DNA of 64,000 nucleotides, taken from Pseudovibrio sp. Ad37 (GTDB taxonomy: Bacteria > Pseudomonadota > Alphaproteobacteria > Rhizobiales > Stappiaceae). Positions 1-64,000 of the stretch are shown here, piece after piece. The notes under the pieces are model-generated. The model did no database searches. It was given only the letters and a program-made list of their open reading frames with translations, and was not told the DNA's origin. Position 1 is the first letter of the stretch. Each line of letters opens with the position of its first letter. A program made the translations under genes and the position numbers. The DNA lies in NCBI RefSeq assembly GCF_001623075.1, contig NZ_LMCF01000004.1, positions 1 through 64,000 on the forward strand, read 5' to 3'.

Positions 1-69
1 CCCCATCAGAACTTCAACCTGCCGTAACTTCACAACAATATCTTCAGGTTTGGGGCGCTTGATAGCCAT
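1..69 (-). CDS. IS3 family transposase OrfA, N-terminal fragment
   Basis: Twenty-three codons are visible, starting MAIKRPKPEDIVVKL, which matches the usual opening of IS3-type OrfA proteins: a basic start followed by the first helix of the helix-turn-helix DNA-binding domain. A good ribosome site (GGAGG, 7 bases upstream) supports the start at 69. OrfA normally binds the terminal repeats and is fused by programmed frameshift to the DDE-containing OrfB; neither the rest of OrfA nor OrfB is in the window. The call rests on a short stretch, so the exact IS group is not assigned. Confidence 0.6.
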   Translation of the reverse strand, partial: MAIKRPKPEDIVVKLRQVEVLMG

Positions 70-126
70 CTATGGTCCTCCGGTTTCCTAACTATAGGCG
101 TGGACCACTTCAAAGGGGGAGGCTCA
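1..126 (-). mobile_element. IS3-type insertion sequence, left end only (truncated by window edge)
   Basis: The first 126 bases look like the 5' end of an insertion sequence oriented on the minus strand. It holds the first 23 codons of an OrfA-type transposase. The outer end appears to be the TG-starting terminal repeat read on the minus strand as TGAGCCTCCCCCTTTGAAGT (about 126 down to 107), which runs into GGTCCA. The TG...CA termini and the OrfA start fit the IS3 family. The other end lies outside the window, so element length, target duplication and intactness cannot be judged. Confidence 0.6.
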
Positions 127-439
127 AAAGTGTCTAGCAACCACTCATGAGGATGGCAACAAAGCTACCTCATTGTAATCAATCCCAAAATCTCAAAACA
201 CTGTGAAATACCGTGAAGAGCCCACTGTTTCCTAATCAGTACTCATATCACCTCAAAACACCCTTCCCTCACACACAAAACACCATCAATTTCAACAGGT
301 TAACACTATTCACTCTAACCACATGAATGACCTTAGCCTGTTTATCCATGAAATATGCAGACTTAACATTCATCAAGTAGATTTACCTAAATGATGTTTA
401 GCCTCAGCCCTTTAACCCCTAAGACAAAAGGTCTGAATT
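127..439. other. Gene-free stretch between the IS end and the globin gene
   Basis: About 310 AT-rich bases with no open frame worth calling. It must contain the promoter of the globin gene at 440, but I see no convincing -35/-10 pair. A weak inverted repeat (CATCA...TGATG, around 370-395) is present close to the gene. I assign no function to it. Confidence 0.5.
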
Positions 440-808
440 ATGAGCGAAAAAACTTTATACGAACGCCTCGGCGGCTATGACGCGATTTCTGCAGTCGTCA
501 ATAATCTCCTCCCACGCCTACAGAGCGATGAGCTGCTTGGACGCTTCTGGCAAAACCGCGGTGATGATGGGATCGCCAGAGAAAAGCAGCTCCTGATTGA
601 TTATCTGGCAAACAGCGCCGGCGGACCTTTGTACTACACAGGCCGCGACATGGTGATCACACACACCGGCATGGGCATCACCGAAGCAGATTGGGACGTA
701 TTTTTAGCCTACCTGAAAGCCACGCTGGAAGCCTTCAGCCTGCCAGAAGCTGAGTTCAACGACACAGTTGGGTTCGTGAGCAGCCTGAAAGAGGAAATTC
801 TGGTTTAG
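440..808 (+). CDS. Group I truncated haemoglobin (TrHbN-like)
   Basis: A 122-residue protein of the 2-on-2 truncated globin family. The opening LYERLGGYDAI, the central GGPLYYTGRDM segment and the likely proximal haem-ligand histidine at about residue 75 (MVITHTGMGI) are diagnostic. The length is typical for a single-domain TrHb with no reductase domain attached. Members of the family bind O2 and NO and are often linked to NO dioxygenation; that role is inferred here. It stands alone, with a likely terminator just downstream, and the gene is separated from the IS end by 310 bases. Confidence 0.9.
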   Translation: MSEKTLYERLGGYDAISAVVNNLLPRLQSDELLGRFWQNRGDDGIAREKQLLIDYLANSAGGPLYYTGRDMVITHTGMGITEADWDVFLAYLKATLEAFSLPEAEFNDTVGFVSSLKEEILV

Positions 809-840
809 CACCCCGATTATTTTCCAGAGCATTTAAACGC

Positions 841-889
841 GCATCCCCCGGTATCTGGCCGCTTAGTTCAGGCCGGGTGATGCTTCCTT
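841..889 (+). terminator. Probable terminator of the globin gene
   Basis: A hairpin with arms GCATCCCCCGG (841-851) and CCGGGTGATGC (873-883), one internal mismatch, and a GGCC/GGCC pair inside the loop. It lies 32 bases after the globin stop. The following stretch is only moderately T-rich (TTCCTTCC), so it is weaker than a textbook terminator. Confidence 0.5.
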
Positions 890-991
890 CCGCGCAACCC
901 AACCATTGCACATTTGACTTAGCGGCAGCTTTACCTCACAGTTTCAGAGAGTTCGTTTTTCCGCCCATTGCGACACCCACAAAGTTTCATC

Positions 992-1849
992 ATGCCGCTT
1001 TCATTGAGTGCCTATCTTAGTCTCGGGTTAGCTATTGCAAGCGTCCCGCTCATCACACAGCGATGGGTGCCGCTCACCTTATTCGCTCTCTCGCTGGTCC
1101 TTGCAGTCACCGCAGGCGTATTGAATGCAACCGGGCTCCTGCTCGTTCTCAGCTGGGCTGTGGTCAGTGCGGTCCTGTTCCAGCAAAAGCACCCTGTCTG
1201 GCTTTATTACTTGATGGTTGGTCTGCTGCTGCTGGCAGGGCATCTGGTGATGACGCATGAAGCTCCCGGCTTTCACAATCTTCAGGTCCTGTCTGGTGCA
1301 AAAACCAGCCCGGATGCTGTGCCATACTCGCTTTACCTCAATTTCGATAAGGCGGCTCTGGGCTTCCTGCTGTTTCTCTTTGCAGCACCCCGCATCCGCA
1401 CAGCCAAAGACTGGCTCCGCAGCCTGCGCATAACACTGCTGTTCTTCTTCCCAGCGGCGGCAGTACTGATCGGCGCAACCTACGCCGCAGGGCTGGTGGT
1501 GTTCGACCCGAAACTGGTGCCCTTCTTACCAATTTGGATCTTCGCAAACCTGCTGTTCACCTGCGTGGCAGAAGAGGTCTTCTTTCGCCAGTTCATCATG
1601 GGCCAGCTGATGGAAAAGCTCGGGCGCAGCTTTTGGGCAGGCACCGCGGCACTCGTGATCTCCTCGCTCCACTTCGCCTACTACCACCTGGATGGAGGCC
1701 TGCCTTACGCAGCCTTTGCCTTCGTCGCCGGGCTCTTCTACGGCGCCACCTTCTGGAAATCAGGTCGTGTAGAAGCCGCCATAGGCGTCCACTTCCTCGT
1801 CAACCTCACCCATATCTTCTTCTTCACCTACCCCATGTTGGCGAAGTAA
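992..1849 (+). CDS. CPBP-family intramembrane metalloprotease
   Basis: A polytopic membrane protein of about 285 residues with roughly eight hydrophobic segments. It carries the CPBP (Abi/CAAX-protease-like) signature: EE-x3-R at about residues 194-199 (AEEVFFRQF), a histidine in SSLHFAYYH and a second in GVHFLVNL, which together form the proposed zinc site inside the membrane. Substrates of bacterial members are mostly unknown, so no pathway is assigned. I chose the ATG at 992; a TTG at 968 would add eight residues, and neither start has a strong ribosome site. Confidence 0.85.
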   Translation: MPLSLSAYLSLGLAIASVPLITQRWVPLTLFALSLVLAVTAGVLNATGLLLVLSWAVVSAVLFQQKHPVWLYYLMVGLLLLAGHLVMTHEAPGFHNLQVLSGAKTSPDAVPYSLYLNFDKAALGFLLFLFAAPRIRTAKDWLRSLRITLLFFFPAAAVLIGATYAAGLVVFDPKLVPFLPIWIFANLLFTCVAEEVFFRQFIMGQLMEKLGRSFWAGTAALVISSLHFAYYHLDGGLPYAAFAFVAGLFYGATFWKSGRVEAAIGVHFLVNLTHIFFFTYPMLAK

Positions 1850-1958
1850 GGCAGGCAACCACCCACGATACCTTTTCCGTAAGGGAATGCTGCTAATCAT
1901 TGCTCTGTCACGTGCTCGCACTTCAAGGCCTCGAGCTCTCGGAACAAAGGGTGGTTGA

Positions 1959-3239
1959 ATGTCCAGATCGCAAACGAGGCTAACACCACGTTCAATCATC
2001 GCTGCAACGAGTGGAAACGTTCTGGAATGGTATGACTTCACCGTTTACAGCTTTCTCACGGCAACAATTGCCACCCAATTTTTCCCGTTAGAAAACAGAG
2101 TGGCTTCACTGCTTTCTGCATTCGCCGTGCTGGCTGTCGGCTATGCAGCGCGCCCTATCGGCAGTGTAATCTTCGGCCATATTGGAGACCGTGTGGGCCG
2201 AAAGACGGCCATGATGATCTCCGTCCTGCTGATGGGCGGAGGCTCTCTCGCGATTGCCGTGCTACCCACATATGATCAAATCGGGATTGCCGCAGCCATA
2301 CTTCTTGTCTTGGTGAGGATTGTTCAGGGCATTGCCGTGGCCGGAGAATACACAGCCTCTGGCGTCCTTCTGGTGGAACAAGCAGAGCCGGAACGCCGGG
2401 CATTAACAGGAGCATGGATTGCATGTGCCATGATATCCGGCTGCCTCGTCGGCTCGGCTGTTCCAGCCGGCATCAGCCTCCTTCTTTCTGCCGAACAGAT
2501 GGCGGATTGGGGATGGCGTCTGGCTTTTGGTTTCGGCACGCTGGTCGCAATTTTCAGCGCAGTCATCAGGCGAAACATCACCGATACAGTGCTGGACGAA
2601 GACCCGGCAGATAACTCATCACCTGTCTGGCAAAGCCTGCGAGATCATTCTGGTTTGATCGGGCAAATGATTTTGCTGCTCATTCCAACCGCTGTGATTT
2701 ACTTTGTAATTTACGTCTATGCAGTCTCGTATTTAAGCGCGGAGCCAGGCTTTGGCGCATCCACGGCTCTCAATGTCACAACACTCAACCTGATTGTTAT
2801 GGCTCTGTTTATTCCGGTTTGCGGACTAGCGGCGGACCGGTTTGGGTTGCGGCCAGCTTTTCTCGCTGGGGCCTTGGCAACCTTCATCCTTGCGGGCCCT
2901 TGCTGGTGGCTTATGCTTCAAGAGGACATCACATCCGTTTTTCTTGGGCAGTTCGGTCTCACCTTAACAAGCACAGTCGGATGGGCGCTCTCCATCACAG
3001 CCCTCACCCTAATGGCGCCGGATCACTTACGCTGCAGCGTTGTCGCGCTCGGATACAATCTAAGCATGGCCCTCTTCGGCGGCACCACCCCAATCGTCGC
3101 CACATATCTGGTAACCCAGACCGGCAAGGACTACGCCCCCGTCTACTATATCCTCATCGCAGTCCTCATCTCCCTCCCAATCATCTGGCGTCTGCCCAAA
3201 CTGATCGCAACAACACGGCTGCAAAACGCATTGGCATAA
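1959..3239 (+). CDS. MFS transporter, metabolite:H+ symporter (MHS) type
   Basis: A 426-residue inner-membrane transporter with about 12 hydrophobic segments. The N-terminal SGNVLEWYDFTVYSF and the loop GHIGDRVGRKTAM are the hallmark motifs of the MHS subfamily (relatives: ProP, KgtP, citrate carriers), which couple solute uptake to protons. The second conserved loop, with VQGIAVAGEYTASG, is also present. The substrate cannot be read from sequence. It stands alone, followed by a 230-base gap and then a PLP enzyme of sulfur-amino-acid type on the same strand. Confidence 0.88.
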   Translation: MSRSQTRLTPRSIIAATSGNVLEWYDFTVYSFLTATIATQFFPLENRVASLLSAFAVLAVGYAARPIGSVIFGHIGDRVGRKTAMMISVLLMGGGSLAIAVLPTYDQIGIAAAILLVLVRIVQGIAVAGEYTASGVLLVEQAEPERRALTGAWIACAMISGCLVGSAVPAGISLLLSAEQMADWGWRLAFGFGTLVAIFSAVIRRNITDTVLDEDPADNSSPVWQSLRDHSGLIGQMILLLIPTAVIYFVIYVYAVSYLSAEPGFGASTALNVTTLNLIVMALFIPVCGLAADRFGLRPAFLAGALATFILAGPCWWLMLQEDITSVFLGQFGLTLTSTVGWALSITALTLMAPDHLRCSVVALGYNLSMALFGGTTPIVATYLVTQTGKDYAPVYYILIAVLISLPIIWRLPKLIATTRLQNALA

Positions 3240-3367
3240 CCCTCAGCACCTCATGTTTAAGCGAGCTCCCTAATGCAAAAAGTAATGTGTTAAGCTGAAA
3301 ACACGCTGCTCATCAAAAGGATACTTTCTCCTATTTGATAGGAAGATAGACATCTCCGTTACGCGTA

Positions 3368-3386
3368 CATTACCATCACTGTAATG
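3368..3386. promoter_or_regulatory. Inverted repeat CATTAC-N7-GTAATG upstream of the PLP enzyme
   Basis: A perfect 6-base inverted repeat with a 7-base spacer lies about 85 bases before the start at 3472. The size and position suit an operator, but no known regulator box is recognised. Confidence 0.3.
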
Positions 3387-3471
3387 ACCGTTGAGCCCCC
3401 CTCATAAAGGCCAGCATAAACAACATCTCAGTGCGGAGCGCGCGCTGATACGATCCAATGGGAGATTCCGC

Positions 3472-4596
3472 ATGACACAACGCACTTCACCAAACATGGG
3501 CGAGTTCCTGCATCTGCGCGGTCAGAACCTGTCTAAGGGTGAACCGATTGCGTTACCTTTGGTGCAAAGCTCCATGTACCATCTTCCAGGATTGCCTGAA
3601 GACTTCCCAAACTATGGTCGTGTCAGCAACCCGACATGGACCCAGCTTGAACATGCGCTCGCTCATCTCGAAGCAGCGCCTTGCCTTTGTTTTCCCTCCG
3701 GAATGGCTGCAATTTCTGCGGCTCTTTTCGCAACGCTCAAAGCGGGAGATCGGCTACTGGTCCCGGCAGATGGGTATTATGTAACCCGCATCCTCTCCAG
3801 CCAGTTTCTGGCTAAGTTCGGCGTTGAAGTCGTTGAGCGGGACACCGCTGAGTTTACCACAGGCGGCTTTGATGGGTTCAGCGTTGTGTTCTTGGAAACA
3901 CCTTCAAATCCGGGCCTTGACCTGCTGGATCTAACAGCAATTGCGTCTGCTGTACGCGCCGCAGGTGGCATCACGATTTGTGACAATACAACCCTGACAC
4001 CGCTTGGTCAGCGACCATTAGATTTTGGTGTAGATCTTGTCGTCTCCTCAGACACTAAATCCATGGCAGGCCATTCCGACGCCCTGATGGGTCATGTCGC
4101 CAGCCGAAACCATGAGATTTTAAAGGCCGTCGAAGAGTGGCGTAAGTTTTCCGGCTGCATCCCCGGCCCACAAGAAGCATGGCTGTTGCATCGAGGCCTC
4201 GAAACACTGGATGTGCGCTATGATCGAATGTGTACGTCTGCAGCCCTGCTCGCAGAGCGTCTTGCAAATCATCCAGCCGTAAAGTCTATTCGTTTCCCTG
4301 GTTTGGAAACGGACCCAGCCCACGCATTGGCCAAAGCGCAGCAAACACGGTTTGGGTTCCTGATCTCCCTCACGCTTGAAACAGAAGCCCAGGCTGAACA
4401 GTTCATCAATTCATGCACCCTCTTGCGCCCTGCCACCTCATTTGGCGGCGTTCATAGCTCAGCAGAACGGCGTGCACGCTGGGGTGATGCAGTAGATCCG
4501 GCCTTTATTCGTTTGTCTGTGGGGTGTGAGCCGGTAGAAGAGCTCTGGCAGGCGTTTTCAGAAGCACTGGAGCGGGTCTCGAAAGAGCGGACTTAA
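3472..4596 (+). CDS. Trans-sulfuration family PLP-dependent enzyme (cystathionine beta-lyase / gamma-synthase type)
   Basis: A 374-residue fold-type I PLP enzyme of the Cys/Met metabolism family. Visible landmarks are the substrate/PLP region YGRVSNPTWTQLE, the phosphate-binding FPSGMAAISAAL, the aspartate in CDNTTLTP that contacts the pyridine ring, and the Schiff-base lysine in SSDTKSMAGHSD. These enzymes act on cystathionine, homocysteine or O-activated homoserine; the exact reaction is not separable here. The reading frame extends to 3391, but the ATG at 3472 has a GGGAG ribosome site 7 bases upstream and gives the normal family length. Confidence 0.85.
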   Translation: MTQRTSPNMGEFLHLRGQNLSKGEPIALPLVQSSMYHLPGLPEDFPNYGRVSNPTWTQLEHALAHLEAAPCLCFPSGMAAISAALFATLKAGDRLLVPADGYYVTRILSSQFLAKFGVEVVERDTAEFTTGGFDGFSVVFLETPSNPGLDLLDLTAIASAVRAAGGITICDNTTLTPLGQRPLDFGVDLVVSSDTKSMAGHSDALMGHVASRNHEILKAVEEWRKFSGCIPGPQEAWLLHRGLETLDVRYDRMCTSAALLAERLANHPAVKSIRFPGLETDPAHALAKAQQTRFGFLISLTLETEAQAEQFINSCTLLRPATSFGGVHSSAERRARWGDAVDPAFIRLSVGCEPVEELWQAFSEALERVSKERT

Positions 4597-4611
4597 AGGG
4601 CATGTACTCAA

Positions 4612-4636
4612 AAGGGCAGTTTTATAGACTGCCCTT
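4612..4636 (+). terminator. Hairpin terminator after the PLP enzyme
   Basis: A perfect 9-base stem, AAGGGCAGT / ACTGCCCTT, with a 7-base loop sits 15 bases after the stop codon. It is followed by CTCTC rather than a T-run, so termination strength is uncertain. It could also serve transcripts arriving from the orphan gene on the other strand. Confidence 0.55.
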
Positions 4637-4867
4637 CTCTCACACCCTCATCACAGTCCTCGTCTCCCCCCCGATCATTTAGTGCCTCCCAAAATCGACT
4701 GCTGAGACTCACTTGAATAGCACTCTGGCGTCAGTGAGTATCCTAAGTAAGCACCATCGCTTTCTTGAAAGCGCTATTTTGCGGCCAATGATACTCTTTT
4801 CAATCGCCAACACGGTAAGAGCAAACGGTGGGTATGATAAGGCGATGAGTTCTGGATTAATAAACGC

Positions 4868-7033
4868 TCAGCTGCTCACAACACTCAATGCTTCTGCAAA
4901 CCTTTTGTCCCATGAGCTTTGGCCCAACTGCATTAGGAGGTCTTGTCTGGCTTCTTCTACTGCTTGCTTATGCGTGCCAAATGCCGCAAAAACATCTGGT
5001 TGAGCTTCAAAGTATTCAAACTCTTCCTGAATCATTCGCATAAACTCTTCAGGCGTGAGCTTTGTTCTGGCTTTCTCCAAAATTCCAGTTACGACCCAAG
5101 CTGATAAAGGCCCACCGTCTTCAACAAATGACGAACCATCACGGCCAAAGAGCATTGTATATAAGATCGTGAGTTGCCACAGATCAGGACGGTTCAACTC
5201 CAACCGCTCGAGATACTCATTCAAAACAGTATCGCGCGAGTATCTTTCGAACTCTCCATCGCGCAAGGTACAATAAGCTCGAAGTTGATCTGAGCAAAAA
5301 TCATCTCGCTCAGCTAGGTATTCTAGGAAGCGAGCAAGCGGACCAGCTGCGTCTTCCCCCCCTTTAAATGTTAGTTTGTGCTGACGTAGTGAGTCGCACC
5401 AAGCATCAATAACAGCTTTGACGCCACTAGTTACAGCAATGTCCTTTGTTCCTAGCTCTTCAACAAACTGCTTCTCTTCGAAGAAATCTGGGCCAACCTG
5501 GAAAATAAGGCTAATCCCTTGAGAAGTAAGGCTAAGAAGATCGCTCCTTAAAGTGTGAGCGAGTTGTAACAATCCTTCTTGAACATCCACTTCTTCCCAT
5601 GATTTGATTTGAACTAGCCCTGGAGTAAATGGCGCAATATCAGCAGCCGTAACTGATAGGTTAGCTTGAATAGTAATCATGTCGTCCTGAACAATAAGCA
5701 TTGGAGCTTTTGACATCGCGATGCTTTTCGGGATGGATACAACCTCATGAGAAAACTCAATACTGATGTCTTTTTCAGTAGAACTCACAGATGAGACAAA
5801 TAGGTTCTGCATCATTGGATAGACTTCGCCATTTCCAATATCCGTTCCAGCAGGCCTGTGATCTAGAAGAGCGCGATTTTCATCGTTCAAGTATCGTTCA
5901 AAGAACAATAATGGGCCACGTGTCCCATCTATACATATTCTTCGCAAACTACCACGGCACGCGACCCAAAACGCTTTACTGTCCGGCTCCCAATAAACCG
6001 AACGAATAGATTGCCCTCCGAGCGCACCTCCTAGTTTTGATAGAACTCGGATCCCTTCGTGAACTTTCTTGACTCTTGGAGGATGCTTAAATGGCAGACG
6101 GTATTGGTCACGACTTTGCTTTGTCCAAGCCGCCAACCTGCGAAATTGCTTTTCAGTAATGCTATCGTGCCTGCTCTTATAATTGCCAACAGGCACATCT
6201 GATACATGCAATCGACAAAGCGGCGTTTGGTTAGGCACTGACCATAAATCAAGATGCTTTCGCTCTATCAGCCAGTATTCATCCTTGGTATCTCGATTTG
6301 TTCTATACGATGGGCCAAACTCCTCCTGAGGAGAATGCCTGAGAACAAGTTTTCCATCCGGACTGGGTGAAAATAGAGCAGGAGCACTCCATGGGGAAAA
6401 CTCCACGGGATAAAAAGTGTGCTTTTGTGCGGCCAAGTCGAAGGACAACACTCCAGCACTTGTTCCTATAATTTCATCTTTCCGCTCACCGTGACTTGAT
6501 GCTACTAGCCCCCAGATACTGCCGGCAGTGTCTTCAAATACGCGATCTTTGAGGTAAGCACACCCGGGCGGGTAAGGATACGATTTGTTTGCTGTACTCT
6601 TGTAACTTTGCGCATAATACTGGCTCCCGAAGAAGCTCTTTTTCTGCTTCAGTTCAGGCACATAAAATGGTTCAGTTTGCCACATCACTTCCAGCGAGTT
6701 TGCATCTAAAAAATGAAGTTCTCGTTCCAAAAACTGAATCGCGAGCACCTTATTATGCTCTAGATAGGTTACGGTGTATGCCTGAAACGGTAGCTTTACT
6801 CGCTTAATCTCTGCACCGCTATTGATATCAAAGACCGCTAACTCGGTTATGTGGTTTTGGGACCCTTTTCTGTACGATCGGGCGAGGCAGAAGAGCTGTG
6901 CCTTACTTTTTGCAACATCATAAACCGATATCTTATCGAAAGGGCGAAGCAAAAACCTACGCGACATGTCATCGTTTAAAACATCAACGTACTCATTATA
7001 ATGTTGACCAAAGCTACATTTCAAAACTCGCAT
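4868..7033 (-). CDS. Large orphan protein, beta-propeller-like N-terminal half
   Basis: A 721-residue protein I do not recognise. Residues 1 to about 400 are rich in short beta-type segments with recurring patterns such as ELAVFDINSGAEIKRV, LHFLDANSLEVMW and LDLWSVPNQTPLCRL. These resemble blades of a WD40/PQQ-type propeller, though no strict GH...WD repeats are seen. Residues about 500-721 look mostly alpha-helical and acidic. There is no signal peptide or membrane segment, so it is probably cytoplasmic. Base composition is clearly more AT-rich than the flanking housekeeping genes, and gene-poor gaps lie on both sides, which suggests horizontal acquisition. No partner gene is adjacent. The start at 7033 is the only sensible ATG. 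Confidence 0.7.
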   Translation of the reverse strand: MRVLKCSFGQHYNEYVDVLNDDMSRRFLLRPFDKISVYDVAKSKAQLFCLARSYRKGSQNHITELAVFDINSGAEIKRVKLPFQAYTVTYLEHNKVLAIQFLERELHFLDANSLEVMWQTEPFYVPELKQKKSFFGSQYYAQSYKSTANKSYPYPPGCAYLKDRVFEDTAGSIWGLVASSHGERKDEIIGTSAGVLSFDLAAQKHTFYPVEFSPWSAPALFSPSPDGKLVLRHSPQEEFGPSYRTNRDTKDEYWLIERKHLDLWSVPNQTPLCRLHVSDVPVGNYKSRHDSITEKQFRRLAAWTKQSRDQYRLPFKHPPRVKKVHEGIRVLSKLGGALGGQSIRSVYWEPDSKAFWVACRGSLRRICIDGTRGPLLFFERYLNDENRALLDHRPAGTDIGNGEVYPMMQNLFVSSVSSTEKDISIEFSHEVVSIPKSIAMSKAPMLIVQDDMITIQANLSVTAADIAPFTPGLVQIKSWEEVDVQEGLLQLAHTLRSDLLSLTSQGISLIFQVGPDFFEEKQFVEELGTKDIAVTSGVKAVIDAWCDSLRQHKLTFKGGEDAAGPLARFLEYLAERDDFCSDQLRAYCTLRDGEFERYSRDTVLNEYLERLELNRPDLWQLTILYTMLFGRDGSSFVEDGGPLSAWVVTGILEKARTKLTPEEFMRMIQEEFEYFEAQPDVFAAFGTHKQAVEEARQDLLMQLGQSSWDKRFAEALSVVSS

Positions 7034-7303
7034 GGGGTTTGCCTCAAAATACGACTGTTCTTTAAGAGCTTATACCTAGATATCCAGCAAATGACTAATT
7101 ACTCAACGAAGTAAATCTCAACTAATTCGTTGTGGCAAGAGATAGCCGCAGCTTAGATCCTGCATCTCCTTATCAACGCGTTTTATGAAGTACAATTAAA
7201 ACTGAGAGTTGCGCCTGGCAGTTTTCCTAGCCGTGGATCAAAAACACGGCCAGTCTCATTCTCAATACTTAGTTAGTATAGACGCAGCCTAAAGAAAGGC
7301 CGA

Positions 7304-7708
7304 TCACTCCACCACGCGCAAATGCTTCTTTTTCTCAAGCACCTTGAGCACGTTGGCCAGCTCGTGGCCGCGTTTGAGGATCACGCCGCCAGTACCAACA
7401 ACGCAGTAGGCGCCTTGTTTGCGGGCAAGTTTGGGGTCTTTTTCAATGCGGTAGAGCGGCATTTCGCTAGCACGGCGGAAAATGGCGAAGATCGCCTTGT
7501 CTGTCCCATGGCCGATGGCGTAATCACGCCACTCGCCGCTGGCAACCATGCGCCCGTAAAGCCTGAGGATCTGATCGAGTTCCGTTCGATGAAAAGCAAC
7601 TATCGGTTTCGGGAGGTTCGGTTTTCGATGAACGGCAGCACTGTTGGAACCGCCATCAAGAGAGCGAACGCTCCCAGACACTATTGCAATATCATCCCCT
7701 TCACTCAT
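7304..7708 (-). CDS. DUF2794 domain protein
   Basis: A 134-residue protein of the DUF2794 family, which is typical of alphaproteobacteria. The recognisable core is FHRTELDQILRLYGRMVASG, followed by EWRDYAIGH and IFRRASEMPLYRIEK and a lysine-rich C-terminus. The family has no established function. It has no signal peptide and stands alone between two gaps. The first 25 residues are low-complexity and a slightly later start cannot be excluded. Confidence 0.85.
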   Translation of the reverse strand: MSEGDDIAIVSGSVRSLDGGSNSAAVHRKPNLPKPIVAFHRTELDQILRLYGRMVASGEWRDYAIGHGTDKAIFAIFRRASEMPLYRIEKDPKLARKQGAYCVVGTGGVILKRGHELANVLKVLEKKKHLRVVE

Positions 7709-8179
7709 GAAGGCCTCCTGCGTTCAGATCCTGTGGTTGGGCATCCCGGAGAAAGCAGAATATCGGCTCTCGCATCGCGGATGCGCCGAGGCAATCTGGT
7801 TGAGCACGCAGCGTGAATTTGAAAATCCGCGACGCACGCTAAGCCATCGGCAACCCCATTTTACCACATAATCCGCCCATCCTGCGGCAAAGCCTGAAAG
7901 AACGCAAGGGAACCTCCTTTTGTTGCCCGGCAAAGGACCCCGTGAGAATTCAGAGTACACGCTAAAATTGTCACAGTAGTTTCTCTATTTCGCCCCAATT
8001 GGGTCATTGAGGAGCCACGAATGCCAGCCAAATTATCGTTGTTGCCCAAGCAGGTTCGGTTCTGTGGAGCTGTGGTGAAGACTCTCACCCCTACCCCCCG
8101 TTGACCCACTCGTCACAGTGCTGAAGGAGAACCGAACCGCTTCCCCCTACAACTTATCGCTGCGATAAACCGCTGGCTC
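7709..8179. other. Gap with no certain gene; contains a 27-codon ORF with a good ribosome site (8021-8104, +)
   Basis: About 470 bases. Longer frames here are overlapping and atypical, so I call none of them. The one item of note is a plus-strand ORF at 8021-8104 (27 aa, starting MPAKLSLLPKQVRFC). It is preceded by GAGGAG at a spacing of 6-7 bases. It leads into no downstream co-directional gene, so a leader-peptide role is not apparent and it may be chance. Confidence 0.4.
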
Positions 8180-8776
8180 TTAATCAGTGAGACCAAGGGA
8201 CAGGCCACCACCCCCAAGTAGTTTCGGTTGGCTGGTACAATCCCATATTCCGGCCAAAAGCCCCGCAGCATCCCGCGCCAGCTTATTGGCATTCTTGGTC
8301 GCACGCGCATCCACGTAGCCGATGTGACAGGTCTTACCCTGTCCCAGCTGAGTGATCACCAGCACCTGCCCGCGATAATACCCATCAGCATCCGCTTTAT
8401 CATCCCCCGCAACATCCGCCGGAATGTCCGTATGCCACCGCAAGATGGTCGCCACAGGCTCACCACCTTCCAGCACCCACTCAATGGTGGAGCCAAGCCG
8501 GTTCCACGGACTCAGGCCTTGCGTCGCCGCAGGTTCATCGCGCGCCTGCTCGCCATAACTGACGAAGAACCGCAAATCACCCTCAGCCACGTAAACGGGG
8601 ATACCGTTATACCCCTGACACACCCACACGGCAGAGCCCACTGCATTTTCGGGGGTGTCTTGAAGCTCGCATGTCTCGTTTAAATCCAGCGTGGAATAAA
8701 CACTCTCGGCCAAAGCGGTGGTGCAAACAAAAATTCCGGTCATGGCAACAATGAGAAACTGAAAATTCTTCAACAT
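8180..8776 (-). CDS. Exported protein of unknown function
   Basis: A 198-residue protein with a clear Sec signal peptide: a basic MLKNF start, then a hydrophobic core, with cleavage expected after TTALA (about residue 23). The mature part has pairs of cysteines (NETCELQ, WVCQG, KTCHIG, WDCTS) that could form disulfides in the periplasm. It also has a conserved-looking YNGIPVYVAEGDLRFFVSYG block. I recognise no domain. It ends with a glycine-rich tail. It is divergent from ppa, with 135 bases between the starts. Confidence 0.75.
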   Translation of the reverse strand: MLKNFQFLIVAMTGIFVCTTALAESVYSTLDLNETCELQDTPENAVGSAVWVCQGYNGIPVYVAEGDLRFFVSYGEQARDEPAATQGLSPWNRLGSTIEWVLEGGEPVATILRWHTDIPADVAGDDKADADGYYRGQVLVITQLGQGKTCHIGYVDARATKNANKLARDAAGLLAGIWDCTSQPKLLGGGGLSLGLTD

Positions 8777-8911
8777 TAAGCACCCACTTATCCCAGAGTT
8801 ATTCGTCAGAAATTACTTGAACGAATTACGCAAGCTCGACTGCGAAATATATCTTGCAACAGGCCGATGCCCCTGTAATACAGGCAGCAAATGAAATTGG
8901 AGTATACATAA

Positions 8912-9448
8912 ATGCGTATCGATCGTATTCCTGTCGGTAAGAACCCACCTGAGGACGTCAATGTCATTATTGAAGTTCCAGTTGGCGGTGAGCCGATCAA
9001 ATACGAGATGGAAAAAGAATCCGGCGCAATGTACGTCGATCGCTTCCTCTACACCCCTATGCGTTACCCGGGCAACTACGGCTTCGTTCCACACACCCTG
9101 TGCGGTGATGGCGACCCAATCGACGTAGTTGTTGTGAACCAGCGCCCAATCGTTCCAGGCGCCGTCATGAGCTGCCGTCCGATCGGCGTTCTGGTCATGG
9201 AAGACGAGTCCGGTCAGGATGAGAAGATCATCGCTGTCCCAAGCAGCAAGCTGACCCGTCGTTACGAATCCGTACACAACATCGAAGACCTGCCTGAAAT
9301 CACCATCAAGCAGATTGAGCACTTCTTCGAGCACTACAAAGATCTTGAGCCAAACAAATGGGTGAAGATCACCGGCATTCACGGTGCGGACGAAGCAAAG
9401 CGTCTGATCGTAGAAAGCATCGAGCGCTACAACAAAGAAGAAGGCTAA
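8912..9448 (+). CDS. ppa: Inorganic pyrophosphatase (family I)
   Basis: A 178-residue soluble enzyme hydrolysing pyrophosphate to phosphate, which pulls biosynthetic reactions forward. The family I signature is complete: the motif DGDPIDV with the metal-binding aspartates at about 65-70, preceded by the YPGNYGFVP loop, and active-site residues in KYEMEKESG. Length is typical for bacterial family I enzymes. Codon use is strongly biased, as expected for a highly expressed gene. A strong terminator follows at 9472-9509. Confidence 0.97.
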
Positions 9449-9471
9449 ACCCCTCTCTTTGTGACTGACAC

Positions 9472-9509
9472 AAAAAAGCCCGGAGCTGCGTAGAGCCCCG
9501 GGCTTTTTT
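9472..9509. terminator. Bidirectional rho-independent terminator between ppa and dsbB
   Basis: Arms AAAAAAGCCCGG (9472-9483) and CCGGGCTTTTTT (9498-9509) give a 12-base stem with T-runs in both directions. It serves ppa on the plus strand and dsbB on the minus strand. Confidence 0.92.
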
Positions 9510-9534
9510 CATATCAAAACAAAGCGCTGGAACC

Positions 9535-10068
9535 TCAGCTCTTACGAGGAAGCACCAGACCGCACAACGTAATAAACACCATCACACTCGCATAAATCGC
9601 ATTCAATCCGGCAAACGACAGACCAAAGATGCGGAACTGCGCAACAGAGCAGCTCACAACTTTTGTGGTCGCAAGGCTCTGCAGCATGTTGGAAGCAGAT
9701 CCCAACTCCATGCTGCCACCAGCGGCACAATCATTAGGGCCAAGCCAGAGTTCCCACTCTGCGCCAGCCTGATAGATGCCAACACCGCCGCCATACAGAA
9801 AACCACCAGCCGCACCCAGCAGCGCCAGCACAGAAACCCAGCGCAGCTTCTCGGTCCGGGTAAAGATCAACGCCAGAATACCCAGCACCAGACCAGCGTA
9901 GTACGGATTACGCTGAATGAGACACAGCGGACATGGCTTGAAACCACCAATAAGCTCAAAACCCCACGCGGTCGCCAACGCAGTGGCACTACCCAGTGTC
10001 ACCAGCGCAGCACCAGAGGTGAGCGGATCTTTCAGAAGCAGCGCAAAAAAGCGTCCTAGCATTTCCAA
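9535..10068 (-). CDS. dsbB: Disulfide bond formation protein B
   Basis: A 177-residue inner-membrane protein with four hydrophobic segments that reoxidises DsbA and passes electrons to quinone. It has the quinone-proximal CPLC motif (KPCPLCLIQR, about residues 45-55). The second periplasmic cysteine pair is in PNDCAAGG and VVSCSVAQF. Its neighbour 107 bases upstream on the same strand is the YqaA-type membrane protein; the pair may be co-transcribed. Confidence 0.93.
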   Translation of the reverse strand: MEMLGRFFALLLKDPLTSGAALVTLGSATALATAWGFELIGGFKPCPLCLIQRNPYYAGLVLGILALIFTRTEKLRWVSVLALLGAAGGFLYGGGVGIYQAGAEWELWLGPNDCAAGGSMELGSASNMLQSLATTKVVSCSVAQFRIFGLSFAGLNAIYASVMVFITLCGLVLPRKS

Positions 10069-10175
10069 TTAACCTCTCCTGCGCATTCCCGAGGCTCCAA
10101 ACCAGCACTCCAAAGAACACGCGCCACAAAACAGATTAAAGCAACTGTCCCATTCTCAAAGAAACGACAGCCGCT

Positions 10176-10754
10176 TTAAAGAAACTTGATCAGAGCGAAA
10201 CCACCAACCAGCAGCACCACAAACACAGTGAACACCAGCCCCAGCCGCTTTTCGATGAAATCCCGAATTGCTGGTCCAAACAGGTACAAAAGCCCTGCGA
10301 CCGCAAAAAACCGAATTCCACGAGAGACAATGCTCGCCGCAATGAATACTGGGAGATTCAGAGCAAAAACACCACTCGCAATAGTTATTACTTTGTACGG
10401 AAATGGCGTCAAACCAGCGATAAACACAAACCACCAGCCCCAGTCCTCAAAGATTTGCTTAAACTGGTCAAACTTATCCATGTAACCGTAAAACGCGAGG
10501 ATCGGTTTCGCCACTTCCTCAAACAAGACAGCACCAATGAGATACCCCAGCAAACCGCCCAGTACAGAGGCAACAGTGCAAAGCGCAGCATAAAACCAGG
10601 CCCGATGGCGCTTACTCACACACATAGGAATAAGCAACAGATCCGGCGGAAGCGGAAACACAGAGCTCTCAGCAAAAGCGACTGCGCTCAGCGCATGGGG
10701 TGCACGCGGTCCGGCAGCAAGAGAAAGGGTCCAGTCATAAAGGCGACGCAGCAT
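10176..10754 (-). CDS. YqaA family (DedA/VTT-like) membrane protein
   Basis: A 192-residue membrane protein of the SNARE-associated/VTT (DedA-like) superfamily. The motifs FAESSVFPLPPDLLLIP and GLTPFPYKVITIASGVF are typical of the YqaA subgroup, with the conserved acidic residue and the proline-rich re-entrant loop. DedA relatives are implicated in lipid flipping and membrane homeostasis; a role for this protein is inferred only from family. It lies upstream of dsbB on the same strand. Confidence 0.88.
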   Translation of the reverse strand: MLRRLYDWTLSLAAGPRAPHALSAVAFAESSVFPLPPDLLLIPMCVSKRHRAWFYAALCTVASVLGGLLGYLIGAVLFEEVAKPILAFYGYMDKFDQFKQIFEDWGWWFVFIAGLTPFPYKVITIASGVFALNLPVFIAASIVSRGIRFFAVAGLLYLFGPAIRDFIEKRLGLVFTVFVVLLVGGFALIKFL

Positions 10755-10971
10755 AAGTCAGCAGTGCTCCAAACAATCGATCATTCAGGTGAAGAATACA
10801 GTTCATTTCACAATGCGGTAACATTCAATAGCAGCCCCACGCTGGAGTCCTACCTCAATCATCAGCAGCAATCACAGGATTATGGGTGGAAATATGACCT
10901 CACCGCGCTTTTCCCCCGTAAATATATATAAGTATAGGCTGACAAATGCTGTGGTTAGCTGAATCAAAATA

Positions 10972-10999
10972 TTGACGTCGCACCCCATCTCGATATATT
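10972..10999 (+). promoter_or_regulatory. Promoter of tRNA-Leu
   Basis: TTGACG (10972-10977) and TATATT (10994-10999) with a 16-base spacer, ending 18 bases before the mature tRNA 5' end. This fits a housekeeping sigma-70 promoter for a stable RNA. Confidence 0.65.
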
Positions 11000-11017
11000 C
11001 CGCCCTTACCAACCGTT

Positions 11018-11102
11018 GCCCCCGTGGCGGAACTGGTAGACGCGTCGGATTCAAAATCCGATTTCTTCGGAAGTGCCAGTTCGAGTCTGGCCGGGGGCAC
11101 CA
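11018..11102 (+). tRNA. tRNA-Leu (CAA)
   Basis: An 85-nt class II tRNA with the long variable arm. The acceptor stem GCCCCCG pairs with CGGGGGC, the discriminator base is A, and CCA is encoded. The anticodon loop TTCAAAA gives CAA, reading UUG. The T loop is TTCGAGT. The antisense open frames across it are artefacts of its structure. Confidence 0.97.
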
Positions 11103-11171
11103 CTCTTCTCTTCCCCAAAATTTAAGCGCTTTCATCCAACGCTACACATGCGTCTTGAGTTGATTGTGACC

Positions 11172-12095
11172 TCACGCCAGCGGGTGATGGTCTTCCACCA
11201 GCTTCTGTAGGCGCTCTTCCAGCACGTGGGTATAAATCTGCGTTGTTGAGATGTCCGCATGCCCAAGCAGCTGCTGCACCACACGAAGATCAGCACCGTT
11301 TTGCAACAGGTGGGAGGCAAAGGCGTGGCGGAGTACGTGCGGAGAAACCTTGTTGCGGTCAATATCCGCTTCCAGCGCAAGTGCCTTCAAGTCTCGCCCA
11401 AACGCCTGACGCGTAAAGTGCCCACTCTCTCCGTGAGAGGGAAACAGCCAAACGCTGTCCGCATAGGCCCCTAAAGATGCGCGCAGCCGCACATACTCAA
11501 CCATGGCCTTTTGTGAACGAGGAGACAGAGGAACAGCCCGTTCCTTACCACCCTTCCCTTTCACGGTGATAAGACGACTGTCACGTATCGCCGCTGACAC
11601 TGGCAAGGACACAAGTTCAGAAACACGCAGGCCCGTCGCATAAAGCACTTCCAGCAGTGTGTAGACACGTGCCGCTCTGATCTGCTTCGCATCACTATCA
11701 TGTGTGATAGTAGCCAACTGTTCTGCTTTGCCGATCAACCGATCCACTTCTTCCTCACTCAACACACCGGGAAGAGTTGAGACTTTACGCGGAGAAGCAA
11801 CGGTTCGGGTTGGATCATCATCACGAATATCCTCGGCATAACAGAACTGGTAGAACTGCCGAAGAGCCGAAAGACGCCGCGCCTGAGAGGAGGCCGCAAA
11901 CCCGCGGTCAGTAAGGTCAGAGAGATAGGCACGGACATCCGTGACCTGCACAGCAAGCAGGTCCACACCTTGCGTACTCAGGAAACTATCAAAATCTTCC
12001 AGGTCAGTTCGGTAGCTTTCCAACGTATTGAACGCACTGACGCGCTCAACGCTTAACATTTCAAAAAAGCGTTCAGTCTCAAGAGTTCGACGCAT
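11172..12095 (-). CDS. xerD: Site-specific tyrosine recombinase XerD
   Basis: A 307-residue recombinase that, with XerC, resolves chromosome dimers at dif. The N-terminal SAM-like domain includes [13 protein letters not shown]. The catalytic domain has the tyrosine-recombinase residues: R in [12 protein letters not shown] in [12 protein letters not shown]-x-x-R in [13 protein letters not shown] in [11 protein letters not shown] and the nucleophile Y in IYTHV. The frame extends to a TTG at 12170, but the ATG at 12095 gives the normal XerD N-terminus and lies 7 bases after the stop of the upstream 46-aa gene. Although it borders a tRNA, its sequence is that of chromosomal XerD, not a phage integrase. 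Confidence 0.95.
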
Positions 12096-12102
12096 AAAAA
12101 GC

Positions 12103-12243
12103 CTATTCGAAGCCTTCCTTTTGGATTTCGACGATAATTTCACGTGGCTCCGGCTCAACGTAGCTGACAAGCAGATACATGCTCAGCACAGCGCCAGTAA
12201 CGATCAAACCTATGATAGACAGCAATCGCATCAATGTTGGCAT
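12103..12243 (-). CDS. 46-aa single-pass membrane protein upstream of xerD
   Basis: A short gene starting [20 protein letters not shown] and ending EIQKEGFE. It has one hydrophobic transmembrane segment (about residues 5-29) followed by a short charged tail with [12 protein letters not shown]. It is co-directional with xerD and ends only 7 bases before the xerD start, so the two are almost certainly co-transcribed. From memory, comparably small membrane proteins occupy this position in other Hyphomicrobiales, which supports it being real; no function is known to me. Confidence 0.75.
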
Positions 12244-12521
12244 GGCAGAACCGGATGCTCCCGTATAAATCTGGATACCCCTAAATCACCCGCAGATGGT
12301 GGGGTGTAGCAGTATACTTCACAATCAAAAATAGACCGTTTCACTGTGAAGATTCAACCCGAAGGCACCCAGTGTACCGCGTATTTTGCGATATCCTCCA
12401 GGCCTGTGAAGGGGCACCTACGGTTTCTGTAGAAAATTAGCAGTTAAATGCTGGCAAACACTCTTGGTCTAGAACCTTGACAGGACAAGGTGTGATAATG
12501 TCAAAGCGTAAGTAAGAGTAG

Positions 12522-13166
12522 ATGAATCGGCGAGGGCGTGGCGTGACTGCAAACGACACAAAGTCAGACAAAAAACGTCAACGACAGCAAGATATTTTGA
12601 AGCGCCTCGGCACTAAGCCAATTGTACTTGTTGGCATTATGGGCTGTGGCAAATCCACAGTAGGTCGCCGTTTGGCTCAATATCTCGCTCTCAATTTTAT
12701 TGATGCAGACTCAGAGATTGAAAAAGCAGCAGATCGTTCTATCTCAGAGATATTCGCTGAACACGGTGAAAGCTATTTCCGGCAAGGTGAAAAGCGTGTC
12801 ATTGCACGCCTGTTAGACGAAGGGCCACAAGTCCTCGCAACAGGTGGCGGTGCCTTCATCAATGAAGAGACACGCTCCCGCATCAAGGAAAAGGGCATCT
12901 CCATCTGGATGAAGGCTGAGCTGTCTGTCATCATGACCCGCGTGCGCAAGCGCCCTACCCGGCCATTGCTGCAAACTGCGGATCCTGAGGCAACCATGCA
13001 AAAGCTGATGGATGAGCGCTATCCGATCTATGAAGAAGCGGACATGGCAATCTGGTCGCGTGATGTGACCCATGAAGCAGTTATGGAAGAAATCCTGATC
13101 GCTTTGGAAAAAGGACTACCGCCTCTCTCTGATGAGGCACCTGAAAATAACGAGGTTGGAAAGTGA
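12522..13166 (+). CDS. aroK: Shikimate kinase
   Basis: A 214-residue enzyme phosphorylating shikimate in the chorismate pathway. The P-loop GIMGCGKST is at about residues 38-46. The shikimate-binding aspartate is in FIDADSEIE, the arginine is in YFRQGEKRVI, and GGGAF is present. The lid carries KRPTRPLL. An N-terminal extension of about 30 charged residues precedes the kinase core, as is common in alphaproteobacteria. A GTG at 12543 is an alternative start. The stop overlaps the aroB start by 4 bases (GTGA), giving a coupled aroK-aroB pair. Confidence 0.95.
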   Translation: MNRRGRGVTANDTKSDKKRQRQQDILKRLGTKPIVLVGIMGCGKSTVGRRLAQYLALNFIDADSEIEKAADRSISEIFAEHGESYFRQGEKRVIARLLDEGPQVLATGGGAFINEETRSRIKEKGISIWMKAELSVIMTRVRKRPTRPLLQTADPEATMQKLMDERYPIYEEADMAIWSRDVTHEAVMEEILIALEKGLPPLSDEAPENNEVGK

Positions 13167-14287
13167 CAGAAGAAAATAACGCCACGCTCGTCAATGTCGA
13201 TCTGGGCGACCGTAGCTATCCAATCCTCATTGGCCGCAACCTGATCAAACGCGCTGGAGAAGAAGTCTCCACCCGCCTCCCAGGTGCCAAAACAGTCATC
13301 ATCACAGATGAGACCGTCAAGAAACTCCACTTGAAGGCACTGGAAGAAAGCTTCCAATCCGCAGGTGTTGAGTTCAGCACACTTGTCGTGCCTGCAGGCG
13401 AAAAAACCAAACGTTTTGAGATCTTCGAGCGCCTCTGCGATGATATTCTCGCCCTGCGCCTTGAGCGCGGCGATGCTGTTGTCGCCTTAGGCGGCGGCGT
13501 TGTCGGCGATCTTTCCGGCTTCGTCTCCGGTGTTGTTCGCCGTGGCATGAAGTTCGTTCAGATCCCGACCACCCTACTCGCTCAGGTCGACAGTTCTGTC
13601 GGCGGCAAAACCGGCATCAACTCCCGCCATGGCAAAAACCTGCTCGGTGTGTTCCATCAGCCTGCCTTTGTACTGGCAGATACATCCGTTCTGGATACGC
13701 TCAGCCCGCGTGACTTCCGCGCTGGCTATGCAGAAGTTGCCAAATACGGCCTGATCAATGATCCGGACTTCTTCGAATGGCTGGAAGCCAATTGGGAAGG
13801 TATCTTCGCTGGCGGGCCTGAACGAGAACACGCAGTCGCCCATTCCTGTCGCGCCAAAGCAGCTGTTGTTGCTGCAGACGAGCTGGAATCCGGCAACCGC
13901 GCACTGCTCAATCTCGGTCACACCTTCGGCCATTCGCTGGAAGGTGCCGTTGCCTATGAGACTGAACGACTGGTGCACGGAGAAGGCGTTTCCATCGGCA
14001 TGGTATTGGCCCATGAATTTTCTGAGCAGCTTGGCCTGTGCCCGGCAGAAGACACCAAGCGTGTCATCACGCACTTGGAAGCCGTCGGCCTGCCAACGCG
14101 CATTGATCAGATCCCCGGTCAGCTACCACCAATCGACACTTTTATGGACTTGATTGCACAGGACAAAAAAGTAAGTCGTGGTCAGCTCACTTTTATCCTT
14201 ACAAAAGGCATCGGCACTTCCTATGTCGATAAAACTGTAAGCGCGGAACCCCTCCGCGCGTTTCTTGAGGAGAAACTCGGCAAATGA
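13163..14287 (+). CDS. aroB: 3-dehydroquinate synthase
   Basis: A 374-residue NAD- and metal-dependent enzyme converting DAHP to 3-dehydroquinate, the second step of the shikimate pathway. NAD-binding GGGVVGDLSGF is at about residues 110-120. The metal ligands are in YAEVAKYG, NLGHTFGHSLE and LVHGEGVSIGM. It starts with GTG inside the aroK stop (4-base overlap), and its own stop overlaps the next gene by 4 bases, so all three genes form one transcript. Confidence 0.96.
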   Translation: MTEENNATLVNVDLGDRSYPILIGRNLIKRAGEEVSTRLPGAKTVIITDETVKKLHLKALEESFQSAGVEFSTLVVPAGEKTKRFEIFERLCDDILALRLERGDAVVALGGGVVGDLSGFVSGVVRRGMKFVQIPTTLLAQVDSSVGGKTGINSRHGKNLLGVFHQPAFVLADTSVLDTLSPRDFRAGYAEVAKYGLINDPDFFEWLEANWEGIFAGGPEREHAVAHSCRAKAAVVAADELESGNRALLNLGHTFGHSLEGAVAYETERLVHGEGVSIGMVLAHEFSEQLGLCPAEDTKRVITHLEAVGLPTRIDQIPGQLPPIDTFMDLIAQDKKVSRGQLTFILTKGIGTSYVDKTVSAEPLRAFLEEKLGK

Positions 14288-15582
14288 CGGACTACGCTTT
14301 CTGGGCTTCCGTTGTCGCTATTGTAATTTTGCTCGTTCTTTCGGGCTTTTTTTCCGGGTCGGAGACTGCCCTGACAGCAGCATCACGCGCCCGTATGCAT
14401 GCGCTGGTCAAATCCGGTAATAAAAGAGCGCTTATTGTTGCAAGACTGATCGAGTTCAGAGAGCGCCTCATCGGCGCACTGCTGCTCGGCAACAACCTTG
14501 TCAACATTCTGGCCTCTGCACTCGCAACATCCCTGTTCCTGAAGCTCTTCGGAGACGCAGGCGTCGCCTACGCAACGCTGGTCATGACTCTTCTGGTCCT
14601 GATCTTCTCTGAAGTGCTGCCAAAAACCTGGGCAATCGCAAACGCAGAGAAATTCGCACTCAGCGTTGCACCTGTTGTTCGCGTGCTGGTGATTGTCTTT
14701 GGACCGATCGTTGCCGCCATCGAGGTAATTGTACGCCTCGTCCTGCGCATCTTCGGCATTCGCATTGATGACTCCACAGCCGTCCTGTCAGCACACGAAG
14801 AGCTGCGCGGCACACTGGACCTTCAGCATAAAGAAGGCGGCCTGATCAAAGCGGATAAAGACCGTATTGGCGGCCTGCTGGATCTGGTTGAGCTTGAAGT
14901 GTCGGACGTGATGGTTCATCGCACCAAGCTGTTCGCACTCAATGCCGACCTGCCACCGGAAGAGCTGGTGGAAGAAGTGCTGGCCAGCCCGTTCACCCGT
15001 ATTCCGCTATGGCGTGATGATCCCGACAATATGGTCGGCCTGCTCCACGCCAAGGATGTTCTGCGCGCAATCGCAAACCTCAAAGGCGATATGGAGAAGT
15101 TCGAGCTGGATAAGGTCATGAGCCCGCTTTGGTTCGTACCGGACACCACCAGCCTTCAGAACCAGCTCAACGCCTTCCTGAAGCGCAAAACCCACTTCGC
15201 TCTCGTGGTAGACGAGTACGGCGAAGTGATGGGCCTCGTCACGCTGGAAGACATTCTGGAAGAGATCGTCGGTGAGATTGCAGACGAACACGACATCGAA
15301 CTGCCCGGCCTCAAACCACAGGCAGATGGTTCCGTGATCGTCGAAGGCTCAGTTCCGATTCGCGACCTCAACAGAGCGACTGATTGGAACCTGCCAGACG
15401 ACGAAGCGACAACCATCGCAGGTCTCGTTATTCACGAAGCAAAAATGATCCCCGAGGAACGTCAGATCTTCACCTTCCACGGATTCCGCTTCACAGTCCT
15501 GAGCCGGGAAAAGAACCGCATCACGCGCTTGCGCATGATGGCGCTCAGCCCGCTTCAGGATGCGAAAAAAGCCAGCAAATAA
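14284..15582 (+). CDS. CNNM/CorC-type HlyC/CorC family membrane protein
   Basis: A 432-residue protein with a DUF21 transmembrane domain (about 1-180, with LSGFFSGSETALTAASRARM). It is followed by a CBS-domain pair (about 200-330) and a C-terminal CorC_HlyC domain (about 345-430). The family is linked to magnesium/cobalt transport and resistance; the older name haemolysin is misleading. Placement directly behind aroK-aroB with ATGA coupling is a conserved alphaproteobacterial arrangement, though the functional reason is not known. A strong terminator follows immediately. Confidence 0.9.
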   Translation: MTDYAFWASVVAIVILLVLSGFFSGSETALTAASRARMHALVKSGNKRALIVARLIEFRERLIGALLLGNNLVNILASALATSLFLKLFGDAGVAYATLVMTLLVLIFSEVLPKTWAIANAEKFALSVAPVVRVLVIVFGPIVAAIEVIVRLVLRIFGIRIDDSTAVLSAHEELRGTLDLQHKEGGLIKADKDRIGGLLDLVELEVSDVMVHRTKLFALNADLPPEELVEEVLASPFTRIPLWRDDPDNMVGLLHAKDVLRAIANLKGDMEKFELDKVMSPLWFVPDTTSLQNQLNAFLKRKTHFALVVDEYGEVMGLVTLEDILEEIVGEIADEHDIELPGLKPQADGSVIVEGSVPIRDLNRATDWNLPDDEATTIAGLVIHEAKMIPEERQIFTFHGFRFTVLSREKNRITRLRMMALSPLQDAKKASK

Positions 15583-15606
15583 AAATGGGCCCAGCCGGGC
15601 CCATTT
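15583..15606 (+). terminator. Terminator of the aroK-aroB-CNNM operon
   Basis: A perfect 10-base stem AAATGGGCCC / GGGCCCATTT with the loop AGCC, starting at the stop codon of the preceding gene and followed by CCTTTTC. Confidence 0.88.
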
Positions 15607-15764
15607 CCTTTTCTGCAGTCCCTTAAAGAACGCAAAATTATCGTAAAACGCTCAAATCAACGCACATAACAACGCAAACGGGTAAAACACGAGCGCCTGC
15701 AACGTACTAGCCATTTGCCGCATTGATTTAGCTGTGCCAATGTACCAATTACTGTAAGAACCAA

Positions 15765-16028
15765 TTACGTGTGAGATTTGGCTTCAATGGCAAGCGCGTG
15801 AATGCCTCCGGCGATCTCTTCAGCCACGCATTCGTTTACTGCACGATGCATAGCGACGCGGGACATACCCTCAAAGGCTGTGGATATGATCTTGATCCGG
15901 AAGTGGGTTTGTCCACCCTCGCGCCAGCCGCCGTGACCACGGTGACTCTCGGATTCGTCGGTGACTTCAAGAAGCTGCGGCTTAAACGCGGCTTCCAGTT
16001 TAGTGATCATGATGTCTCTTGTGCTCAT
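15765..16028 (-). CDS. BolA family protein
   Basis: An 87-residue BolA-fold protein. The conserved FKPQLLEVTDESESHRGH segment holds the histidine region used for [2Fe-2S] sharing with monothiol glutaredoxins, and FRIKIISTAFEGMSRVAMHR is the class II KH-like helix pair. BolA proteins act in iron-sulfur trafficking and in morphology and stress control. The frame reaches 16085, but the ATG at 16028 has a GAGAG site upstream and gives the normal length. It is divergent from the J-domain gene, with 131 bases between starts. Confidence 0.92.
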   Translation of the reverse strand: MSTRDIMITKLEAAFKPQLLEVTDESESHRGHGGWREGGQTHFRIKIISTAFEGMSRVAMHRAVNECVAEEIAGGIHALAIEAKSHT

Positions 16029-16159
16029 GTTTTCTATATCTCTCACGTAGGAAACCGTCGTCAAGGCCTTGCCTAACAGGGTCACTTTTTTCTATTTATG
16101 TCGGCTACCTGCTTTATGGCAGGTGCTAACCCAATCGCAAGGCAACTGAAAACCGAAAA

Positions 16160-16780
16160 ATGAAGCAAGCATCCTCCATTTTCGACAGCATTCGCGTAAA
16201 ACCCGGCAAAGAACGCACAACAAGCTCAAAAGGCCCAAAGTGCGAATGGGACGGTTGCGACCAGCCTGGCACCCATAAAGCACCGAAAGGTCGCGATCGG
16301 GAAGGCCAGTACTTTCATTTTTGCGTAGACCACGTAAAGGCCTACAATAAATCGTATAATTATTTTTCCGGCATGGACGACGACAGTGTTCGCAGCTACC
16401 AGCGCGACAGCATGACAGGACATCGCCCAACCTGGAAAATGGGCGTAAACTCGCAGGCAGACGCCGCAAATGCCCGCGATGGAAGCCGCACAAACATCGG
16501 TGGTGAAGACGTTAACGATCCGCACAACTTCTTCGCTAGCGCCACAGGAGCACGCAGCCAACCTCAGGAACCACAACGGAAGGTGCTGGCACTTGAGAAA
16601 AGGTCATTTGAAACATTGAACCTTCGGGTAACCGCCCGTGGCGCCGAGATAAAAACTCGCTATAAAGAGCTGGTAAAGATTCATCACCCTGATGCCAATG
16701 GTGGCGACCGCTCTTCGGAAGACCGCTTGCGCGAGATTATTCAGGCCTACAACGTGCTCAAGAAATCCGGTTATTGCTAG
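16160..16780 (+). CDS. J-domain (DnaJ-like) protein with N-terminal Cys region
   Basis: A 206-residue protein. The last 65 residues form a J domain with helix II (KTRYKELVKIHHPDANGG) and the invariant HPD motif, so it should stimulate a DnaK-type chaperone. The N-terminal part has CEWDGCDQPGTHKAP and FHFCVDHV, a possible small zinc site. The J domain at the C-terminus and lack of G/F and zinc-finger regions make it a type III J protein. It precedes cobS by 86 bases on the same strand. Confidence 0.88.
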   Translation: MKQASSIFDSIRVKPGKERTTSSKGPKCEWDGCDQPGTHKAPKGRDREGQYFHFCVDHVKAYNKSYNYFSGMDDDSVRSYQRDSMTGHRPTWKMGVNSQADAANARDGSRTNIGGEDVNDPHNFFASATGARSQPQEPQRKVLALEKRSFETLNLRVTARGAEIKTRYKELVKIHHPDANGGDRSSEDRLREIIQAYNVLKKSGYC

Positions 16781-16866
16781 GTCATACGTTTGACCAGTTC
16801 CCGGATCTCTTAGAATTTTTTTAGATTTTCATTACCCCGATTTCGACGTGGGGCCGCGGAGGAAAA

Positions 16867-17853
16867 ATGATAGATACGATGCAAACCGCTCAAACCCTGC
16901 CGACCGAAACAATTTCTGTACGTGAGACATTTGGCATCGACAGCGACATGGAAGTGCAAGCCTTCGCTGAACCAAACGAACATGTTCCTGACATCGATCC
17001 AGACTATCTGTTTGATCGCGCAACGACTCTCGCAATCCTGGCAGGTTTCGCAAAGAACCGCCGTGTGATGGTCTCCGGTTACCATGGTACTGGTAAATCA
17101 ACCCACATCGAGCAAGTCGCAGCCCGCCTGAACTGGCCTTGTGTGCGCGTAAACCTCGACAGCCACATCTCTCGTATCGACCTTGTTGGTAAAGACGCAA
17201 TTGTTGTGAAGGACGGTCACACCGTCACCGAGTTCAAGGACGGCATTCTTCCTTGGGCTCTTCAAAACAACGTGGCGCTTGTATTTGATGAATACGACGC
17301 AGGCCGTCCAGATGTGATGTTCGTGATCCAGCGTGTTCTTGAGGTTTCCGGACGTTTGACCCTCCTCGATCAGAACCGCGTGATCAATCCGCACCCGGCA
17401 TTCCGCCTGTTCGCAACCGCGAACACCGTCGGTCTTGGTGATACATCCGGCCTTTACCACGGTACACAACAGATCAACCAGGGCCAGATGGACCGCTGGT
17501 CTATTGTAACCACACTGAACTACCTGCCTCATGACAATGAGGTCGAGATCGTTCTGGCGAAGTCTCCACACTACAGTGGCGCAGAAGGTCGCTCTATCGT
17601 TTCCAAGATGGTTCGTGTCGCAGACATGACCCGTAGCGCTTTCATGAACGGCGAGCTCTCCACTGTGATGAGCCCACGTACAGTGATCACATGGTCAGAA
17701 AACGCTGAAATCTTTGGCGATATCGGTTTTTCATTCCGCCTGACCTTCCTGAACAAGTGTGACGATACCGAGCAAGCGCTGGTCTCTGAGTTCTACCAGC
17801 GTTGTTTCGGGGAAGACCTCCCTGAATCAGCGGCAAACATCGTCATGAGTTAA
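16867..17853 (+). CDS. cobS: Aerobic cobaltochelatase subunit CobS
   Basis: A 328-residue AAA+ ATPase subunit of the CobNST complex, which inserts cobalt into hydrogenobyrinic acid a,c-diamide in aerobic B12 synthesis. Walker [11 protein letters not shown] is at about 70-80 and Walker [11 protein letters not shown] at about 135-145. A strong GGAGG site precedes the start. CobT begins 10 bases downstream; CobN is not in the window. The product pathway supplies the B12 needed by ethylmalonyl-CoA mutase encoded at 57355. Confidence 0.96.
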
Positions 17854-17863
17854 GGGGAGTTAC

Positions 17864-19753
17864 ATGGCAGGTACCAGCAACTCCTCAGCCAAGAACAAAC
17901 CTGCCAGCCAGCCATTCAAGCAAGCGATGGGCTCTACAGTCAGAGCCATCGCAGGCGAGCCTGAGCTGGAGGTTGTTTTTTCACCGGATAAACCGGGAAT
18001 GACCAGCGGACGTATACGTCTGCCGGAACCTTCCCGCACGATGACAAAGGAAGAAGTCGCCGTTACTCGCGGTTTGGGCGACTCCATGGCTCTGCGCCTT
18101 GCTTGTCATGATCCAGCTGTTCACACCAAGCACATTCCTCAAGGCGAAAACGCACGCGCTATCTTTAACTCGGTCGAACAAGCCCGAGTTGAAGCCCTTG
18201 GCGCCGTCCGTATGCCAGGCGCTGGCGATAACATCGACGCCATGCTTGAGGATCGTTACTTCAAAGCCAACTTCGCAGAAGTCACCACCAAAGACGAAGC
18301 TCCGATGCAGGATGCCATCGCTTTGTTGGTACGCGAACGTCTGACGGGCCGCGAGATCCCCAAAAGCGCACAGCGCATGGTGGACCTCTGGAGACCTTTC
18401 GTTGAAGAAAAAGCTGATCATGATCTGAACAAACTCGTCACCCGCATGGATGACCAGATCGCATTTGCTAAGCAGATGCGCGATCTTCTCACCTCACTCG
18501 ATATGGCTGATGAGCTGGGAGAAGAACCAGAGGACGACGACGAGAACAACGACGAAAGCCAGCAGGATCAGGAGGATCGCTCCGATACCTCTGGTGACAT
18601 GCAGGAAGATCAAGGTGATCAGGAAGGCGCTCCTGAAGAGATGGAACTTTCCGGCGAAGAGCAGGAAAGCGGCGAAACCGAAGGCGTCGACAGCGAGATG
18701 CAGGATATCTCCGAAGAGGATATGTCCGATCAGGCTGAAGAGCCGGGCGAACAGGAACGCCGGGACCATCCCTTCAGCAATCAGCCGTCTGCTGATGCCT
18801 ATCACATCTTCACACAGGTATTCGACGAGATCATTGCAGCAGAAGACCTCTGCGATCAGGAAGAACTGGATCGTCTCCGCGGCTTCCTCGATAAGCAGCT
18901 GGCCTCTTTGTCTGGTGCGGTGTCCCGACTAGCCAACCGCCTGCAGCGTAAGCTGATGGCGCAGCAGAGCCGATCATGGGACTTCGATCTGGAAGAAGGC
19001 ATCATCGACAGCGCCCGCCTCCATCGCGTAGTCATAGATCCACTACAACCGCTTGCGTTCAAATGGGAAAACGACACCGAGTTCCGTGATACCGTAGTCA
19101 CTCTGGTGATCGACAATTCCGGCTCTATGCGTGGTCGTCCGATCACTGTAGCAGCCACATGTGCTGACATTCTGGCACGTACACTTGAGCGTTGCGGCGT
19201 GAAAGTGGAGATCCTTGGATTTACCACCAAAGCGTGGAAAGGCGGTCAGTCCCGCGAAGCATGGCTCAAGGATGGCAAACCGTCTAATCCGGGACGCCTG
19301 AACGATCTACGCCACATCATTTACAAATCCGCAGATGCCCCTTGGCGCCGCGCCAAACGCAATCTCGGCCTGATGATGCGAGAAGGTCTACTAAAGGAAA
19401 ACATCGACGGAGAGGCTTTAGACTGGGCACACAAGCGTTTGCTTGCACGTCCGGAACGTCGCCGCATCCTGATGATGATCTCCGATGGCGCACCAGTAGA
19501 TGACTGCACGCTTTCAGTGAACCCAGGCAACTATCTGGAGAAGCACCTGCGCAGCGTGATTGCTGAGATTGAAAACAGATCTCCGGTCGAGTTGATCGCA
19601 ATCGGTATCGGCCACGATGTGACCCGCTACTACAAACGTGCGGTAACAATCGTAGATGCAGAAGAACTGGCTGGCGCGATGACTGATCAGCTTGCTGATT
19701 TGTTTGATGAAAACAGCAGTCAGGATCGCGGTAGACGTCACGGGCGCCGATGA
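17864..19753 (+). CDS. cobT: Aerobic cobaltochelatase subunit CobT
   Basis: A 629-residue subunit that partners CobS as an AAA+/integrin-like pair. The C-terminal von Willebrand A domain has the MIDAS motif DNSGSMRG at about residue 417. The middle (about 220-300) is a very acidic low-complexity linker rich in E, D, Q and S, as usual for CobT. An AGGGGAG ribosome site lies just before the ATG. The stop overlaps the start of the exported esterase-like gene by 4 bases, so that gene is coupled to cobST expression. Confidence 0.96.
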
Positions 19754-20871
19754 AATTAACACGACGCATTTTGCTAACAGGAGCAGCGGCAGCGGTAACA
19801 ACCGCAGTCGCTGCTTCTTTGCCTTTCAGCGAGAGCACCGCACAGCAGAGCGGCTTTCAGCCAATGAAAGTCCGCTCCAAGGAAATCAACCGCTTCAAGT
19901 TCTCTGGTACCCGAGCAGAGCAATACGGCCCCCTCATGTTTCTCGGAGGTCTTGAGCTAAGCAGCTCAAACAGTCGCTTCGGCGGCTATTCCGGCTTGCT
20001 AACGCTCAACAATGGCTCAGACATCATTGCTGTCTCAGATCGCGGCCACTGGCTGCGCGGCGAACTATCCCAGACCAGCCGAGGAAAGCCTCTCAAGCTG
20101 CTGGGTGCGGAAACAGCAACCCTGCTGGACAGCAAGGGCAGAAAGCTCAAACGCACCTACAGGGCCGACACAGAAGGTCTGAGCATTGGCGGCTCAGCCA
20201 ACACACCTCGTATTTTCGTCAGCCATGAAGGAAAAGGCGGGATCATGACATACCCGCTTAACCTGGAAACAGGCGAAGAACGCGCCAAGCACCTGTTGAT
20301 TCCCAAAGAGATCCGAGGTTTAGCAAAGAACAAGAGCCTTGAATCTGTTGCTGTTGCCCCTCCCAATTCTCCACTTTCGGGCGCGATCATAACGATCGCC
20401 GAACGCGGGAAGTCTCTGAAGCACAACAGGCCAGCGTGGATCATCGGTGGCCCGCGTCCGGGGAAGTTCTGGATAGGAAAACAAGGCAACTACGATGTTA
20501 CGGATGCTGCCTTCCTTCCCAATGGCGACCTTTTGATCCTGGAGCGTTTGTTCAACCTCTCAGAAGGCCTTGGGATGCGCATCAGGCAGCTGGATGGCTC
20601 CAACCTGCGGCCAGACCATCTCCATACAGGCAAAACGCTCCTGACCGCTGATTTCAGTTATCAGATTGATAATATGGAAGCTCTGAGCGTTCACATGAAC
20701 GCTTTTGGAGAGACAGTCTTATCCCTCATGTCAGATGATAACCGCTCATTCTTGCAGCGCACCTTGCTGCTGCGCTTCATCCTGACGGACAACGAACCTT
20801 TCAGAGAGCCATTCGTTCGAGCACCCAAAGAAGCAAAGATCGTCCCAGCGCCAAAACCGAAGCCTCGGTAA
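19750..20871 (+). CDS. Tat-exported esterase-like-activity-of-phytase family protein
   Basis: A 373-residue protein of the esterase-like phytase (PF13449-type) family. Residues 1-35 form a Tat-like signal ([14 protein letters not shown]). The mature domain has [24 protein letters not shown]-like [12 protein letters not shown], and [12 protein letters not shown] with [10 protein letters not shown], all typical of this beta-propeller family. Biochemical function is not established for the subgroup. It is translationally coupled to cobT by an ATGA overlap, an arrangement I recall in related genomes. A terminator follows at 20921. Confidence 0.85.
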
Positions 20872-20920
20872 ACGACTACTGTCTTTGTGAGCTGCACCGA
20901 CATTCAATCCCAAAAACAAA

Positions 20921-20953
20921 AAAAGGCACCGGAACCAAATCCGATGCCTCTTT
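20921..20953. terminator. Terminator between convergent genes
   Basis: Stem GGCACCGGA / TCCGATGCC with one mismatch, flanked by an A-run on the left and CTCTTTAAA on the right. It can stop the cobT-side operon on the plus strand and the rpmB-yhhQ operon on the minus strand. Confidence 0.75.
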
Positions 20954-20975
20954 AAATTCTTTTCAAACGAACAGC

Positions 20976-21626
20976 TTATCCGCGCTGCGAAGCAGGTACC
21001 GCGCCGATTACTCCCAATGCGATGCGGTATGGAACAAGCATGCTCATCGCAACGATGATCTTTACGCTGAAGTCACCAATCGCCCAGGAAACCCAACGAG
21101 GAACTTCCAGAGCAAACACACCAAACAATGGTGCAACTTCTACCGCAAACGCATCGTGATAACCCAAAAACGCAAACTGTGTAGCAAAAGCAAGGCTAAA
21201 GAACAGCGCGGTATCGAGCATGGTACCGAGTGTAGAAGAGACGACAGGCGCCTTCCACCAACGACCATCACGAAGACGATGGAACACAGTCACGTCCAGC
21301 AACTGAGCAATCAGAAATGCACTTCCTGACGCAATTGCGATGCGTGGTGTTGCCAAAACAATAGAAAGAGCAACTGCAACAGCAAAGCCAGCGTACACGA
21401 CTTTGCGTGCAGCAGCAGGACCAAACTGTCGGTTAATCAAATCAGTTACAAGGAATGCCACTGGATAAGTGAATGCACCCCAAGTAAGCAGGTTTGCTAG
21501 ATTAACAGCCCCGAACATTCCCTGAACAGGGAATTGAACAAGGTAATTCGAAGCAACGACCACTGTGGTCATTGCCATAATAGCAAGAGCCAGTGGTCGA
21601 GCAGTATTCGACTTAGTCACGTTCAA
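20976..21626 (-). CDS. Queuosine precursor transporter (YhhQ/VUT family)
   Basis: A 216-residue inner-membrane protein with about six hydrophobic segments. The motifs NLLTWGAFTYPVAFLVTDLINRQFG, SGSAFLIAQLLDVTVFHRLR and the C-terminal WAIGDFSVKII match the YhhQ family, which imports 7-cyano/7-aminomethyl-7-deazaguanine for queuosine synthesis. It is 21 bases downstream of rpmB on the same strand, an operon linking tRNA modification to a ribosomal protein. The 21-base gap is too short to hold a preQ1 riboswitch. Confidence 0.9.
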   Translation of the reverse strand: MNVTKSNTARPLALAIMAMTTVVVASNYLVQFPVQGMFGAVNLANLLTWGAFTYPVAFLVTDLINRQFGPAAARKVVYAGFAVAVALSIVLATPRIAIASGSAFLIAQLLDVTVFHRLRDGRWWKAPVVSSTLGTMLDTALFFSLAFATQFAFLGYHDAFAVEVAPLFGVFALEVPRWVSWAIGDFSVKIIVAMSMLVPYRIALGVIGAVPASQRG

Positions 21627-21647
21627 TCCCTTTCAAGAATGATGTGA

Positions 21648-21935
21648 TTAAGCAGCTGCCTGACGACGCTTGATTTCGGTCTTCAGCAAACGCGCTTTAG
21701 GAGAAAGCTCAGCTTCAACTGCTTTCGCCAAGAATGCGTCCAAACCACCGCGGTGCTCAACAGAACGCAGAGCGTGTGCAGAGATACGCAGTTTGTAAGT
21801 TTCGCCGAGAGTCTCACTCATCAGGGAAACATTGCAAAGGTTTGGCAAGAACCGACGACGGCTCCTGTTTTTTGCGTGAGACACGTTGTTGCCGGTCATC
21901 ACGTCTTTACCGGTAAGTTCGCAGCGGCGTGCCAT
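21648..21935 (-). CDS. rpmB: 50S ribosomal protein L28
   Basis: A 95-residue ribosomal protein. [20 protein letters not shown] and [12 protein letters not shown] are the signature L28 sequences, and the C-terminal helix [14 protein letters not shown] is conserved in alphaproteobacteria. The frame opens three codons earlier (21944), but the MARR start at 21935 has an AGGGTG site and is the standard one. A strong promoter and a 5' leader hairpin lie upstream, and the transporter gene follows. Confidence 0.97.
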
Positions 21936-21959
21936 GAGGGTCACCCTTTTAATTTGTAG

Positions 21960-21979
21960 GCGCCCTCATTTTTGGGCGC
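21960..21979 (-). promoter_or_regulatory. Leader hairpin upstream of rpmB
   Basis: A perfect 6-base GC stem, GCGCCC / GGGCGC, with an 8-base loop lies between the rpmB promoter and its ribosome site, ending about 25 bases before the start codon. It could be an autoregulatory or mRNA-stabilising leader element. Confidence 0.4.
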
Positions 21980-22056
21980 ATTCTGTTAAAACCGGCAGGT
22001 CGCGGACACCACGGTCACGCGGAACCACCTCCGGCCCTGTACGGAAAAGTTGGCTT

Positions 22057-22085
22057 GCTATAATTAGTACAGCAGAATTCGTCAA
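22057..22085 (-). promoter_or_regulatory. Strong sigma-70 promoter of rpmB
   Basis: On the minus strand, TTGACG (22085-22080) and TATAGC (22062-22057) are separated by 17 bases. The expected transcript begins near 22050, giving a leader of about 115 bases. Confidence 0.7.
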
Positions 22086-22274
22086 GGCTTTGCTGCCTAT
22101 TTGCCTGTTCGAAGCCCATTTTTCAATCAAAACTCGAACAAACTCACATCTCTTAACCACCGTGTTACCATGTTTAGGTAGTTTCATATTTCAATGAGTT
22201 TGAATTTTTTGTTCAGTTTCCTGAGTTCTCAGGCTGTCAGGCGCGAATGTCTGCGGCTGCGGAGGTACAGTATC

Positions 22275-23138
22275 GTGCAAGTAACAGTTTCTAAGGTTTG
22301 CAATTTTCTTGGCAAATCGAGCGTAATAGCCGTCGCAGCACTTTCATTAGGCACACTATCCACAGCTGCTCTGGGGAAAACAGAGCGCCTCGGCGGCGTC
22401 TACAATATTTCTTATGCAGGCTTCACTGTGGCAAGAGGCTCCTTATCGCTTATCCTCAGAGAGAACGCCTATTCCGCAAAAGTGGGTATGGAGCCAGCTG
22501 GTATTGGAACCCTCTTCTCCACAGGCAAAGGCGGCGCACACGCGACCGGGTGGATGAAAGGCGCAAAAGTCCTTCCAAGCACCTACACCATGGCCTCTCG
22601 TGCATCCAACCGAGATTTCTATGTCAATCTCGGTCAGGGATCTGGCCATGTCCGTACAACCCAGGTCACTCCAAAATACAAACCGTCCAAGACCCGCGTT
22701 AAGGTCACTGGCGAGCACAAGCTCAATGCGATGGACCCGTTAAGTGCAGCGATTGTACGCGCACCGTCCCGCTCAAAAGTACTTGATCCATCAGTATGTA
22801 ATCGCAAACTGCCAATCTATGATGGTTGGGCGCGCTTCAATATCAATATGAAGTTCAAAGAAGTGCGTGAAGTCTCAGGCAAAGGCTACAACGGTCCGGT
22901 TGTCGTCTGTTCCGCTCGCTGGGAACCCGTTGCTGGACACCGTCCAGAGAAAAAGGCTGTTCAGTATCTGGCCAAAAACGCAAACATTGAGACATGGCTC
23001 GCACCAATCGGAAACACCCGTATTCTTATTCCTTACAGGGTCTCCATTCCGACATCGACAGGTACACTTGTCCTGGAAGCAGCAGAACTCAATATGCCTC
23101 AAACGTCAGGACTTCGCAAAAAAACAGCTTCCAGGTAG
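22275..23138 (+). CDS. Exported DUF3108 domain protein
   Basis: A 287-residue protein with a Sec signal peptide (hydrophobic core SSVIAVAALSLGTLSTAALG, cleavage near ALG-KT), followed by a DUF3108 domain. Recognisable parts are YNISYAGFTVARGSLSL, the MASRASNRDFYVNL region, DPLSAAIVRA and YDGWARFNINMKF. The family is periplasmic and of unknown function, possibly lipid- or envelope-related. The frame extends to 22194, but the GTG at 22275 has a GGAGGT site at 9 bases and begins directly at the signal peptide, so I prefer it. Confidence 0.85.
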   Translation: MQVTVSKVCNFLGKSSVIAVAALSLGTLSTAALGKTERLGGVYNISYAGFTVARGSLSLILRENAYSAKVGMEPAGIGTLFSTGKGGAHATGWMKGAKVLPSTYTMASRASNRDFYVNLGQGSGHVRTTQVTPKYKPSKTRVKVTGEHKLNAMDPLSAAIVRAPSRSKVLDPSVCNRKLPIYDGWARFNINMKFKEVREVSGKGYNGPVVVCSARWEPVAGHRPEKKAVQYLAKNANIETWLAPIGNTRILIPYRVSIPTSTGTLVLEAAELNMPQTSGLRKKTASR

Positions 23139-23315
23139 GATTTGCACTTTAATCCCAAACCTTCTTGTCTGAAGGGGTTCAAACACCCACATTTGTGATG
23201 CAAAGCCTTGACAGATGACCCAGCTGTCGCCAGTGTCGCGCCAAAATTATAGCGCGGTCCAACGTCTTTTAGTCGGCGGGTCTAGCCCGCAGATTGTTAC
23301 GAGTGAATATCCAAT

Positions 23316-24272
23316 ATGCGCAGTTACCTCGAATTCGAAAAACCAGTTGCTGACCTTGAAGGTAAAGTACAGGAATTGAAAATCCTGGCTGAAGGTGGAG
23401 AAGCGGTTGATGTGGAAGACGAGATTGCTCGTCTTCAGGAAAAAGCAGATCAGGCACTCAGCGACATCTATTCCCGCTTGACGCCTTGGCAAAAAACTCT
23501 GGTGGCTCGCCATCCAGATCGCCCGCATGCGCTGGACTACATCGACACTTTGATCTCAGATTTCACACCTCTTGCTGGTGACCGTAAATTCTCCGAGGAT
23601 TGCGCAATTATTGCAGGTTTTGGTCGTTTTCGTGGACAATCAGTCGCTATTCTTGGCCAGGAAAAAGGTAACAACACCGAAAGCCGCCTGAAGCATAACT
23701 TCGGCATGGCACGTCCGGAAGGTTACCGTAAAGCCGTCCGCATCATGGAACTGGCAAATCGTTTCAACATCCCTGTTGTCTCTTTCGTGGACACTGCAGG
23801 TGCATACCCAGGGATCGGTGCTGAAGAGCGCGGTCAGGCAGAAGCGATCGCACGCTCAACTGACATGTGCCTCGGTCTTGGCGTTCCAAACATCTCCATC
23901 GTCATTGGTGAAGGTGGCTCAGGCGGTGCAATTGCAATTGCAACCACCAACCACGTTGCAATGATGGAACACTCCATCTATTCCGTGATCTCACCGGAAG
24001 CAGGCGCATCCATTCTTTGGCGCGACAGCACCCGTGCACAAGACGCGGCAACTAACATGAAGATCACTGCAGAAGACCTCTCCAGCTTCCGCGTCATTGA
24101 TGAGATCATCAAAGAGCCAATCGGCGGTGCTCACCGCGCAAAAGAGATCGTAATTGATCGCGCTGGCAACTCGATTGAAACTGCTTTGAGTAAGATGGCC
24201 GGTCAATCTGCAGACGAGCTCAAGAAGCAGCGTCGCGAGAAGTTCTTACGCATAGGTCGTGAACTCGGCTGA
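23316..24272 (+). CDS. accA: Acetyl-CoA carboxylase carboxyltransferase subunit alpha
   Basis: A 318-residue subunit that, with AccD, transfers carboxyl from biotin to acetyl-CoA to make malonyl-CoA for fatty-acid synthesis. Typical blocks are YLEFEKPVADLEGKV, RHPDRPHALDYI, the crotonase-fold DTAGAYPGIGAEERGQAEAIA, and GEGGSGGAIAI and SPEAGASILWRD. Length is standard. A short GCGGG/CCCGC hairpin lies about 25 bases before the start (23276-23290). A strong terminator follows. Confidence 0.97.
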   Translation: MRSYLEFEKPVADLEGKVQELKILAEGGEAVDVEDEIARLQEKADQALSDIYSRLTPWQKTLVARHPDRPHALDYIDTLISDFTPLAGDRKFSEDCAIIAGFGRFRGQSVAILGQEKGNNTESRLKHNFGMARPEGYRKAVRIMELANRFNIPVVSFVDTAGAYPGIGAEERGQAEAIARSTDMCLGLGVPNISIVIGEGGSGGAIAIATTNHVAMMEHSIYSVISPEAGASILWRDSTRAQDAATNMKITAEDLSSFRVIDEIIKEPIGGAHRAKEIVIDRAGNSIETALSKMAGQSADELKKQRREKFLRIGRELG

Positions 24273-24316
24273 TTCGAACCTAGGATTTATTGTGGGTATC
24301 CACTAAATTTTTTATA

Positions 24317-24349
24317 AAAGGCATCAGAAGTATATCTGATGCCTTTTTT
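24317..24349 (+). terminator. Terminator of accA
   Basis: Stem AAAAGGCATCAGA (24317-24329) and TCTGATGCCTTTT (24335-24347), 5-base loop, ending in a run of six T. Confidence 0.93.
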
Positions 24350-24514
24350 GTTTGATCCAATCAAACTCGGGGGAAAGTGCATCTTGGGGAATACCCCACA
24401 ATCTCAGAGAGAATGATCTGTGGTAAGATTCGATCAACCTTAACCCAGATAGTCTTAGTATCGAGTCGAGATTGGGGTTCGGGCAAACTAGCCCCAGCAT
24501 GGTGGGTCAAGCAC

Positions 24515-25684
24515 ATGATTAGAGTGTTTCAGGGAGAGACTGGCAAGAACGTAAAGCGTGCTGCTGCGCTTGCGCTGGCTTTAACGCTAGCCGCTTGTCA
24601 GGGAACAGAGTTTGGCGCTGAGAAGCATCAGCAACCTGTGAGCAAAAGCCTTTCCAACAGAATGAAATCCAAGGATATGGAGCTCAAGTCTCCAATCATG
24701 GTTCGTCTGTTCAAGCAAGAGTCTGAATTGGAGATCTGGAAACAGACCAAATCAGGCCAGTATGCTTTGCTGGAAACCTATGAGATCTGCAAATGGTCTG
24801 GCAAACTCGGCCCGAAGATTAAGGAAGGCGACCGGCAGGCACCAGAAGGCTTCTACGAAGTCACTCCAGGCCTGATGAACCCGTTCTCCTCTTACTATCT
24901 CGCATTCAACCTTGGTTTCCCGAACAAATTTGACCGCGCTCATGACCGCACAGGCTCAAACTTGATGGTCCATGGTGCCTGCTCTTCTCGTGGGTGTTAC
25001 GCCATGACAGACGAGCAGATTGCAGATATCTACTCTCTTGGTCGCGATAGCTTCCTTGGCGGTCAGAGAAAGTTTCAGGTTCAGGCCTTCCCATTCCGCA
25101 TGACACCGGACAACATGGCCAAGAACGCAAGTTCCGAGCATTATGAATTCTGGCGCATGCTGAAGCGTGGCTATGACCACTTTGAAGTCACCAAACGCCC
25201 ACCATCCATTGAAGTCTGTGAAAAAGAATATGTCTTCAACGCGAAGGCAGTCGCACGCGGAACCAAATTCAACGCGCGCGGCGCTTGCCCTGCCTACACA
25301 GTGCCTGAGCACATCGCAGTGGCAGTAGCAGAAAAGCAAACCCGGGATGCACGCGAAACCGCTGAGATCCAGATCGCTATGGAAAGCAGTAAACGCCGCA
25401 AAGAAAAGATTGCAGCGTTCTTTGGTGGCACCTCAACAACTGACGTCGCAAAAGCAGAAACACCAAACGCAACGCCTGTGAATGTAGAAGCTGCAAAAGT
25501 TTTGGCGCTGGCATCTGAGGAACCATCCCCAGCACCGCAAAAAGCCTCTGAATCAGAACGTGCTTTCAGCTACTTCACATCCCTGTTCTCTAACAGTCGT
25601 GTTGGTGAAGAGAAGAAGATCGTTGCAGAGGTCGTAAATCCATACCCAGCCGCCCCTGCACCACGCATCAAACCGCAATTGTGA
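24515..25684 (+). CDS. L,D-transpeptidase (YkuD) lipoprotein
   Basis: A protein of 389 residues with a lipobox (ALTLAAC) near residue 28, so it is probably anchored in the envelope as a lipoprotein. The YkuD domain has the catalytic motif HG-x4-SRGCYAM (MVHGACSSRGCYAM). These enzymes form 3-3 cross-links or attach lipoproteins to peptidoglycan. The C-terminal 120 residues are an alanine/proline-rich, low-complexity tail. The frame opens at 24377, but the start at 24515 leads directly into the signal sequence; a GTG at 24524 is also possible. Confidence 0.85.
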   Translation: MIRVFQGETGKNVKRAAALALALTLAACQGTEFGAEKHQQPVSKSLSNRMKSKDMELKSPIMVRLFKQESELEIWKQTKSGQYALLETYEICKWSGKLGPKIKEGDRQAPEGFYEVTPGLMNPFSSYYLAFNLGFPNKFDRAHDRTGSNLMVHGACSSRGCYAMTDEQIADIYSLGRDSFLGGQRKFQVQAFPFRMTPDNMAKNASSEHYEFWRMLKRGYDHFEVTKRPPSIEVCEKEYVFNAKAVARGTKFNARGACPAYTVPEHIAVAVAEKQTRDARETAEIQIAMESSKRRKEKIAAFFGGTSTTDVAKAETPNATPVNVEAAKVLALASEEPSPAPQKASESERAFSYFTSLFSNSRVGEEKKIVAEVVNPYPAAPAPRIKPQL

Positions 25685-25758
25685 CGTTGTGTTAATCAAA
25701 ACCTAGCCTGACTTATGTACGCTGGTCTCAATGAAGATCAACAAGTCAGGTTAGGCAA

Positions 25759-26583
25759 ATGCCAGGCTCAAAAACCTTCTTTGGAAAGTACCACAGCAAA
25801 GAGTACATCAACGAACGCCGCCACTTACGTGGGCTCCTTGGCTATTACATAAAGTACATTCCAATGTCCTGGGGTGTGCGACTAGGCCTCTCCTCCGGCA
25901 TTCTGACAAGGTATGGTGTTGAACTCACACCCAATGTCTTCGACGCCACATTCCGCATGTGCTGCGAAGGTGGTTACGGCACATTCCTCACCAGCTATCT
26001 CGTCGACTATGAAAAACCTTTCATCATGCTGGATATCGGCGCAAATCAAGGCCTCTTCAGCCTGCTTGCAGCTCAAAACACAAACTGCCAGCAAGTCATA
26101 GCCTTCGAACCCGTCGCTAGCACATTCCAATTACTGAAACGAAACATTGAGCTTAACCTTGCTACATCCCGCATAAAGGCAGTACAGGCAGCAGTCTCCG
26201 ATCACACTGGTCAAGCTAAGATATTCCTCAGCAAAACCCATAGCGGCGGCGCATCCCTCAGCCAGAACACCGTGCATTCAGACGAAAAAACCGAAGAGAT
26301 TCAAACCATCTCTGCCCAGCAGTTAGATGAGATGATCACCGATGAAATCGACATCGTGGTCAAACTCAATGCCGAAGGGCACGAAGAGACCGTGATTAAA
26401 GAGCTCATCAAGACAAGCTTCTTTCCTCGAGTTCAATCAATTTTCTATGAGAGAGATGTCAGATGGTCTGATCCAAACATGCTCAAAAACCTTCTGGAGG
26501 AGCAAGGCTTCAAAAGCTTCAGGAGAGTTGGCCATGAACCACGTTTGGACGTACTGGCAAGCCGTGAACCTGACGACACCTAA
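25759..26583 (+). CDS. FkbM family methyltransferase
   Basis: A 274-residue SAM-dependent methyltransferase. SAM-binding motif I is MLDIGANQGLFSLLAA (about residues 93-108), followed by the acidic VIAFEPVASTF and the late motif DIVVKLNAEGHEETVIKEL typical of FkbM enzymes, which methylate sugar or polyketide hydroxyls. No glycan cluster surrounds it, so the substrate is open. Its end overlaps the convergent DUF429 gene by 4 bases. Confidence 0.88.
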   Translation: MPGSKTFFGKYHSKEYINERRHLRGLLGYYIKYIPMSWGVRLGLSSGILTRYGVELTPNVFDATFRMCCEGGYGTFLTSYLVDYEKPFIMLDIGANQGLFSLLAAQNTNCQQVIAFEPVASTFQLLKRNIELNLATSRIKAVQAAVSDHTGQAKIFLSKTHSGGASLSQNTVHSDEKTEEIQTISAQQLDEMITDEIDIVVKLNAEGHEETVIKELIKTSFFPRVQSIFYERDVRWSDPNMLKNLLEEQGFKSFRRVGHEPRLDVLASREPDDT

Positions 26584-27326
26584 GCCCAGATTGCCATGCG
26601 CAGACCGCGTTCATCTCGCCCGAAGTCAGCCGGAAATGGCTCCGCGTGGCCATACAGCAACCGCTCAGCAATAACTGCATTCACAGCAGCATCCATCAGA
26701 TCATCCCGCGCGGCACCTTTAGGCGGTTTTTGGTCCAGAAAGCTCGCTACATAGCCAAACTGCACAAGTAAATCTCTCCGTGCGTCCAAGCCCGCAGGAT
26801 AGCTGCTTCCCTTGACCTTCTTAGGAATAGCAATGGGCTCCTGCCCGTTTAAGCGCCAGAATGCCACTTCAGGATGAACTTCATACACCTGTGCTTCCAA
26901 CTCAGGAGTCATGAGCTGATCAATCTCCCTAATTTTTGGGAAGATATGGAACGCTTGCTTGGATACTTTTTTGGGTGGTGTTGAATGCGCCAGTGCAGCA
27001 GAGCAAGCCTCGCGATAATCCTCACAATAGATCGCAGCCCGCGCGGGAATGGAAAACACCGTTGACTGTCGCATACCTAAAAGAGGACGAACCGCTTTCT
27101 CAGGCCCACGACCATTGCTGCCAATCTTCTCCGGCAGCCCGATCGGCATATCGACCGCAATCTTATGCGGATCATGCTCAGAGGCCAGCAAATCTGCAAA
27201 ATGAGGAAAGATCTGCACTTCAGTTGCACGGCTTGAGCCAACCCAGCGGAAAACAGCAACCCAACCTGCCTTGCAACCGTCAACCCCAGCCACACAGACG
27301 GGATCAACAGCCACTGCTTCAGGCAC
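26580..27326 (-). CDS. DUF429 domain protein (RNase H-like fold)
   Basis: A 248-residue DUF429 protein. The family core is visible: AGVDGCKAGWVAV, the acidic residue in KIAVDMPIGLPE, and EVHPEVAFWRLNG with DDLMDAAVNAVIAERL near the C-terminus. These match an RNase H-like fold with predicted metal-binding acidic residues. Function is not established. It overlaps pdxY by 8 bases and lies in the ispG-pdxY transcript. Confidence 0.85.
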   Translation of the reverse strand: MPEAVAVDPVCVAGVDGCKAGWVAVFRWVGSSRATEVQIFPHFADLLASEHDPHKIAVDMPIGLPEKIGSNGRGPEKAVRPLLGMRQSTVFSIPARAAIYCEDYREACSAALAHSTPPKKVSKQAFHIFPKIREIDQLMTPELEAQVYEVHPEVAFWRLNGQEPIAIPKKVKGSSYPAGLDARRDLLVQFGYVASFLDQKPPKGAARDDLMDAAVNAVIAERLLYGHAEPFPADFGRDERGLRMAIWA

Positions 27327-28236
27327 GTTCAGGCGCCTCTACCACGCGGCGGGTATTCACAAGCGCCATCGGCTGGATAAGCGGGTCTTGGTGCTCAGCA
27401 TAAAGCAAATCATCAGAACCAACTTTGACAGAGCGCGCGACCAGCTCAAACGTTGAAGCTGTTGCTTTCTTCAATGCCTCTTCATCACTCTGCCCACTCA
27501 GGCTGCGAGCCAGATAAAGCGCTGCCAACAAGTCACCAGTGCCATGCGGTGCGCCCTGCACTTCCGCATGTTCAATTGCGAGGCTACCACGCGGCCCAAC
27601 CAGCAAATTGGAAATGGAATTGCGACGGATTGCTGGCGACGATGTAATGATCGTCCGCTCCACTTGCAGGGTGCGCGCTGCCGCAACAGCTTCATTTTCC
27701 ATTTCAGTACCAAACCCGCTAAGCCAGGCGAGCTCAAAACGGTTTGGCGTAATCACATCAGCAAGCGGCAACAGTTGGTCACGAATAGCTTCAGCAATCG
27801 GCTCGGCAACATAAAGACCACCTTTGTCACCAATTACCGGATCGCACAGATAGACCGCATCATCATTGCGAGCCTTCACTTCCTGCACAATCTTTGCAAC
27901 ATCAGAAACCTGAGTCGCATTTGCCATGTAGCCAGAGATAACCCCCTTCACAGTGCTCAAACGATCACTGGCGCAAATCTGTTCAACGATATGCTTGAAA
28001 GCTTCTTCACTGGCCGAAATACGCTCCCCAGCACCTTGTCCAGGGTGCCATGGCAGAACAATCGTAGGCAGCATCCAGACATGAAAGCCCATGCGCTCCA
28101 GTGCAAAAACAGCACTACGCATGCCAACACATCCGCTGACAACCTGCGAAGAGATCACCAGAACCGAAGGCTTTTCCTTCGGAGCGCTTTCTCTGATTTT
28201 GTGTTCTACTTTTTTGACAAACCGCTCAAGCGACAT
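27319..28236 (-). CDS. pdxY: Pyridoxal kinase
   Basis: A 305-residue ribokinase-superfamily enzyme that phosphorylates pyridoxal to PLP in the vitamin B6 salvage route. Landmarks are VISSQVVSGCVGMRSAVFALERMG, YLCDPVIGDKGGLYV, ITPNRFELAWLSG and the catalytic aspartate loop GAPHGTGDLLAALYL. The C-terminus is slightly long. It begins directly after the ispG stop (no intergenic bases) and overlaps DUF429, so the three are one operon. Confidence 0.94.
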   Translation of the reverse strand: MSLERFVKKVEHKIRESAPKEKPSVLVISSQVVSGCVGMRSAVFALERMGFHVWMLPTIVLPWHPGQGAGERISASEEAFKHIVEQICASDRLSTVKGVISGYMANATQVSDVAKIVQEVKARNDDAVYLCDPVIGDKGGLYVAEPIAEAIRDQLLPLADVITPNRFELAWLSGFGTEMENEAVAAARTLQVERTIITSSPAIRRNSISNLLVGPRGSLAIEHAEVQGAPHGTGDLLAALYLARSLSGQSDEEALKKATASTFELVARSVKVGSDDLLYAEHQDPLIQPMALVNTRRVVEAPERA

Positions 28237-29508
28237 CTAGGAAATCTCGTGTTCAGATGAAACGCCAGTACCAAAACGTTTCTCGATATAATCCAGAACC
28301 ATCACCTTAAACTCATCAGCGATGTTCGACCCACGCAGAGTAACAGTTTTAGCGCCATCAACAAACACAGGTGCAGCAGGTGTTTCACCGGTACCAGGCA
28401 AAGATATACCGATGTCAGCATGCTTGGATTCACCCGGGCCATTCACGATGCAGCCCATGACAGCAACGTTGAGTTCCTCAACACCTGGATATTGCTCACG
28501 CCACTTCGGCATACTCTCGCGGATATGCGCCTGAATGTCTTGAGCCAGTTCCTGAAAGACTGTGGAAGTTGTACGTCCACACCCCGGACACGCAGCAACA
28601 ATCGGCACAAAACTGCGAAAACCCATTGTCTGCAACAGTTCCTGAGAAACCTGCACTTCACGCGTGCGATCCCCACCCGGTTCAGGTGTCAGCGAAATAC
28701 GAATGGTATCGCCGATGCCCTGCTGAAGCAGAATGCCCATGGAAGCAGAAGACGCCACAATGCCCTTTGTGCCCATACCAGCTTCAGTCAAACCAAGGTG
28801 AAGAGCATAATCGCAACGCTGCGCCAGATCTGTATAAACGGCAATCAAATCCTGAACCTGAGAGACTTTCGCAGACAAAATGATCTTGTCGCGACCAAGC
28901 CCCAACTCCTCAGCACGCTGAGCAGACAACAGACCAGATTGGCAAATCGCTTCGCGCATCACTTGTTGCGCTGTCAGCGGAGAGCCTTCCTCCTGGTTTC
29001 TATCCATCAGGTGTGTCAGCAGTTCCTGATCCAGAGAGCCCCAGTTTACACCAATACGTACAGGCTTATTGTACTTCATCGCCATTTCGATGATCTGGCC
29101 AAACTGCTTGTTTTTTTTGGTCTTGAAACCAACATTGCCCGGATTAATTCGGTACTTATCAAGCGCTTCAGCACAATCAGGATGATCTGCCAGCAGCTTG
29201 TGTCCGATGTAGTGAAAATCCCCGACCAGCGGAACATCGACCCCAATCCGGTCCAGACGCTCTTTGATACGCGGAACGGCTGCAGCAGCTTCATCACGAT
29301 CAACCGTAATACGAACCAGCTCAGACCCGGCACGCGCCAGAGCAGAAACCTGCGCAACCGTTGAATCTATGTCAGCGGTGTCGGTGTTCGTCATGGACTG
29401 AACAACAACAGGCGCTTGGCCGCCAACAATAACCCCACCAACGTCTACAGCCACAGAACGACGGCGCGGAAACGGGGAAGAAATATAGGTTTGGCTCTTG
29501 TCAGTCAT
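28237..29508 (-). CDS. ispG: 4-hydroxy-3-methylbut-2-enyl diphosphate synthase
   Basis: A 423-residue [4Fe-4S] enzyme of the MEP isoprenoid pathway, converting MEcPP to HMBPP. The N-terminal TIM barrel opens with [14 protein letters not shown]. The cluster cysteines are in [14 protein letters not shown] and [17 protein letters not shown]. An ATG at 29514 would add two residues; the one at 29508 has a better-spaced GTGGA site. It is first in the ispG-pdxY-DUF429 operon. Confidence 0.96.
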
Positions 29509-29885
29509 GATCATTCCACTGGGATAAATCTTTAGGCAAGCAAGTGCAGCATGCAGCCCGCGCTGTCAACTTTTTAGCGCACGCTCAATTCAGTTTGATG
29601 TCATCTCAAGACGCCATCATGCACCCCAAGTTTTCACAGTAAACCTCTCCTCAGAATGATGCTAGGTCCACTCCATCATCAGCCTACTGAAAATAGCCAG
29701 CGACTTTTGACGCAATGCACTCATCTCTAACCTTCCATTAAGGACAAAAGACAGATCGGTGGTCAGTTTTGACCTTTTTGCACTGCACGCTAAACAACTA
29801 TGCTTTTTGCTAATGCAACCAGATTAAAAAGTGGCGCAAGCTCACACCAACTCTTTTTTCAATACATTTGGGCAGGAGACTCGAA
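29509..29885. other. Divergent promoter region of ispG and bdhA
   Basis: About 375 bases without a gene. The bdhA side has a possible -35 (TTGACC) near 29770 and two TGC-rich palindromes, listed separately. No structured leader is apparent on the ispG side. Confidence 0.5.
29779..29817. promoter_or_regulatory. Two TGC-N3/4-GCA elements upstream of bdhA (candidate PhaR sites)
   Basis: TGCACTGCA at 29779-29787 and TTGCTAATGCAA around 29807-29818, 69-107 bases before the bdhA start. The TGC-N3/4-GCA pattern is what has been described for PhaR, the alphaproteobacterial regulator of polyhydroxybutyrate metabolism. Two copies also occur between ccr and ecm. Confidence 0.4.
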
Positions 29886-30668
29886 ATGCTCTCAGGAAAA
29901 ACCGCTGTAATCACTGGGTCCACATCAGGCATCGGCCTTGCTTACGCTCGCGCAATGGCAGAGCAAGGCGCCAACATCATGATCAATGGGTTTGGCGATG
30001 CCGATGCCATTGAGAAAGAGCGCGCTGCGATCGAAGCCGACTTCGGTGTAAAATGCGTGTACTCATCAGCCGACATGACCAAGCCTGATGAAATTCACGC
30101 AATGATCCACGATGCGGTTAAATCTCTCGGTTCAGTCGATGTCCTCGTCAACAATGCAGGCATTCAGCATGTTGAAGCCATTGAGCATTTCCCGGTCGAC
30201 AAATGGGATGCCATCATCGCGATCAACCTGTCCTCCGCATTCCACACAATCCGCACCGCCGTGCCTTACATGCGCAAAGCAGGCTGGGGTCGCATCATCA
30301 ACACCGCGTCCGCTCACGCATTGGTGGCATCTCCATTCAAGTCGGCATACGTTTCTGCAAAGCACGGCATCGCAGGCTTGACCAAAACCGTTGCACTGGA
30401 AGTTGCAGAAAACAACATCACAGTGAACGCCATTTGCCCCGGCTACGTCTGGACACCGCTCGTCGAAAAGCAAATCCCTGACACCATGAAAGCCCGCAAT
30501 ATGACTGAAGAGCAGGTGAAAAAAGAAGTCCTGCTCGCTGCTCAGCCAACCAAAGAGTTCGTGACAGTCGATCAGGTTGCCGGCCTAGCCGTGTTCTTGT
30601 GCTCTGATACAGCCGCTTCAATCACCGGCACTCTCTTGCCAATGGACGGCGGCTGGACAGCACAATAA
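29886..30668 (+). CDS. bdhA: D-3-hydroxybutyrate dehydrogenase
   Basis: A 260-residue short-chain dehydrogenase interconverting 3-hydroxybutyrate and acetoacetate with NAD, the step after polyhydroxybutyrate depolymerisation. The nucleotide-binding motif is TGSTSGIGLAYA. NNAG is followed by the catalytic Ser region NTASAHALVAS and YVSAKHG (Y-x3-K). The C-terminal GTLLPMDGGWTAQ is typical of 3HBDH. The frame extends to 29868, but the ATG at 29886 has a CAGGAGA site. A patatin gene follows after 53 bases. Confidence 0.92.
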   Translation: MLSGKTAVITGSTSGIGLAYARAMAEQGANIMINGFGDADAIEKERAAIEADFGVKCVYSSADMTKPDEIHAMIHDAVKSLGSVDVLVNNAGIQHVEAIEHFPVDKWDAIIAINLSSAFHTIRTAVPYMRKAGWGRIINTASAHALVASPFKSAYVSAKHGIAGLTKTVALEVAENNITVNAICPGYVWTPLVEKQIPDTMKARNMTEEQVKKEVLLAAQPTKEFVTVDQVAGLAVFLCSDTAASITGTLLPMDGGWTAQ

Positions 30669-30721
30669 CGCTCAGATGATTTCCCGGAGTTTTCTTTTCC
30701 AAGCGGCCCATGGAGGTCCAT

Positions 30722-31762
30722 ATGGCGACTACTCGGAAGACAGCGAAAAAAGAACGAAAGAAAATCAATCTGGCCTTACAAGGTGGAGGCGCACACGGCG
30801 CCTTTACCTGGGGCGTTCTGGATTGGCTCCTTGAAAACGAAGATTGGGAGATCACTGGCATCTCAGGCACAAGCGCAGGTGCCATGAATGCAGCCGTCAT
30901 GGCCGATGGCCTCGTTGAAGGCGGGCAGCAAGGCGCAAGAGATGCCCTCGCCCGCTTTTGGAAATCCGTCAGTGCCGCAGCAGAAACCAGTCCGTTCCAG
31001 CGTAGCCCGATGGATGTCTATCGCGGAAATTGGAGCATGGACAATTCTCCAACATACCTGGCATGGGACCTGCTTTCCCGTATCATGTCTCCCTACCAAC
31101 TAAACCCGATTAACTATAATCCACTCCGCGACCTCGTCGCCGAGCAAATCAACTTCGAACGCGTACGAAGCTGCGACCAGATGCAGGTCTATGTTGCCGC
31201 GACTAATGTTCGAACCGGAAAAATCAAAGTTTTCGCAAAAGAAGAGCTCACCCTTGATTCACTCATGGCATCAGGTTGCTTGCCGCACATGTACCAAGCG
31301 GTAGAAATTGGTGACGATGCCTATTGGGACGGTGGCTTTATGGGCAACCCGCCTTTGTTCCCGCTATTCCGACACGGTGGCTCGACTGATGTACTTCTTA
31401 TTCAAGTCAATCCGGTTGAGAGGGTTGAACTTCCACACACAGCTCAGGAAATCTCTGAGCGCATGAATGAAATCACCTTCAACTCAACTCTGCTGCGTGA
31501 GCTTCGCGCGATTGAGTTTGTGACACGGCTCATTGATGAAGGCCGCCTCGATTCGAACGAATACACCCGTGTTTACATGCACAGAATAGAAGCAACAAAA
31601 GATCTCGCCCCTTTCGGAGCTTCATCCAAGGTAAACGCCCAGTGGGAATTTGTAGAACTTTTGCACGACATTGGCCGCCAGGCTGCAAAGAAGTGGGCGC
31701 ACGACAATTACGACAGCATTGGCAAACGCAGCACACTGAACCTGGACCACGAATTTAACTAG
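30722..31762 (+). CDS. Patatin-like phospholipase family protein
   Basis: A 346-residue hydrolase of the patatin family. The oxyanion loop is LQGGGAHGAFTWG. The nucleophile elbow is GISGTSAGAMNA (G-x-S-x-G), and the dyad aspartate is in YWDGGFMGNPP. There is no signal peptide and the N-terminus is lysine-rich. Location directly after bdhA in the same transcript suggests a substrate related to lipid or polyhydroxyalkanoate turnover, but this is inference only. The ATG at 30722 has GGAGG 6 bases upstream; an earlier ATG at 30710 lacks this. Confidence 0.88.
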   Translation: MATTRKTAKKERKKINLALQGGGAHGAFTWGVLDWLLENEDWEITGISGTSAGAMNAAVMADGLVEGGQQGARDALARFWKSVSAAAETSPFQRSPMDVYRGNWSMDNSPTYLAWDLLSRIMSPYQLNPINYNPLRDLVAEQINFERVRSCDQMQVYVAATNVRTGKIKVFAKEELTLDSLMASGCLPHMYQAVEIGDDAYWDGGFMGNPPLFPLFRHGGSTDVLLIQVNPVERVELPHTAQEISERMNEITFNSTLLRELRAIEFVTRLIDEGRLDSNEYTRVYMHRIEATKDLAPFGASSKVNAQWEFVELLHDIGRQAAKKWAHDNYDSIGKRSTLNLDHEFN

Positions 31763-31904
31763 ATCTGAACGCAAAGGTTAACACTCCCAAACCGCATTGC
31801 AAATTGCGACGCAGCATAGGTAAGCAACCTGTTAAATTAACCCGCATGTTGGAGAGAAGAAGCGCAGCCACCCCAGATATTGTGCCAAAAATTTATCGCA
31901 AAAC

Positions 31905-31920
31905 TGGCACAGCTTTTGCT
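31905..31920 (+). promoter_or_regulatory. Sigma-54 (-24/-12) promoter, perfect consensus match
   Basis: TGGCAC-AGCTT-TTGCT on the plus strand: the invariant GG and GC are separated by exactly 10 bases, and all core positions TGGCAC-N5-TTGC match. The expected start is near 31931. The -24 half is also the right arm of a TGTGCCA / TGGCACA inverted repeat (31881-31911). A second dyad, CGCA-N8-TGCG at 31793-31808, lies about 125-140 bases before the start, where an enhancer-binding protein site would be expected. Confidence 0.65.
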
Positions 31921-31930
31921 TTTAAATAAG

Positions 31931-32014
31931 CAGCTGATATCAAGGTACTGCGTAATCAGCTTTAGAGAATATAAAGAGGGTTTTTGAGCGTGTATTCAAA
32001 GCCCTCTTTTTCTT
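31931..32014 (+). ncRNA. Candidate sigma-54-dependent small RNA, about 80-85 nt
   Basis: No ORF follows the sigma-54 promoter. Instead two hairpins follow in order. The first is AGCTGAT (31932-31938) / ATCAGCT (31955-31961), beginning almost exactly at the predicted start. The second is a terminator hairpin built from AAAGAGGG (31973-31980) and CCCTCTTT (32002-32009), extended by TTTTTGA / TTCAAA inside, and followed by TTTCTTT. Promoter, 5' stem and terminator together make a compact small-RNA transcription unit of a kind not explained by the flanking genes. Target and conservation are unknown. I see no match to a named RNA family. Confidence 0.55.
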
Positions 32015-32081
32015 TGGGCAATACATCCTCCCAACACACAGCTCTCAGAAAAAATCGTTTTATCCCTAAAAAAGTCTTTCA

Positions 32082-32141
32082 AAAAAATCAGCGTGCCAAC
32101 CTTTTGGCAAGATTTTAGCGTTAGGAAAGACACGCTGATTG
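32082..32141 (-). terminator. Structured terminator on the minus strand downstream of the L,D-transpeptidase
   Basis: On the minus strand, AATCAGCGTG (32141-32132) pairs with CACGCTGATT (32096-32087) and is followed by seven T. The large loop holds its own GCCAA/TTGGC hairpin. A further AGCGGAAG/CTTCCGCT stem lies at 32167-32210. This may end the L,D-transpeptidase mRNA after a 190-base 3' region, or a separate small RNA. Confidence 0.55.
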
Positions 32142-32333
32142 TTGAGTTATGCGTATTCAGCGCTACAGCGGAAGGAGCAGGCGTTTGCGACCCGACTTGC
32201 TTCTTCCGCTCACAAGCCTTCAAGCACATCTCTTAGCCCTTGATTTAGTAAGGAACCCACGCGCTCGCAAGGGTAAAGGGCCTTATTTGACCGATATCAC
32301 ATCATGTTCAGAGCTGCACGTAAAGCGTGTTCA

Positions 32334-32768
32334 TTATTTCACAATTACAATCTTTGCGTTTGATCGGCCATTTGCCTGAATCAAACTGAACAATCTCTTG
32401 GCGTTTTTCGGATGCAACCGCACACATCCGTGTGAAGCAGGCGCACCCAAGCGCTTAACCACATCCGTTCCATGAATGGCATACCCCTTATAGAAAAACA
32501 CAGAGTAAGGCATCGGTGCCCCGTTATACTTGCGGGAGAAATACCGTTTGTGCATTCGCGTTAGCTTAAAGGTGCCCACTGGCGTTCTGTATCCCCGCCG
32601 GGCCGTCGAAACAGGCCACGAATGCTGAACCTTCCCATCCACGAAGATTCGCATCCTTTGCTCGGAAATATCAATCTTCGCCAACACTTTAGTGGAGGAT
32701 GCCTTGGCCGGAACCATAAGCAATAAACAGATAAACAGAAGTCCTGATATAGTAATAATTGTACGCAT
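32334..32768 (-). CDS. Small L,D-transpeptidase (YkuD)
   Basis: A 144-residue periplasmic protein made of a signal peptide (hydrophobic core to about residue 23, cleavage near AKA-SS) and a bare YkuD domain. The active-site motif is IHGTDVVKRLGAPASHGCVRLH (His...Ser-His-Gly-Cys-Val-Arg). It should catalyse 3-3 cross-linking or anchoring reactions on peptidoglycan. It is the second YkuD protein in the window and is much smaller than the lipoprotein version at 24515. Confidence 0.92.
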   Translation of the reverse strand: MRTIITISGLLFICLLLMVPAKASSTKVLAKIDISEQRMRIFVDGKVQHSWPVSTARRGYRTPVGTFKLTRMHKRYFSRKYNGAPMPYSVFFYKGYAIHGTDVVKRLGAPASHGCVRLHPKNAKRLFSLIQANGRSNAKIVIVK

Positions 32769-33021
32769 ACTGAAGCCCCCTCACTCAACGCTATACTTAA
32801 GGTGAATTAGCATGCGCACCAGCAGGAGTCTGTCATCGACTTATTCTAAGGGTATTATTAACGACCTCTCAGAAGAGGATACTTCAATACTGAGGTAATA
32901 TAACTCTCAATACCAATACATCATGCATACCTTGTTATTCATGAATATACACAAAGCTTCACTTCAAACACCGCTTTATTCACGGCACAGTCAATGAGAA
33001 CTCACAGTGCATGCAGTAAAT
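32769..33021. other. Gene-free stretch
   Basis: About 250 AT-rich bases between the transpeptidase start and the mipA-side terminator. It should carry the transpeptidase promoter, but no clear -35/-10 pair or other element stands out. Confidence 0.45.
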
Positions 33022-33049
33022 AAAAAAGCCCGGAAATCCTTCCGGGCTT
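33022..33049 (-). terminator. Rho-independent terminator of the MipA/OmpV gene
   Basis: A 10-base stem AAGCCCGGAA / TTCCGGGCTT with a 4-base loop; on the minus strand it is followed by six T. It ends the gene at 33082. Confidence 0.9.
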
Positions 33050-33081
33050 CACTCATCAAATTTATCCGACACTCTGGTTGC

Positions 33082-33864
33082 CTAGAACATATCCCAAGCA
33101 AACCGATAGGTCGCACCAAATCCAACAGACCACATATTGTCGTTCTGCGTAATCGGGCTATCTGCAGCTTCACCAATCAGACGGTCATAGCCACCTTGTA
33201 GGTGCAGCCCAATGCTGTCAGTCAGCGCATAACTCGCACGCACAACTCCACCAACGCTCTTGAAACCGCCTTCTGCGGTGTATGGGCCGGATGGAGTACC
33301 TGCTGCAACGCTGAAATAGGTGTTCATGTATGAACCATCAGCAGCATCAACGCGCGGACCGAACACAAACGTCAAGCGATCTGTAACTTCAGTGATCACA
33401 TCCACTCCCGCACGCCCGACAAAACCGCGGTGACCGTTAAAGCCGTGGCGCACTTCGATGAATGCGCGGAACCAATCATGACGGAAGCCACCGCCAAGCC
33501 CGACCTCACCAGCCCAAGGCACACGAGTTGTCCCTGTCAATGAAGAGGAATCGGAAGGATTACGCTCACCCACAAAACCAAAAGACGGATAAATGAACAA
33601 GCCCTGTGTTTCGCCCTCTTTCACCTGACCAAAGCCCGGCAGGTAAAACCGCGAAAACGCGATCAACGGTAGCGGATAGATGATGTATTCATCCGCGCCG
33701 TCATACTTGGGGTTCACAAAACCAGCCACGCCAATATCAACGACGTACCTCTTACTGGCTTGCTCCTCGGTCAAATCACCAGGCGTAAAATTATCTTCTG
33801 CCAGTGCATGACTGGAAACGGAAGCAAGCGCTAAGCCTGCAAGAATACGAAGAGAGGCGGTCAT
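33082..33864 (-). CDS. MipA/OmpV family outer-membrane protein
   Basis: A 260-residue beta-barrel protein with a signal peptide (cleavage near SSHALA-ED). Alternating aromatic/polar strands run through the mature part. Family features are YVVDIGVAGFVNPKYDGADEY, YPLPLIAFSRFYLPGF and a C-terminal strand ending in phenylalanine, as required by the BAM machinery. MipA members are proposed scaffolds for peptidoglycan enzymes, which is notable next to an L,D-transpeptidase, though no link is shown. The frame extends to a GTG at 33897; the ATG at 33864 has an AAGG site and fits the signal peptide. Confidence 0.88.
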   Translation of the reverse strand: MTASLRILAGLALASVSSHALAEDNFTPGDLTEEQASKRYVVDIGVAGFVNPKYDGADEYIIYPLPLIAFSRFYLPGFGQVKEGETQGLFIYPSFGFVGERNPSDSSSLTGTTRVPWAGEVGLGGGFRHDWFRAFIEVRHGFNGHRGFVGRAGVDVITEVTDRLTFVFGPRVDAADGSYMNTYFSVAAGTPSGPYTAEGGFKSVGGVVRASYALTDSIGLHLQGGYDRLIGEAADSPITQNDNMWSVGFGATYRFAWDMF

Positions 33865-34304
33865 AGGTGCAGCCTTGATCGGAAAAGTAATTACCACCTA
33901 TGATATACGTTTTAAGTCACTTTGAAGACCTGCAGTTTCAGGAGTTTTCTACAGACTGTTGCCCATTGGCATCATAAAACTGAACAAATGGTAGTTTTTT
34001 CATCTCAATTCACATTGACTGAGTAAAACAAGTCCATCAATTCCCCGTGAAACCAAAGCGTTTTCTTCAATCCTTTCAGTAAATCGGCGTTAAAAAATCT
34101 TTTTGAATCAATAAGCCTCCAGTCAGAACAGATAAATTCTGCGGCATCTGGACAAACGCGACGTCAATTTCAAATATCCGGAAAAATAATCCTCTTGGTT
34201 TCAGAGGCTATGACGATTATTCCTAGAAAATTCAGTGATAGTGGCTGTTCTCTATCCTAATGAAACAAAAACAACGCCCCAGCCATCTGAAAGGTGCCAA
34301 ACAC
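33865..34304. other. Divergent gap between MipA/OmpV and serine deaminase
   Basis: About 440 AT-rich bases holding the promoters of two divergent genes. I see no ORF, repeat or riboswitch-like structure that I can support. Confidence 0.5.
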
Positions 34305-35720
34305 ATGTTTCTCAGCGTCTTTGAAATTTTCAAGATCGGTATAGGTCCGTCTTCGTCCCATACAATGGGACCGATGACCGCCGCCGCACGTTTCCTAGAT
34401 GAATTGAGAGACGGCCGGCGCATATGGCCTGGCGCAGGTGCACCAAAGAGATTGCGCTGCACGCTTCATGGCTCACTCGCCTGGACAGGCAAAGGCCATG
34501 CCACAGACAGAGCTGTTATTCTGGGACTTGCTGGCTGCACGCCTGAAACTCTGGACCCGGATGAAGCGGAGACGCTCGAAAAACAGATCGCGACAGAAAA
34601 GAAGCTCCATCTTCCTGACCTGCCAGAGTTAGATTTTGATCCAGATAAAGACGTGATCTTCGACTTTGAGAAAAACTTGCCAGGCCATGCAAATGGCATG
34701 GTGATCGAAGCGTACGACGCCCAAGACCGCCTGCACCTTCAGGAAACATTCTATTCCATCGGTGGCGGGTTCGTATTGACCGAAGAAGAACTGGACCGCC
34801 TGAAAGCAGCAGAAGCGTCAGGTGATCAGGCTCCCGACGAAATTAAAGGCATGCCTTATCCATTTGCTACAGCACAAGAAATGTTGGAGATGGGACAAAA
34901 ATCCGGCAAGACTATTGCTGAGATGAAGCGCGCCAACGAAATCACCTCTCTGGATCCGCAAGAACTGGACAGCAAGCTCTGGCAGATCTGGGATGTGATG
35001 AACGCATGCATGGAGCGCGGCCTGAATACTGAAGGCGAGCTACCAGGTGGCCTTACAGTCAAGCGTCGCGCAGCTGCAATCAAACAACAGCTGGAAGACG
35101 AACGCGGCAATAACATGAGCATGCCGCACGTCGCCAACGACTGGCTCTCAGTCTATGCAATGGCCGTAAACGAAGAAAACGCAGCGGGCGGCAAAGTTGT
35201 CACTGCACCAACAAACGGTGCAGCAGGTGTTATCCCGGCAACCGTCAAGTATTACCGCGAGCATTGTCCGGGCAGCAACGATGAAGGCATCAAAACCTTC
35301 CTGCTCACGTCAGCAGCTGTTGGCGGCATCATCAAGCACAATGCTTCTATTTCCGGCGCTGAAGTTGGTTGTCAGGGCGAAGTTGGCTCCGCCGCTGCAA
35401 TGGCGGCAGCAGGCCTCTGCGCAGCTCTTGGCGGTACCAACGAGCAAATTGAGAACGCAGCTGAAATCGCTCTGGAGCATCACCTTGGCATGACCTGTGA
35501 TCCGGTTGGAGGCCTTGTTCAGGTGCCATGCATCGAGCGCAACGGCCTCGGCGCCATCAAGGCCGTCTCAGCAGCTTCACTGGCTCTGCGTGGAGATGGC
35601 TCTCACTACATGCCACTGGACAACTGCGTTGAAGCCATGCGCCAGACTGGCGTGGAGATGAACGACAAATACAAAGAAACCAGCAAGGGCGGTCTTGCAG
35701 TCAACCTGCCAGAATGCTGA
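34305..35720 (+). CDS. sdaA: L-serine ammonia-lyase (iron-sulfur)
   Basis: A 471-residue enzyme converting L-serine to pyruvate and ammonia with a [4Fe-4S] cluster. The N-terminal beta domain opens [19 protein letters not shown]. The alpha domain has [21 protein letters not shown] and the cluster cysteines in [21 protein letters not shown] and [18 protein letters not shown]. It is the fused single-chain type. The frame reaches 34260, but the start at 34305 gives the standard N-terminus. It ends 4 bases before the convergent mnmD stop. Confidence 0.95.
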
Positions 35721-35724
35721 TTAC

Positions 35725-36426
35725 TTAGGCTTCGGTGGCGGCAGTTTTCTGCCCCACCATCATCTGGCGTTTTGTGCCATAGCCTTTGATACGCTCAACC
35801 TCAAAACCCGCTGTCTGCAAGTTTCGGCGCACCCAACCTGCCGCGGTGTAGGTCCCAAAAGTCCCGCCAACAGCGGTTTTCTCTCCGACAGCAAGCATAA
35901 GATCTCGCCCCCACAGCTCTGGGTTTCGTGCCGGATTAAAGCCATCAAGGAACCAGGCATCGACGGGTATGGACAAGATTGGCAGCATCTCACGAGCATC
36001 CCCAACACCAAGCAGCAGTCGCACACCATCAATGGTGATTGGATTCCAACCCGGTTGAGGCTTCCATGCAGCCAACAGCTTGTCTTTAAGCCCTTTGAGC
36101 TCGGGCCATTGCGACAGCGCTTTCTCAATCTCAGCAGCTTCCATCGGATACAGCTCAAACGAAACGTAAGTCAGCTTGGTCCGCTCAGCTTCCGGCAAAC
36201 TCAGAAGCAATTCCAACGTGGCGAGAAAATTAAGCCCGGTTCCAAATCCCAGTTCAGCAATAGTAAAAGACTGTGCACCCACCCAGCGTTCAGGGAGTTG
36301 ATTACCCTGCAGAAATACGTAGCGCGTTTCGCCTAATCCACCGGCTTTGGAGTAATAAGTATCTCCAAACTGCGACGCATAAGGCACATTCGCATCATCC
36401 CATTCCAATTTTGGGCGCTCTGTCAT
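35725..36426 (-). CDS. mnmD: tRNA U34 methyltransferase MnmD (MnmC methyltransferase half)
   Basis: A 233-residue SAM-dependent enzyme for the last methylation in 5-methylaminomethyl-2-thiouridine synthesis at the tRNA wobble base. The SAM-binding motif is IAELGFGTGLNFLATLE and the active-site block is AWFLDGFNPARNPELWG. In gammaproteobacteria this domain is fused to an FAD oxidase in MnmC; here it is free-standing and the FAD protein is encoded divergently 69 bases away. The frame extends to 36477; the start at 36426 gives the family N-terminus (MTERPKLEW). Confidence 0.9.
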   Translation of the reverse strand: MTERPKLEWDDANVPYASQFGDTYYSKAGGLGETRYVFLQGNQLPERWVGAQSFTIAELGFGTGLNFLATLELLLSLPEAERTKLTYVSFELYPMEAAEIEKALSQWPELKGLKDKLLAAWKPQPGWNPITIDGVRLLLGVGDAREMLPILSIPVDAWFLDGFNPARNPELWGRDLMLAVGEKTAVGGTFGTYTAAGWVRRNLQTAGFEVERIKGYGTKRQMMVGQKTAATEA

Positions 36427-36495
36427 ATGTCTAAGCCAAATCTCTAACGTAAAAATCGGTCTGGGCTTATACCCCAACCTGGGAAATAAAAAAAC

Positions 36496-37614
36496 ATGAC
36501 CTACGATATAGTTGTTGTTGGAGGGGGAATTTTCGGACTTAGCGTCGCCAAAGCCGCACTCGGAAAAGGCTTGAAAGTTGCTCTTCTGGAAAAAAACACC
36601 ATCGCATCAGGCGCCAGCGCTGGCCTTGTTGGTGCGTTGATGCCCCATGTACCGAGTAAATGGAATGACAAGAAGCAGTTCCAGCTGGATGCACTGATCG
36701 AACTCTCCAATATCGTGGAGGAGCTGGAAGAAGCCACTGGTCTTTCTGTCGGCTACAGCCGTGCAGGTCGCCTGATCCCGCTTTACACCGAACCTAAACT
36801 CGAACATGCTCTCTCCCGCGTTGAAGAAAGCAAGCAACGCTGGAGAAGTGATGAAACTGGCTTCACCTTCAATGTGGTGAAAGAAACACCGTTCAATGAC
36901 TGGCTCACACCAGAAGCCGCTCCACTTGGCATCATTTGGGACACCTTGGCAGCACGGGCCAATCCGCGTCTTGTCTCTGCAGGTCTCAAAACCCTGCTGG
37001 AAACACGCATCGACATCATGGAACACACCGAGTATCTCGGCTTTGATGAGACTAAAGGCACCGTTTCACTCGGCAATGGTGAAAGCCTGAGTGCTGACCG
37101 CGTTGTCTTGTCAGCAGGTTATGAAGGTTTCGAACCACTCAGTAAGATCGCAGGTAAACCCATCGGCATGGGTGTGAAAGGTCAATCCCTTTTGCTCGAA
37201 TATAAGGCCGACAAGCCCCTTCCAGTAATCTATGACAACGGAATTTATGTTGTCTCACATGCCAATGGCACTGTTGCTATCGGCTCCACCTCCGAGCAGG
37301 AGTGGACCAGTAAAGAGCCAGTAGAAGCAGACATTCAGACCATGCTCTCCAAGGCAGTTGGCTTTTGCCCTTCATTGAAAGACGCACCGATCCTCACCCG
37401 ATGGGCAGGCATCCGCCCAAAATGTAAGAAACGAGACCCTTTGGTCGGCCTCATTCCAGGCAAAGACAAAACATGGGTGGCAACTGGTGGCTTCAAAATT
37501 TCCTATGCCATTTCTCACCGCATAGCCGCCTGCCTCATGCAGGAAATGTTCCCTGAACAAGACCAGACAATCCACTTGCCAGAGAGCTTTAAGCCAGCCT
37601 TCCATTTTGGCTAA
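36496..37614 (+). CDS. FAD-dependent DAO-type oxidoreductase, probable MnmC oxidase partner
   Basis: A 372-residue flavoprotein with the dinucleotide motif VVVGGGIFGLSVAKAALGKG at the N-terminus and a D-amino-acid-oxidase-type fold: ASGASAGLVGALMPHVPSKW in the FAD loop, RVVLSAGYEG in the middle, and TRWAGIRPKCKKRDPLVGLIP with ATGGFKISYAIS at the C-terminus. This is the pattern of the MnmC oxidase half, which removes the carboxymethyl group from cmnm5s2U34. The divergent position beside mnmD strengthens the call. Other glycine-oxidase-type roles remain possible. Confidence 0.82.
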   Translation: MTYDIVVVGGGIFGLSVAKAALGKGLKVALLEKNTIASGASAGLVGALMPHVPSKWNDKKQFQLDALIELSNIVEELEEATGLSVGYSRAGRLIPLYTEPKLEHALSRVEESKQRWRSDETGFTFNVVKETPFNDWLTPEAAPLGIIWDTLAARANPRLVSAGLKTLLETRIDIMEHTEYLGFDETKGTVSLGNGESLSADRVVLSAGYEGFEPLSKIAGKPIGMGVKGQSLLLEYKADKPLPVIYDNGIYVVSHANGTVAIGSTSEQEWTSKEPVEADIQTMLSKAVGFCPSLKDAPILTRWAGIRPKCKKRDPLVGLIPGKDKTWVATGGFKISYAISHRIAACLMQEMFPEQDQTIHLPESFKPAFHFG

Positions 37615-37639
37615 AGCATGCGAGATAAGAACAAAAATT

Positions 37640-37666
37640 GTTTGCCCTATCAGTTTCAGGGCAAAC
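37640..37666 (+). terminator. Hairpin after the FAD oxidoreductase
   Basis: A perfect 9-base stem GTTTGCCCT / AGGGCAAAC with a 9-base loop, 26 bases after the stop. There is no T-run, so it may be a 3' stabilising hairpin. A weaker GGTAC / GTACC repeat follows near 37681-37698. Confidence 0.45.
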
Positions 37667-37859
37667 GCCCCCTGCTAATTGGTACTTTTTCAGGTACCAC
37701 TTCGTGAAATTAGCTCAAAATATAGAAAAATGAGGCATGCTGGACCTTGCAGGTGCCTCAGTTCAAAGTTACATGAGGAACAACTCTGTTTCCCAAGCTC
37801 TGTCTTCAGGGAAGCAATTCAGCTAGTTCATCTTCGCAAACTTGGAGTTTAACCAGTCC

Positions 37860-38150
37860 ATGCGCGCTATTCTTGATGTCGTTTTCATCATCCTAAATCT
37901 TTACACGTGGGTCATTATTGCGAATGTGATCTTCTCCTGGCTCTATGCGTTCAACGTGGTGAACTCAAACAATCAGTTCATCGCGATGATCGGGCAGACA
38001 CTTTACAATCTGACCGAACCGCTCCTGCGCCCTATCCGCCGGTTCCTACCAGCAATGGGTGGATTGGATCTTTCTCCGATTGTGCTGCTGCTCGGCATTT
38101 TCCTTATTGAGCGCATCATCGGCCTCTACGTTTATCCCTACGTATTTTAA
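37860..38150 (+). CDS. YggT family membrane protein
   Basis: A 96-residue protein with two hydrophobic helices separated by a loop, the YggT pattern (VFIILNLYTWVIIANVIFSWL and the conserved TEPLLRPIRRFLPAMGGLDLSPI). Family members are linked to osmotic tolerance and cell division in some species. The frame opens at a TTG at 37842; the ATG at 37860 has GGAG 12 bases upstream. DUF167 follows after 3 bases, the common yggT-yggU pairing. Confidence 0.9.
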   Translation: MRAILDVVFIILNLYTWVIIANVIFSWLYAFNVVNSNNQFIAMIGQTLYNLTEPLLRPIRRFLPAMGGLDLSPIVLLLGIFLIERIIGLYVYPYVF

Positions 38151-38153
38151 GTA

Positions 38154-38474
38154 GTGGCTGAACAAGAACGCCCTTGGAAACTGCAGGCTGACGGAATTCT
38201 CATTACCGTCCGCCTCACCCCCAGATCCTCCAAAGATCAAATTGAAAAGATAGGCGAGCAGTCCGATGACCGACCACTCGTGATGGCGCGCGTTCGCGCA
38301 GTGCCAGAAAAAGGCGCTGCAAACAAAGCCGTTGCAGCCCTTTTTGCGAAAGCACTCTCTGTTCCCAAATCATTAGCAGAAGTGATTGCAGGTTCCACCG
38401 CCCGCATAAAAACACTACGTGTTTACAGCGAACCACAAGAGCTGCAAAAAAGGCTAGAAGATCATCTCTCCTAG
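38154..38474 (+). CDS. DUF167 (YggU-type) protein
   Basis: A 106-residue protein of the DUF167 family: ILITVRLTPRSSKDQI, VMARVRAVPEKGAANKAVAALFAKAL and the serine/lysine-rich VIAGSTARIKTLRV. It has no established function. It uses a GTG start 3 bases after the YggT stop, so translation is probably coupled. Confidence 0.9.
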   Translation: MAEQERPWKLQADGILITVRLTPRSSKDQIEKIGEQSDDRPLVMARVRAVPEKGAANKAVAALFAKALSVPKSLAEVIAGSTARIKTLRVYSEPQELQKRLEDHLS

Positions 38475-38539
38475 CCTTCAAAGATAAATTCTGCGCGTAC
38501 CCTGATCAGAAAACCAAATTCAGCTCTCAGGGATACGTT

Positions 38540-38731
38540 TTAGTCTTCAAGCTTGCGCGCTTCTTCTTCCAACATAATCGGAATTCCATTCCGAATTGGA
38601 TAGGCCAGCTTCGCAGCGCGGGAGACCAGCTCCTGGTTCTCAGGATTGTACTCAAGCGTTGTCTTCGTCACAGGACAAACCAACAGCTCCAAAAGCCGAC
38701 GGTCCAGCTGTGGCGCTTCAAATTCGCTCAT
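38540..38731 (-). CDS. Trm112 family protein
   Basis: A 63-residue Trm112-like protein: [19 protein letters not shown] and [18 protein letters not shown]. Bacterial members keep only part of the zinc-binding cysteines (here a single Cys in the CPVTK motif), and can act as activators or stabilisers of partner methyltransferases. The frame extends to 38746; the ATG at 38731 has a GAGG site. It is the last gene of a three-gene operon with the LON-domain protein and CnoX. Confidence 0.9.
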
Positions 38732-38764
38732 AGAGCCCTCATTCATCTTTTGTCGTTACCTGCA

Positions 38765-39454
38765 TCACTGAAGCGTGCTGCCAGTACCACCATTGCCACG
38801 TGCCAACTCAACTTCAGCCAGCGCAATGAGCGTATCCGCGCGCACTTTCAGATTCTCTGTTTCCAACAGAGCCTGCTTCTCTTTTGGTCCATAAGGACTC
38901 ATCATACACAATGCATTGACCAATACCTCGGTCGAGGCAGAATTGACGCTATCCCAGTCCGCTTCAAGGTCATTCACACTCAAGTATTCTTTGAGCGTTG
39001 AAAGCAGCAGATCTCGATCGACATCATCTTCTCCGATACCGGTCGTCAAATCACCAGCAAAGCGGGTCGCATCAACATGACCACGACGGAATGGGGCACG
39101 CTCTTCCAGCTCACCACGAAACACAAAGCGAGAAACGCCAGACAATGTAATCAGATAGCGTCCATCACCACTTTCCTGAAACCCTGTAATGCGCCCCATA
39201 CAGCCAACAGTGCAAAGTTTTGGCCTACCGGCCAACTCTTCATCACTAGTTTCAAACTGCGGCTGAATTACCCCAATCATGCGATCAGTACGCAAAGCAC
39301 TGTCGATCATCGACGTATAGCGCGGCTCAAATACATTGAGAGGCATGTGGGAGCGCGGGAGCAAGATAGCTCCCGGCAAAACAAACAACGGCACAACCTG
39401 CGGCAGATCATCCAGACCTGCGTAGGTCGCATTTCCAACAGTCATCGAGGCCAC
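38765..39454 (-). CDS. LON substrate-binding-domain protein
   Basis: A 229-residue protein consisting of only the Lon N-terminal (PUA-like) domain: VPLFVLPGAILLPRSHMPLNVFEPRY and GCMGRITGFQESGDGRYLITLSGVSRF. There is no ATPase or protease domain. Such stand-alone proteins are common in alphaproteobacteria and may bind misfolded protein. The start is a GTG with a GGAGAG site at 7 bases, which is better placed than for the ATG at 39445. It sits between CnoX (34 bases upstream) and Trm112. Confidence 0.9.
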   Translation of the reverse strand: MASMTVGNATYAGLDDLPQVVPLFVLPGAILLPRSHMPLNVFEPRYTSMIDSALRTDRMIGVIQPQFETSDEELAGRPKLCTVGCMGRITGFQESGDGRYLITLSGVSRFVFRGELEERAPFRRGHVDATRFAGDLTTGIGEDDVDRDLLLSTLKEYLSVNDLEADWDSVNSASTEVLVNALCMMSPYGPKEKQALLETENLKVRADTLIALAEVELARGNGGTGSTLQ

Positions 39455-39488
39455 TTAAGTGCTCTCCGCTCTTATCATTAGGCCAAGA

Positions 39489-40487
39489 TTACGAGAATAA
39501 AATTGAGGAGAGTTTACGGCGACCATAAGCAGAACCCGCATCTTTAAAGCCCCATGCTTCAAAAAATTGCAGCAACTGCTTGCGCGCGCCATCTTCATTC
39601 CACTCACGGTCACGGCGAATAATCTCAATCAGCTCATCAACAGCACCAGTCTTGTCCCCTTTACCGCCCAAAGCGAGCGCAAGATCAAAACGAGCCTGAT
39701 GATCATCAGCATTGGCTTCTACACGCTCACGCAACTCTGCAAGGTCATCAAGCCCTTCAGATTGCTCGGCGAGTTCAAGCGCAGCCTTCGCTGCTGCAAA
39801 ATGCTGGGAGTTCTGCTCATCTTCCGGAATCATATCGAGCATCTGTTTTGCATGGTCTTTCTCACCAAGCGCCAGATAGCACATAGCAAGCCCACACAAC
39901 GCCTGCACGTTGCCAGCGTCGATAGAAAGCGCGCTACCGTAAAGCTGCGCAGCTTCTGGATACCCTTCAGCATCACGAAGCTCATCAGCCTTCTCAAGCA
40001 TCACTTCCAGATCACTTGGACCAATGTTTACGCCAATACGATCGAGAAACTTTTTAATTTCACCTTCGGTCTGCGCACCCATAAACCCGTCAACAGGCTG
40101 GCCACCTTTAAACGCAAACACTGCAGGGATCGACTGAACACCCATCTGACCGGCAACTTCCGGATAATCTTCGATGTTCATCTTCACCAGCTTGAGAGCA
40201 CCATTCGCTTCCTTGACGACTTTCTCAAGCGTCGGTGTAAGCTGCTTACAAGGACCACACCACGGCGCCCAGAAGTCAACAAGAACCACCTGATTACGGG
40301 AGCCCTCAATAACGTCCTGCACAAAGGTCTGAGTGGTCGTATCAACAATCAAGTCAGCAGCATTAACTGCTGGAGCTGCGGATGGAGATGCCGCACCAGC
40401 CTGTGTGTTGGTCTGGTAACCCCCTCCATATCCACCGCCAAGGGAGCCACCAAAGCTGCCACCTACGGAATAACCGGATCCACTCAT
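39489..40487 (-). CDS. cnoX: Thioredoxin-TPR holdase (CnoX/YbbN type)
   Basis: A 332-residue protein. A thioredoxin domain (about 50-155) has an intact WCGPC active site at 76-80 and the cis-proline SIPAVFAF, followed by TPR-like helices to the end. This layout matches CnoX, a chaperone that protects proteins from oxidative stress. Many gammaproteobacterial CnoX proteins lack the second cysteine, so an intact redox motif suggests real disulfide activity here. The first 30 residues are unusual, almost pure glycine/serine/tyrosine. It is the first gene of the CnoX-LON-Trm112 operon. Confidence 0.9.
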   Translation of the reverse strand: MSGSGYSVGGSFGGSLGGGYGGGYQTNTQAGAASPSAAPAVNAADLIVDTTTQTFVQDVIEGSRNQVVLVDFWAPWCGPCKQLTPTLEKVVKEANGALKLVKMNIEDYPEVAGQMGVQSIPAVFAFKGGQPVDGFMGAQTEGEIKKFLDRIGVNIGPSDLEVMLEKADELRDAEGYPEAAQLYGSALSIDAGNVQALCGLAMCYLALGEKDHAKQMLDMIPEDEQNSQHFAAAKAALELAEQSEGLDDLAELRERVEANADDHQARFDLALALGGKGDKTGAVDELIEIIRRDREWNEDGARKQLLQFFEAWGFKDAGSAYGRRKLSSILFS

Positions 40488-40607
40488 TATTTTGACCCTT
40501 TACTGAACCGGGAGCTGCTCATATCAGCGCTCCTCATATCAAAATCTCTAACTGCTGCCTAAAATGGTCTTAGATGAGACCAATTACAATTGGCGATCAC
40601 CCAGTTT

Positions 40608-41135
40608 TTATAGATCTTCAGTGACTTTCTGCGCCTCCGCAGAAACCGCAAGCACATTGACATCATGCCCACATGCCTTGGCAAACACCATCAGACCTTC
40701 CGCTGAAATCGCCGTTGAAGCATTATTTAGCAACGGATGGAAGTTCAAAACCTCCTGCTCCATCATATCTGCATCAAACACCACTGACACGCATTGTGCT
40801 TCCCGATCATTGATCAGAGAGAACGGCGTGACGGACCCTGGAGTAACACCCAGCACCTCTTCAAGCAGATCAGCTTTGCCGAAAGAAACACGACCAGATG
40901 CACCAATGATGCTCGAAATCTTCTTCAGATCTATCGTAGTATCATGAAGGGCCACGACCAAAAAGAGATTTCCCTTTTTGTCTTTAAGGAAGAGATTCTT
41001 AGTGTGCCCGCCTGGAATGCGGTCGTGCAGATCAGCCGATTCAGCAACCGTAAAAACCGGTTCATGATCAATTGTAGAAACCGGTATGTTCAAGTCTTCC
41101 AAAAAAGATATCAGTTGCGAACGGCTTGCTGGCAT
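40608..41135 (-). CDS. YbaK/ProX-type prolyl-tRNA deacylase
   Basis: A 175-residue trans-editing protein of the YbaK/INS superfamily, of the ProXp-ala (PrdX) type that removes alanine from mischarged tRNA-Pro. The signature block is RIPGGHTKNLFLKDKKGNLFLV with the catalytic lysine, followed by SFGKADLLEEVLGVTPGSVTPFSL. The frame runs on to 41234, but the ATG at 41135 has a GAGAGGT site and gives the right length. It has no operon partner. Confidence 0.9.
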   Translation of the reverse strand: MPASRSQLISFLEDLNIPVSTIDHEPVFTVAESADLHDRIPGGHTKNLFLKDKKGNLFLVVALHDTTIDLKKISSIIGASGRVSFGKADLLEEVLGVTPGSVTPFSLINDREAQCVSVVFDADMMEQEVLNFHPLLNNASTAISAEGLMVFAKACGHDVNVLAVSAEAQKVTEDL

Positions 41136-41276
41136 GTAGAACGACCTCTCCCAAGTCTCTGAGGCAAACCAAGTGTTTGCCACATAAATACTGCACCGTT
41201 TTAAGCCACCTATAGAAAAAGGCAAGCGATCCATAAGAGCCGCCTGCCTCTAGCAAACCGAGGGCGAATAGTTTGC

Positions 41277-42341
41277 TTAGTGAGCCGTCATGGCTGACGG
41301 ATCAGGGAGTGGTGTTGTGTTGGTCCGAACTGGCAGAATTGGATACTCCACGCTTGGCTGCTCTCCTGTAAGGGTCTTCAGGAAAACAGTAATTGCATCA
41401 ATATCTTCTTCACTCAGCTCAGCGCCAAGCTGAGAACTGGCCATAATAGAAACCGCCTGCTTCAAATCCCAAACCTTGCCAGAATGGAAGTAAGGAGCAG
41501 TCAGATCGATATTGCGCAGCGGTGAAGCACGGAAAACGTATTCCTCCTCGGCAGTTTGAGTAACAGCAAACCGGCCTTTGTCGTTGACTGGAAGAATATC
41601 TGCACCCGGCTTTTCAACCACGCCGAATGGATAGTACCCCTCACCACCAATGTTCACACCGCCATGACAAGCGGCACACCCGGTGTCCATAAATACCTGC
41701 AGTCCCTGCTTTTCCTGCGCATTGAGAGCGTTTTCATTGCCCTCAAGGAACAGATCAAACTTGGAAGCAGGCGTAATCAAAGTAGCCTCATACGCTTCAA
41801 TTGCCTTCGCCATATTGTCGAAGTTCGCCGGCAATTCCTCACCCGGGAATGCTCTTGAAAACTGCTCGGTGTATCCCGGCATACTGTTCAGAACAGCTTC
41901 AACCCGCTCTGGCGTGCTGGCCATTTCAACACCAGCTTGCACCGGGCCTTTGGCTTGCTCTTTCAAATCTTCTGCACGACCATCCCAAAACTGGGCAAGG
42001 TTGAACACAGCATTCAACACGGTGGGTGCGTTACGAGGCCCCTTTTGCCATCCATGGCCGATGGATGTTTCCAGATTATCATCCCCACCCATGCCGAGAT
42101 TGTGGCAGCTGTTGCACGACAGCAATCCCGAAAGCGACAATCGCGGATCAAAGAAGAGCTGACGCCCAAGATCAATTTTTTCGCGGGTAATCGTGTTGTT
42201 TTTAACACTAGGTACAGCGTGCGGGATCGGCTTGAAGTAAGAACGCGCCTCTTCCAGCAACTCAGATTGAGCAAAAGCTCCTCCCTGAACAGCCATGCTG
42301 AAAACAGATGCGCCAATCAATGTCTTAATTATTGCTCGCAT
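41277..42341 (-). CDS. Di-haem cytochrome c peroxidase (CCP/MauG family)
   Basis: A 354-residue periplasmic protein with a signal peptide (cleavage near GGAFA-QS) and two CXXCH haem-c sites, CNSCH at 76-80 and CAACH at 222-226. FFDPRLS before the first haem and APYFHSGKVWDLKQAV near the end are typical of bacterial CCP, which reduces H2O2 with electrons from cytochromes. The ATG at 42341 has GGAGG 5 bases upstream; the longer frame to 42407 is not needed. A 25-base dyad lies upstream of the gene. Confidence 0.92.
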   Translation of the reverse strand: MRAIIKTLIGASVFSMAVQGGAFAQSELLEEARSYFKPIPHAVPSVKNNTITREKIDLGRQLFFDPRLSLSGLLSCNSCHNLGMGGDDNLETSIGHGWQKGPRNAPTVLNAVFNLAQFWDGRAEDLKEQAKGPVQAGVEMASTPERVEAVLNSMPGYTEQFSRAFPGEELPANFDNMAKAIEAYEATLITPASKFDLFLEGNENALNAQEKQGLQVFMDTGCAACHGGVNIGGEGYYPFGVVEKPGADILPVNDKGRFAVTQTAEEEYVFRASPLRNIDLTAPYFHSGKVWDLKQAVSIMASSQLGAELSEEDIDAITVFLKTLTGEQPSVEYPILPVRTNTTPLPDPSAMTAH

Positions 42342-42411
42342 GAAATCCTCCATCATCACGAGATAATGGAGTTTAGAACCACTACAAACAAAAGCACATT
42401 GATGCAACCGC

Positions 42412-42436
42412 TTGACATTTACTATGGTAATATCAA
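42412..42436. promoter_or_regulatory. 25-base dyad upstream of the cytochrome c peroxidase
   Basis: An imperfect palindrome with TTGACATTT at one end and AATATCAA at the other, 8 of 12 base pairs symmetric (TTGA, ATT and a central C-G match). It lies 71 bases before the peroxidase start. It does not fit the FNR box (TTGAT-N4-ATCAA), and the regulator is not identified. Confidence 0.4.
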
Positions 42437-43116
42437 AATTTTCGTCAGGTTATAACGCGTAGATACCATCGAATATATTTAGATATACAAAAAATACTTG
42501 AAATATGAATTCTAACAATACTTATTAATACTATAAAAGTTGCAAATTATAATTAGGGGACATACACGAAGCAGCCTTCCCTACACTTAGAATAACTCTA
42601 ATATAGACAAAAAATTGAGGGCTTTGGCCGTGTGCAACTTATGTTTCTCAAGGGCATGTACTTCTCCCTCAAAACGTTCTCTTAGAATATACTAATGCAC
42701 GACTGCGACATACTGCCCCCAATTACAAATTGTGATCCTGACGACGTCTGAATGTTGTTCTTAGCCATCCTCGCTAATGTCCATTCTGAATGTGATTTAA
42801 AAAAATCCTGATCTTATTGAGATATATGAGGGAACCTGTTTCTTTTTCATGCATCCCATCCACTGCCTCGGACAAAATCACATAGGTTATTTTACTCGAG
42901 TGCAATTATTTCCACAACGATCGAACAACTCCATAAAACAATCTATCTTATTGTTATATAACATTTTTTATGAGATACCTCACAACCTCCACACCCACAA
43001 GCTTTGGGAAACCCCACAATGAATTTCAAATTCCTTGTTGCATTCACCCCGAGCTTTTGTCATATAGCTCCCACCTCACCGACGGGGCCGCAACAAACGG
43101 CTCTAGCGAAACAGAT
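42437..43116. other. AT-rich gene-free stretch before the tRNA-Gly pair
   Basis: About 680 bases, the most AT-rich part of the window, with no ORF of note on either strand. It contains only the probable tRNA promoter near its end. I see no remnant of a recognisable gene. Confidence 0.5.
43038..43066 (+). promoter_or_regulatory. Possible promoter of the tRNA-Gly genes
   Basis: TTGCAT (43038-43043) and CATATA (43061-43066), 17-base spacer, about 50 bases before the first tRNA. Confidence 0.4.
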
Positions 43117-43191
43117 GCGGGCGTAGCTCAGGGGTAGAGCATAACCTTGCCAAGGTTAGGGTCGTGAGTTCGAATCTCATCGCCCGCTCCA
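43117..43191 (+). tRNA. tRNA-Gly (GCC), copy 1
   Basis: A 75-nt tRNA: acceptor stem GCGGGCG / CGCCCGC, discriminator T, encoded CCA, anticodon loop TTGCCAA giving GCC. The T stem is GTGAG / CTCAT. It is identical to copy 2 except for four bases, all in the T stem. Confidence 0.97.
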
Positions 43192-43239
43192 GTTTCTCTA
43201 AGAAACTGAGTTTTCGCGAAGTTGGAATTTTTTGGATAT

Positions 43240-43314
43240 GCGGGCGTAGCTCAGGGGTAGAGCATAACCTTGCCAAGGTTAGGGTCGGGCGTTCGAATCG
43301 CCTCGCCCGCTCCA
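43240..43314 (+). tRNA. tRNA-Gly (GCC), copy 2
   Basis: A 75-nt tRNA 48 bases after copy 1. Acceptor, D arm, anticodon arm (GCC) and CCA are the same. The T stem is GGGCG / CGCCT, so two base pairs differ from copy 1 and both changes are compensated. A terminator follows. Confidence 0.97.
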
Positions 43315-43326
43315 AAAAAACAAAAC

Positions 43327-43348
43327 AACCGCCGCAAGGCGGTTTTTT
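43327..43348 (+). terminator. Terminator of the tRNA-Gly operon
   Basis: Stem AACCGCC / GGCGGTT with the stable loop GCAA, followed by a run of T, 12 bases after the second tRNA. It can also act on the convergent monooxygenase transcript. Confidence 0.9.
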
Positions 43349-43389
43349 GTTATCTGCACTTCTCCATCCCTTTCAAAGCCTTAAGCAAA

Positions 43390-44508
43390 TTATTCCTCTT
43401 CAAGCCAAGGAGGAAATGGTGTGTTTTCAGCAGACATGATATTCATGAACCGGGCCTGGAAATAATCTGTGCGTCCCAACACCGGTAGAAACTTTTGCCT
43501 GAACAGACGGATCGCTGTGTTGTTTGACGCCAAAAACCGTGTGCCGGTATCAACTGTTTTCAAAACCTCCGCGGCAACAGGTCGTCGATCCAACATATAT
43601 TGATGCGTATGCCCGGTAGAAACTTGCCACGCCAGCCACGCAGCATCCTCAATCCCTAAGTTCATCCCTCTACCTCCAAAGGGAGAGTGCACATGCGCAG
43701 CATCTCCCACCAGAAAGACCCGCCCTTTCTGATAGAGATTGGCCAGTCGGTGAGAGATCCGGAAAGAAGACTTCCAATTGACTTTGATAACTTTCAAAAT
43801 CGGCGGCATAGTCTCAAGTGGATCAGAGTGATCGGCAACAATGCGCGCCCGTGTCGCAGAAAATGGAATGACACCGAAGATATTTGGTGACCTGTCAAAC
43901 ATCGTCGGCCCATCCATCGTCAGGGTCGGCTCCAACTCCACATCGGCCAACCCCCAATCTTGCGGATACGAACTACCGGAAAAGGTGAGCCCTATTTGTG
44001 AGCGAACAATTGAATGCGCGCCATCTGCACTAATCACCATGGGTGGGTGAAACACCTCCTCATCACCGCTACTAGTTTGTATAACTGCAGTGACGACCTC
44101 ATCCTCCTGCTCCAGCTTGACCAGTTCACACTCCCGCTCAACCGGTACTCCCAGCTCTGTCAGATGTCGTTCAAGAACAGTTTCAGTCTCATATTGCGGC
44201 AGGGCCAGCATAAAATTAAATGGCCCATCTAAATCTGAGAGATCAACTTCCAAAAGCTCATCGCTTGGCCCACGAAAGTGGACATGGTTCATCCGCCATC
44301 CCTTATGCAACAGTTTGTCTGTCACTCCAGATGGCTGCAGGATTTGGAGGGTTCGGGGATTAATGGCAAGTGCGCGAGATTGAGCGTGAGGGCGCGAGTT
44401 CTTATCAATGATACGAGGCGTAAAGCCGCGCCGCTTCAGCTCAATTGCGGCAGTCAGCCCACTGGGCCCTGCCCCAACAATCAGAATGCGTCCTCTTTGC
44501 ATTGCCAT
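43390..44508 (-). CDS. FAD-dependent aromatic-type monooxygenase
   Basis: A 372-residue class A flavoprotein monooxygenase. The N-terminal GXGXXG motif is ILIVGAGPSGLTAAIELKRRG, the middle motif is MVISADGAHSIVRSQIG, and the FAD-ribityl motif is RVFLVGDAAHVHSPFGGRGMNLGIEDA. This is the 2-polyprenyl-phenol/phenol hydroxylase-like layout; the substrate is not apparent. The frame runs to 44592, but the start at 44508 (or an ATG two codons later) gives the usual N-terminus. No catabolic genes adjoin it. Confidence 0.88.
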   Translation of the reverse strand: MAMQRGRILIVGAGPSGLTAAIELKRRGFTPRIIDKNSRPHAQSRALAINPRTLQILQPSGVTDKLLHKGWRMNHVHFRGPSDELLEVDLSDLDGPFNFMLALPQYETETVLERHLTELGVPVERECELVKLEQEDEVVTAVIQTSSGDEEVFHPPMVISADGAHSIVRSQIGLTFSGSSYPQDWGLADVELEPTLTMDGPTMFDRSPNIFGVIPFSATRARIVADHSDPLETMPPILKVIKVNWKSSFRISHRLANLYQKGRVFLVGDAAHVHSPFGGRGMNLGIEDAAWLAWQVSTGHTHQYMLDRRPVAAEVLKTVDTGTRFLASNNTAIRLFRQKFLPVLGRTDYFQARFMNIMSAENTPFPPWLEEE

Positions 44509-44676
44509 CCTACCGTACACAGGGCTTGTTGTTGCAAGCTTATGCAAAAGACGCTGTTGGAGCGTTGAACCAGTAAGGCGAACTTTAATCACTCTTGGAG
44601 GAGCTTGTTTGCCCTTCTTGACCTGGCTTCAAAATTGTCGTTTAGCTGCCTTCCAAGCTCTATAGGATGGTATTCG

Positions 44677-45084
44677 ATGACAACACCTTGCCCTTGCAAG
44701 TCAGGAAAAGACTTTGAAATCTGTTGCCAGCCTTTTCTGGAAGGCAAGGCCCTGCCTGAAACTGCAGAGCAGCTCATGCGCTCACGTTACAGCGCTTATG
44801 CCACAAAAAGCATTGATTACCTGAAAGACACATTGTGGCCCCGCTACCAAAAAACTTTCAACTCAATTGAGGTCGCAGAATATGCTGCTCAAACTCAATG
44901 GATAGGGCTCGAGATTCTGGACACTGATAAGGGGCAGCTAGGCAATGCAAAAGGCAGCGTCCTCTTCTGCGCCAAATACCTTGCCCATGGCCAAGTCGGA
45001 GAACAGAGAGAACTGAGCCTATTCAAAAAACGTAAAGGCCATTGGTATTACGTTGAACCAATGGAAGAAGGCGCCCGCCTCTGA
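44677..45084 (+). CDS. YchJ family SEC-C motif protein
   Basis: A 135-residue protein with an N-terminal SEC-C zinc motif (CPCKSGKDFEICCQPFL) followed by an NTF2-like domain with LMRSRYSAYATKSIDYL, the YchJ architecture. Function is unknown; the zinc finger resembles the one SecA uses to contact ribosome and SecB. The frame opens at 44605, but the ATG at 44677 has an AGGATGG site and begins at the metal motif. Confidence 0.9.
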   Translation: MTTPCPCKSGKDFEICCQPFLEGKALPETAEQLMRSRYSAYATKSIDYLKDTLWPRYQKTFNSIEVAEYAAQTQWIGLEILDTDKGQLGNAKGSVLFCAKYLAHGQVGEQRELSLFKKRKGHWYYVEPMEEGARL

Positions 45085-45657
45085 ACCTTACAGCCTGATC
45101 CAGAAAAGGCCGATCATAAAAACGGGCTCGCGATAAGAGCTACCGTCAACTTCTCTGCGCCTCCATCGGCAGCGACCATCTCCCCGATGCAAGCAAGGGC
45201 GTAAGCTCAGCCCTGCAAGCCAACTTCAATACCCACCCAAGTCTGCAAATTGCTCTGCCAACGCCTAAAAACAGCGGTCTCGGACTGCTCATCTTCAGAC
45301 GGCGCACAAGCCTTCCCTCAGCTCATCATACCAATGACCGAACCAAAACTGAGGCTTGCCAAGATATTTTACAACAGTTGGTAGCATAAGATGCCAATAA
45401 ATGAAAACGTCGTTTCCCTATATTTCCGCGACGTTCCCAGTACACCAGCACGAGTTTCCCACACCTTTAGGTTGCTTCATTAATAGCCGCATTCCGCAGG
45501 GAAAAGGCCCTTTGCGTAACGGTTTAGTCGAATACCGACAAGATTCAGACAAACTTCGTTACATCCAAATTTATTAAAATTAGAAAAAAACCATTTCAAA
45601 GTATCTACACATATGTGTATGTCACACAAATATGAGTATCGGCTAGGAAGTAACTAA
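45085..45657. other. Gap with possible decayed sequence
   Basis: About 570 bases. The first 250 have housekeeping-like composition, with a minus-strand open stretch of about 58 codons lacking a proper start, which might be a gene remnant. The last 150 are strongly AT-rich. I recognise nothing in it. Confidence 0.4.
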
Positions 45658-46086
45658 ATGAACGTAGTTCACGCTAACAGAGCGGAGTTTATGAAGTGGC
45701 GATCAATAATACAGAACACACCTAATACTGTAGGATCTGGGTGTGAAATTTATGAATCTACTAAGGAGCTCCACCTAAATGATGGATCTTTAGTATTAAT
45801 TAGCAAACCCAACCAAGATTGCACAACAATATTACAAAATTTCTCTAAGAAAGATCTTTCAGAAATCCAGTACTTGCAGTTCCGCGCCTACAAACTCGTT
45901 GAACCAGGCTTTGGAGGACGGCGATACTGGGCTGTTAAAGTCATCGCTGGGAAACACCCTAAGAACCCCGGGTTACGGTTGTTGGTCGTTGGCTGGGTCA
46001 AGGGCACGACCATGAAACGAGCCTTCAACGAAATCAAAAAAGTACTAAAGGGCGACGCCCAAATTTGCGAAGACCCGCGTCTATAA
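45658..46086 (+). CDS. Orphan protein of 142 residues
   Basis: Starts MNVVHANRAEFMKWRSIIQ. It appears to be a soluble alpha/beta protein with a basic C-terminal half (KLVEPGFGGRRYWAVKVIAGKHPKNPG, then a helix MKRAFNEIKKVLKG). No domain is recognised. The 5' half and upstream region are much more AT-rich than the neighbours and several rare-looking codons occur, which suggests recent acquisition. An AGGAAG site at the right distance supports the start. It stands alone between two gaps. Confidence 0.6.
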   Translation: MNVVHANRAEFMKWRSIIQNTPNTVGSGCEIYESTKELHLNDGSLVLISKPNQDCTTILQNFSKKDLSEIQYLQFRAYKLVEPGFGGRRYWAVKVIAGKHPKNPGLRLLVVGWVKGTTMKRAFNEIKKVLKGDAQICEDPRL

Positions 46087-46163
46087 GATCAGCAACCGAC
46101 AAAGCTGTGACGCTCATATGAAGGCGCTGACATTGAAGGCGATCAGATTATGATCAACCTGCG

Positions 46164-46523
46164 TCAGCCTTTTCCTTTCAACTGTTTGGCTGGCAGTCCA
46201 GCGACAAAACTCATACTGAGCGAAATCCATTCTCTAAGCGCCGCCTGATCACACACCTCAGCAGCCACAAACACCAATCCTCCCATTCGGCGACCACCAA
46301 GCTCAACAATCTCAGCCCCCTCTCGGCCGAGCGCTTCCGCTTCATTGTCTTTTCCAACACGAAACATAAAGCGAGCCTCTTCACTCTTAATACGGTGCGC
46401 CCCGGCCAGCATGTTCCCATCCAGAAAAAAGCACAGCCCACCCATCATCCGCTTCTCCGAAATCCCCATAATGCCTTCCAACTCCTCACGAAGCCAATCA
46501 CCAAGTTCCTCATCATAAGCCAC
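46164..46523 (-). CDS. TfoX/Sxy N-terminal domain protein
   Basis: A 119-residue protein with only the TfoX N-terminal domain: ISEKRMMGGLCFFLDGNMLAG and RFMFRVGKDNEAEAL, then GLVFVAAEVCDQAALREWI. Full-length TfoX regulates competence in gammaproteobacteria; single-domain versions in alphaproteobacteria are common and of unknown role. It starts with GTG inside the end of an upstream small ORF (11-base overlap), suggesting coupling. Confidence 0.85.
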   Translation of the reverse strand: MAYDEELGDWLREELEGIMGISEKRMMGGLCFFLDGNMLAGAHRIKSEEARFMFRVGKDNEAEALGREGAEIVELGGRRMGGLVFVAAEVCDQAALREWISLSMSFVAGLPAKQLKGKG

Positions 46524-46740
46524 TAGAGCACCCTTCCAGCGTGATTGTCTTAGCCATTTTACAGACTAATACAGTCAGCACCTCACCAAGAGGAGCCGGT
46601 CCCTGCTCAGTTTGGGCGGATGCAGGGACCGGCGCAAGCTGCACGGCAGAAGGGAGGCGTCCCTCTAACACCGCGAGGCGGCGGCGCAGCTCTGCAATTT
46701 GCGATGTTTTCGCGTTCATATCACTCTCGGTAAATTTCAT
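46513..46740 (-). CDS. Small helical protein upstream of the TfoX-domain gene
   Basis: A 75-residue ORF. A short charged helix (SQIAELRRRLAVLEGRL) with heptad-like leucines suggests a small coiled coil, followed by a proline/alanine-rich linker and a tail with VLVCKMAKTITLEGC. It overlaps the TfoX-domain gene and has AGAGA before its ATG. An internal ATG at 46719 with GAGAG is an alternative start. No family is recognised and it could be spurious. Confidence 0.45.
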   Translation of the reverse strand: MKFTESDMNAKTSQIAELRRRLAVLEGRLPSAVQLAPVPASAQTEQGPAPLGEVLTVLVCKMAKTITLEGCSSGL

Positions 46741-46964
46741 TTTGTTCTCTATATGTTCTTATATTGATTCCGTCAAATCGCACAGGAGTCAAGCATCAAA
46801 AACTGCGAGAGTATTAAAACAAGAATCTCAAAAACTTCAAGATCCAGCTAAGCCTCTGTTTTAACACAGGGACAAATCAACACGACAACACCACAGAACA
46901 GCATTCCGAAAATATTAATTTTCATACTAGTAATAATTGACCAGAAATAATTAAGGCGTACCGC

Positions 46965-48386
46965 GTGCAAGAACTCCTCCTCAAATGGTCAGCAGTGCTT
47001 TTGCCCTACAGCACCCATGCAAAACTGCTGCCGATTTTGGAAAAACTATTCGACATTCTCTTCAGCAAAGGCGAAGCTGGAGGAGCGCAGCGCTCTGCGC
47101 TAATTGTTTTTGCAGTACGCATCGGAAGCGCGGCACTCGCCTACATCATGCAGGTCTTTTTAGCCCGCTGGATGGGCGCTTCGGAATACGGCATCTTCAT
47201 TGTTGTCTGGACGGTCGTCATCATACTGAGCGTTTTCTCAGGGCTTGGGTTTTCTGTTTCGCTTCTGCGTTTCATTCCAGAGTATCTGGAGAAGAAGCAA
47301 TACGAGCTCCTCAATGGCTTGCTCTTCAGTGCCCGTTTCCTTGTATTGCTTAGCTCAACAACCATTGCAGTAATTGGCGTAGCCATTGCCTGGACTTTCT
47401 CTGATTTCATTGGCAATGCATACATCCTGCCGCTTTATCTCATCGCAATCTGCCTGCCCATGCACACCTACACGGGCATGCTGGAAGGCATTGCCCGTGC
47501 GCAAGACTGGCAGCTCAAGGCAATGCTGCCAGATTTTATAGGCCGCCCCCTTCTAGTGCTCGCATTCATGTTGATTGCACTGATGCTGGGCTATCCGCCA
47601 ACAGCCGTCACAGCTTGCATCGTCACCATAGCAGCCGTCTGGACGATCACCTTCTTTCAGACAATTATGATGGAAGTCTCGCTGAACAAAGTCCGCCACG
47701 CTGCTCCACGTAAACTGCAAATAAAGTCATGGCTGCTTGTATCGGTTCCCATGCTGGCAGTTGATGGCTTCTTCCAGCTCATCACCAGCTCTGATGTCAT
47801 CTTAATCGGCCTTTGGCTCCCGCCAGACCAAGTCGGAATTTATTTCGCAGCATCACGCACCCTCGCACTGATGCATTTTGTTTATTACGCGGTACGCGCC
47901 GCAAGCGCACCGCGCATGGCCCGCCTCTACCATTCTGGAGACAGAGATGGCCTCAAGGATTTCGTAGCCAGCGCTGCTAAAATGACCTTCTGGCCAACAC
48001 TGCTCATGGCCGGTTTTGTTATGGCAATTGGACCATTCCTGCTCTCCTTGTTTGGAGAGGACTTTGCTCAAGGCACACCAATCCTCTACATCCTTGTCGT
48101 TGGTGTATTGGCACGCGCATCCGTTGGCCCGGTTGACGCATTACTGACCCTATCAGGACATCAGAACACCTGCGCCAAGATCTATGCCAGTGTCTTTGTA
48201 GTGAACCTTATTCTCAACACAGCACTTATTCCAACACTGGGCCTGTATGGAGCCGCTCTGGCGACCACATTGGTCATATTTTTTGAAGCATGCATTCTTT
48301 ATCACGTTGCCTACAAACGCCTTGGGTTGCACACATTCATTTTGCCATTGAAGAGACGGGAAACTCCAGTCAATGAAGCAGGATAG
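46965..48386 (+). CDS. Polysaccharide flippase (Wzx/MVF-like) membrane protein
   Basis: A 473-residue protein with about 12-14 hydrophobic segments, of the oligosaccharide-flippase type. Conserved features include QVFLARWMGASEYGIFIVVWT near the N-terminus and a second-half repeat IYFAASRTLALMHFVYYAVRAASAPRMARLY. It would move lipid-linked sugars across the inner membrane. The start is a GTG. The next gene, an acetyltransferase of the BioF2/CelD type, overlaps by 14 bases, so the two form a mini envelope-glycan operon. Confidence 0.88.
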   Translation: MQELLLKWSAVLLPYSTHAKLLPILEKLFDILFSKGEAGGAQRSALIVFAVRIGSAALAYIMQVFLARWMGASEYGIFIVVWTVVIILSVFSGLGFSVSLLRFIPEYLEKKQYELLNGLLFSARFLVLLSSTTIAVIGVAIAWTFSDFIGNAYILPLYLIAICLPMHTYTGMLEGIARAQDWQLKAMLPDFIGRPLLVLAFMLIALMLGYPPTAVTACIVTIAAVWTITFFQTIMMEVSLNKVRHAAPRKLQIKSWLLVSVPMLAVDGFFQLITSSDVILIGLWLPPDQVGIYFAASRTLALMHFVYYAVRAASAPRMARLYHSGDRDGLKDFVASAAKMTFWPTLLMAGFVMAIGPFLLSLFGEDFAQGTPILYILVVGVLARASVGPVDALLTLSGHQNTCAKIYASVFVVNLILNTALIPTLGLYGAALATTLVIFFEACILYHVAYKRLGLHTFILPLKRRETPVNEAG

Positions 48387-49500
48387 CACCACGATAAAAC
48401 TGCTGACACCCGGCAAAGATAAAACAGCGGAACACCTGTGGCGACAACTGTCTCAACAGGCACTGGAGCCCAACCCGTTCTTCTCCAGCAGTTTCGTCAG
48501 TGCATTCAACGCACACAAGGCAAACGGCTCAATCAAGCTGTTATTGGCACTCGATCCTTCCGGCACAAAAGCGCTCGCGGCACTGCCGGTCATAAGGGTA
48601 AGACGCGGCCTACTCTTCAAGCTGCCGAGCACTTTAGCAGGCGATTATGGGCCACTCGGCACTCTGCTGCTTTCTGAGGAAGCGACGCCAGCAACACTCA
48701 ACAAACTGCTCGAAACCGCCTGTAACTTGAGCTGGACTAAGACGCTAATTCTCCCTTTCCATGGAACCGATGGGCCCACCTATGAATGCCTTGAGCGCAC
48801 GCTTAAAGCCCACGGATGGGAGAAACAAGTTGCTTCTAGAGAAGATCGCGCCTTCCAACTATCTGGCAGTGAAGGTCACGCCGATTTTGACGCCCTCAAA
48901 AAACGGTCCTCATGGAAAGGTGCCTTTAAAAACCAGCGCCGGCTGGAAAAAGAAGGATCGCTTTCCTTTAGTATGCTGGAAACCTCAGAGGACATTCAGG
49001 CAGGCCTTGAAGACTTTCTGAAACTCGAGGCAGCTGGCTGGAAAGGCAAGCAAGGCACGGCACTCCTTTCCAGAGCGTCTGATGCCTCTTTCACGCGTGA
49101 GCTGGTATCAAAGTCAGGCGAAGCAGATAACATTCGTATTGGCCACTTGCGGCTCGACGATAAGCTGATTGCGACCAACATCTTGCTCCGTGAACAGGGC
49201 CGCATATTTGGCTGGAAAACAACCTTCGACGAGAACCTCGCAAAATTCTCCCCCGGTCAGCTTCTCATCTATTTCAGCACTCAAAAACTTCTCGAAGATC
49301 CCGCGTTCTCAGGTGCCGACTCCCTCTCCACACCGGATAATCAGATGGCAAACAAAGCCTGGACCTCAAGGTTCCCATATGCCACGCTTTTTATTGGCAC
49401 AGGCCCAATTGCACGCTTTGCAATGTGGGAGGCGCAAGCAGGAGCTCGTGCAAAATTGGCGTTAAAGGGCAAAATTAAGAAACTGCTTGGTCGAAAATAG
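48373..49500 (+). CDS. GNAT acetyltransferase of the BioF2/CelD type
   Basis: A 375-residue protein with a FemAB-like double GNAT fold: the central block FDALKKRSSWKGAFKNQRRLEKEG and the C-terminal RIGHLRLDDKLIATNILLREQGRIFGWKTTFDE are typical of the Acetyltransf_6 (BioF2-like) family found in exopolysaccharide and cellulose clusters. It overlaps the flippase gene, so both probably act on the same extracellular glycan. The stop is 4 bases from the convergent acyl-CoA synthetase. Confidence 0.85.
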   Translation: MKQDSTTIKLLTPGKDKTAEHLWRQLSQQALEPNPFFSSSFVSAFNAHKANGSIKLLLALDPSGTKALAALPVIRVRRGLLFKLPSTLAGDYGPLGTLLLSEEATPATLNKLLETACNLSWTKTLILPFHGTDGPTYECLERTLKAHGWEKQVASREDRAFQLSGSEGHADFDALKKRSSWKGAFKNQRRLEKEGSLSFSMLETSEDIQAGLEDFLKLEAAGWKGKQGTALLSRASDASFTRELVSKSGEADNIRIGHLRLDDKLIATNILLREQGRIFGWKTTFDENLAKFSPGQLLIYFSTQKLLEDPAFSGADSLSTPDNQMANKAWTSRFPYATLFIGTGPIARFAMWEAQAGARAKLALKGKIKKLLGRK

Positions 49501-49504
49501 TAGC

Positions 49505-51148
49505 CTAGCCTTCAACCAGCTCAGCCTCTTCCTGCGCTCTATTTCGTAAAATCCGGCGAATAACCTTTCCGCTGGTCGTCAAAGGCATTTCAGAAACAAA
49601 CTCAATCTCCCGCGGATATTCATGAGCAGAAAGCCCCACCCGCACATATTGGCGAATGTCATCAACCAAGCCTTCACTTGGCTCGAAGCCATCTTTCAGA
49701 ACAACATAAGCCTTCACAATCTCCGTCCGTATCGGATCTGGCTTACCGACCACAGCAGCCAGTCCAACCGCCTCATGTTTGATCAAGCAATCCTCAATCT
49801 CAGTCGGCCCAATGCGATAACCAGCTGAAGTAATGACATCATCATTGCGACCGACGAAGTTGACATATCCATCCATGTCAACAACACCTTGGTCACCTGT
49901 CAGCATCCAACCACCAAGGAACTTGCTCTGATCGGCCTCAGGTTTCCGCCAATACCCCAGAAACATAACAGGCGTACCACGCCGAACTGCAATCTCGCCT
50001 TGCTCTTCTGGTTCGCAAACAGATCCATCTGGTCGGATAACGGCAACATCATGTCCCGGCACAGCTTTACCAATTGCGCCCGCACGTGAAACTCCTATCC
50101 CCGCCCCAGAGCCCAGCACGAGATTGCACTCAGTCTGACCGTACATCTCGTTTGGCGCAACACCGAGCGCTTCATGACACCAAGCAAATGCTTCACGTCC
50201 CAATGCTTCTCCCGCTGAGCAAACAGAACGTAGCTGGAGTTTTTCAGAATACTTACGATGGTCAACACTTCGCATCATCTTGAGTGCAGTAGGTGGAATG
50301 AACGCGTTACGAACGCCATGTCGAGCCATCAAGTCAAATGCACCTTCCGGATCAAACTTGTCGATCCGGGCAGTTACCACTGGCACCCCGAACTTCAGCG
50401 AAGGCAGCAATGCATTCAGTAAACCTCCCGCCCAAGCCCAGTCAGCAGGTGTCCAAAATGCATCTCCAGCCTGCGGCAGCATCTCATGTGCCATTTGTAT
50501 ACCCGGCAAATGCCCAAGTAACACGCGGTGCGCCAGCAGCGCGCCTTTAGGCTGTCCTGTTGTGCCTGAGGTGTAAATCATCAAAGCTGGATCATCAGGG
50601 CTAGTCGCATAGCTCTCAAAGCTGTCAGAGCCTTGTTCAAGCAAGTTCCAGAAACCAACAGCTCTATCCCCAGCACCGTCGACACAAATGACATGCTCAA
50701 GAAGCGGGAGCTGCTCACGAAGTGCAGAAAGTTTCTCAAGTCCTGCCTGATTGGTAATCACCACTTTCGCACCAGCGTTCTCCAGCCGGTATCTTAGCGC
50801 ATCTGGACCAAACAAAGCAGCCAATGGAACTGCGATAGCTCCGAGCCGATAAATCGCAAGATGAGAGATGGCAGTTTCAGGCGCTTGCGGCAGCAACAAT
50901 GCCACACGGTCGCGCGGGGCTACACCCAAAGACTGCAGCGAGTTTGCAAGCTGGCAGGAATTTCCTTTGAGCTGACCATAGCTCCACGCTTCAACACCAC
51001 CAGAAGACAGCACATGCAGCAAAGCCGTGCGCTTAGGCTCAACATCCGCCCAACGATCACAAGCATCATGCGCAATGTTATAGCGCGCAGGAATAGTCCA
51101 GCGAAACTCAGCTCGCAATTCCTCGTATGAAGTCAGTGGTGGCAGCAC
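49505..51148 (-). CDS. Acyl-CoA synthetase (AMP-forming)
   Basis: A 547-residue adenylate-forming enzyme of the medium-chain acyl/acetyl-CoA synthetase group. The AMP-binding loop is LMIYTSGTTGQPKGALLAH. Further motifs are NEMYGQTECNLV, LTGDQGVVDMDGYVNFVGRNDDVI and the C-terminal PLTTSGKVIRRILR with the catalytic lysine. The substrate is a carboxylic acid that cannot be specified. The CAP lipoprotein gene lies 108 bases upstream on the same strand. Confidence 0.9.
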   Translation of the reverse strand: MLPPLTSYEELRAEFRWTIPARYNIAHDACDRWADVEPKRTALLHVLSSGGVEAWSYGQLKGNSCQLANSLQSLGVAPRDRVALLLPQAPETAISHLAIYRLGAIAVPLAALFGPDALRYRLENAGAKVVITNQAGLEKLSALREQLPLLEHVICVDGAGDRAVGFWNLLEQGSDSFESYATSPDDPALMIYTSGTTGQPKGALLAHRVLLGHLPGIQMAHEMLPQAGDAFWTPADWAWAGGLLNALLPSLKFGVPVVTARIDKFDPEGAFDLMARHGVRNAFIPPTALKMMRSVDHRKYSEKLQLRSVCSAGEALGREAFAWCHEALGVAPNEMYGQTECNLVLGSGAGIGVSRAGAIGKAVPGHDVAVIRPDGSVCEPEEQGEIAVRRGTPVMFLGYWRKPEADQSKFLGGWMLTGDQGVVDMDGYVNFVGRNDDVITSAGYRIGPTEIEDCLIKHEAVGLAAVVGKPDPIRTEIVKAYVVLKDGFEPSEGLVDDIRQYVRVGLSAHEYPREIEFVSEMPLTTSGKVIRRILRNRAQEEAELVEG

Positions 51149-51256
51149 ACCAGAAATCCCCTAAACCCAAATTCATTAGTGAAGAGAGTTTATCGCTGCA
51201 GCGCACAACGAGATACTGGCCTTTGGTCGCTCTTTTAGCCTCCAAAGGAAAGTGGG

Positions 51257-51769
51257 TTAACGCGGTCCGACTACGACAAGGCTCCAGAAAACCTTGTATT
51301 TTGACCGAGGCGCATAAGCCGTTGCAATACCAATGCGCGTTCCGTTTGCATCCAGCATCACTGCATTATGTTTTGGCGAGTCACGCCAGCCGGAAAAGGC
51401 TTCGGCCCATCGGCGATAACCAGCGCTGAGATTACCCACCGCATGAGCATCACCCTGCCCGGCCCCCTTCATCAAGACAGCGAGCTTAAGATCGCCCTTG
51501 CGCGCAGCGTTAACATCCTCTGCACGAGCCATTCCATCTGCCTGTGCCTGAGCAACACGCATCAAAGCTGGATCAACCGTAACCGGCGATAAATCTGATT
51601 GAGAACGATAGCTGGAGATCATTGAGGCCACAACACTCGCATCAATCTGCGCAGAGTGGCTCTCTAAGTTCTGATAGTAGCTTGGCGTTTCATCAGGGCT
51701 GACACAACCAGTGAGCATCAGTCCAACAGCAAGAACCAGAGCAATACTCCCACTACGAAACGTCTTCAT
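51257..51769 (-). CDS. CAP-domain lipoprotein
   Basis: A 170-residue protein with a lipobox (GLMLTGC at about residues 16-22) and a CAP/SCP-like domain: MISSYRSQSDLSPVTVDPALMRVAQAQADGMA and SGWRDSPKHNAVMLDANGTRIGIATAY. Bacterial CAP proteins are envelope or secreted proteins of mostly unknown role. The glutamate/histidine cavity is only partly conserved here. Confidence 0.88.
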   Translation of the reverse strand: MKTFRSGSIALVLAVGLMLTGCVSPDETPSYYQNLESHSAQIDASVVASMISSYRSQSDLSPVTVDPALMRVAQAQADGMARAEDVNAARKGDLKLAVLMKGAGQGDAHAVGNLSAGYRRWAEAFSGWRDSPKHNAVMLDANGTRIGIATAYAPRSKYKVFWSLVVVGPR

Positions 51770-51867
51770 ACAAAATCACTTTTCGGCAAATTTCGAATCT
51801 CTCGGACACACTACCGACTAAATGAGGCAAACCAAGCTCAAACTAAAAGCACACGTATAAGTGAATT

Positions 51868-51894
51868 AAAAAAGGCCGGACAAAGCCGGCCTTT
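51868..51894 (-). terminator. Terminator of the quaternary-amine ABC operon
   Basis: A 9-base stem AAAGGCCGG / CCGGCCTTT with a 6-base loop; on the minus strand it is followed by further T. It lies 20 bases after the ATPase gene. Confidence 0.9.
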
Positions 51895-51914
51895 CAAACT
51901 TCTTGGTAAAAACG

Positions 51915-53180
51915 TTAGGACGCTTCTTTCAAAGCATGAGGCTTGGCTGTTTCAGCCGTCTCATTCTTCTCTTCAGCACCTTCAGTCTCAGCATCGGTTT
52001 GCTCTTCTGGAGGTGTCAGCACGCTACCCATCTCTTCTGGGCTCAACACGCCCATGAGATGTCCATCCTCACAAACAACTGGAACTGGATAATCTGCTTC
52101 CAATGTTGTTGGAAGAGCTTCTTCCAAAGTGCTTTCCAGCTCTACTGCGTTGCTGTCATCAGCAAAAGCATAAAGGGATGGACTATCACCTGGCTTAGCA
52201 ACTTCCTCTGCAAGACCTTCTTGCGTAACGATGCCGCGGAATTCTTTGTCCTCAACCACATAACCAAAGTCTTCGTCATGACGACGCATATCGGCCAGCG
52301 CCTTTTCCATGTTGTCATGGGTAATACGCACAGCAGGTGGCTGCATAACGGTATCAACGGTCAACACGCGAGCACGGTTCACGTCACGCACAAACGCCCG
52401 CACATAATCATCAGCTGGTTCAAGCAGGATTTCTGGCGGCGTACCAACTTGTGACAGCACACCGTCCTTAAGAATCGCGATCTTGTCACCAATACGCAAA
52501 GCTTCATCCAGATCATGCGTGATAAACACGATGGTCTTATGCAGCTTCTCCTGCAGCTCCACCAACTGATCCTGCATCTGAGAGCGGATCAACGGATCAA
52601 GTGCAGAAAACGCTTCATCCATCAGCAGAATATCAGCATCTGTTGCAAGCGCACGGGCAAGACCAACACGCTGCTGCATGCCACCGGAAAGTTGGCTCGG
52701 GTACTGGTGTTCAAAACCACCAAGCCCAACCGTTTCAATCCACTCACGAGCAGTAGTCTCGCGGTCTGCTTTTGTAATGCCCTGCACTTCAAGACCGTAA
52801 GCAACGTTCTGAAGTACTGTCCGATGCGGCATCAGGCCAAAGCGTTGAAACACCATCGACATACGATGACGGCGGAAGTCTTCCAGTTCTTTATCAGAAA
52901 GAGCCATAACATCCTCGCCATCAACCAGAATGTGCCCGTCTGTTGGGTCAATCAAGCGGTTAAAGTGACGAATAAGCGTAGACTTACCAGAACCGGAAAG
53001 GCCCATGATCACAAAAATCTCGCCCTTCTCGATGCTAAGGGAGACATCATGCAGGCCAAGAGTATGGTCAGTTTCAGCAAGCAGCTGATCTTTGCCCACA
53101 CCGTTTTTGACCTTGGCAAGCTCCTTGCCAGGCGCCTTGCCAAAAATCTTGGTAATGTTTTGTACTTCGATCAATGCCAT
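51915..53180 (-). CDS. Quaternary-amine ABC transporter, ATP-binding subunit (ProV-like)
   Basis: A 421-residue ATPase. Walker A GLSGSGKST is at about residues 59-67, the signature is QLSGGMQQRVGLARAL, and Walker B is DILLMDEAFSALD. The C-terminal part (about 280-400) is a CBS-type pair that in the OpuA/ProV family senses osmotic or ionic conditions. It ends in an acidic glutamate-rich tail. It is the last gene of the binding protein-permease-ATPase operon, 11 bases after the permease. Confidence 0.93.
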   Translation of the reverse strand: MALIEVQNITKIFGKAPGKELAKVKNGVGKDQLLAETDHTLGLHDVSLSIEKGEIFVIMGLSGSGKSTLIRHFNRLIDPTDGHILVDGEDVMALSDKELEDFRRHRMSMVFQRFGLMPHRTVLQNVAYGLEVQGITKADRETTAREWIETVGLGGFEHQYPSQLSGGMQQRVGLARALATDADILLMDEAFSALDPLIRSQMQDQLVELQEKLHKTIVFITHDLDEALRIGDKIAILKDGVLSQVGTPPEILLEPADDYVRAFVRDVNRARVLTVDTVMQPPAVRITHDNMEKALADMRRHDEDFGYVVEDKEFRGIVTQEGLAEEVAKPGDSPSLYAFADDSNAVELESTLEEALPTTLEADYPVPVVCEDGHLMGVLSPEEMGSVLTPPEEQTDAETEGAEEKNETAETAKPHALKEAS

Positions 53181-53191
53181 GTGTTAGCGCC

Positions 53192-54061
53192 TCACCCTGT
53201 TATCTTGCGATGCGCCTGCATCCGTTGTCCGGCTGATTGTGTGATACGGTCAAACACAACGGCAAGAACAACAATCGCTAAGCCGCCGAGCAAACCTTGT
53301 CCTGCATCATTACGTTGCAACCCAAGCAGAACGGTTTCGCCCACGCCGCGTGCGCCAATCATGGACGCAATCACCACCATAGCCAACGCCATCATCATAG
53401 TCTGGTTAATACCCTGCATGATGGAAGGCAGCGCAAGTGGGATTTGAACGCCCTTAAGGATCTGCCAGCGCGTCGCACCAAAGGCCCGGCTCGCCTCAAC
53501 AACCTCTTCATCCACATAACGGATGCCAAGATCCGTCAGTCGAATAAGCGGAGGAGCAGCATAAATCACAGTCGCCAGAATAGCTGGCACCTTACCCAGA
53601 CCAAACAGCATGGCCGCAGGAATAAGATAAACAAAGCTTGGAATAGTCTGCATCAAATCCAATACCGGATTGAGCAAAGCTCTGAAACGGTTTGAACGAG
53701 CAGAAATAACGCCAAGCGGCACGCCGATCACCACGGAGATCAGCACGGCAACGAGCAAGATCGCCACTGTTTGCATAGACTTTTCCCAAAGCCCCAATGT
53801 GCCGATGAACCACATGGCCCCCATCATAACCAGGCTAAGCCCCCACCGGCGGCTCGCAGCAAAGGTAATCAGGCCGATGCAGATCAAAATAACGATAGGG
53901 TCGGCACCTCGGAGAAGTCGCTCTAACCGCACCAGCAAAAATAGGATGGAGTTGGAAAAGGCCTCAAATCCATCGCCGTAATTCACGACGAGAAAATCAA
54001 CCAGATGGTTTGTGGAAGTCCGGATAGGTTTCCCAAAGTTGGGAAACACGTCGAAAGCCAT
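53192..54061 (-). CDS. Quaternary-amine ABC transporter, permease subunit (ProW-like)
   Basis: A 289-residue inner-membrane permease with about seven hydrophobic segments. The ATPase-contacting EAA loop is EVVEASRAFGATRWQILKGVQIPLALPSIMQGI. The LDLMQTIPSFVYLIPAAMLFGLGKVPAI block is typical of ProW/OpuAB. Partner genes flank it: the binding protein upstream and the ATPase downstream. Confidence 0.93.
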   Translation of the reverse strand: MAFDVFPNFGKPIRTSTNHLVDFLVVNYGDGFEAFSNSILFLLVRLERLLRGADPIVILICIGLITFAASRRWGLSLVMMGAMWFIGTLGLWEKSMQTVAILLVAVLISVVIGVPLGVISARSNRFRALLNPVLDLMQTIPSFVYLIPAAMLFGLGKVPAILATVIYAAPPLIRLTDLGIRYVDEEVVEASRAFGATRWQILKGVQIPLALPSIMQGINQTMMMALAMVVIASMIGARGVGETVLLGLQRNDAGQGLLGGLAIVVLAVVFDRITQSAGQRMQAHRKITG

Positions 54062-54086
54062 GTGATCCTCTTATTCTTCATAGCAA

Positions 54087-54112
54087 GGATCACGGAAACA
54101 AGTTCCGTGATC
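54087..54112 (-). promoter_or_regulatory. Intercistronic hairpin between binding-protein and permease genes
   Basis: A perfect 10-base stem GATCACGGAA / TTCCGTGATC with a 5-base loop and no T-run. It lies in the 96-base gap after the binding-protein gene and probably stabilises that mRNA segment, letting the binding protein be made in excess of the membrane parts. Confidence 0.55.
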
Positions 54113-54157
54113 ACTTTTCATTCGCTAATTTTCAAAAACAGTCAGCTGTCTTTGATA

Positions 54158-55183
54158 TTACAGAGCAGATTTCACACGCTCAGCGACATCAGCTGGAACC
54201 CAACCGGTCCAGAGTTCTTCGTTGTTTTTCAGGAACTCAGCAGCAGCATCATCTGTGGTTCCGCCAGTGTCCTGCATGTAAGCAAGAGCTTTGGAAACGT
54301 CATTACTGGTGGTTTCATAAGCAGTCAGGAACTCAACCAGTTTAGGCGCAGAAGTATGGAACTCTGTGTTGACGAAGACGTGCGTCGCAGACAGAGGATA
54401 CGCAACCGCCTCGGTCACTTTGGATGGATCTGTCTCTGCAGACAGCTTATCCCAAGCTTCTTTGCTGTAGGTAGGCTCTTCCAGCTGAATCAGATCATCA
54501 GCAACCTTACCCATGACCCAGGTTGGACCCCAGTAATAAAACACGATTGGCTTCTTACGACGAACGTTTGATTCAATCGCAGCTGCAAGCGCTGCACCTG
54601 TACCAGGACGGAAGTTCACAAAGCTATCAAGCAAGCCATAAGCGTTGAGCTTTTTGGAGTTGATGACCTCACAGCCCCAACCAGCGATACAGTTGTAGAA
54701 GCGACCTTTTTCTGGCTCTTCTGGGTCAGAAAACACGTCTTTGTACTTTGGCAGGTCAGATACAGACTTCAGACCTTTTGCGGGCGCGTCATCGCCTTCA
54801 ACCAGATATTTTGGAATAAACCAAGCCTGTGTCGCATCAGGGAAGTTCACGCCAAGATCAACAAACTGGTTCTTCGCTTTGCCTTCAGCAAGAGCTTCAG
54901 TCACGTTGTCTGGCCAGATTTCCATGGTCACATCGATATCGCCACGCGCCATACCGTTCAGAAGCGGAATAGTGGAGCCTGGGATGACATCCGTTTCACA
55001 GCCGTACCCTTTTTCAGCAATGAACTGAGCTACAGAGTTGTGAAAAGCATTGGAGTCCCAATCCAAACCAGCAAACACGATAGGACGGTCAACTTCACAA
55101 ACAGGATCTGCAGCTTCTGCTGTAGACACAGCAAAAGGGAATGCAACTACGCATGCAGCGAGAGCAGATTTAAAATTCAACAC
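54158..55183 (-). CDS. Quaternary-amine ABC transporter, substrate-binding protein (ProX/ChoX-like)
   Basis: A 341-residue periplasmic protein with a signal peptide (cleavage near TAEA-AD) and an OpuAC-type domain: PIVFAGLDWDSNAFHNSVAQFIAEKGYG, then GDIDVTMEIWPDN and PIVFYYWGPTWVMGK, whose tryptophan/tyrosine residues could form the aromatic box for glycine betaine, proline betaine or choline. The ligand is not decided by sequence. The frame reaches a TTG at 55195, but the GTG at 55183 has GGAGG at the proper spacing. Confidence 0.92.
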   Translation of the reverse strand: MLNFKSALAACVVAFPFAVSTAEAADPVCEVDRPIVFAGLDWDSNAFHNSVAQFIAEKGYGCETDVIPGSTIPLLNGMARGDIDVTMEIWPDNVTEALAEGKAKNQFVDLGVNFPDATQAWFIPKYLVEGDDAPAKGLKSVSDLPKYKDVFSDPEEPEKGRFYNCIAGWGCEVINSKKLNAYGLLDSFVNFRPGTGAALAAAIESNVRRKKPIVFYYWGPTWVMGKVADDLIQLEEPTYSKEAWDKLSAETDPSKVTEAVAYPLSATHVFVNTEFHTSAPKLVEFLTAYETTSNDVSKALAYMQDTGGTTDDAAAEFLKNNEELWTGWVPADVAERVKSAL

Positions 55184-55329
55184 GGATGCCTCCAAACAAC
55201 CAAAACATACTTTTTGTTCGGTCAGAGAGAAAAGCCGCCAAGGACAGCTTGTCGTTCTGGCCGTAATGCTAAGTCAAAAACTCAGCAATTGCAGGACACA
55301 CTAGGTTGAGCACATCAACTGCACCGTTA

Positions 55330-55357
55330 AAAATAGATAAATTCAATTTTCTGTCAA
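55330..55357 (-). promoter_or_regulatory. Promoter of the quaternary-amine ABC operon
   Basis: On the minus strand TTGACA (55357-55352) and TATTTT (55335-55330) with a 16-base spacer, giving a leader of about 145 bases. Confidence 0.5.
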
Positions 55358-55621
55358 CTTAGACATCTGCTCAAGATATTTTCCGAAAATAAATATAAAA
55401 AGATATACTATGTGAATACACTGAATATGAAGTTATAAAGCTTTCACAACTCCCTAGTACCACCATTTAAAACGCAAAATAAGAGAAAAAAAATTTACTG
55501 AAGCAAAACTACTATTTTAAACTTTCTTTTACAGGTAATCCCCACGGAAAATTCAGGTAATTTCACAGTAAATTGAAATAAAAAAATAACGTCAAATGAT
55601 GTCGAATAATCACGTAGATTA
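55358..55621. other. AT-rich gene-free stretch
   Basis: About 260 bases between the ABC promoter and the ccr terminator with no supported gene. The minus-strand frame at 55495-55740 crosses the ccr terminator and has no family resemblance, so I do not call it. Confidence 0.5.
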
Positions 55622-55652
55622 CAAAAAGAAAAGCGCAGAGAAAATCTGCGCT
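55622..55652 (-). terminator. Terminator of ccrA
   Basis: An 8-base stem AGCGCAGA / TCTGCGCT with a 5-base loop; on the minus strand it is followed by TTTCTTTTTG. It lies 108 bases after the ccrA stop. Confidence 0.82.
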
Positions 55653-55759
55653 CATTTAATAATATTGAATCATCGTTCAATAAAAAAATATAAGTGAGAA
55701 ACTTAAGGAAACCGGGAAGTTGACAGCATAAAAGCGCCAACTTCCTTTCGTGATCCTAC

Positions 55760-57055
55760 TTAGCTTTCAGTGGCTTCAATAACATCCTCAAGTGAGCGTA
55801 AACCAGTCTTTGGTGCACATACCAAAACCGCCATGTTTCCTGGGGCATGCTGGTTCTTCCACATCTTCATATGAGCCTGCGGAATCTGGTCCCATGAGAA
55901 CACTTCACTCATACAAGGGTCGATACGGCGATCAATCACGAACTTGTTCGCCTCACTCGCCTGCTTCAAATGCGCGAAATGCGAACCCTGAATACGCTTC
56001 TGGCGCATCCATACGTAGCGAGCATCCATGGTCAGATTGAAGCCGGAGGTACCCGCACAAAACACAACCATACCACCACGTTTGGCAACCAGTGTTGATA
56101 CCGGAAACGTTGCTTCACCTGGATGCTCGAACACCATATCAACGTCATTACCCTTACCGGTAATGTTCCAGATCGCCTTACCAAACTTACGCGCTTCCTT
56201 GGTCCACGTATCATACTCAGGCGAGTTCACCTTCGGCAGCTGACCCCAACAATCAAAGTCTTTTCGATTGATAACGGCCTTTGCTCCAAGCGACATCACG
56301 TATTCGCGTTTGCTCTCATCTGAAATAACGCCAATCGCATTCGCTCCGGCAGCAGCAATCAGCTGAACCCCAAACACACCGAGACCGCCAGAAGCCCCCC
56401 AAACCAGAACATTCTGACCTGGCTTCAAATCATGCGGTGCATGACCAAACAGCATACGGAATGCAGTCGCCAGAGTAAGCGTGTAGCAAGCGCTCTCTTC
56501 CCAAGTCAGATGCTTGGGACGCGCCATCAACTGCTGAGATTGAACACGAGCGAACTGCGCAAATGACCCATCAGGTGTCTCATAACCCCAAATCCGTTGG
56601 GAGTTAGAGAACATCGGATCACCGCCGTTACACTCCTCATCATCCCCGTCATCCTGGTTACAGTGAACGACAACTTCGTCGCCTACCTTCCAGCGAGTAA
56701 CTTTGGAACCAACCGCCCAAACGATACCGGAGGCATCAGAACCAGCGATATGATAGGGCTGCTTATGAACCTTAAAAACGGAAATCGGCTCGCCAAGGGC
56801 AGCCCAAACGCCGTTGTAGTTCACGCCTGCTGCCATAACCAGAATGAGCACTTCATGGCTGTCCAACTCCCACGTTGGCACCACTTCCTTGACCATCGCT
56901 GTATCAGGGGAACCATGGCGATCTTGGCGAATGGTCCACGCCCACATGTTCTTTGGAACATGTCCCAGCGGTGGAATTTCACCAATCTCATAGAGGTCCT
57001 TGAACTCAGAGCCTCCCTCTGACCCAGCTTCGACAACCCGTGCAACGGAACTCAT
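55760..57055 (-). CDS. ccrA: Crotonyl-CoA carboxylase/reductase
   Basis: A 431-residue MDR-superfamily enzyme that reductively carboxylates crotonyl-CoA to ethylmalonyl-CoA with NADPH and CO2, the committed step of the ethylmalonyl-CoA pathway. Distinctive parts are AAGVNYNGVWAALG, HIAGSDASGIVWAVG, CNQDDGDDEECNGGDPMFS, the cofactor motif VWGASGGLGVFGVQL and the C-terminal FSWDQIPQAHMKMWKNQHAPGNM. The frame extends to 57094, but the ATG at 57055 has a GGAGGAG site. It is divergent from ecm, and both serve the same pathway. Confidence 0.95.
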   Translation of the reverse strand: MSSVARVVEAGSEGGSEFKDLYEIGEIPPLGHVPKNMWAWTIRQDRHGSPDTAMVKEVVPTWELDSHEVLILVMAAGVNYNGVWAALGEPISVFKVHKQPYHIAGSDASGIVWAVGSKVTRWKVGDEVVVHCNQDDGDDEECNGGDPMFSNSQRIWGYETPDGSFAQFARVQSQQLMARPKHLTWEESACYTLTLATAFRMLFGHAPHDLKPGQNVLVWGASGGLGVFGVQLIAAAGANAIGVISDESKREYVMSLGAKAVINRKDFDCWGQLPKVNSPEYDTWTKEARKFGKAIWNITGKGNDVDMVFEHPGEATFPVSTLVAKRGGMVVFCAGTSGFNLTMDARYVWMRQKRIQGSHFAHLKQASEANKFVIDRRIDPCMSEVFSWDQIPQAHMKMWKNQHAPGNMAVLVCAPKTGLRSLEDVIEATES

Positions 57056-57136
57056 GATATTCTCCTCCAAGTTTGCGTTGCGCCCTTCCCTCATGAGAGT
57101 GAAAGCAAGTTCTCTGCTAACGCTTCCAATCCACTA

Positions 57137-57266
57137 TTTGCTGCAACGCAAAACAATACAACCTGTCAATATCGGCTATCTGAGAATTATCATTACAAAT
57201 AACTCATGAAATATATACAACTATTGCTTAACTTGCGAAGAATACTTCTTATAATGTTGCATTGCA
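57137..57266. promoter_or_regulatory. Two TGC-N3-GCA elements in the ccrA-ecm divergent region
   Basis: TGCAACGCA at 57142-57150 (inside a TTTGC-N6-GCAAA repeat at 57137-57152), 87 bases from the ccrA start, and TGCATTGCA at 57258-57266, 89 bases from the ecm start. The near-mirror placement suggests that each serves one of the two promoters. They match the element class seen upstream of bdhA. Confidence 0.4.
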
Positions 57267-57354
57267 CCAACCATTAAAACCTATGCAAAGGTGTAGGCAG
57301 AATTGAGATCTTGTCCCTTATAAAATGCTGGGAGGATCAGGGAGGCAATAGACT

Positions 57355-59352
57355 ATGAGTACCGGTTCACCTAAAGGCGCAACTAAAGACCGTCCGTGGA
57401 TGTTCCGCACATATGCAGGACACTCCAACGCTGCAGACAGCAACCGGCTCTACCGCACGAACCTCGCAAAGGGTCAGACGGGCCTTTCTGTTGCGTTCGA
57501 TCTCCCAACTCAGACAGGATACGACCCGGACCATCCGCTCTCGCGCGGTGAGGTTGGCAAGGTTGGAGTACCCATCTCTCATCTGGGAGACATGCGCACC
57601 CTCTTCAACGAGATCCCACTGGAGCGCATGAACACCTCCATGACGATCAACGCAACAGCCCCATGGCTGCTCGCGCTCTATGCGGCGGCGGCTGATGAGC
57701 AAGGCGCGGACCGCTCTCTGTTGGCTGGCACCACCCAGAATGATCTGATCAAGGAATACCTATCCCGCGGCACCTATGTCTTCCCGCCCGCCCCGTCCAT
57801 GCGTCTCACAACCGATGTGATTTCATGGACTTACACGAACATGCCCAAATGGAACCCGATGAACGTGTGTTCCTACCATCTGCAAGAAGCAGGAGCGACA
57901 CCAGTACAGGAACTCTCCTTCGCGCTCGCCACTGCTATCACAATTCTGGACAATGTTCGCGCTTCTGGTGTCATCTCTGAAAGCGATTTCCCTAAACTCG
58001 TGGGCCGGATTTCCTTCTTCGTAAATGCAGGCATGCGCTTCATCACCGAGATGTGTAAAATGCGAGCATTTACAGAGCTTTGGGATGAGATTTGCCGCGA
58101 TCGTTATGGCGTTGAAGAAGAGCGTTACCGTCGCTTCCGGTACGGCGTTCAGGTCAACTCACTCGGCTTGACAGAACCGCAACCAGAAAACAACGTGTAC
58201 CGGATTCTCGTTGAGATGCTGGCTGTTGTCCTCTCTAAAAACGCGCGCGCTCGTGCCGTTCAGCTACCAGCATGGAACGAAGCTCTTGGCCTCCCGCGAC
58301 CATTCGACCAACAGTGGTCCCTGCGCATGCAGCAAATCATGGCCTATGAGACGGACCTGTTGGAATATGCAGATATCTTCGATGGCTCCAAAGAGATTGA
58401 AACCAAGGTCGAAGCGCTCAAAGAACAAGCAAGAGAAGAACTTGCCCGCATCGCAGAAATGGGCGGTGCGGTTGCAGCCGTTGAGTCCAGCTATATGAAG
58501 CAGAAGCTCGTGGAGTCCAACTCCAAGCGTCTGGCAGGCATTGAATCTGGCGATCAGATCGTCGTCGGCGTCAACAAATGGACTGAGACTGAACCATCTC
58601 CATTGGCATCAGATGAAGACGGCGGCATCCTCACGGTTCCAGAGCATGTTGAAGAAGAAGCCATCCAGCGCATTCAGACCTGGCGAGCTGAACGTGACGA
58701 GAACGCTGTTAAATCCGCTCTACTGGAGCTCCGCGCAGCAGCTTCTTCTGACAACAACATTATGGAAGCATCTATCAAAGCAGCTCAGGCAGGTGCGACG
58801 ACTGGAGAATGGGGCGCTACCCTGCGTGAAGTCTTCGGCGAATATCGTGCCCCAACTGGCGTCGGCAAAGCGGCGCCGGATGACAACAAGAGCCTTGCAG
58901 AGGTGCAGAAAAAAGTCTCCGAGCTTTCAGAGAAGCTGGGCCGACGGCTTAAATTCCTCGTTGGCAAACCGGGGCTGGATGGCCACTCCAATGGCGCAGA
59001 GCAGATCGCAGTACGTGCCCGTGATTGCGGCATGGAAGTTGTTTACGAGGGCATTCGCCTAACGCCTGCCCAAATCGTCAACGCCGCTCTTGAAGAAGGC
59101 GTCCACGTCGTAGGCCTATCGATCCTGTCTGGCTCACATTTGGCACTGGTCCATGATGTGCTCGACAAAATGAAAGAAAACGGCTTGGAGGATATCCCGA
59201 TCATCATTGGCGGCATTATACCGTCAGAGGATGCCGAAGAACTGAAAAACGCAGGTGTTGCAGCCGTTTACACACCAAAGGACTTCCACCTGACAGAAAT
59301 CATGTCAGACATTGTCCGCATCGTAGATGAGCAGGTCAACGAGACTGTCTAA
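57355..59352 (+). CDS. ecm: Ethylmalonyl-CoA mutase
   Basis: A 665-residue B12-dependent mutase converting ethylmalonyl-CoA to methylsuccinyl-CoA. The substrate-binding TIM barrel (about 1-520) opens DRPWMFRTYAGHSNAADSN, a form typical of Ecm (MeaA), and has FDLPTQTGYDPDHPLSRGEVGKVG. The C-terminal cobalamin domain has the base-off ligand motif DGHSNGAEQIAV (D-x-H-x2-G) and VVGLSILSGSHLALV. Both domains are on one chain. The B12 it needs links it to cobS-cobT in the same window. It ends 11 bases before the convergent LysR gene. Confidence 0.95.
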   Translation: MSTGSPKGATKDRPWMFRTYAGHSNAADSNRLYRTNLAKGQTGLSVAFDLPTQTGYDPDHPLSRGEVGKVGVPISHLGDMRTLFNEIPLERMNTSMTINATAPWLLALYAAAADEQGADRSLLAGTTQNDLIKEYLSRGTYVFPPAPSMRLTTDVISWTYTNMPKWNPMNVCSYHLQEAGATPVQELSFALATAITILDNVRASGVISESDFPKLVGRISFFVNAGMRFITEMCKMRAFTELWDEICRDRYGVEEERYRRFRYGVQVNSLGLTEPQPENNVYRILVEMLAVVLSKNARARAVQLPAWNEALGLPRPFDQQWSLRMQQIMAYETDLLEYADIFDGSKEIETKVEALKEQAREELARIAEMGGAVAAVESSYMKQKLVESNSKRLAGIESGDQIVVGVNKWTETEPSPLASDEDGGILTVPEHVEEEAIQRIQTWRAERDENAVKSALLELRAAASSDNNIMEASIKAAQAGATTGEWGATLREVFGEYRAPTGVGKAAPDDNKSLAEVQKKVSELSEKLGRRLKFLVGKPGLDGHSNGAEQIAVRARDCGMEVVYEGIRLTPAQIVNAALEEGVHVVGLSILSGSHLALVHDVLDKMKENGLEDIPIIIGGIIPSEDAEELKNAGVAAVYTPKDFHLTEIMSDIVRIVDEQVNETV

Positions 59353-59363
59353 CGCCTATAAAA

Positions 59364-60302
59364 TTAGGCAGGTTGGGCAAGTTGAACAGGCTTCTGCCCA
59401 ACCAATCGTATGCCCGGAGCATCCCGGAATCGTTCAATCATCGCATCGATGAAGATCTCGGTTTTACGTGTCACCGCATCGCGCGAAGGGTAGACAAGGT
59501 AGACCGGCTTCTCTTCGCACTGATAGTCAGGAAGTAGCCGTTGTAATTGCCCGTTTGCCTCAAAATCTCGCATCATAAACAACGGCATGCGCGTAAATCC
59601 AACTGAGTTCAACAAGGCTTGCACCATCACCTGGGGGTGCCCAGCGACAAACTCAGACTTCAAAGCAACTACATGCTTTTGCCCATGTCGGAACATATCC
59701 AGCGAACTGACCAACTTCTCGTATCTGTATTGAATGTAGTTGAGGTCAGACAGCGCCTCGGGACTTTGCGGCATACCATGCTTTGCAAGATAGTCTGGGC
59801 TGGCTGCCAAACAGGTTTCAACAATCGCAATTTTTCTGGAAATCCCAGAGGTATCTCCGGTGATGCCTGTACGGATCGCTAAATCGATACCGGTTTGCAC
59901 AACATCAATCAGATCATCATCCATTTTAATTGAGACTGAAAGGTCTGGGTATTGCTTTCGAAGGTCGAAGATAAGCGGTGTGATTATATCAGCGCCCATA
60001 GCCTGAGAAACAGAAACAACCAATGAACCACTCTCTGCTGCTGCTTGGTCCTGTACTTCCTCAAACATCAGAGCGCTCTGACGCAGCATCTTTTGAGCAT
60101 GCTCATAAACGATCTTTCCGGCAACTGTCGGCTTAACGCCTTTGTTAGTTCGGAAAACAAGCTCTTGCCCGACCTGCGCTTCAAGCAGGTTCAGCTGCTG
60201 GCTCATAGCGGGCTGGCTGATATGGCGTTGACGCGCACCACCACTCAACGACCCGTTGTCAATGACACGAACAAAACTCTCCAGTAAATTCAGAAGATCC
60301 AT
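59364..60302 (-). CDS. LysR family transcriptional regulator
   Basis: A 312-residue regulator: N-terminal winged helix-turn-helix (LLESFVRVIDNGSLSGGARQRHISQPAMSQQLNLLE) and a C-terminal substrate-binding-like effector domain (about 90-290). It is divergent from the exported MBL-fold hydrolase, with 106 bases between starts, the usual arrangement for a LysR protein controlling its neighbour. The frame extends to 60332; the ATG at 60302 has a GGAG site and the family N-terminus. Confidence 0.92.
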   Translation of the reverse strand: MDLLNLLESFVRVIDNGSLSGGARQRHISQPAMSQQLNLLEAQVGQELVFRTNKGVKPTVAGKIVYEHAQKMLRQSALMFEEVQDQAAAESGSLVVSVSQAMGADIITPLIFDLRKQYPDLSVSIKMDDDLIDVVQTGIDLAIRTGITGDTSGISRKIAIVETCLAASPDYLAKHGMPQSPEALSDLNYIQYRYEKLVSSLDMFRHGQKHVVALKSEFVAGHPQVMVQALLNSVGFTRMPLFMMRDFEANGQLQRLLPDYQCEEKPVYLVYPSRDAVTRKTEIFIDAMIERFRDAPGIRLVGQKPVQLAQPA

Positions 60303-60408
60303 AACTGCTCCATAAGCACTGCTTATATCCAAGATAAGGCTTGGACCTCTGCACTTCCAGTATCAACCCCACAATATTGCTCTCATGCTTGTAAATGAGG
60401 AGCCTTTC

Positions 60409-61389
60409 ATGACACTTTCACGCCGATCTTTTATATCCGCAGCCGCGTCCATTGCGGGCGCAGGTGCAGTTGCCCCGGCAATATCATCTCTTGCGCTCGC
60501 AGCAGCGCCCAAAATCGGAACACAGGTTCCCGGCATCTATCGCTTCTCGGTAGGAGACATTGAAGTTACAGCAATTCTGGACGGACACTTGGGTTTAGAT
60601 CCGTCATTGGTCATTGGGTTTGACCAGAAGGTAGCTGAGGAAACTCTAAAGCAAAATTTCCTCAGCCCCAACACGGCGGACATGTCTATCTCTGTAAACG
60701 GATATCTCATTAATACGGGCGACAAGTTGGTAGTGGTCGATACTGGCACCGCCGATCTAATGGGCCCGACACTTGGTCGTTTCCATCAAAACCTGAAAGC
60801 AGCTGGCTATAACGCCTCTGATGTAGATGCCGTAGTGCTCACGCATCTACACATCGATCACGTAGGGGGGCTGATCTCTAAATCGGGAGAAAAGCTCTTC
60901 CCGAACGCTGAGTTCATCGTTCATGAGGTCGAATACAACTTCTGGCATGATGAAGGCACACGCTCAAAGTTCCCCAAAGACCTCCAGCATTTCATTGATC
61001 TCGCTCAGAACGTTTCAAAGCCTTATGAAAACCAAAAAACGCTCATCAGCAAAGATGGCGAGTTCATCAAGGGACTGGACGCTGTCTTCCTTCCCGGTCA
61101 CACACCCGGACATATGGGCATCCGCATTCACTCCAATAATGAAGAAGTGCTGATCTGGGGTGACACAGTCCACTCCATTGGGCTCCAGTTTGCAAACCCG
61201 GATTGGACAATCGCATTCGATACCGATCAGGAAGTAGCTCGACAAACACGGCGCAGAATACTGGATCAGGTTTCAGCAGATAGAACACCAGTCGTCGGCA
61301 TCCACCATGACTTCCCCGGCCTAGGGCATGTTCGTAAGGATGGAAGCGCCTTCGAATACCATGAAGTCAGCTGGCAGCATAAGATATAG
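60409..61389 (+). CDS. Tat-exported MBL-fold hydrolase, methyl-parathion-hydrolase-like
   Basis: A 326-residue metallo-beta-lactamase-fold enzyme with a Tat signal (SRRSFISAAASIAGAGA). The metal motif H-x-H-x-D-H is at 146-151 (THLHIDHVGGL), with further ligands in LPGHTPGH (231-235), WGDTVH (252) and GIHHDFPG (299-300). Whole blocks recall methyl parathion hydrolase: SISVNGYLINTG, the DTG...GPTLGR segment, NLKAAGY and PGLGHVRKDG. Natural substrates of that group may be lactones or esters; the role here is unknown. The start at 60409 has GAGGAG; the LysR gene is divergent. Confidence 0.88.
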   Translation: MTLSRRSFISAAASIAGAGAVAPAISSLALAAAPKIGTQVPGIYRFSVGDIEVTAILDGHLGLDPSLVIGFDQKVAEETLKQNFLSPNTADMSISVNGYLINTGDKLVVVDTGTADLMGPTLGRFHQNLKAAGYNASDVDAVVLTHLHIDHVGGLISKSGEKLFPNAEFIVHEVEYNFWHDEGTRSKFPKDLQHFIDLAQNVSKPYENQKTLISKDGEFIKGLDAVFLPGHTPGHMGIRIHSNNEEVLIWGDTVHSIGLQFANPDWTIAFDTDQEVARQTRRRILDQVSADRTPVVGIHHDFPGLGHVRKDGSAFEYHEVSWQHKI

Positions 61390-61396
61390 AGAAACA

Positions 61397-61424
61397 AGAG
61401 CTCACGAGGCACCTCGTGAGCTCT
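61397..61424. terminator. Bidirectional terminator hairpin
   Basis: A near-perfect 12-13-base palindrome AGAGCTCACGAGG / CCTCGTGAGCTCT between the convergent MBL and SH3 genes. T-richness is modest on both sides. Confidence 0.7.
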
Positions 61425-61427
61425 CTT

Positions 61428-61958
61428 CTATCGAGCAGGCGACAACGGTGTGGCTGGTATTGATGGCGGCGCTATCGGTTGAGCTGGTGTTAACGGGATA
61501 GCTGGCCGAATCGGTGGAGCAATTGGCCGTGACGGTTGCAACGGATAAGCAGGAATTTCATGCCGTGGGCGTGGATATGGACGCCAACGCGGATAACGCG
61601 GGTAAACTGGATAGCGTCGATAGACAAAGGGCAGACCCACATACGGTGCTACATAAAGAAGTGTACGAGAGTAGTGCGGCCCTGCAACTCCATATCGAAT
61701 ATATCTGGCAGAAACCCACCCCGGAGCGCCTCGGAATGTCAGGTCACACCATGAACCGTTCTTGGTGCAGTAATTGATGAAAACCACACCGCCCGCCGGT
61801 ATTGTCGTGATGACAGGATATCTGGTGCCAGGCCCTGTCCTCATGTTTACACCGTTGGTGGTGTATCCGGCATGCCTGCGCTGTGCAAAAGCAGCATTGG
61901 AATAAATAAGAACAGCCAGAAGAACGAGACCGGCAATCACCCAAGCCAAAATCTTCAT
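61428..61958 (-). CDS. Exported bacterial SH3-domain protein
   Basis: A 176-residue protein with a signal peptide (core WVIAGLVLLAVLIYSNAAFA) and a bacterial SH3 domain at about 32-95: GVNMRTGPGTRYPVITTIPAG, SWCDLTFRGAPGWVSARYIRY. The tail (about 105-176) is rich in proline, arginine and tyrosine, with repeats of the type PAQPIAPPSIPATPL. SH3 domains of this class bind peptidoglycan peptides or envelope partners. The frame extends to 62192, but the ATG at 61958 has GGGAG and the signal sequence. It lies 28 bases after the proline-rich gene. Confidence 0.88.
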   Translation of the reverse strand: MKILAWVIAGLVLLAVLIYSNAAFAQRRHAGYTTNGVNMRTGPGTRYPVITTIPAGGVVFINYCTKNGSWCDLTFRGAPGWVSARYIRYGVAGPHYSRTLLYVAPYVGLPFVYRRYPVYPRYPRWRPYPRPRHEIPAYPLQPSRPIAPPIRPAIPLTPAQPIAPPSIPATPLSPAR

Positions 61959-61986
61959 AACGCTCCCTTCCAGCCTCTTTAAGGTA

Positions 61987-62427
61987 CTATCGGCCATAAG
62001 AAGGGCCTCCATAGGATGGCCCACTAAATCCCGGCGAACCAGGTGATCCTGGACTTGGAGGCAAGCCTGTAATCGGTGGAGCTGCGGGCAGAGGTCCTGA
62101 AGGACCCGGAAGTGGTGGAGGCAAAGAGCCTGGACGCGCAGATCCTGCAGGATAAGCTCCCGGAGGCGGATTGAACTGCGAATGATCCGCATCCCGATCC
62201 GTTGGTAAGTAGGGCTGTGCTTGCCCCGGCCTCAAACTGTCTCCCGGCTCAACTGGTCGATCTAAAGGCTTGATGGGTGGGATAATATTGCTGCGCTCAT
62301 TGAACTGAACCTGCTGAAATCCGGGATAATCAACGGACCCTGAACGCGTAGACAAGCTGTTTGCACTCAAAGATTGAACCACGACACCTGCTGCGAGACA
62401 ACAGCCTACAAGCATTGCGTATTTCAT
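61987..62427 (-). CDS. Exported proline-rich protein
   Basis: A 146-residue protein with an N-terminal signal-like segment (KYAMLVGCCLAAGVVVQSLSA) and a mature part dominated by proline, glycine and serine (PPPLPGPSGPLPAAPP, then SPGSPGSPGFSGPSYGG). No enzymatic domain is seen. It is probably an extended envelope protein. It is co-directional with, and 28 bases from, the SH3 gene. A proline-rich protein paired with an SH3 protein hints at interaction, although bacterial SH3 domains do not generally bind PxxP motifs. Confidence 0.75.
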   Translation of the reverse strand: MKYAMLVGCCLAAGVVVQSLSANSLSTRSGSVDYPGFQQVQFNERSNIIPPIKPLDRPVEPGDSLRPGQAQPYLPTDRDADHSQFNPPPGAYPAGSARPGSLPPPLPGPSGPLPAAPPITGLPPSPGSPGSPGFSGPSYGGPSYGR

Positions 62428-62667
62428 TTGACCCTAGTCCTAATTGCAGGCTGGCCAAAACCAACAGCCAGCATAATTAGGAGAAGAGTGCCACCAAGGG
62501 GCTAACAACATGCGCTGACAAAACATCGGGTTTTAGAAGCAGTTTATGTCTTGCCTTGAAGAATATAACATGAACAAATTCATAGTTCACATCAGTTTTT
62601 CTAGCCAGAACCCCGCCTAAGCCTTAGGTTTGAGGTATGATTCTCCAAAGCAGGTAAACACGCTCCC

Positions 62668-63471
62668 ATGACGAACCGCCTCAAGATTGTAACATGGAAC
62701 ATTAACTCAGTCCGCCTCCGCCTTCCTATTGTCGAGAAAATGTTACTGGACCACGCCCCAGACGTTTTGTGCCTGCAGGAAACAAAGTGCCCGGATGGAA
62801 GCTTCCCAACGGCTGCAATCAATAAGCTTGGCTATCGTCATGTAGAGGTACACGGCCAAAAGGGTTACCACGGCGTAGCCTTTCTCTCACGCGTGCCACT
62901 GGAAAATGTTGAGCGCAAAGAATTCTGCGAGATGGGCGACACCCGCCACATCGCCGCAGATGTTGCCTTTAATGGTGGTAAAGTCCGCATCCATAACTTC
63001 TACGTCCCAGCAGGCGGCGATGTGCCGGACCCTGAGGTCAACGACAAATTCGCTCACAAACTCAAATTCCTCGATGAAATGGAAAGCTGGTTCAAAGGCT
63101 TCGACAGCCAGTCAGTCGTTGTTGGAGACCTGAACATCGCACCATATGAAAACGACGTTTGGTCTCATAAGCAGCTCCTCAAAGTCGTTTCGCATACACC
63201 ACTGGAGTGTCAACGCCTCGAAGAGGTTCGCGAAGCTGGTAACTACGTAGATACCATGCGCAAACACATGCCGATGGACGAGAAGATTTACACCTGGTGG
63301 AGCTACCGTGCCAAAGACTGGTCCGCATCCAACAAAGGCCGCCGTCTCGACCATGTCTGGATGACGCCGGAAACAGCGCAGCACACCAAAGATGTTCAGA
63401 TTATCCGTGACGCACGCGGTTGGGAAAAACCATCCGACCACGCACCAGTCATGGCGATGTTGGAAGTCTGA
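62668..63471 (+). CDS. xth: Exodeoxyribonuclease III
   Basis: A 267-residue EEP-superfamily nuclease acting at abasic sites and DNA 3' ends in base-excision repair. Catalytic residues are visible: N in TWNINSVRLR, E in CLQETKCPD, D and N in VVGDLNIAPYENDVW, and D-H in PSDHAPVMAML. Length is standard. A terminator follows 31 bases after the stop. Confidence 0.95.
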   Translation: MTNRLKIVTWNINSVRLRLPIVEKMLLDHAPDVLCLQETKCPDGSFPTAAINKLGYRHVEVHGQKGYHGVAFLSRVPLENVERKEFCEMGDTRHIAADVAFNGGKVRIHNFYVPAGGDVPDPEVNDKFAHKLKFLDEMESWFKGFDSQSVVVGDLNIAPYENDVWSHKQLLKVVSHTPLECQRLEEVREAGNYVDTMRKHMPMDEKIYTWWSYRAKDWSASNKGRRLDHVWMTPETAQHTKDVQIIRDARGWEKPSDHAPVMAMLEV

Positions 63472-63502
63472 TCTCACCAAATCTAACTTACCATTTGACG
63501 AT

Positions 63503-63529
63503 GAAAAGCGGGAACATCTCCCGCTTTTC
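63503..63529. terminator. Bidirectional terminator after xth
   Basis: An 11-base perfect stem GAAAAGCGGGA / TCCCGCTTTTC with a 5-base loop, between convergent genes. Confidence 0.88.
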
Positions 63530-63541
63530 CGTATCTACCCA

Positions 63542-64000
63542 TCAAGGAATGAGCAGCACTTTGCCTTTGGCTCTGCGGCTGGAGATTTCCTCCAATCCCA
63601 GAGCAATGTCTTCCAGCGGATATTCCGCATGGATATGTGGCTTCAGTTTTCCATCAGCCACCCATTGGAACAGTTGCTCGCAATCCTTGTGATGCTCCTC
63701 AGGCTCACGAACGACTGCCTCCCCCCAGAATACGCCCAGAACGTCACAGCCTTTCAACAGGGTAAGGTTCGCAGGTATCTTTTGGATCGTTCCAGAGGCA
63801 AATCCAACAACCAGATAACGTCCACGCCATCCCGTAGCGCGCAAGGCATCATCAGCATGATCCCCGCCAATGACGTCGTAGACCACCTCAAGCCCTTTAC
63901 CATCCGTCAGATCCTTCAGCTTCTGCTTCAGACCACCCTCAGAATAGTTGACCAGAACATCAGCGCCGCAAGCTTTTGCGTGAGCAAGCTTATCTTCCGA
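63542..64000 (-). CDS. NADPH:quinone oxidoreductase-like MDR protein, C-terminal part
   Basis: The last 152 residues of a zinc-independent medium-chain dehydrogenase. The visible part opens SEDKLAHAKACGADVLVNYS, the turn after the second strand of the cofactor domain. It continues with GKGLEVVYDVIGGDHADDAL and the C-terminal GRYLVVGFASGTIQKIPANL and PLEDIALGLEEISSRRAKGKVLL. The reading frame is open to the window edge, so the gene continues beyond it. The family reduces quinones or alpha,beta-unsaturated carbonyls. Confidence 0.88.
   Translation of the reverse strand, partial: SEDKLAHAKACGADVLVNYSEGGLKQKLKDLTDGKGLEVVYDVIGGDHADDALRATGWRGRYLVVGFASGTIQKIPANLTLLKGCDVLGVFWGEAVVREPEEHHKDCEQLFQWVADGKLKPHIHAEYPLEDIALGLEEISSRRAKGKVLLIP

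Follow-up and report, generated by a model that had tools for sequence, protein, structure and literature searches.

Based on all comparisons, it was concluded that the window, a stretch of 64,000 nucleotides from the Pseudovibrio genome, probably carries tandem small RNA (sRNA) genes that are governed by a LuxO-like activator together with sigma-54, in a circuit working like the Qrr circuit of Vibrio. The RNA matched no Rfam family, and the best reading of the sequence data was a circuit that would resemble Qrr in its logic and differ from it in its RNA. The predicted promoters, the LuxO-type box, the RNA family, the activator gene and the co-occurrence of RNA and activator were all established by sequence comparison.

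Predicted tandem promoter and sRNA units

The sigma-54 type -24/-12 promoter of copy 1 (TGGCACAGCTTTTGCT, 31905-31920, plus strand) was recognized by a motif match and in the alignment of relatives. It reads TGGCAC-AGCTT-TTGCT, with GG at 31906-31907 and GC at 31918-31919, and the 10-base spacing of the two dinucleotides, proposed in the first-pass annotation, was indeed present. The motif TGGCAC-N5-TTGCT occurred 12 times genome-wide versus once for its reversed control, and comparative support was therefore needed. When 12 bases were counted from the C at 31919, the start was predicted at 31931; the independent RNA-model match began at 31930, within one base of this position and of the start (about 31931) suggested before. 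The sRNA of copy 1 (31931-32014, plus strand) was supported by the covariance-model match and by its fold. The 84-nt RNA gave a folding energy of -25.3 kcal/mol (z -3.57) and two hairpins. The 5' hairpin occupied 31932-31961, its stem being formed by 31932-31938 paired with 31955-31961, and the second, terminator-like hairpin spanned 31965-32014, with a 3' arm rich in U; its inverted repeat was 31968-31984/31998-32014. This agreed with the earlier description of an RNA of 80-85 nt with two hairpins, closed at about 32014 by a strong hairpin with a U-rich end. The hairpin ending at 32014 was absent from the output of a simple terminator scan. No ORF of at least 60 aa was found on the plus strand across 31931-32014, as the earlier description had also stated. 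A patatin gene (stop at 31762) lay upstream of copy 1, and its product was 99% identical to the patatins of Pseudovibrio sp. Alg231-02 and P. ascidiaceicola. An inverted repeat TGTGCCA-N17-TGGCACA (31881-31911) was observed over the copy-1 -24 element and was kept in close relatives only.

The first-pass annotation missed a homologous candidate sigma-54/sRNA unit directly downstream, as well as the match of the putative enhancer site to the LuxO box. The copy-2 promoter (TGGCAAGATTTTAGC, 32105-32119, plus strand) agreed with the -24/-12 motif at 8/9 positions and kept both GG and GC. The sRNA of copy 2 (32131-32218, plus strand) was recognized by matches of both RNA models described below, by its fold and by covariation. 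Its 5' hairpin (32133-32162) was of the same kind as that of copy 1 (GCUGA..UGCGU..UCAGC), and the long hairpin at 32167-32210 carried the loop UUUGCGACCC, containing UUGCGACCC. The fold of 32130-32216 gave a z of -3.89; no U run was found at the 3' side, and the given RNA end is approximate. When nine Pseudovibrio loci were aligned, the promoter, the start and the hairpins were found to be kept, and a further conserved block downstream corresponded to the second homologous unit. Two matches of the first RNA model per genome were recorded in nine genomes, all of them Pseudovibrio, versus one in the other matching genomes of the host family. Copy 2 of Pseudovibrio had no good LuxO-type box of its own. 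The copy-2 promoter was also spanned by an inverted repeat, AATCAGCGTG/CACGCTGATT, at 32086-32095 and 32131-32140, with a T-rich minus strand after it. Judged from its sequence, this repeat could mark the end of a convergent L,D-transpeptidase transcript or serve for regulator binding.

Conservation of the RNA and its promoter

Two covariance models were used in the searches. R1 was built from 16 chosen copy-2 RNA rows without promoter sequence and was applied at an E cut-off of 0.01. R2 comprised 56 rows, some of them copy-1 RNAs or RNAs of distant genomes, drawn from 52 chosen loci with two distant ones (L178 and L181) left out, and was applied at an E cut-off of 0.05. R1 matched in 80/87 genomes of the host family and in 64/397 genomes of the host order (27/141 genera); R2, at E up to 0.05, matched in 96/397 order genomes and 37/141 genera. 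At the class level, R1 found weak matches (E 0.007-0.008) in 2/385 genomes besides the host. Copy 1 of the window, although absent from R1, was matched by this model at 31930-32022 (E 0.0025).

The covariation of the stems, which had been proposed as a check, was observed: 19/21 base pairs varied on both sides among the 56 rows. In this alignment 94.6% of cells paired; shuffling lowered the share to 75.4%, and sliding the structure to 40-60%. The 56 rows had been aligned by fitting to the structure, which biases the result towards it; in a MAFFT alignment of 16 rows, 12/21 pairs varied on both sides. Searched against Rfam at the gathering score, the region gave no match to any family, and the window gave none to Qrr. 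At E up to 5, the region 31700-32400 gave a chance-level snoRNA match only and no Qrr, and 18 distant loci likewise showed no family match and no Qrr.

In the host family, genes for a patatin and a 3-hydroxybutyrate-dehydrogenase-like protein preceded the RNA. At ten distant loci (L138-L147) the patatin and the transpeptidase were absent, and weak dehydrogenase matches were recorded in three. As a separate observation by eye, the sRNA of several distant genomes of the order (L169, L177, L178, L181 and L186) lay 3' of a type-1 glutamine amidotransferase-like gene rather than of the dehydrogenase-patatin pair.

The RNA models hold no promoter sequence; the conservation of the promoter is thus an independent result. 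At the 80 host-family loci, TGGCA-N6-TTGC was matched at 9/9 positions in 63 and at 8/9 in 13, giving 8-9/9 in 76, when shuffled sequences of these loci scored 8 in 0.4% and 9 in none. A recognizable -24/-12 element was absent in 4/80 loci, namely G011, G018, G023 and copy 2 of G007. The spacing between promoter and RNA was fixed, with 26 nt from the T of the -24 element to the start of the RNA at 76/80 loci. Nine copy-1 loci were found by R1, and all nine had the motif at 9/9, a score of 8 being never reached in 180 shuffles; in a tenth copy 1, taken from the alignment (G006, P. axinellae), the promoter was also present by eye. From the host-order list, 20 distant loci of other families were chosen, 19 of which scored 8-9/9. 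L178 had no promoter at that position, and L181 had no GC. The retention of GG and GC in relatives, the other check put forward earlier, was borne out at 73/80 host-family loci and 18/20 distant loci. Taken together, the copy-1 and copy-2 promoters are supported as candidates of the sigma-54 dependent type.

The LuxO-type box and the candidate activator

The candidate enhancer site (31794-31812) contained a LuxO box, TTGCAAATTGCGA, at 31797-31809 (9/10 positions), inside the wider palindrome GCATTGCAAATTGCGACGC, and the box lay about 108 bp before the copy-1 -24 element. In Vibrio fluvialis, a consensus for LuxO binding, TTGCAW3TGCAA, was described at 89-120 bp before the predicted starts of qrr (PMC11443567). 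The dyad CGCA-N8-TGCG (31793-31808), for which a role as an enhancer-protein site had been envisaged, was present and was overlapped by this conserved box. At the host-family loci the box scored at least 8/10 in 68/80 (about 4% of shuffles) and 10/10 in 32 (0/1600 shuffles); its most frequent position was 134-135 nt ahead of the RNA start. Scores of 6-7 were recorded at 12 loci; nine of these were Pseudovibrio copy 2, and seven of the nine had a good box upstream of copy 1. At the distant loci the score was at least 8/10 in 20/20 and at least 9 in 17, compared with 2.8% and 0.3% of shuffles, respectively.

Box and promoter were then combined in the joint pattern TTGCA-N3-TGC-N85-115-TGGCA-N6-TTGC. 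It occurred once in the host genome, at 31797-31919, about 0.02 occurrences being expected at equal base use. In the family it was found at 53 places in 50/87 genomes (reversed control 0), and 50/53 places stood 11-12 nt before an R1 match. The remaining three (L279, L293 and L294, in G423, G446 and G448) were observed upstream of genes that looked alike by eye; the one scanned, L293, stood by a gene with an HlyD_3 domain, perhaps Alg44-like.

The order contained 88 genomes with the activator and no R1 match, and in a reciprocal test 60 of these were searched with the DNA pattern alone. The pattern was found in 17/60 genomes (reversed control 0/60), and R2, which contained none of these sequences, detected an RNA in 15/17 genomes, beginning 10-13 nt past the pattern and scoring 23.7-52.6 bits. 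No RNA was detected by R2 after the pattern in G378 and G056, nor at the second place in G352. Between box and promoter, matches to the IHF consensus WATCARNNNNTTR were scanned at 69 family loci, with 11 Pseudovibrio loci left out. A score of 9/9 was recorded in 19/69 loci (0.6% of shuffles) and of at least 8 in 48 (14%), mostly at -92/-93; in the window the match was weak by eye. In relatives, a CtrA-like TTAA-N7-TTAA was also seen by eye near the box.

The host genome had nine sigma-54 activation-domain matches, seven of them strong. The candidate activator, L094 (G000:C24:40756-42201, 482 aa), was encoded on contig C24, and the sRNAs were on contig C4. Its closest solved structure was LuxO (327.7 bits; the next protein was ZraR, 260.9), and LuxO was also its best NCBIfam model among the 25 models listed, at 462.9 bits, which was below the LuxO equivalog cut-off of 800 bits (NF041946). 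By these sequence scores the activator is LuxO-like and not a LuxO equivalog. For V. cholerae LuxO, DNA binding was reported to require eleven residues (PMC11407668). L094 shared 9/11 of them in an alignment without gap, versus 4 to 7 in six other host activators, and its receiver Asp and GAFTGA aligned with the LuxO features. In a small tree, many forks of which were open and which included no Vibrio LuxO, the LuxO-like proteins of the order grouped together (100/100), and a second paralog group was present in two family genomes. In Bradyrhizobium japonicum, a reciprocal best hit of LuxO was listed by a genome comparison of 2004, whose passages on this protein mention no sRNA (PMC524169). As a side observation, a DctB/DctD-like pair (L097; L097:2450-3490, 2-952) adjoined a TRAP-transporter binding protein in the host genome. 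TGGCACGCAGATTGCT was found near it on the same contig (C223:194216-194231), and by its sequence this is plausibly an ordinary sigma-54 promoter.

The presence of the RNA tracked that of the LuxO-like protein. Counted as raw genomes, uncorrected for kinship as in all these co-occurrence tests, 77 host-family genomes combined the RNA with an L094 match of at least 400 bits, 6 had neither, 3 had the RNA only (G031, G429 and G442) and 1 the protein only (p 1.1e-6). The last, G008, consisted of 980 contigs and gave no RNA match. Among the RNA-only genomes, G031 had a protein with the same helix-turn-helix that lacked GAFTGA; in G429 both features were present in a shortened frame. In the order, the LuxO-like protein was found in 57/64 R1-positive versus 88/333 R1-negative genomes, and in 85/96 R2-positive versus 60/301 R2-negative genomes. 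Eleven of the 96 R2-positive genomes gave no activator match at E 1e-85. The 60 activator-positive, R2-negative genomes comprised 10 with the joint pattern and 50, part of them pattern-searched, with none found. One order family (f6, e.g. G354 and G041) stood out among these 60; many of its genomes had a LuxO-like protein and gave no RNA or joint-pattern match, which may reflect another target or a diverged RNA.

Natural breakage of the activator was surveyed in 30 family genomes out of the 80 with the RNA, a non-random sample chosen to include odd promoters. GAFTGA is the loop that contacts sigma-54. It was lost, with the helix-turn-helix kept, in 7/30 genomes (G018, G023, G028, G033, G036, G031 and G462). 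The promoter loci without GG or GC, seven of 80, were G011, G018, G023, G031, G033, G460 and copy 2 of G007. Loss of GG/GC was recorded in 4/7 GAFTGA-less genomes versus 3/23 others (p 0.03; three of the four belong to one genus), and GG/GC was intact in the other three of the seven. Joint loss of GAFTGA and GG/GC would fit, weakly, an activator working at the sRNA promoter. G011 and G460 did not fit the joint loss, and copy 1 of G007 was still intact.

It could be proposed that the sRNAs depend on sigma-54 and the box is used by another activator, NtrC, NtrX or the unassigned protein L095, under nitrogen or other metabolic control. The host genome has genes for NtrC, NtrX and FlbD, for a DctD-like and a T6SS-linked activator and for the unassigned one, and L095 and NtrX each share 7/11 of the LuxO residues. 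The motif of NtrX is CAAN1-5TTG, and CAAATTG in the box fits it. However, the host NtrX had no GAFTGA, the box equals the LuxO consensus at 10/10 in 32/80 family loci, and RNA presence follows the LuxO-like protein, the one activator scored for co-occurrence; such an alternative activator is unlikely. The nitrogen or carbon tie and the CrcZ-like logic considered in the first-pass annotation found no support, the best-fitting activator being LuxO-like and not NtrC.

A site for the PHB-sensing repressor PhaR/AniA, or a dual site, would place the RNAs in PHB metabolism, as for MmgR of Sinorhizobium meliloti. The PhaR/AniA motif core YGCRNYGCR (PMC12542648) fits CGCATTGCA and TGCGACGCA in the window, and the dehydrogenase-like and patatin genes precede the RNA in the family. 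This core is, however, short and frequent by chance, and the MmgR core was absent. In distant families the box, the promoter and the RNA are conserved next to different genes, the box also at the ten loci mentioned above, and PHB control is therefore a minor rival that we regard as very improbable. That no sRNA system exists, the hairpins merely terminating the dehydrogenase-patatin operon and the -24/-12 matches arising by chance, can practically be dismissed: the hairpin at 32014 is terminator-like and stands some 250 nt downstream of the patatin stop codon, and the bare promoter motif recurs in the genome, but the promoter-to-RNA spacing is fixed, the unit is kept beside other genes, and box plus promoter alone led to the RNA in 15/17 genomes.

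The proposed circuit and known systems

LuxO is the master switch of Vibrio quorum sensing, and LuxO, sigma-54 and small RNAs form its core. For the preferred LuxO-like circuit we infer transcription of both units, binding of the protein to the box, service of both promoters by one box and action in trans. The LuxO-like protein, encoded elsewhere in the genome, would bind the box at 31797-31809. Once activated (in Vibrio, by phosphorylation), it would contact the sigma-54 polymerase at both -24/-12 promoters, and this contact would switch on both RNAs, which would then act in trans by base pairing. The most likely pairing segments, predicted from conservation, are the loops GGU-N-UUGCGUA-like of hairpin 1 and UUGCGACC of hairpin 2. 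The luxO-like mRNA found no support as a target in a rough scan, in which its duplex energies came close to the median obtained for 47 gene starts in the window (six of ten orthologs).

The system shares with Qrr of the Vibrionaceae the sigma-54 promoter and a TTGCAW3TGCAA box that precedes the start by about 100-135 bp. A response-regulator activator of the LuxO type is likewise encoded in the genome, and in Pseudovibrio the RNA is present in more than one copy. Qrr RNAs have four hairpins, whereas two were predicted here, and neither Qrr nor any other Rfam family was matched. Furthermore, the sRNAs and the luxO-like gene are on different contigs and do not adjoin, the activator is below the LuxO equivalog cut-off, and the tandem copies stand behind one good box. 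The alphaR8 RNAs (MmgR, SisA-D) are likewise alphaproteobacterial trans-sRNAs with several copies in some genomes. They differ in that the RNAs described here have a sigma-54 promoter and are not located beside an N-formylglutamate amidohydrolase gene. Regulation of mmgR by AniA and NtrC was reported (PMC12542648). Identity with alphaR8/MmgR was rejected, since the single-stranded alphaR8 core UUUCCUCCCU (PMC12559287) had no exact match in the window. The likeness extends to CrcZ/CrcY and GlmY, sRNAs that are also made from sigma-54 promoters with response-regulator activators. Those activators are CbrB and GlrR, and both the activators and the RNAs differ from those described here, which had no Rfam match.

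In a wider reading, for which we consider the chances to be even, a LuxO-sigma-54-sRNA switch with an RNA unlike Qrr would be old and widespread in the order, duplicated in Pseudovibrio and rewired in some lineages, where GAFTGA and GG/GC were lost and the helix was kept. It may act as a density- or surface-sensing switch, which in some species might further control an HlyD-type, perhaps Alg44-like, surface-polymer operon.

A search of titles and the beginnings of abstracts, in a library with few of the subscription journals, found no LuxO-driven sRNA in alphaproteobacteria. The present data suggest that a LuxO-plus-small-RNA circuit also exists in many members of this class. The LuxO-like activator, about which no more was known than that it is a response regulator, would thereby gain a testable handle. 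If this is true, the same box and logic, shared with a different RNA in an alphaproteobacterial order, would imply either a switch far older than Vibrio or its assembly on at least two occasions.
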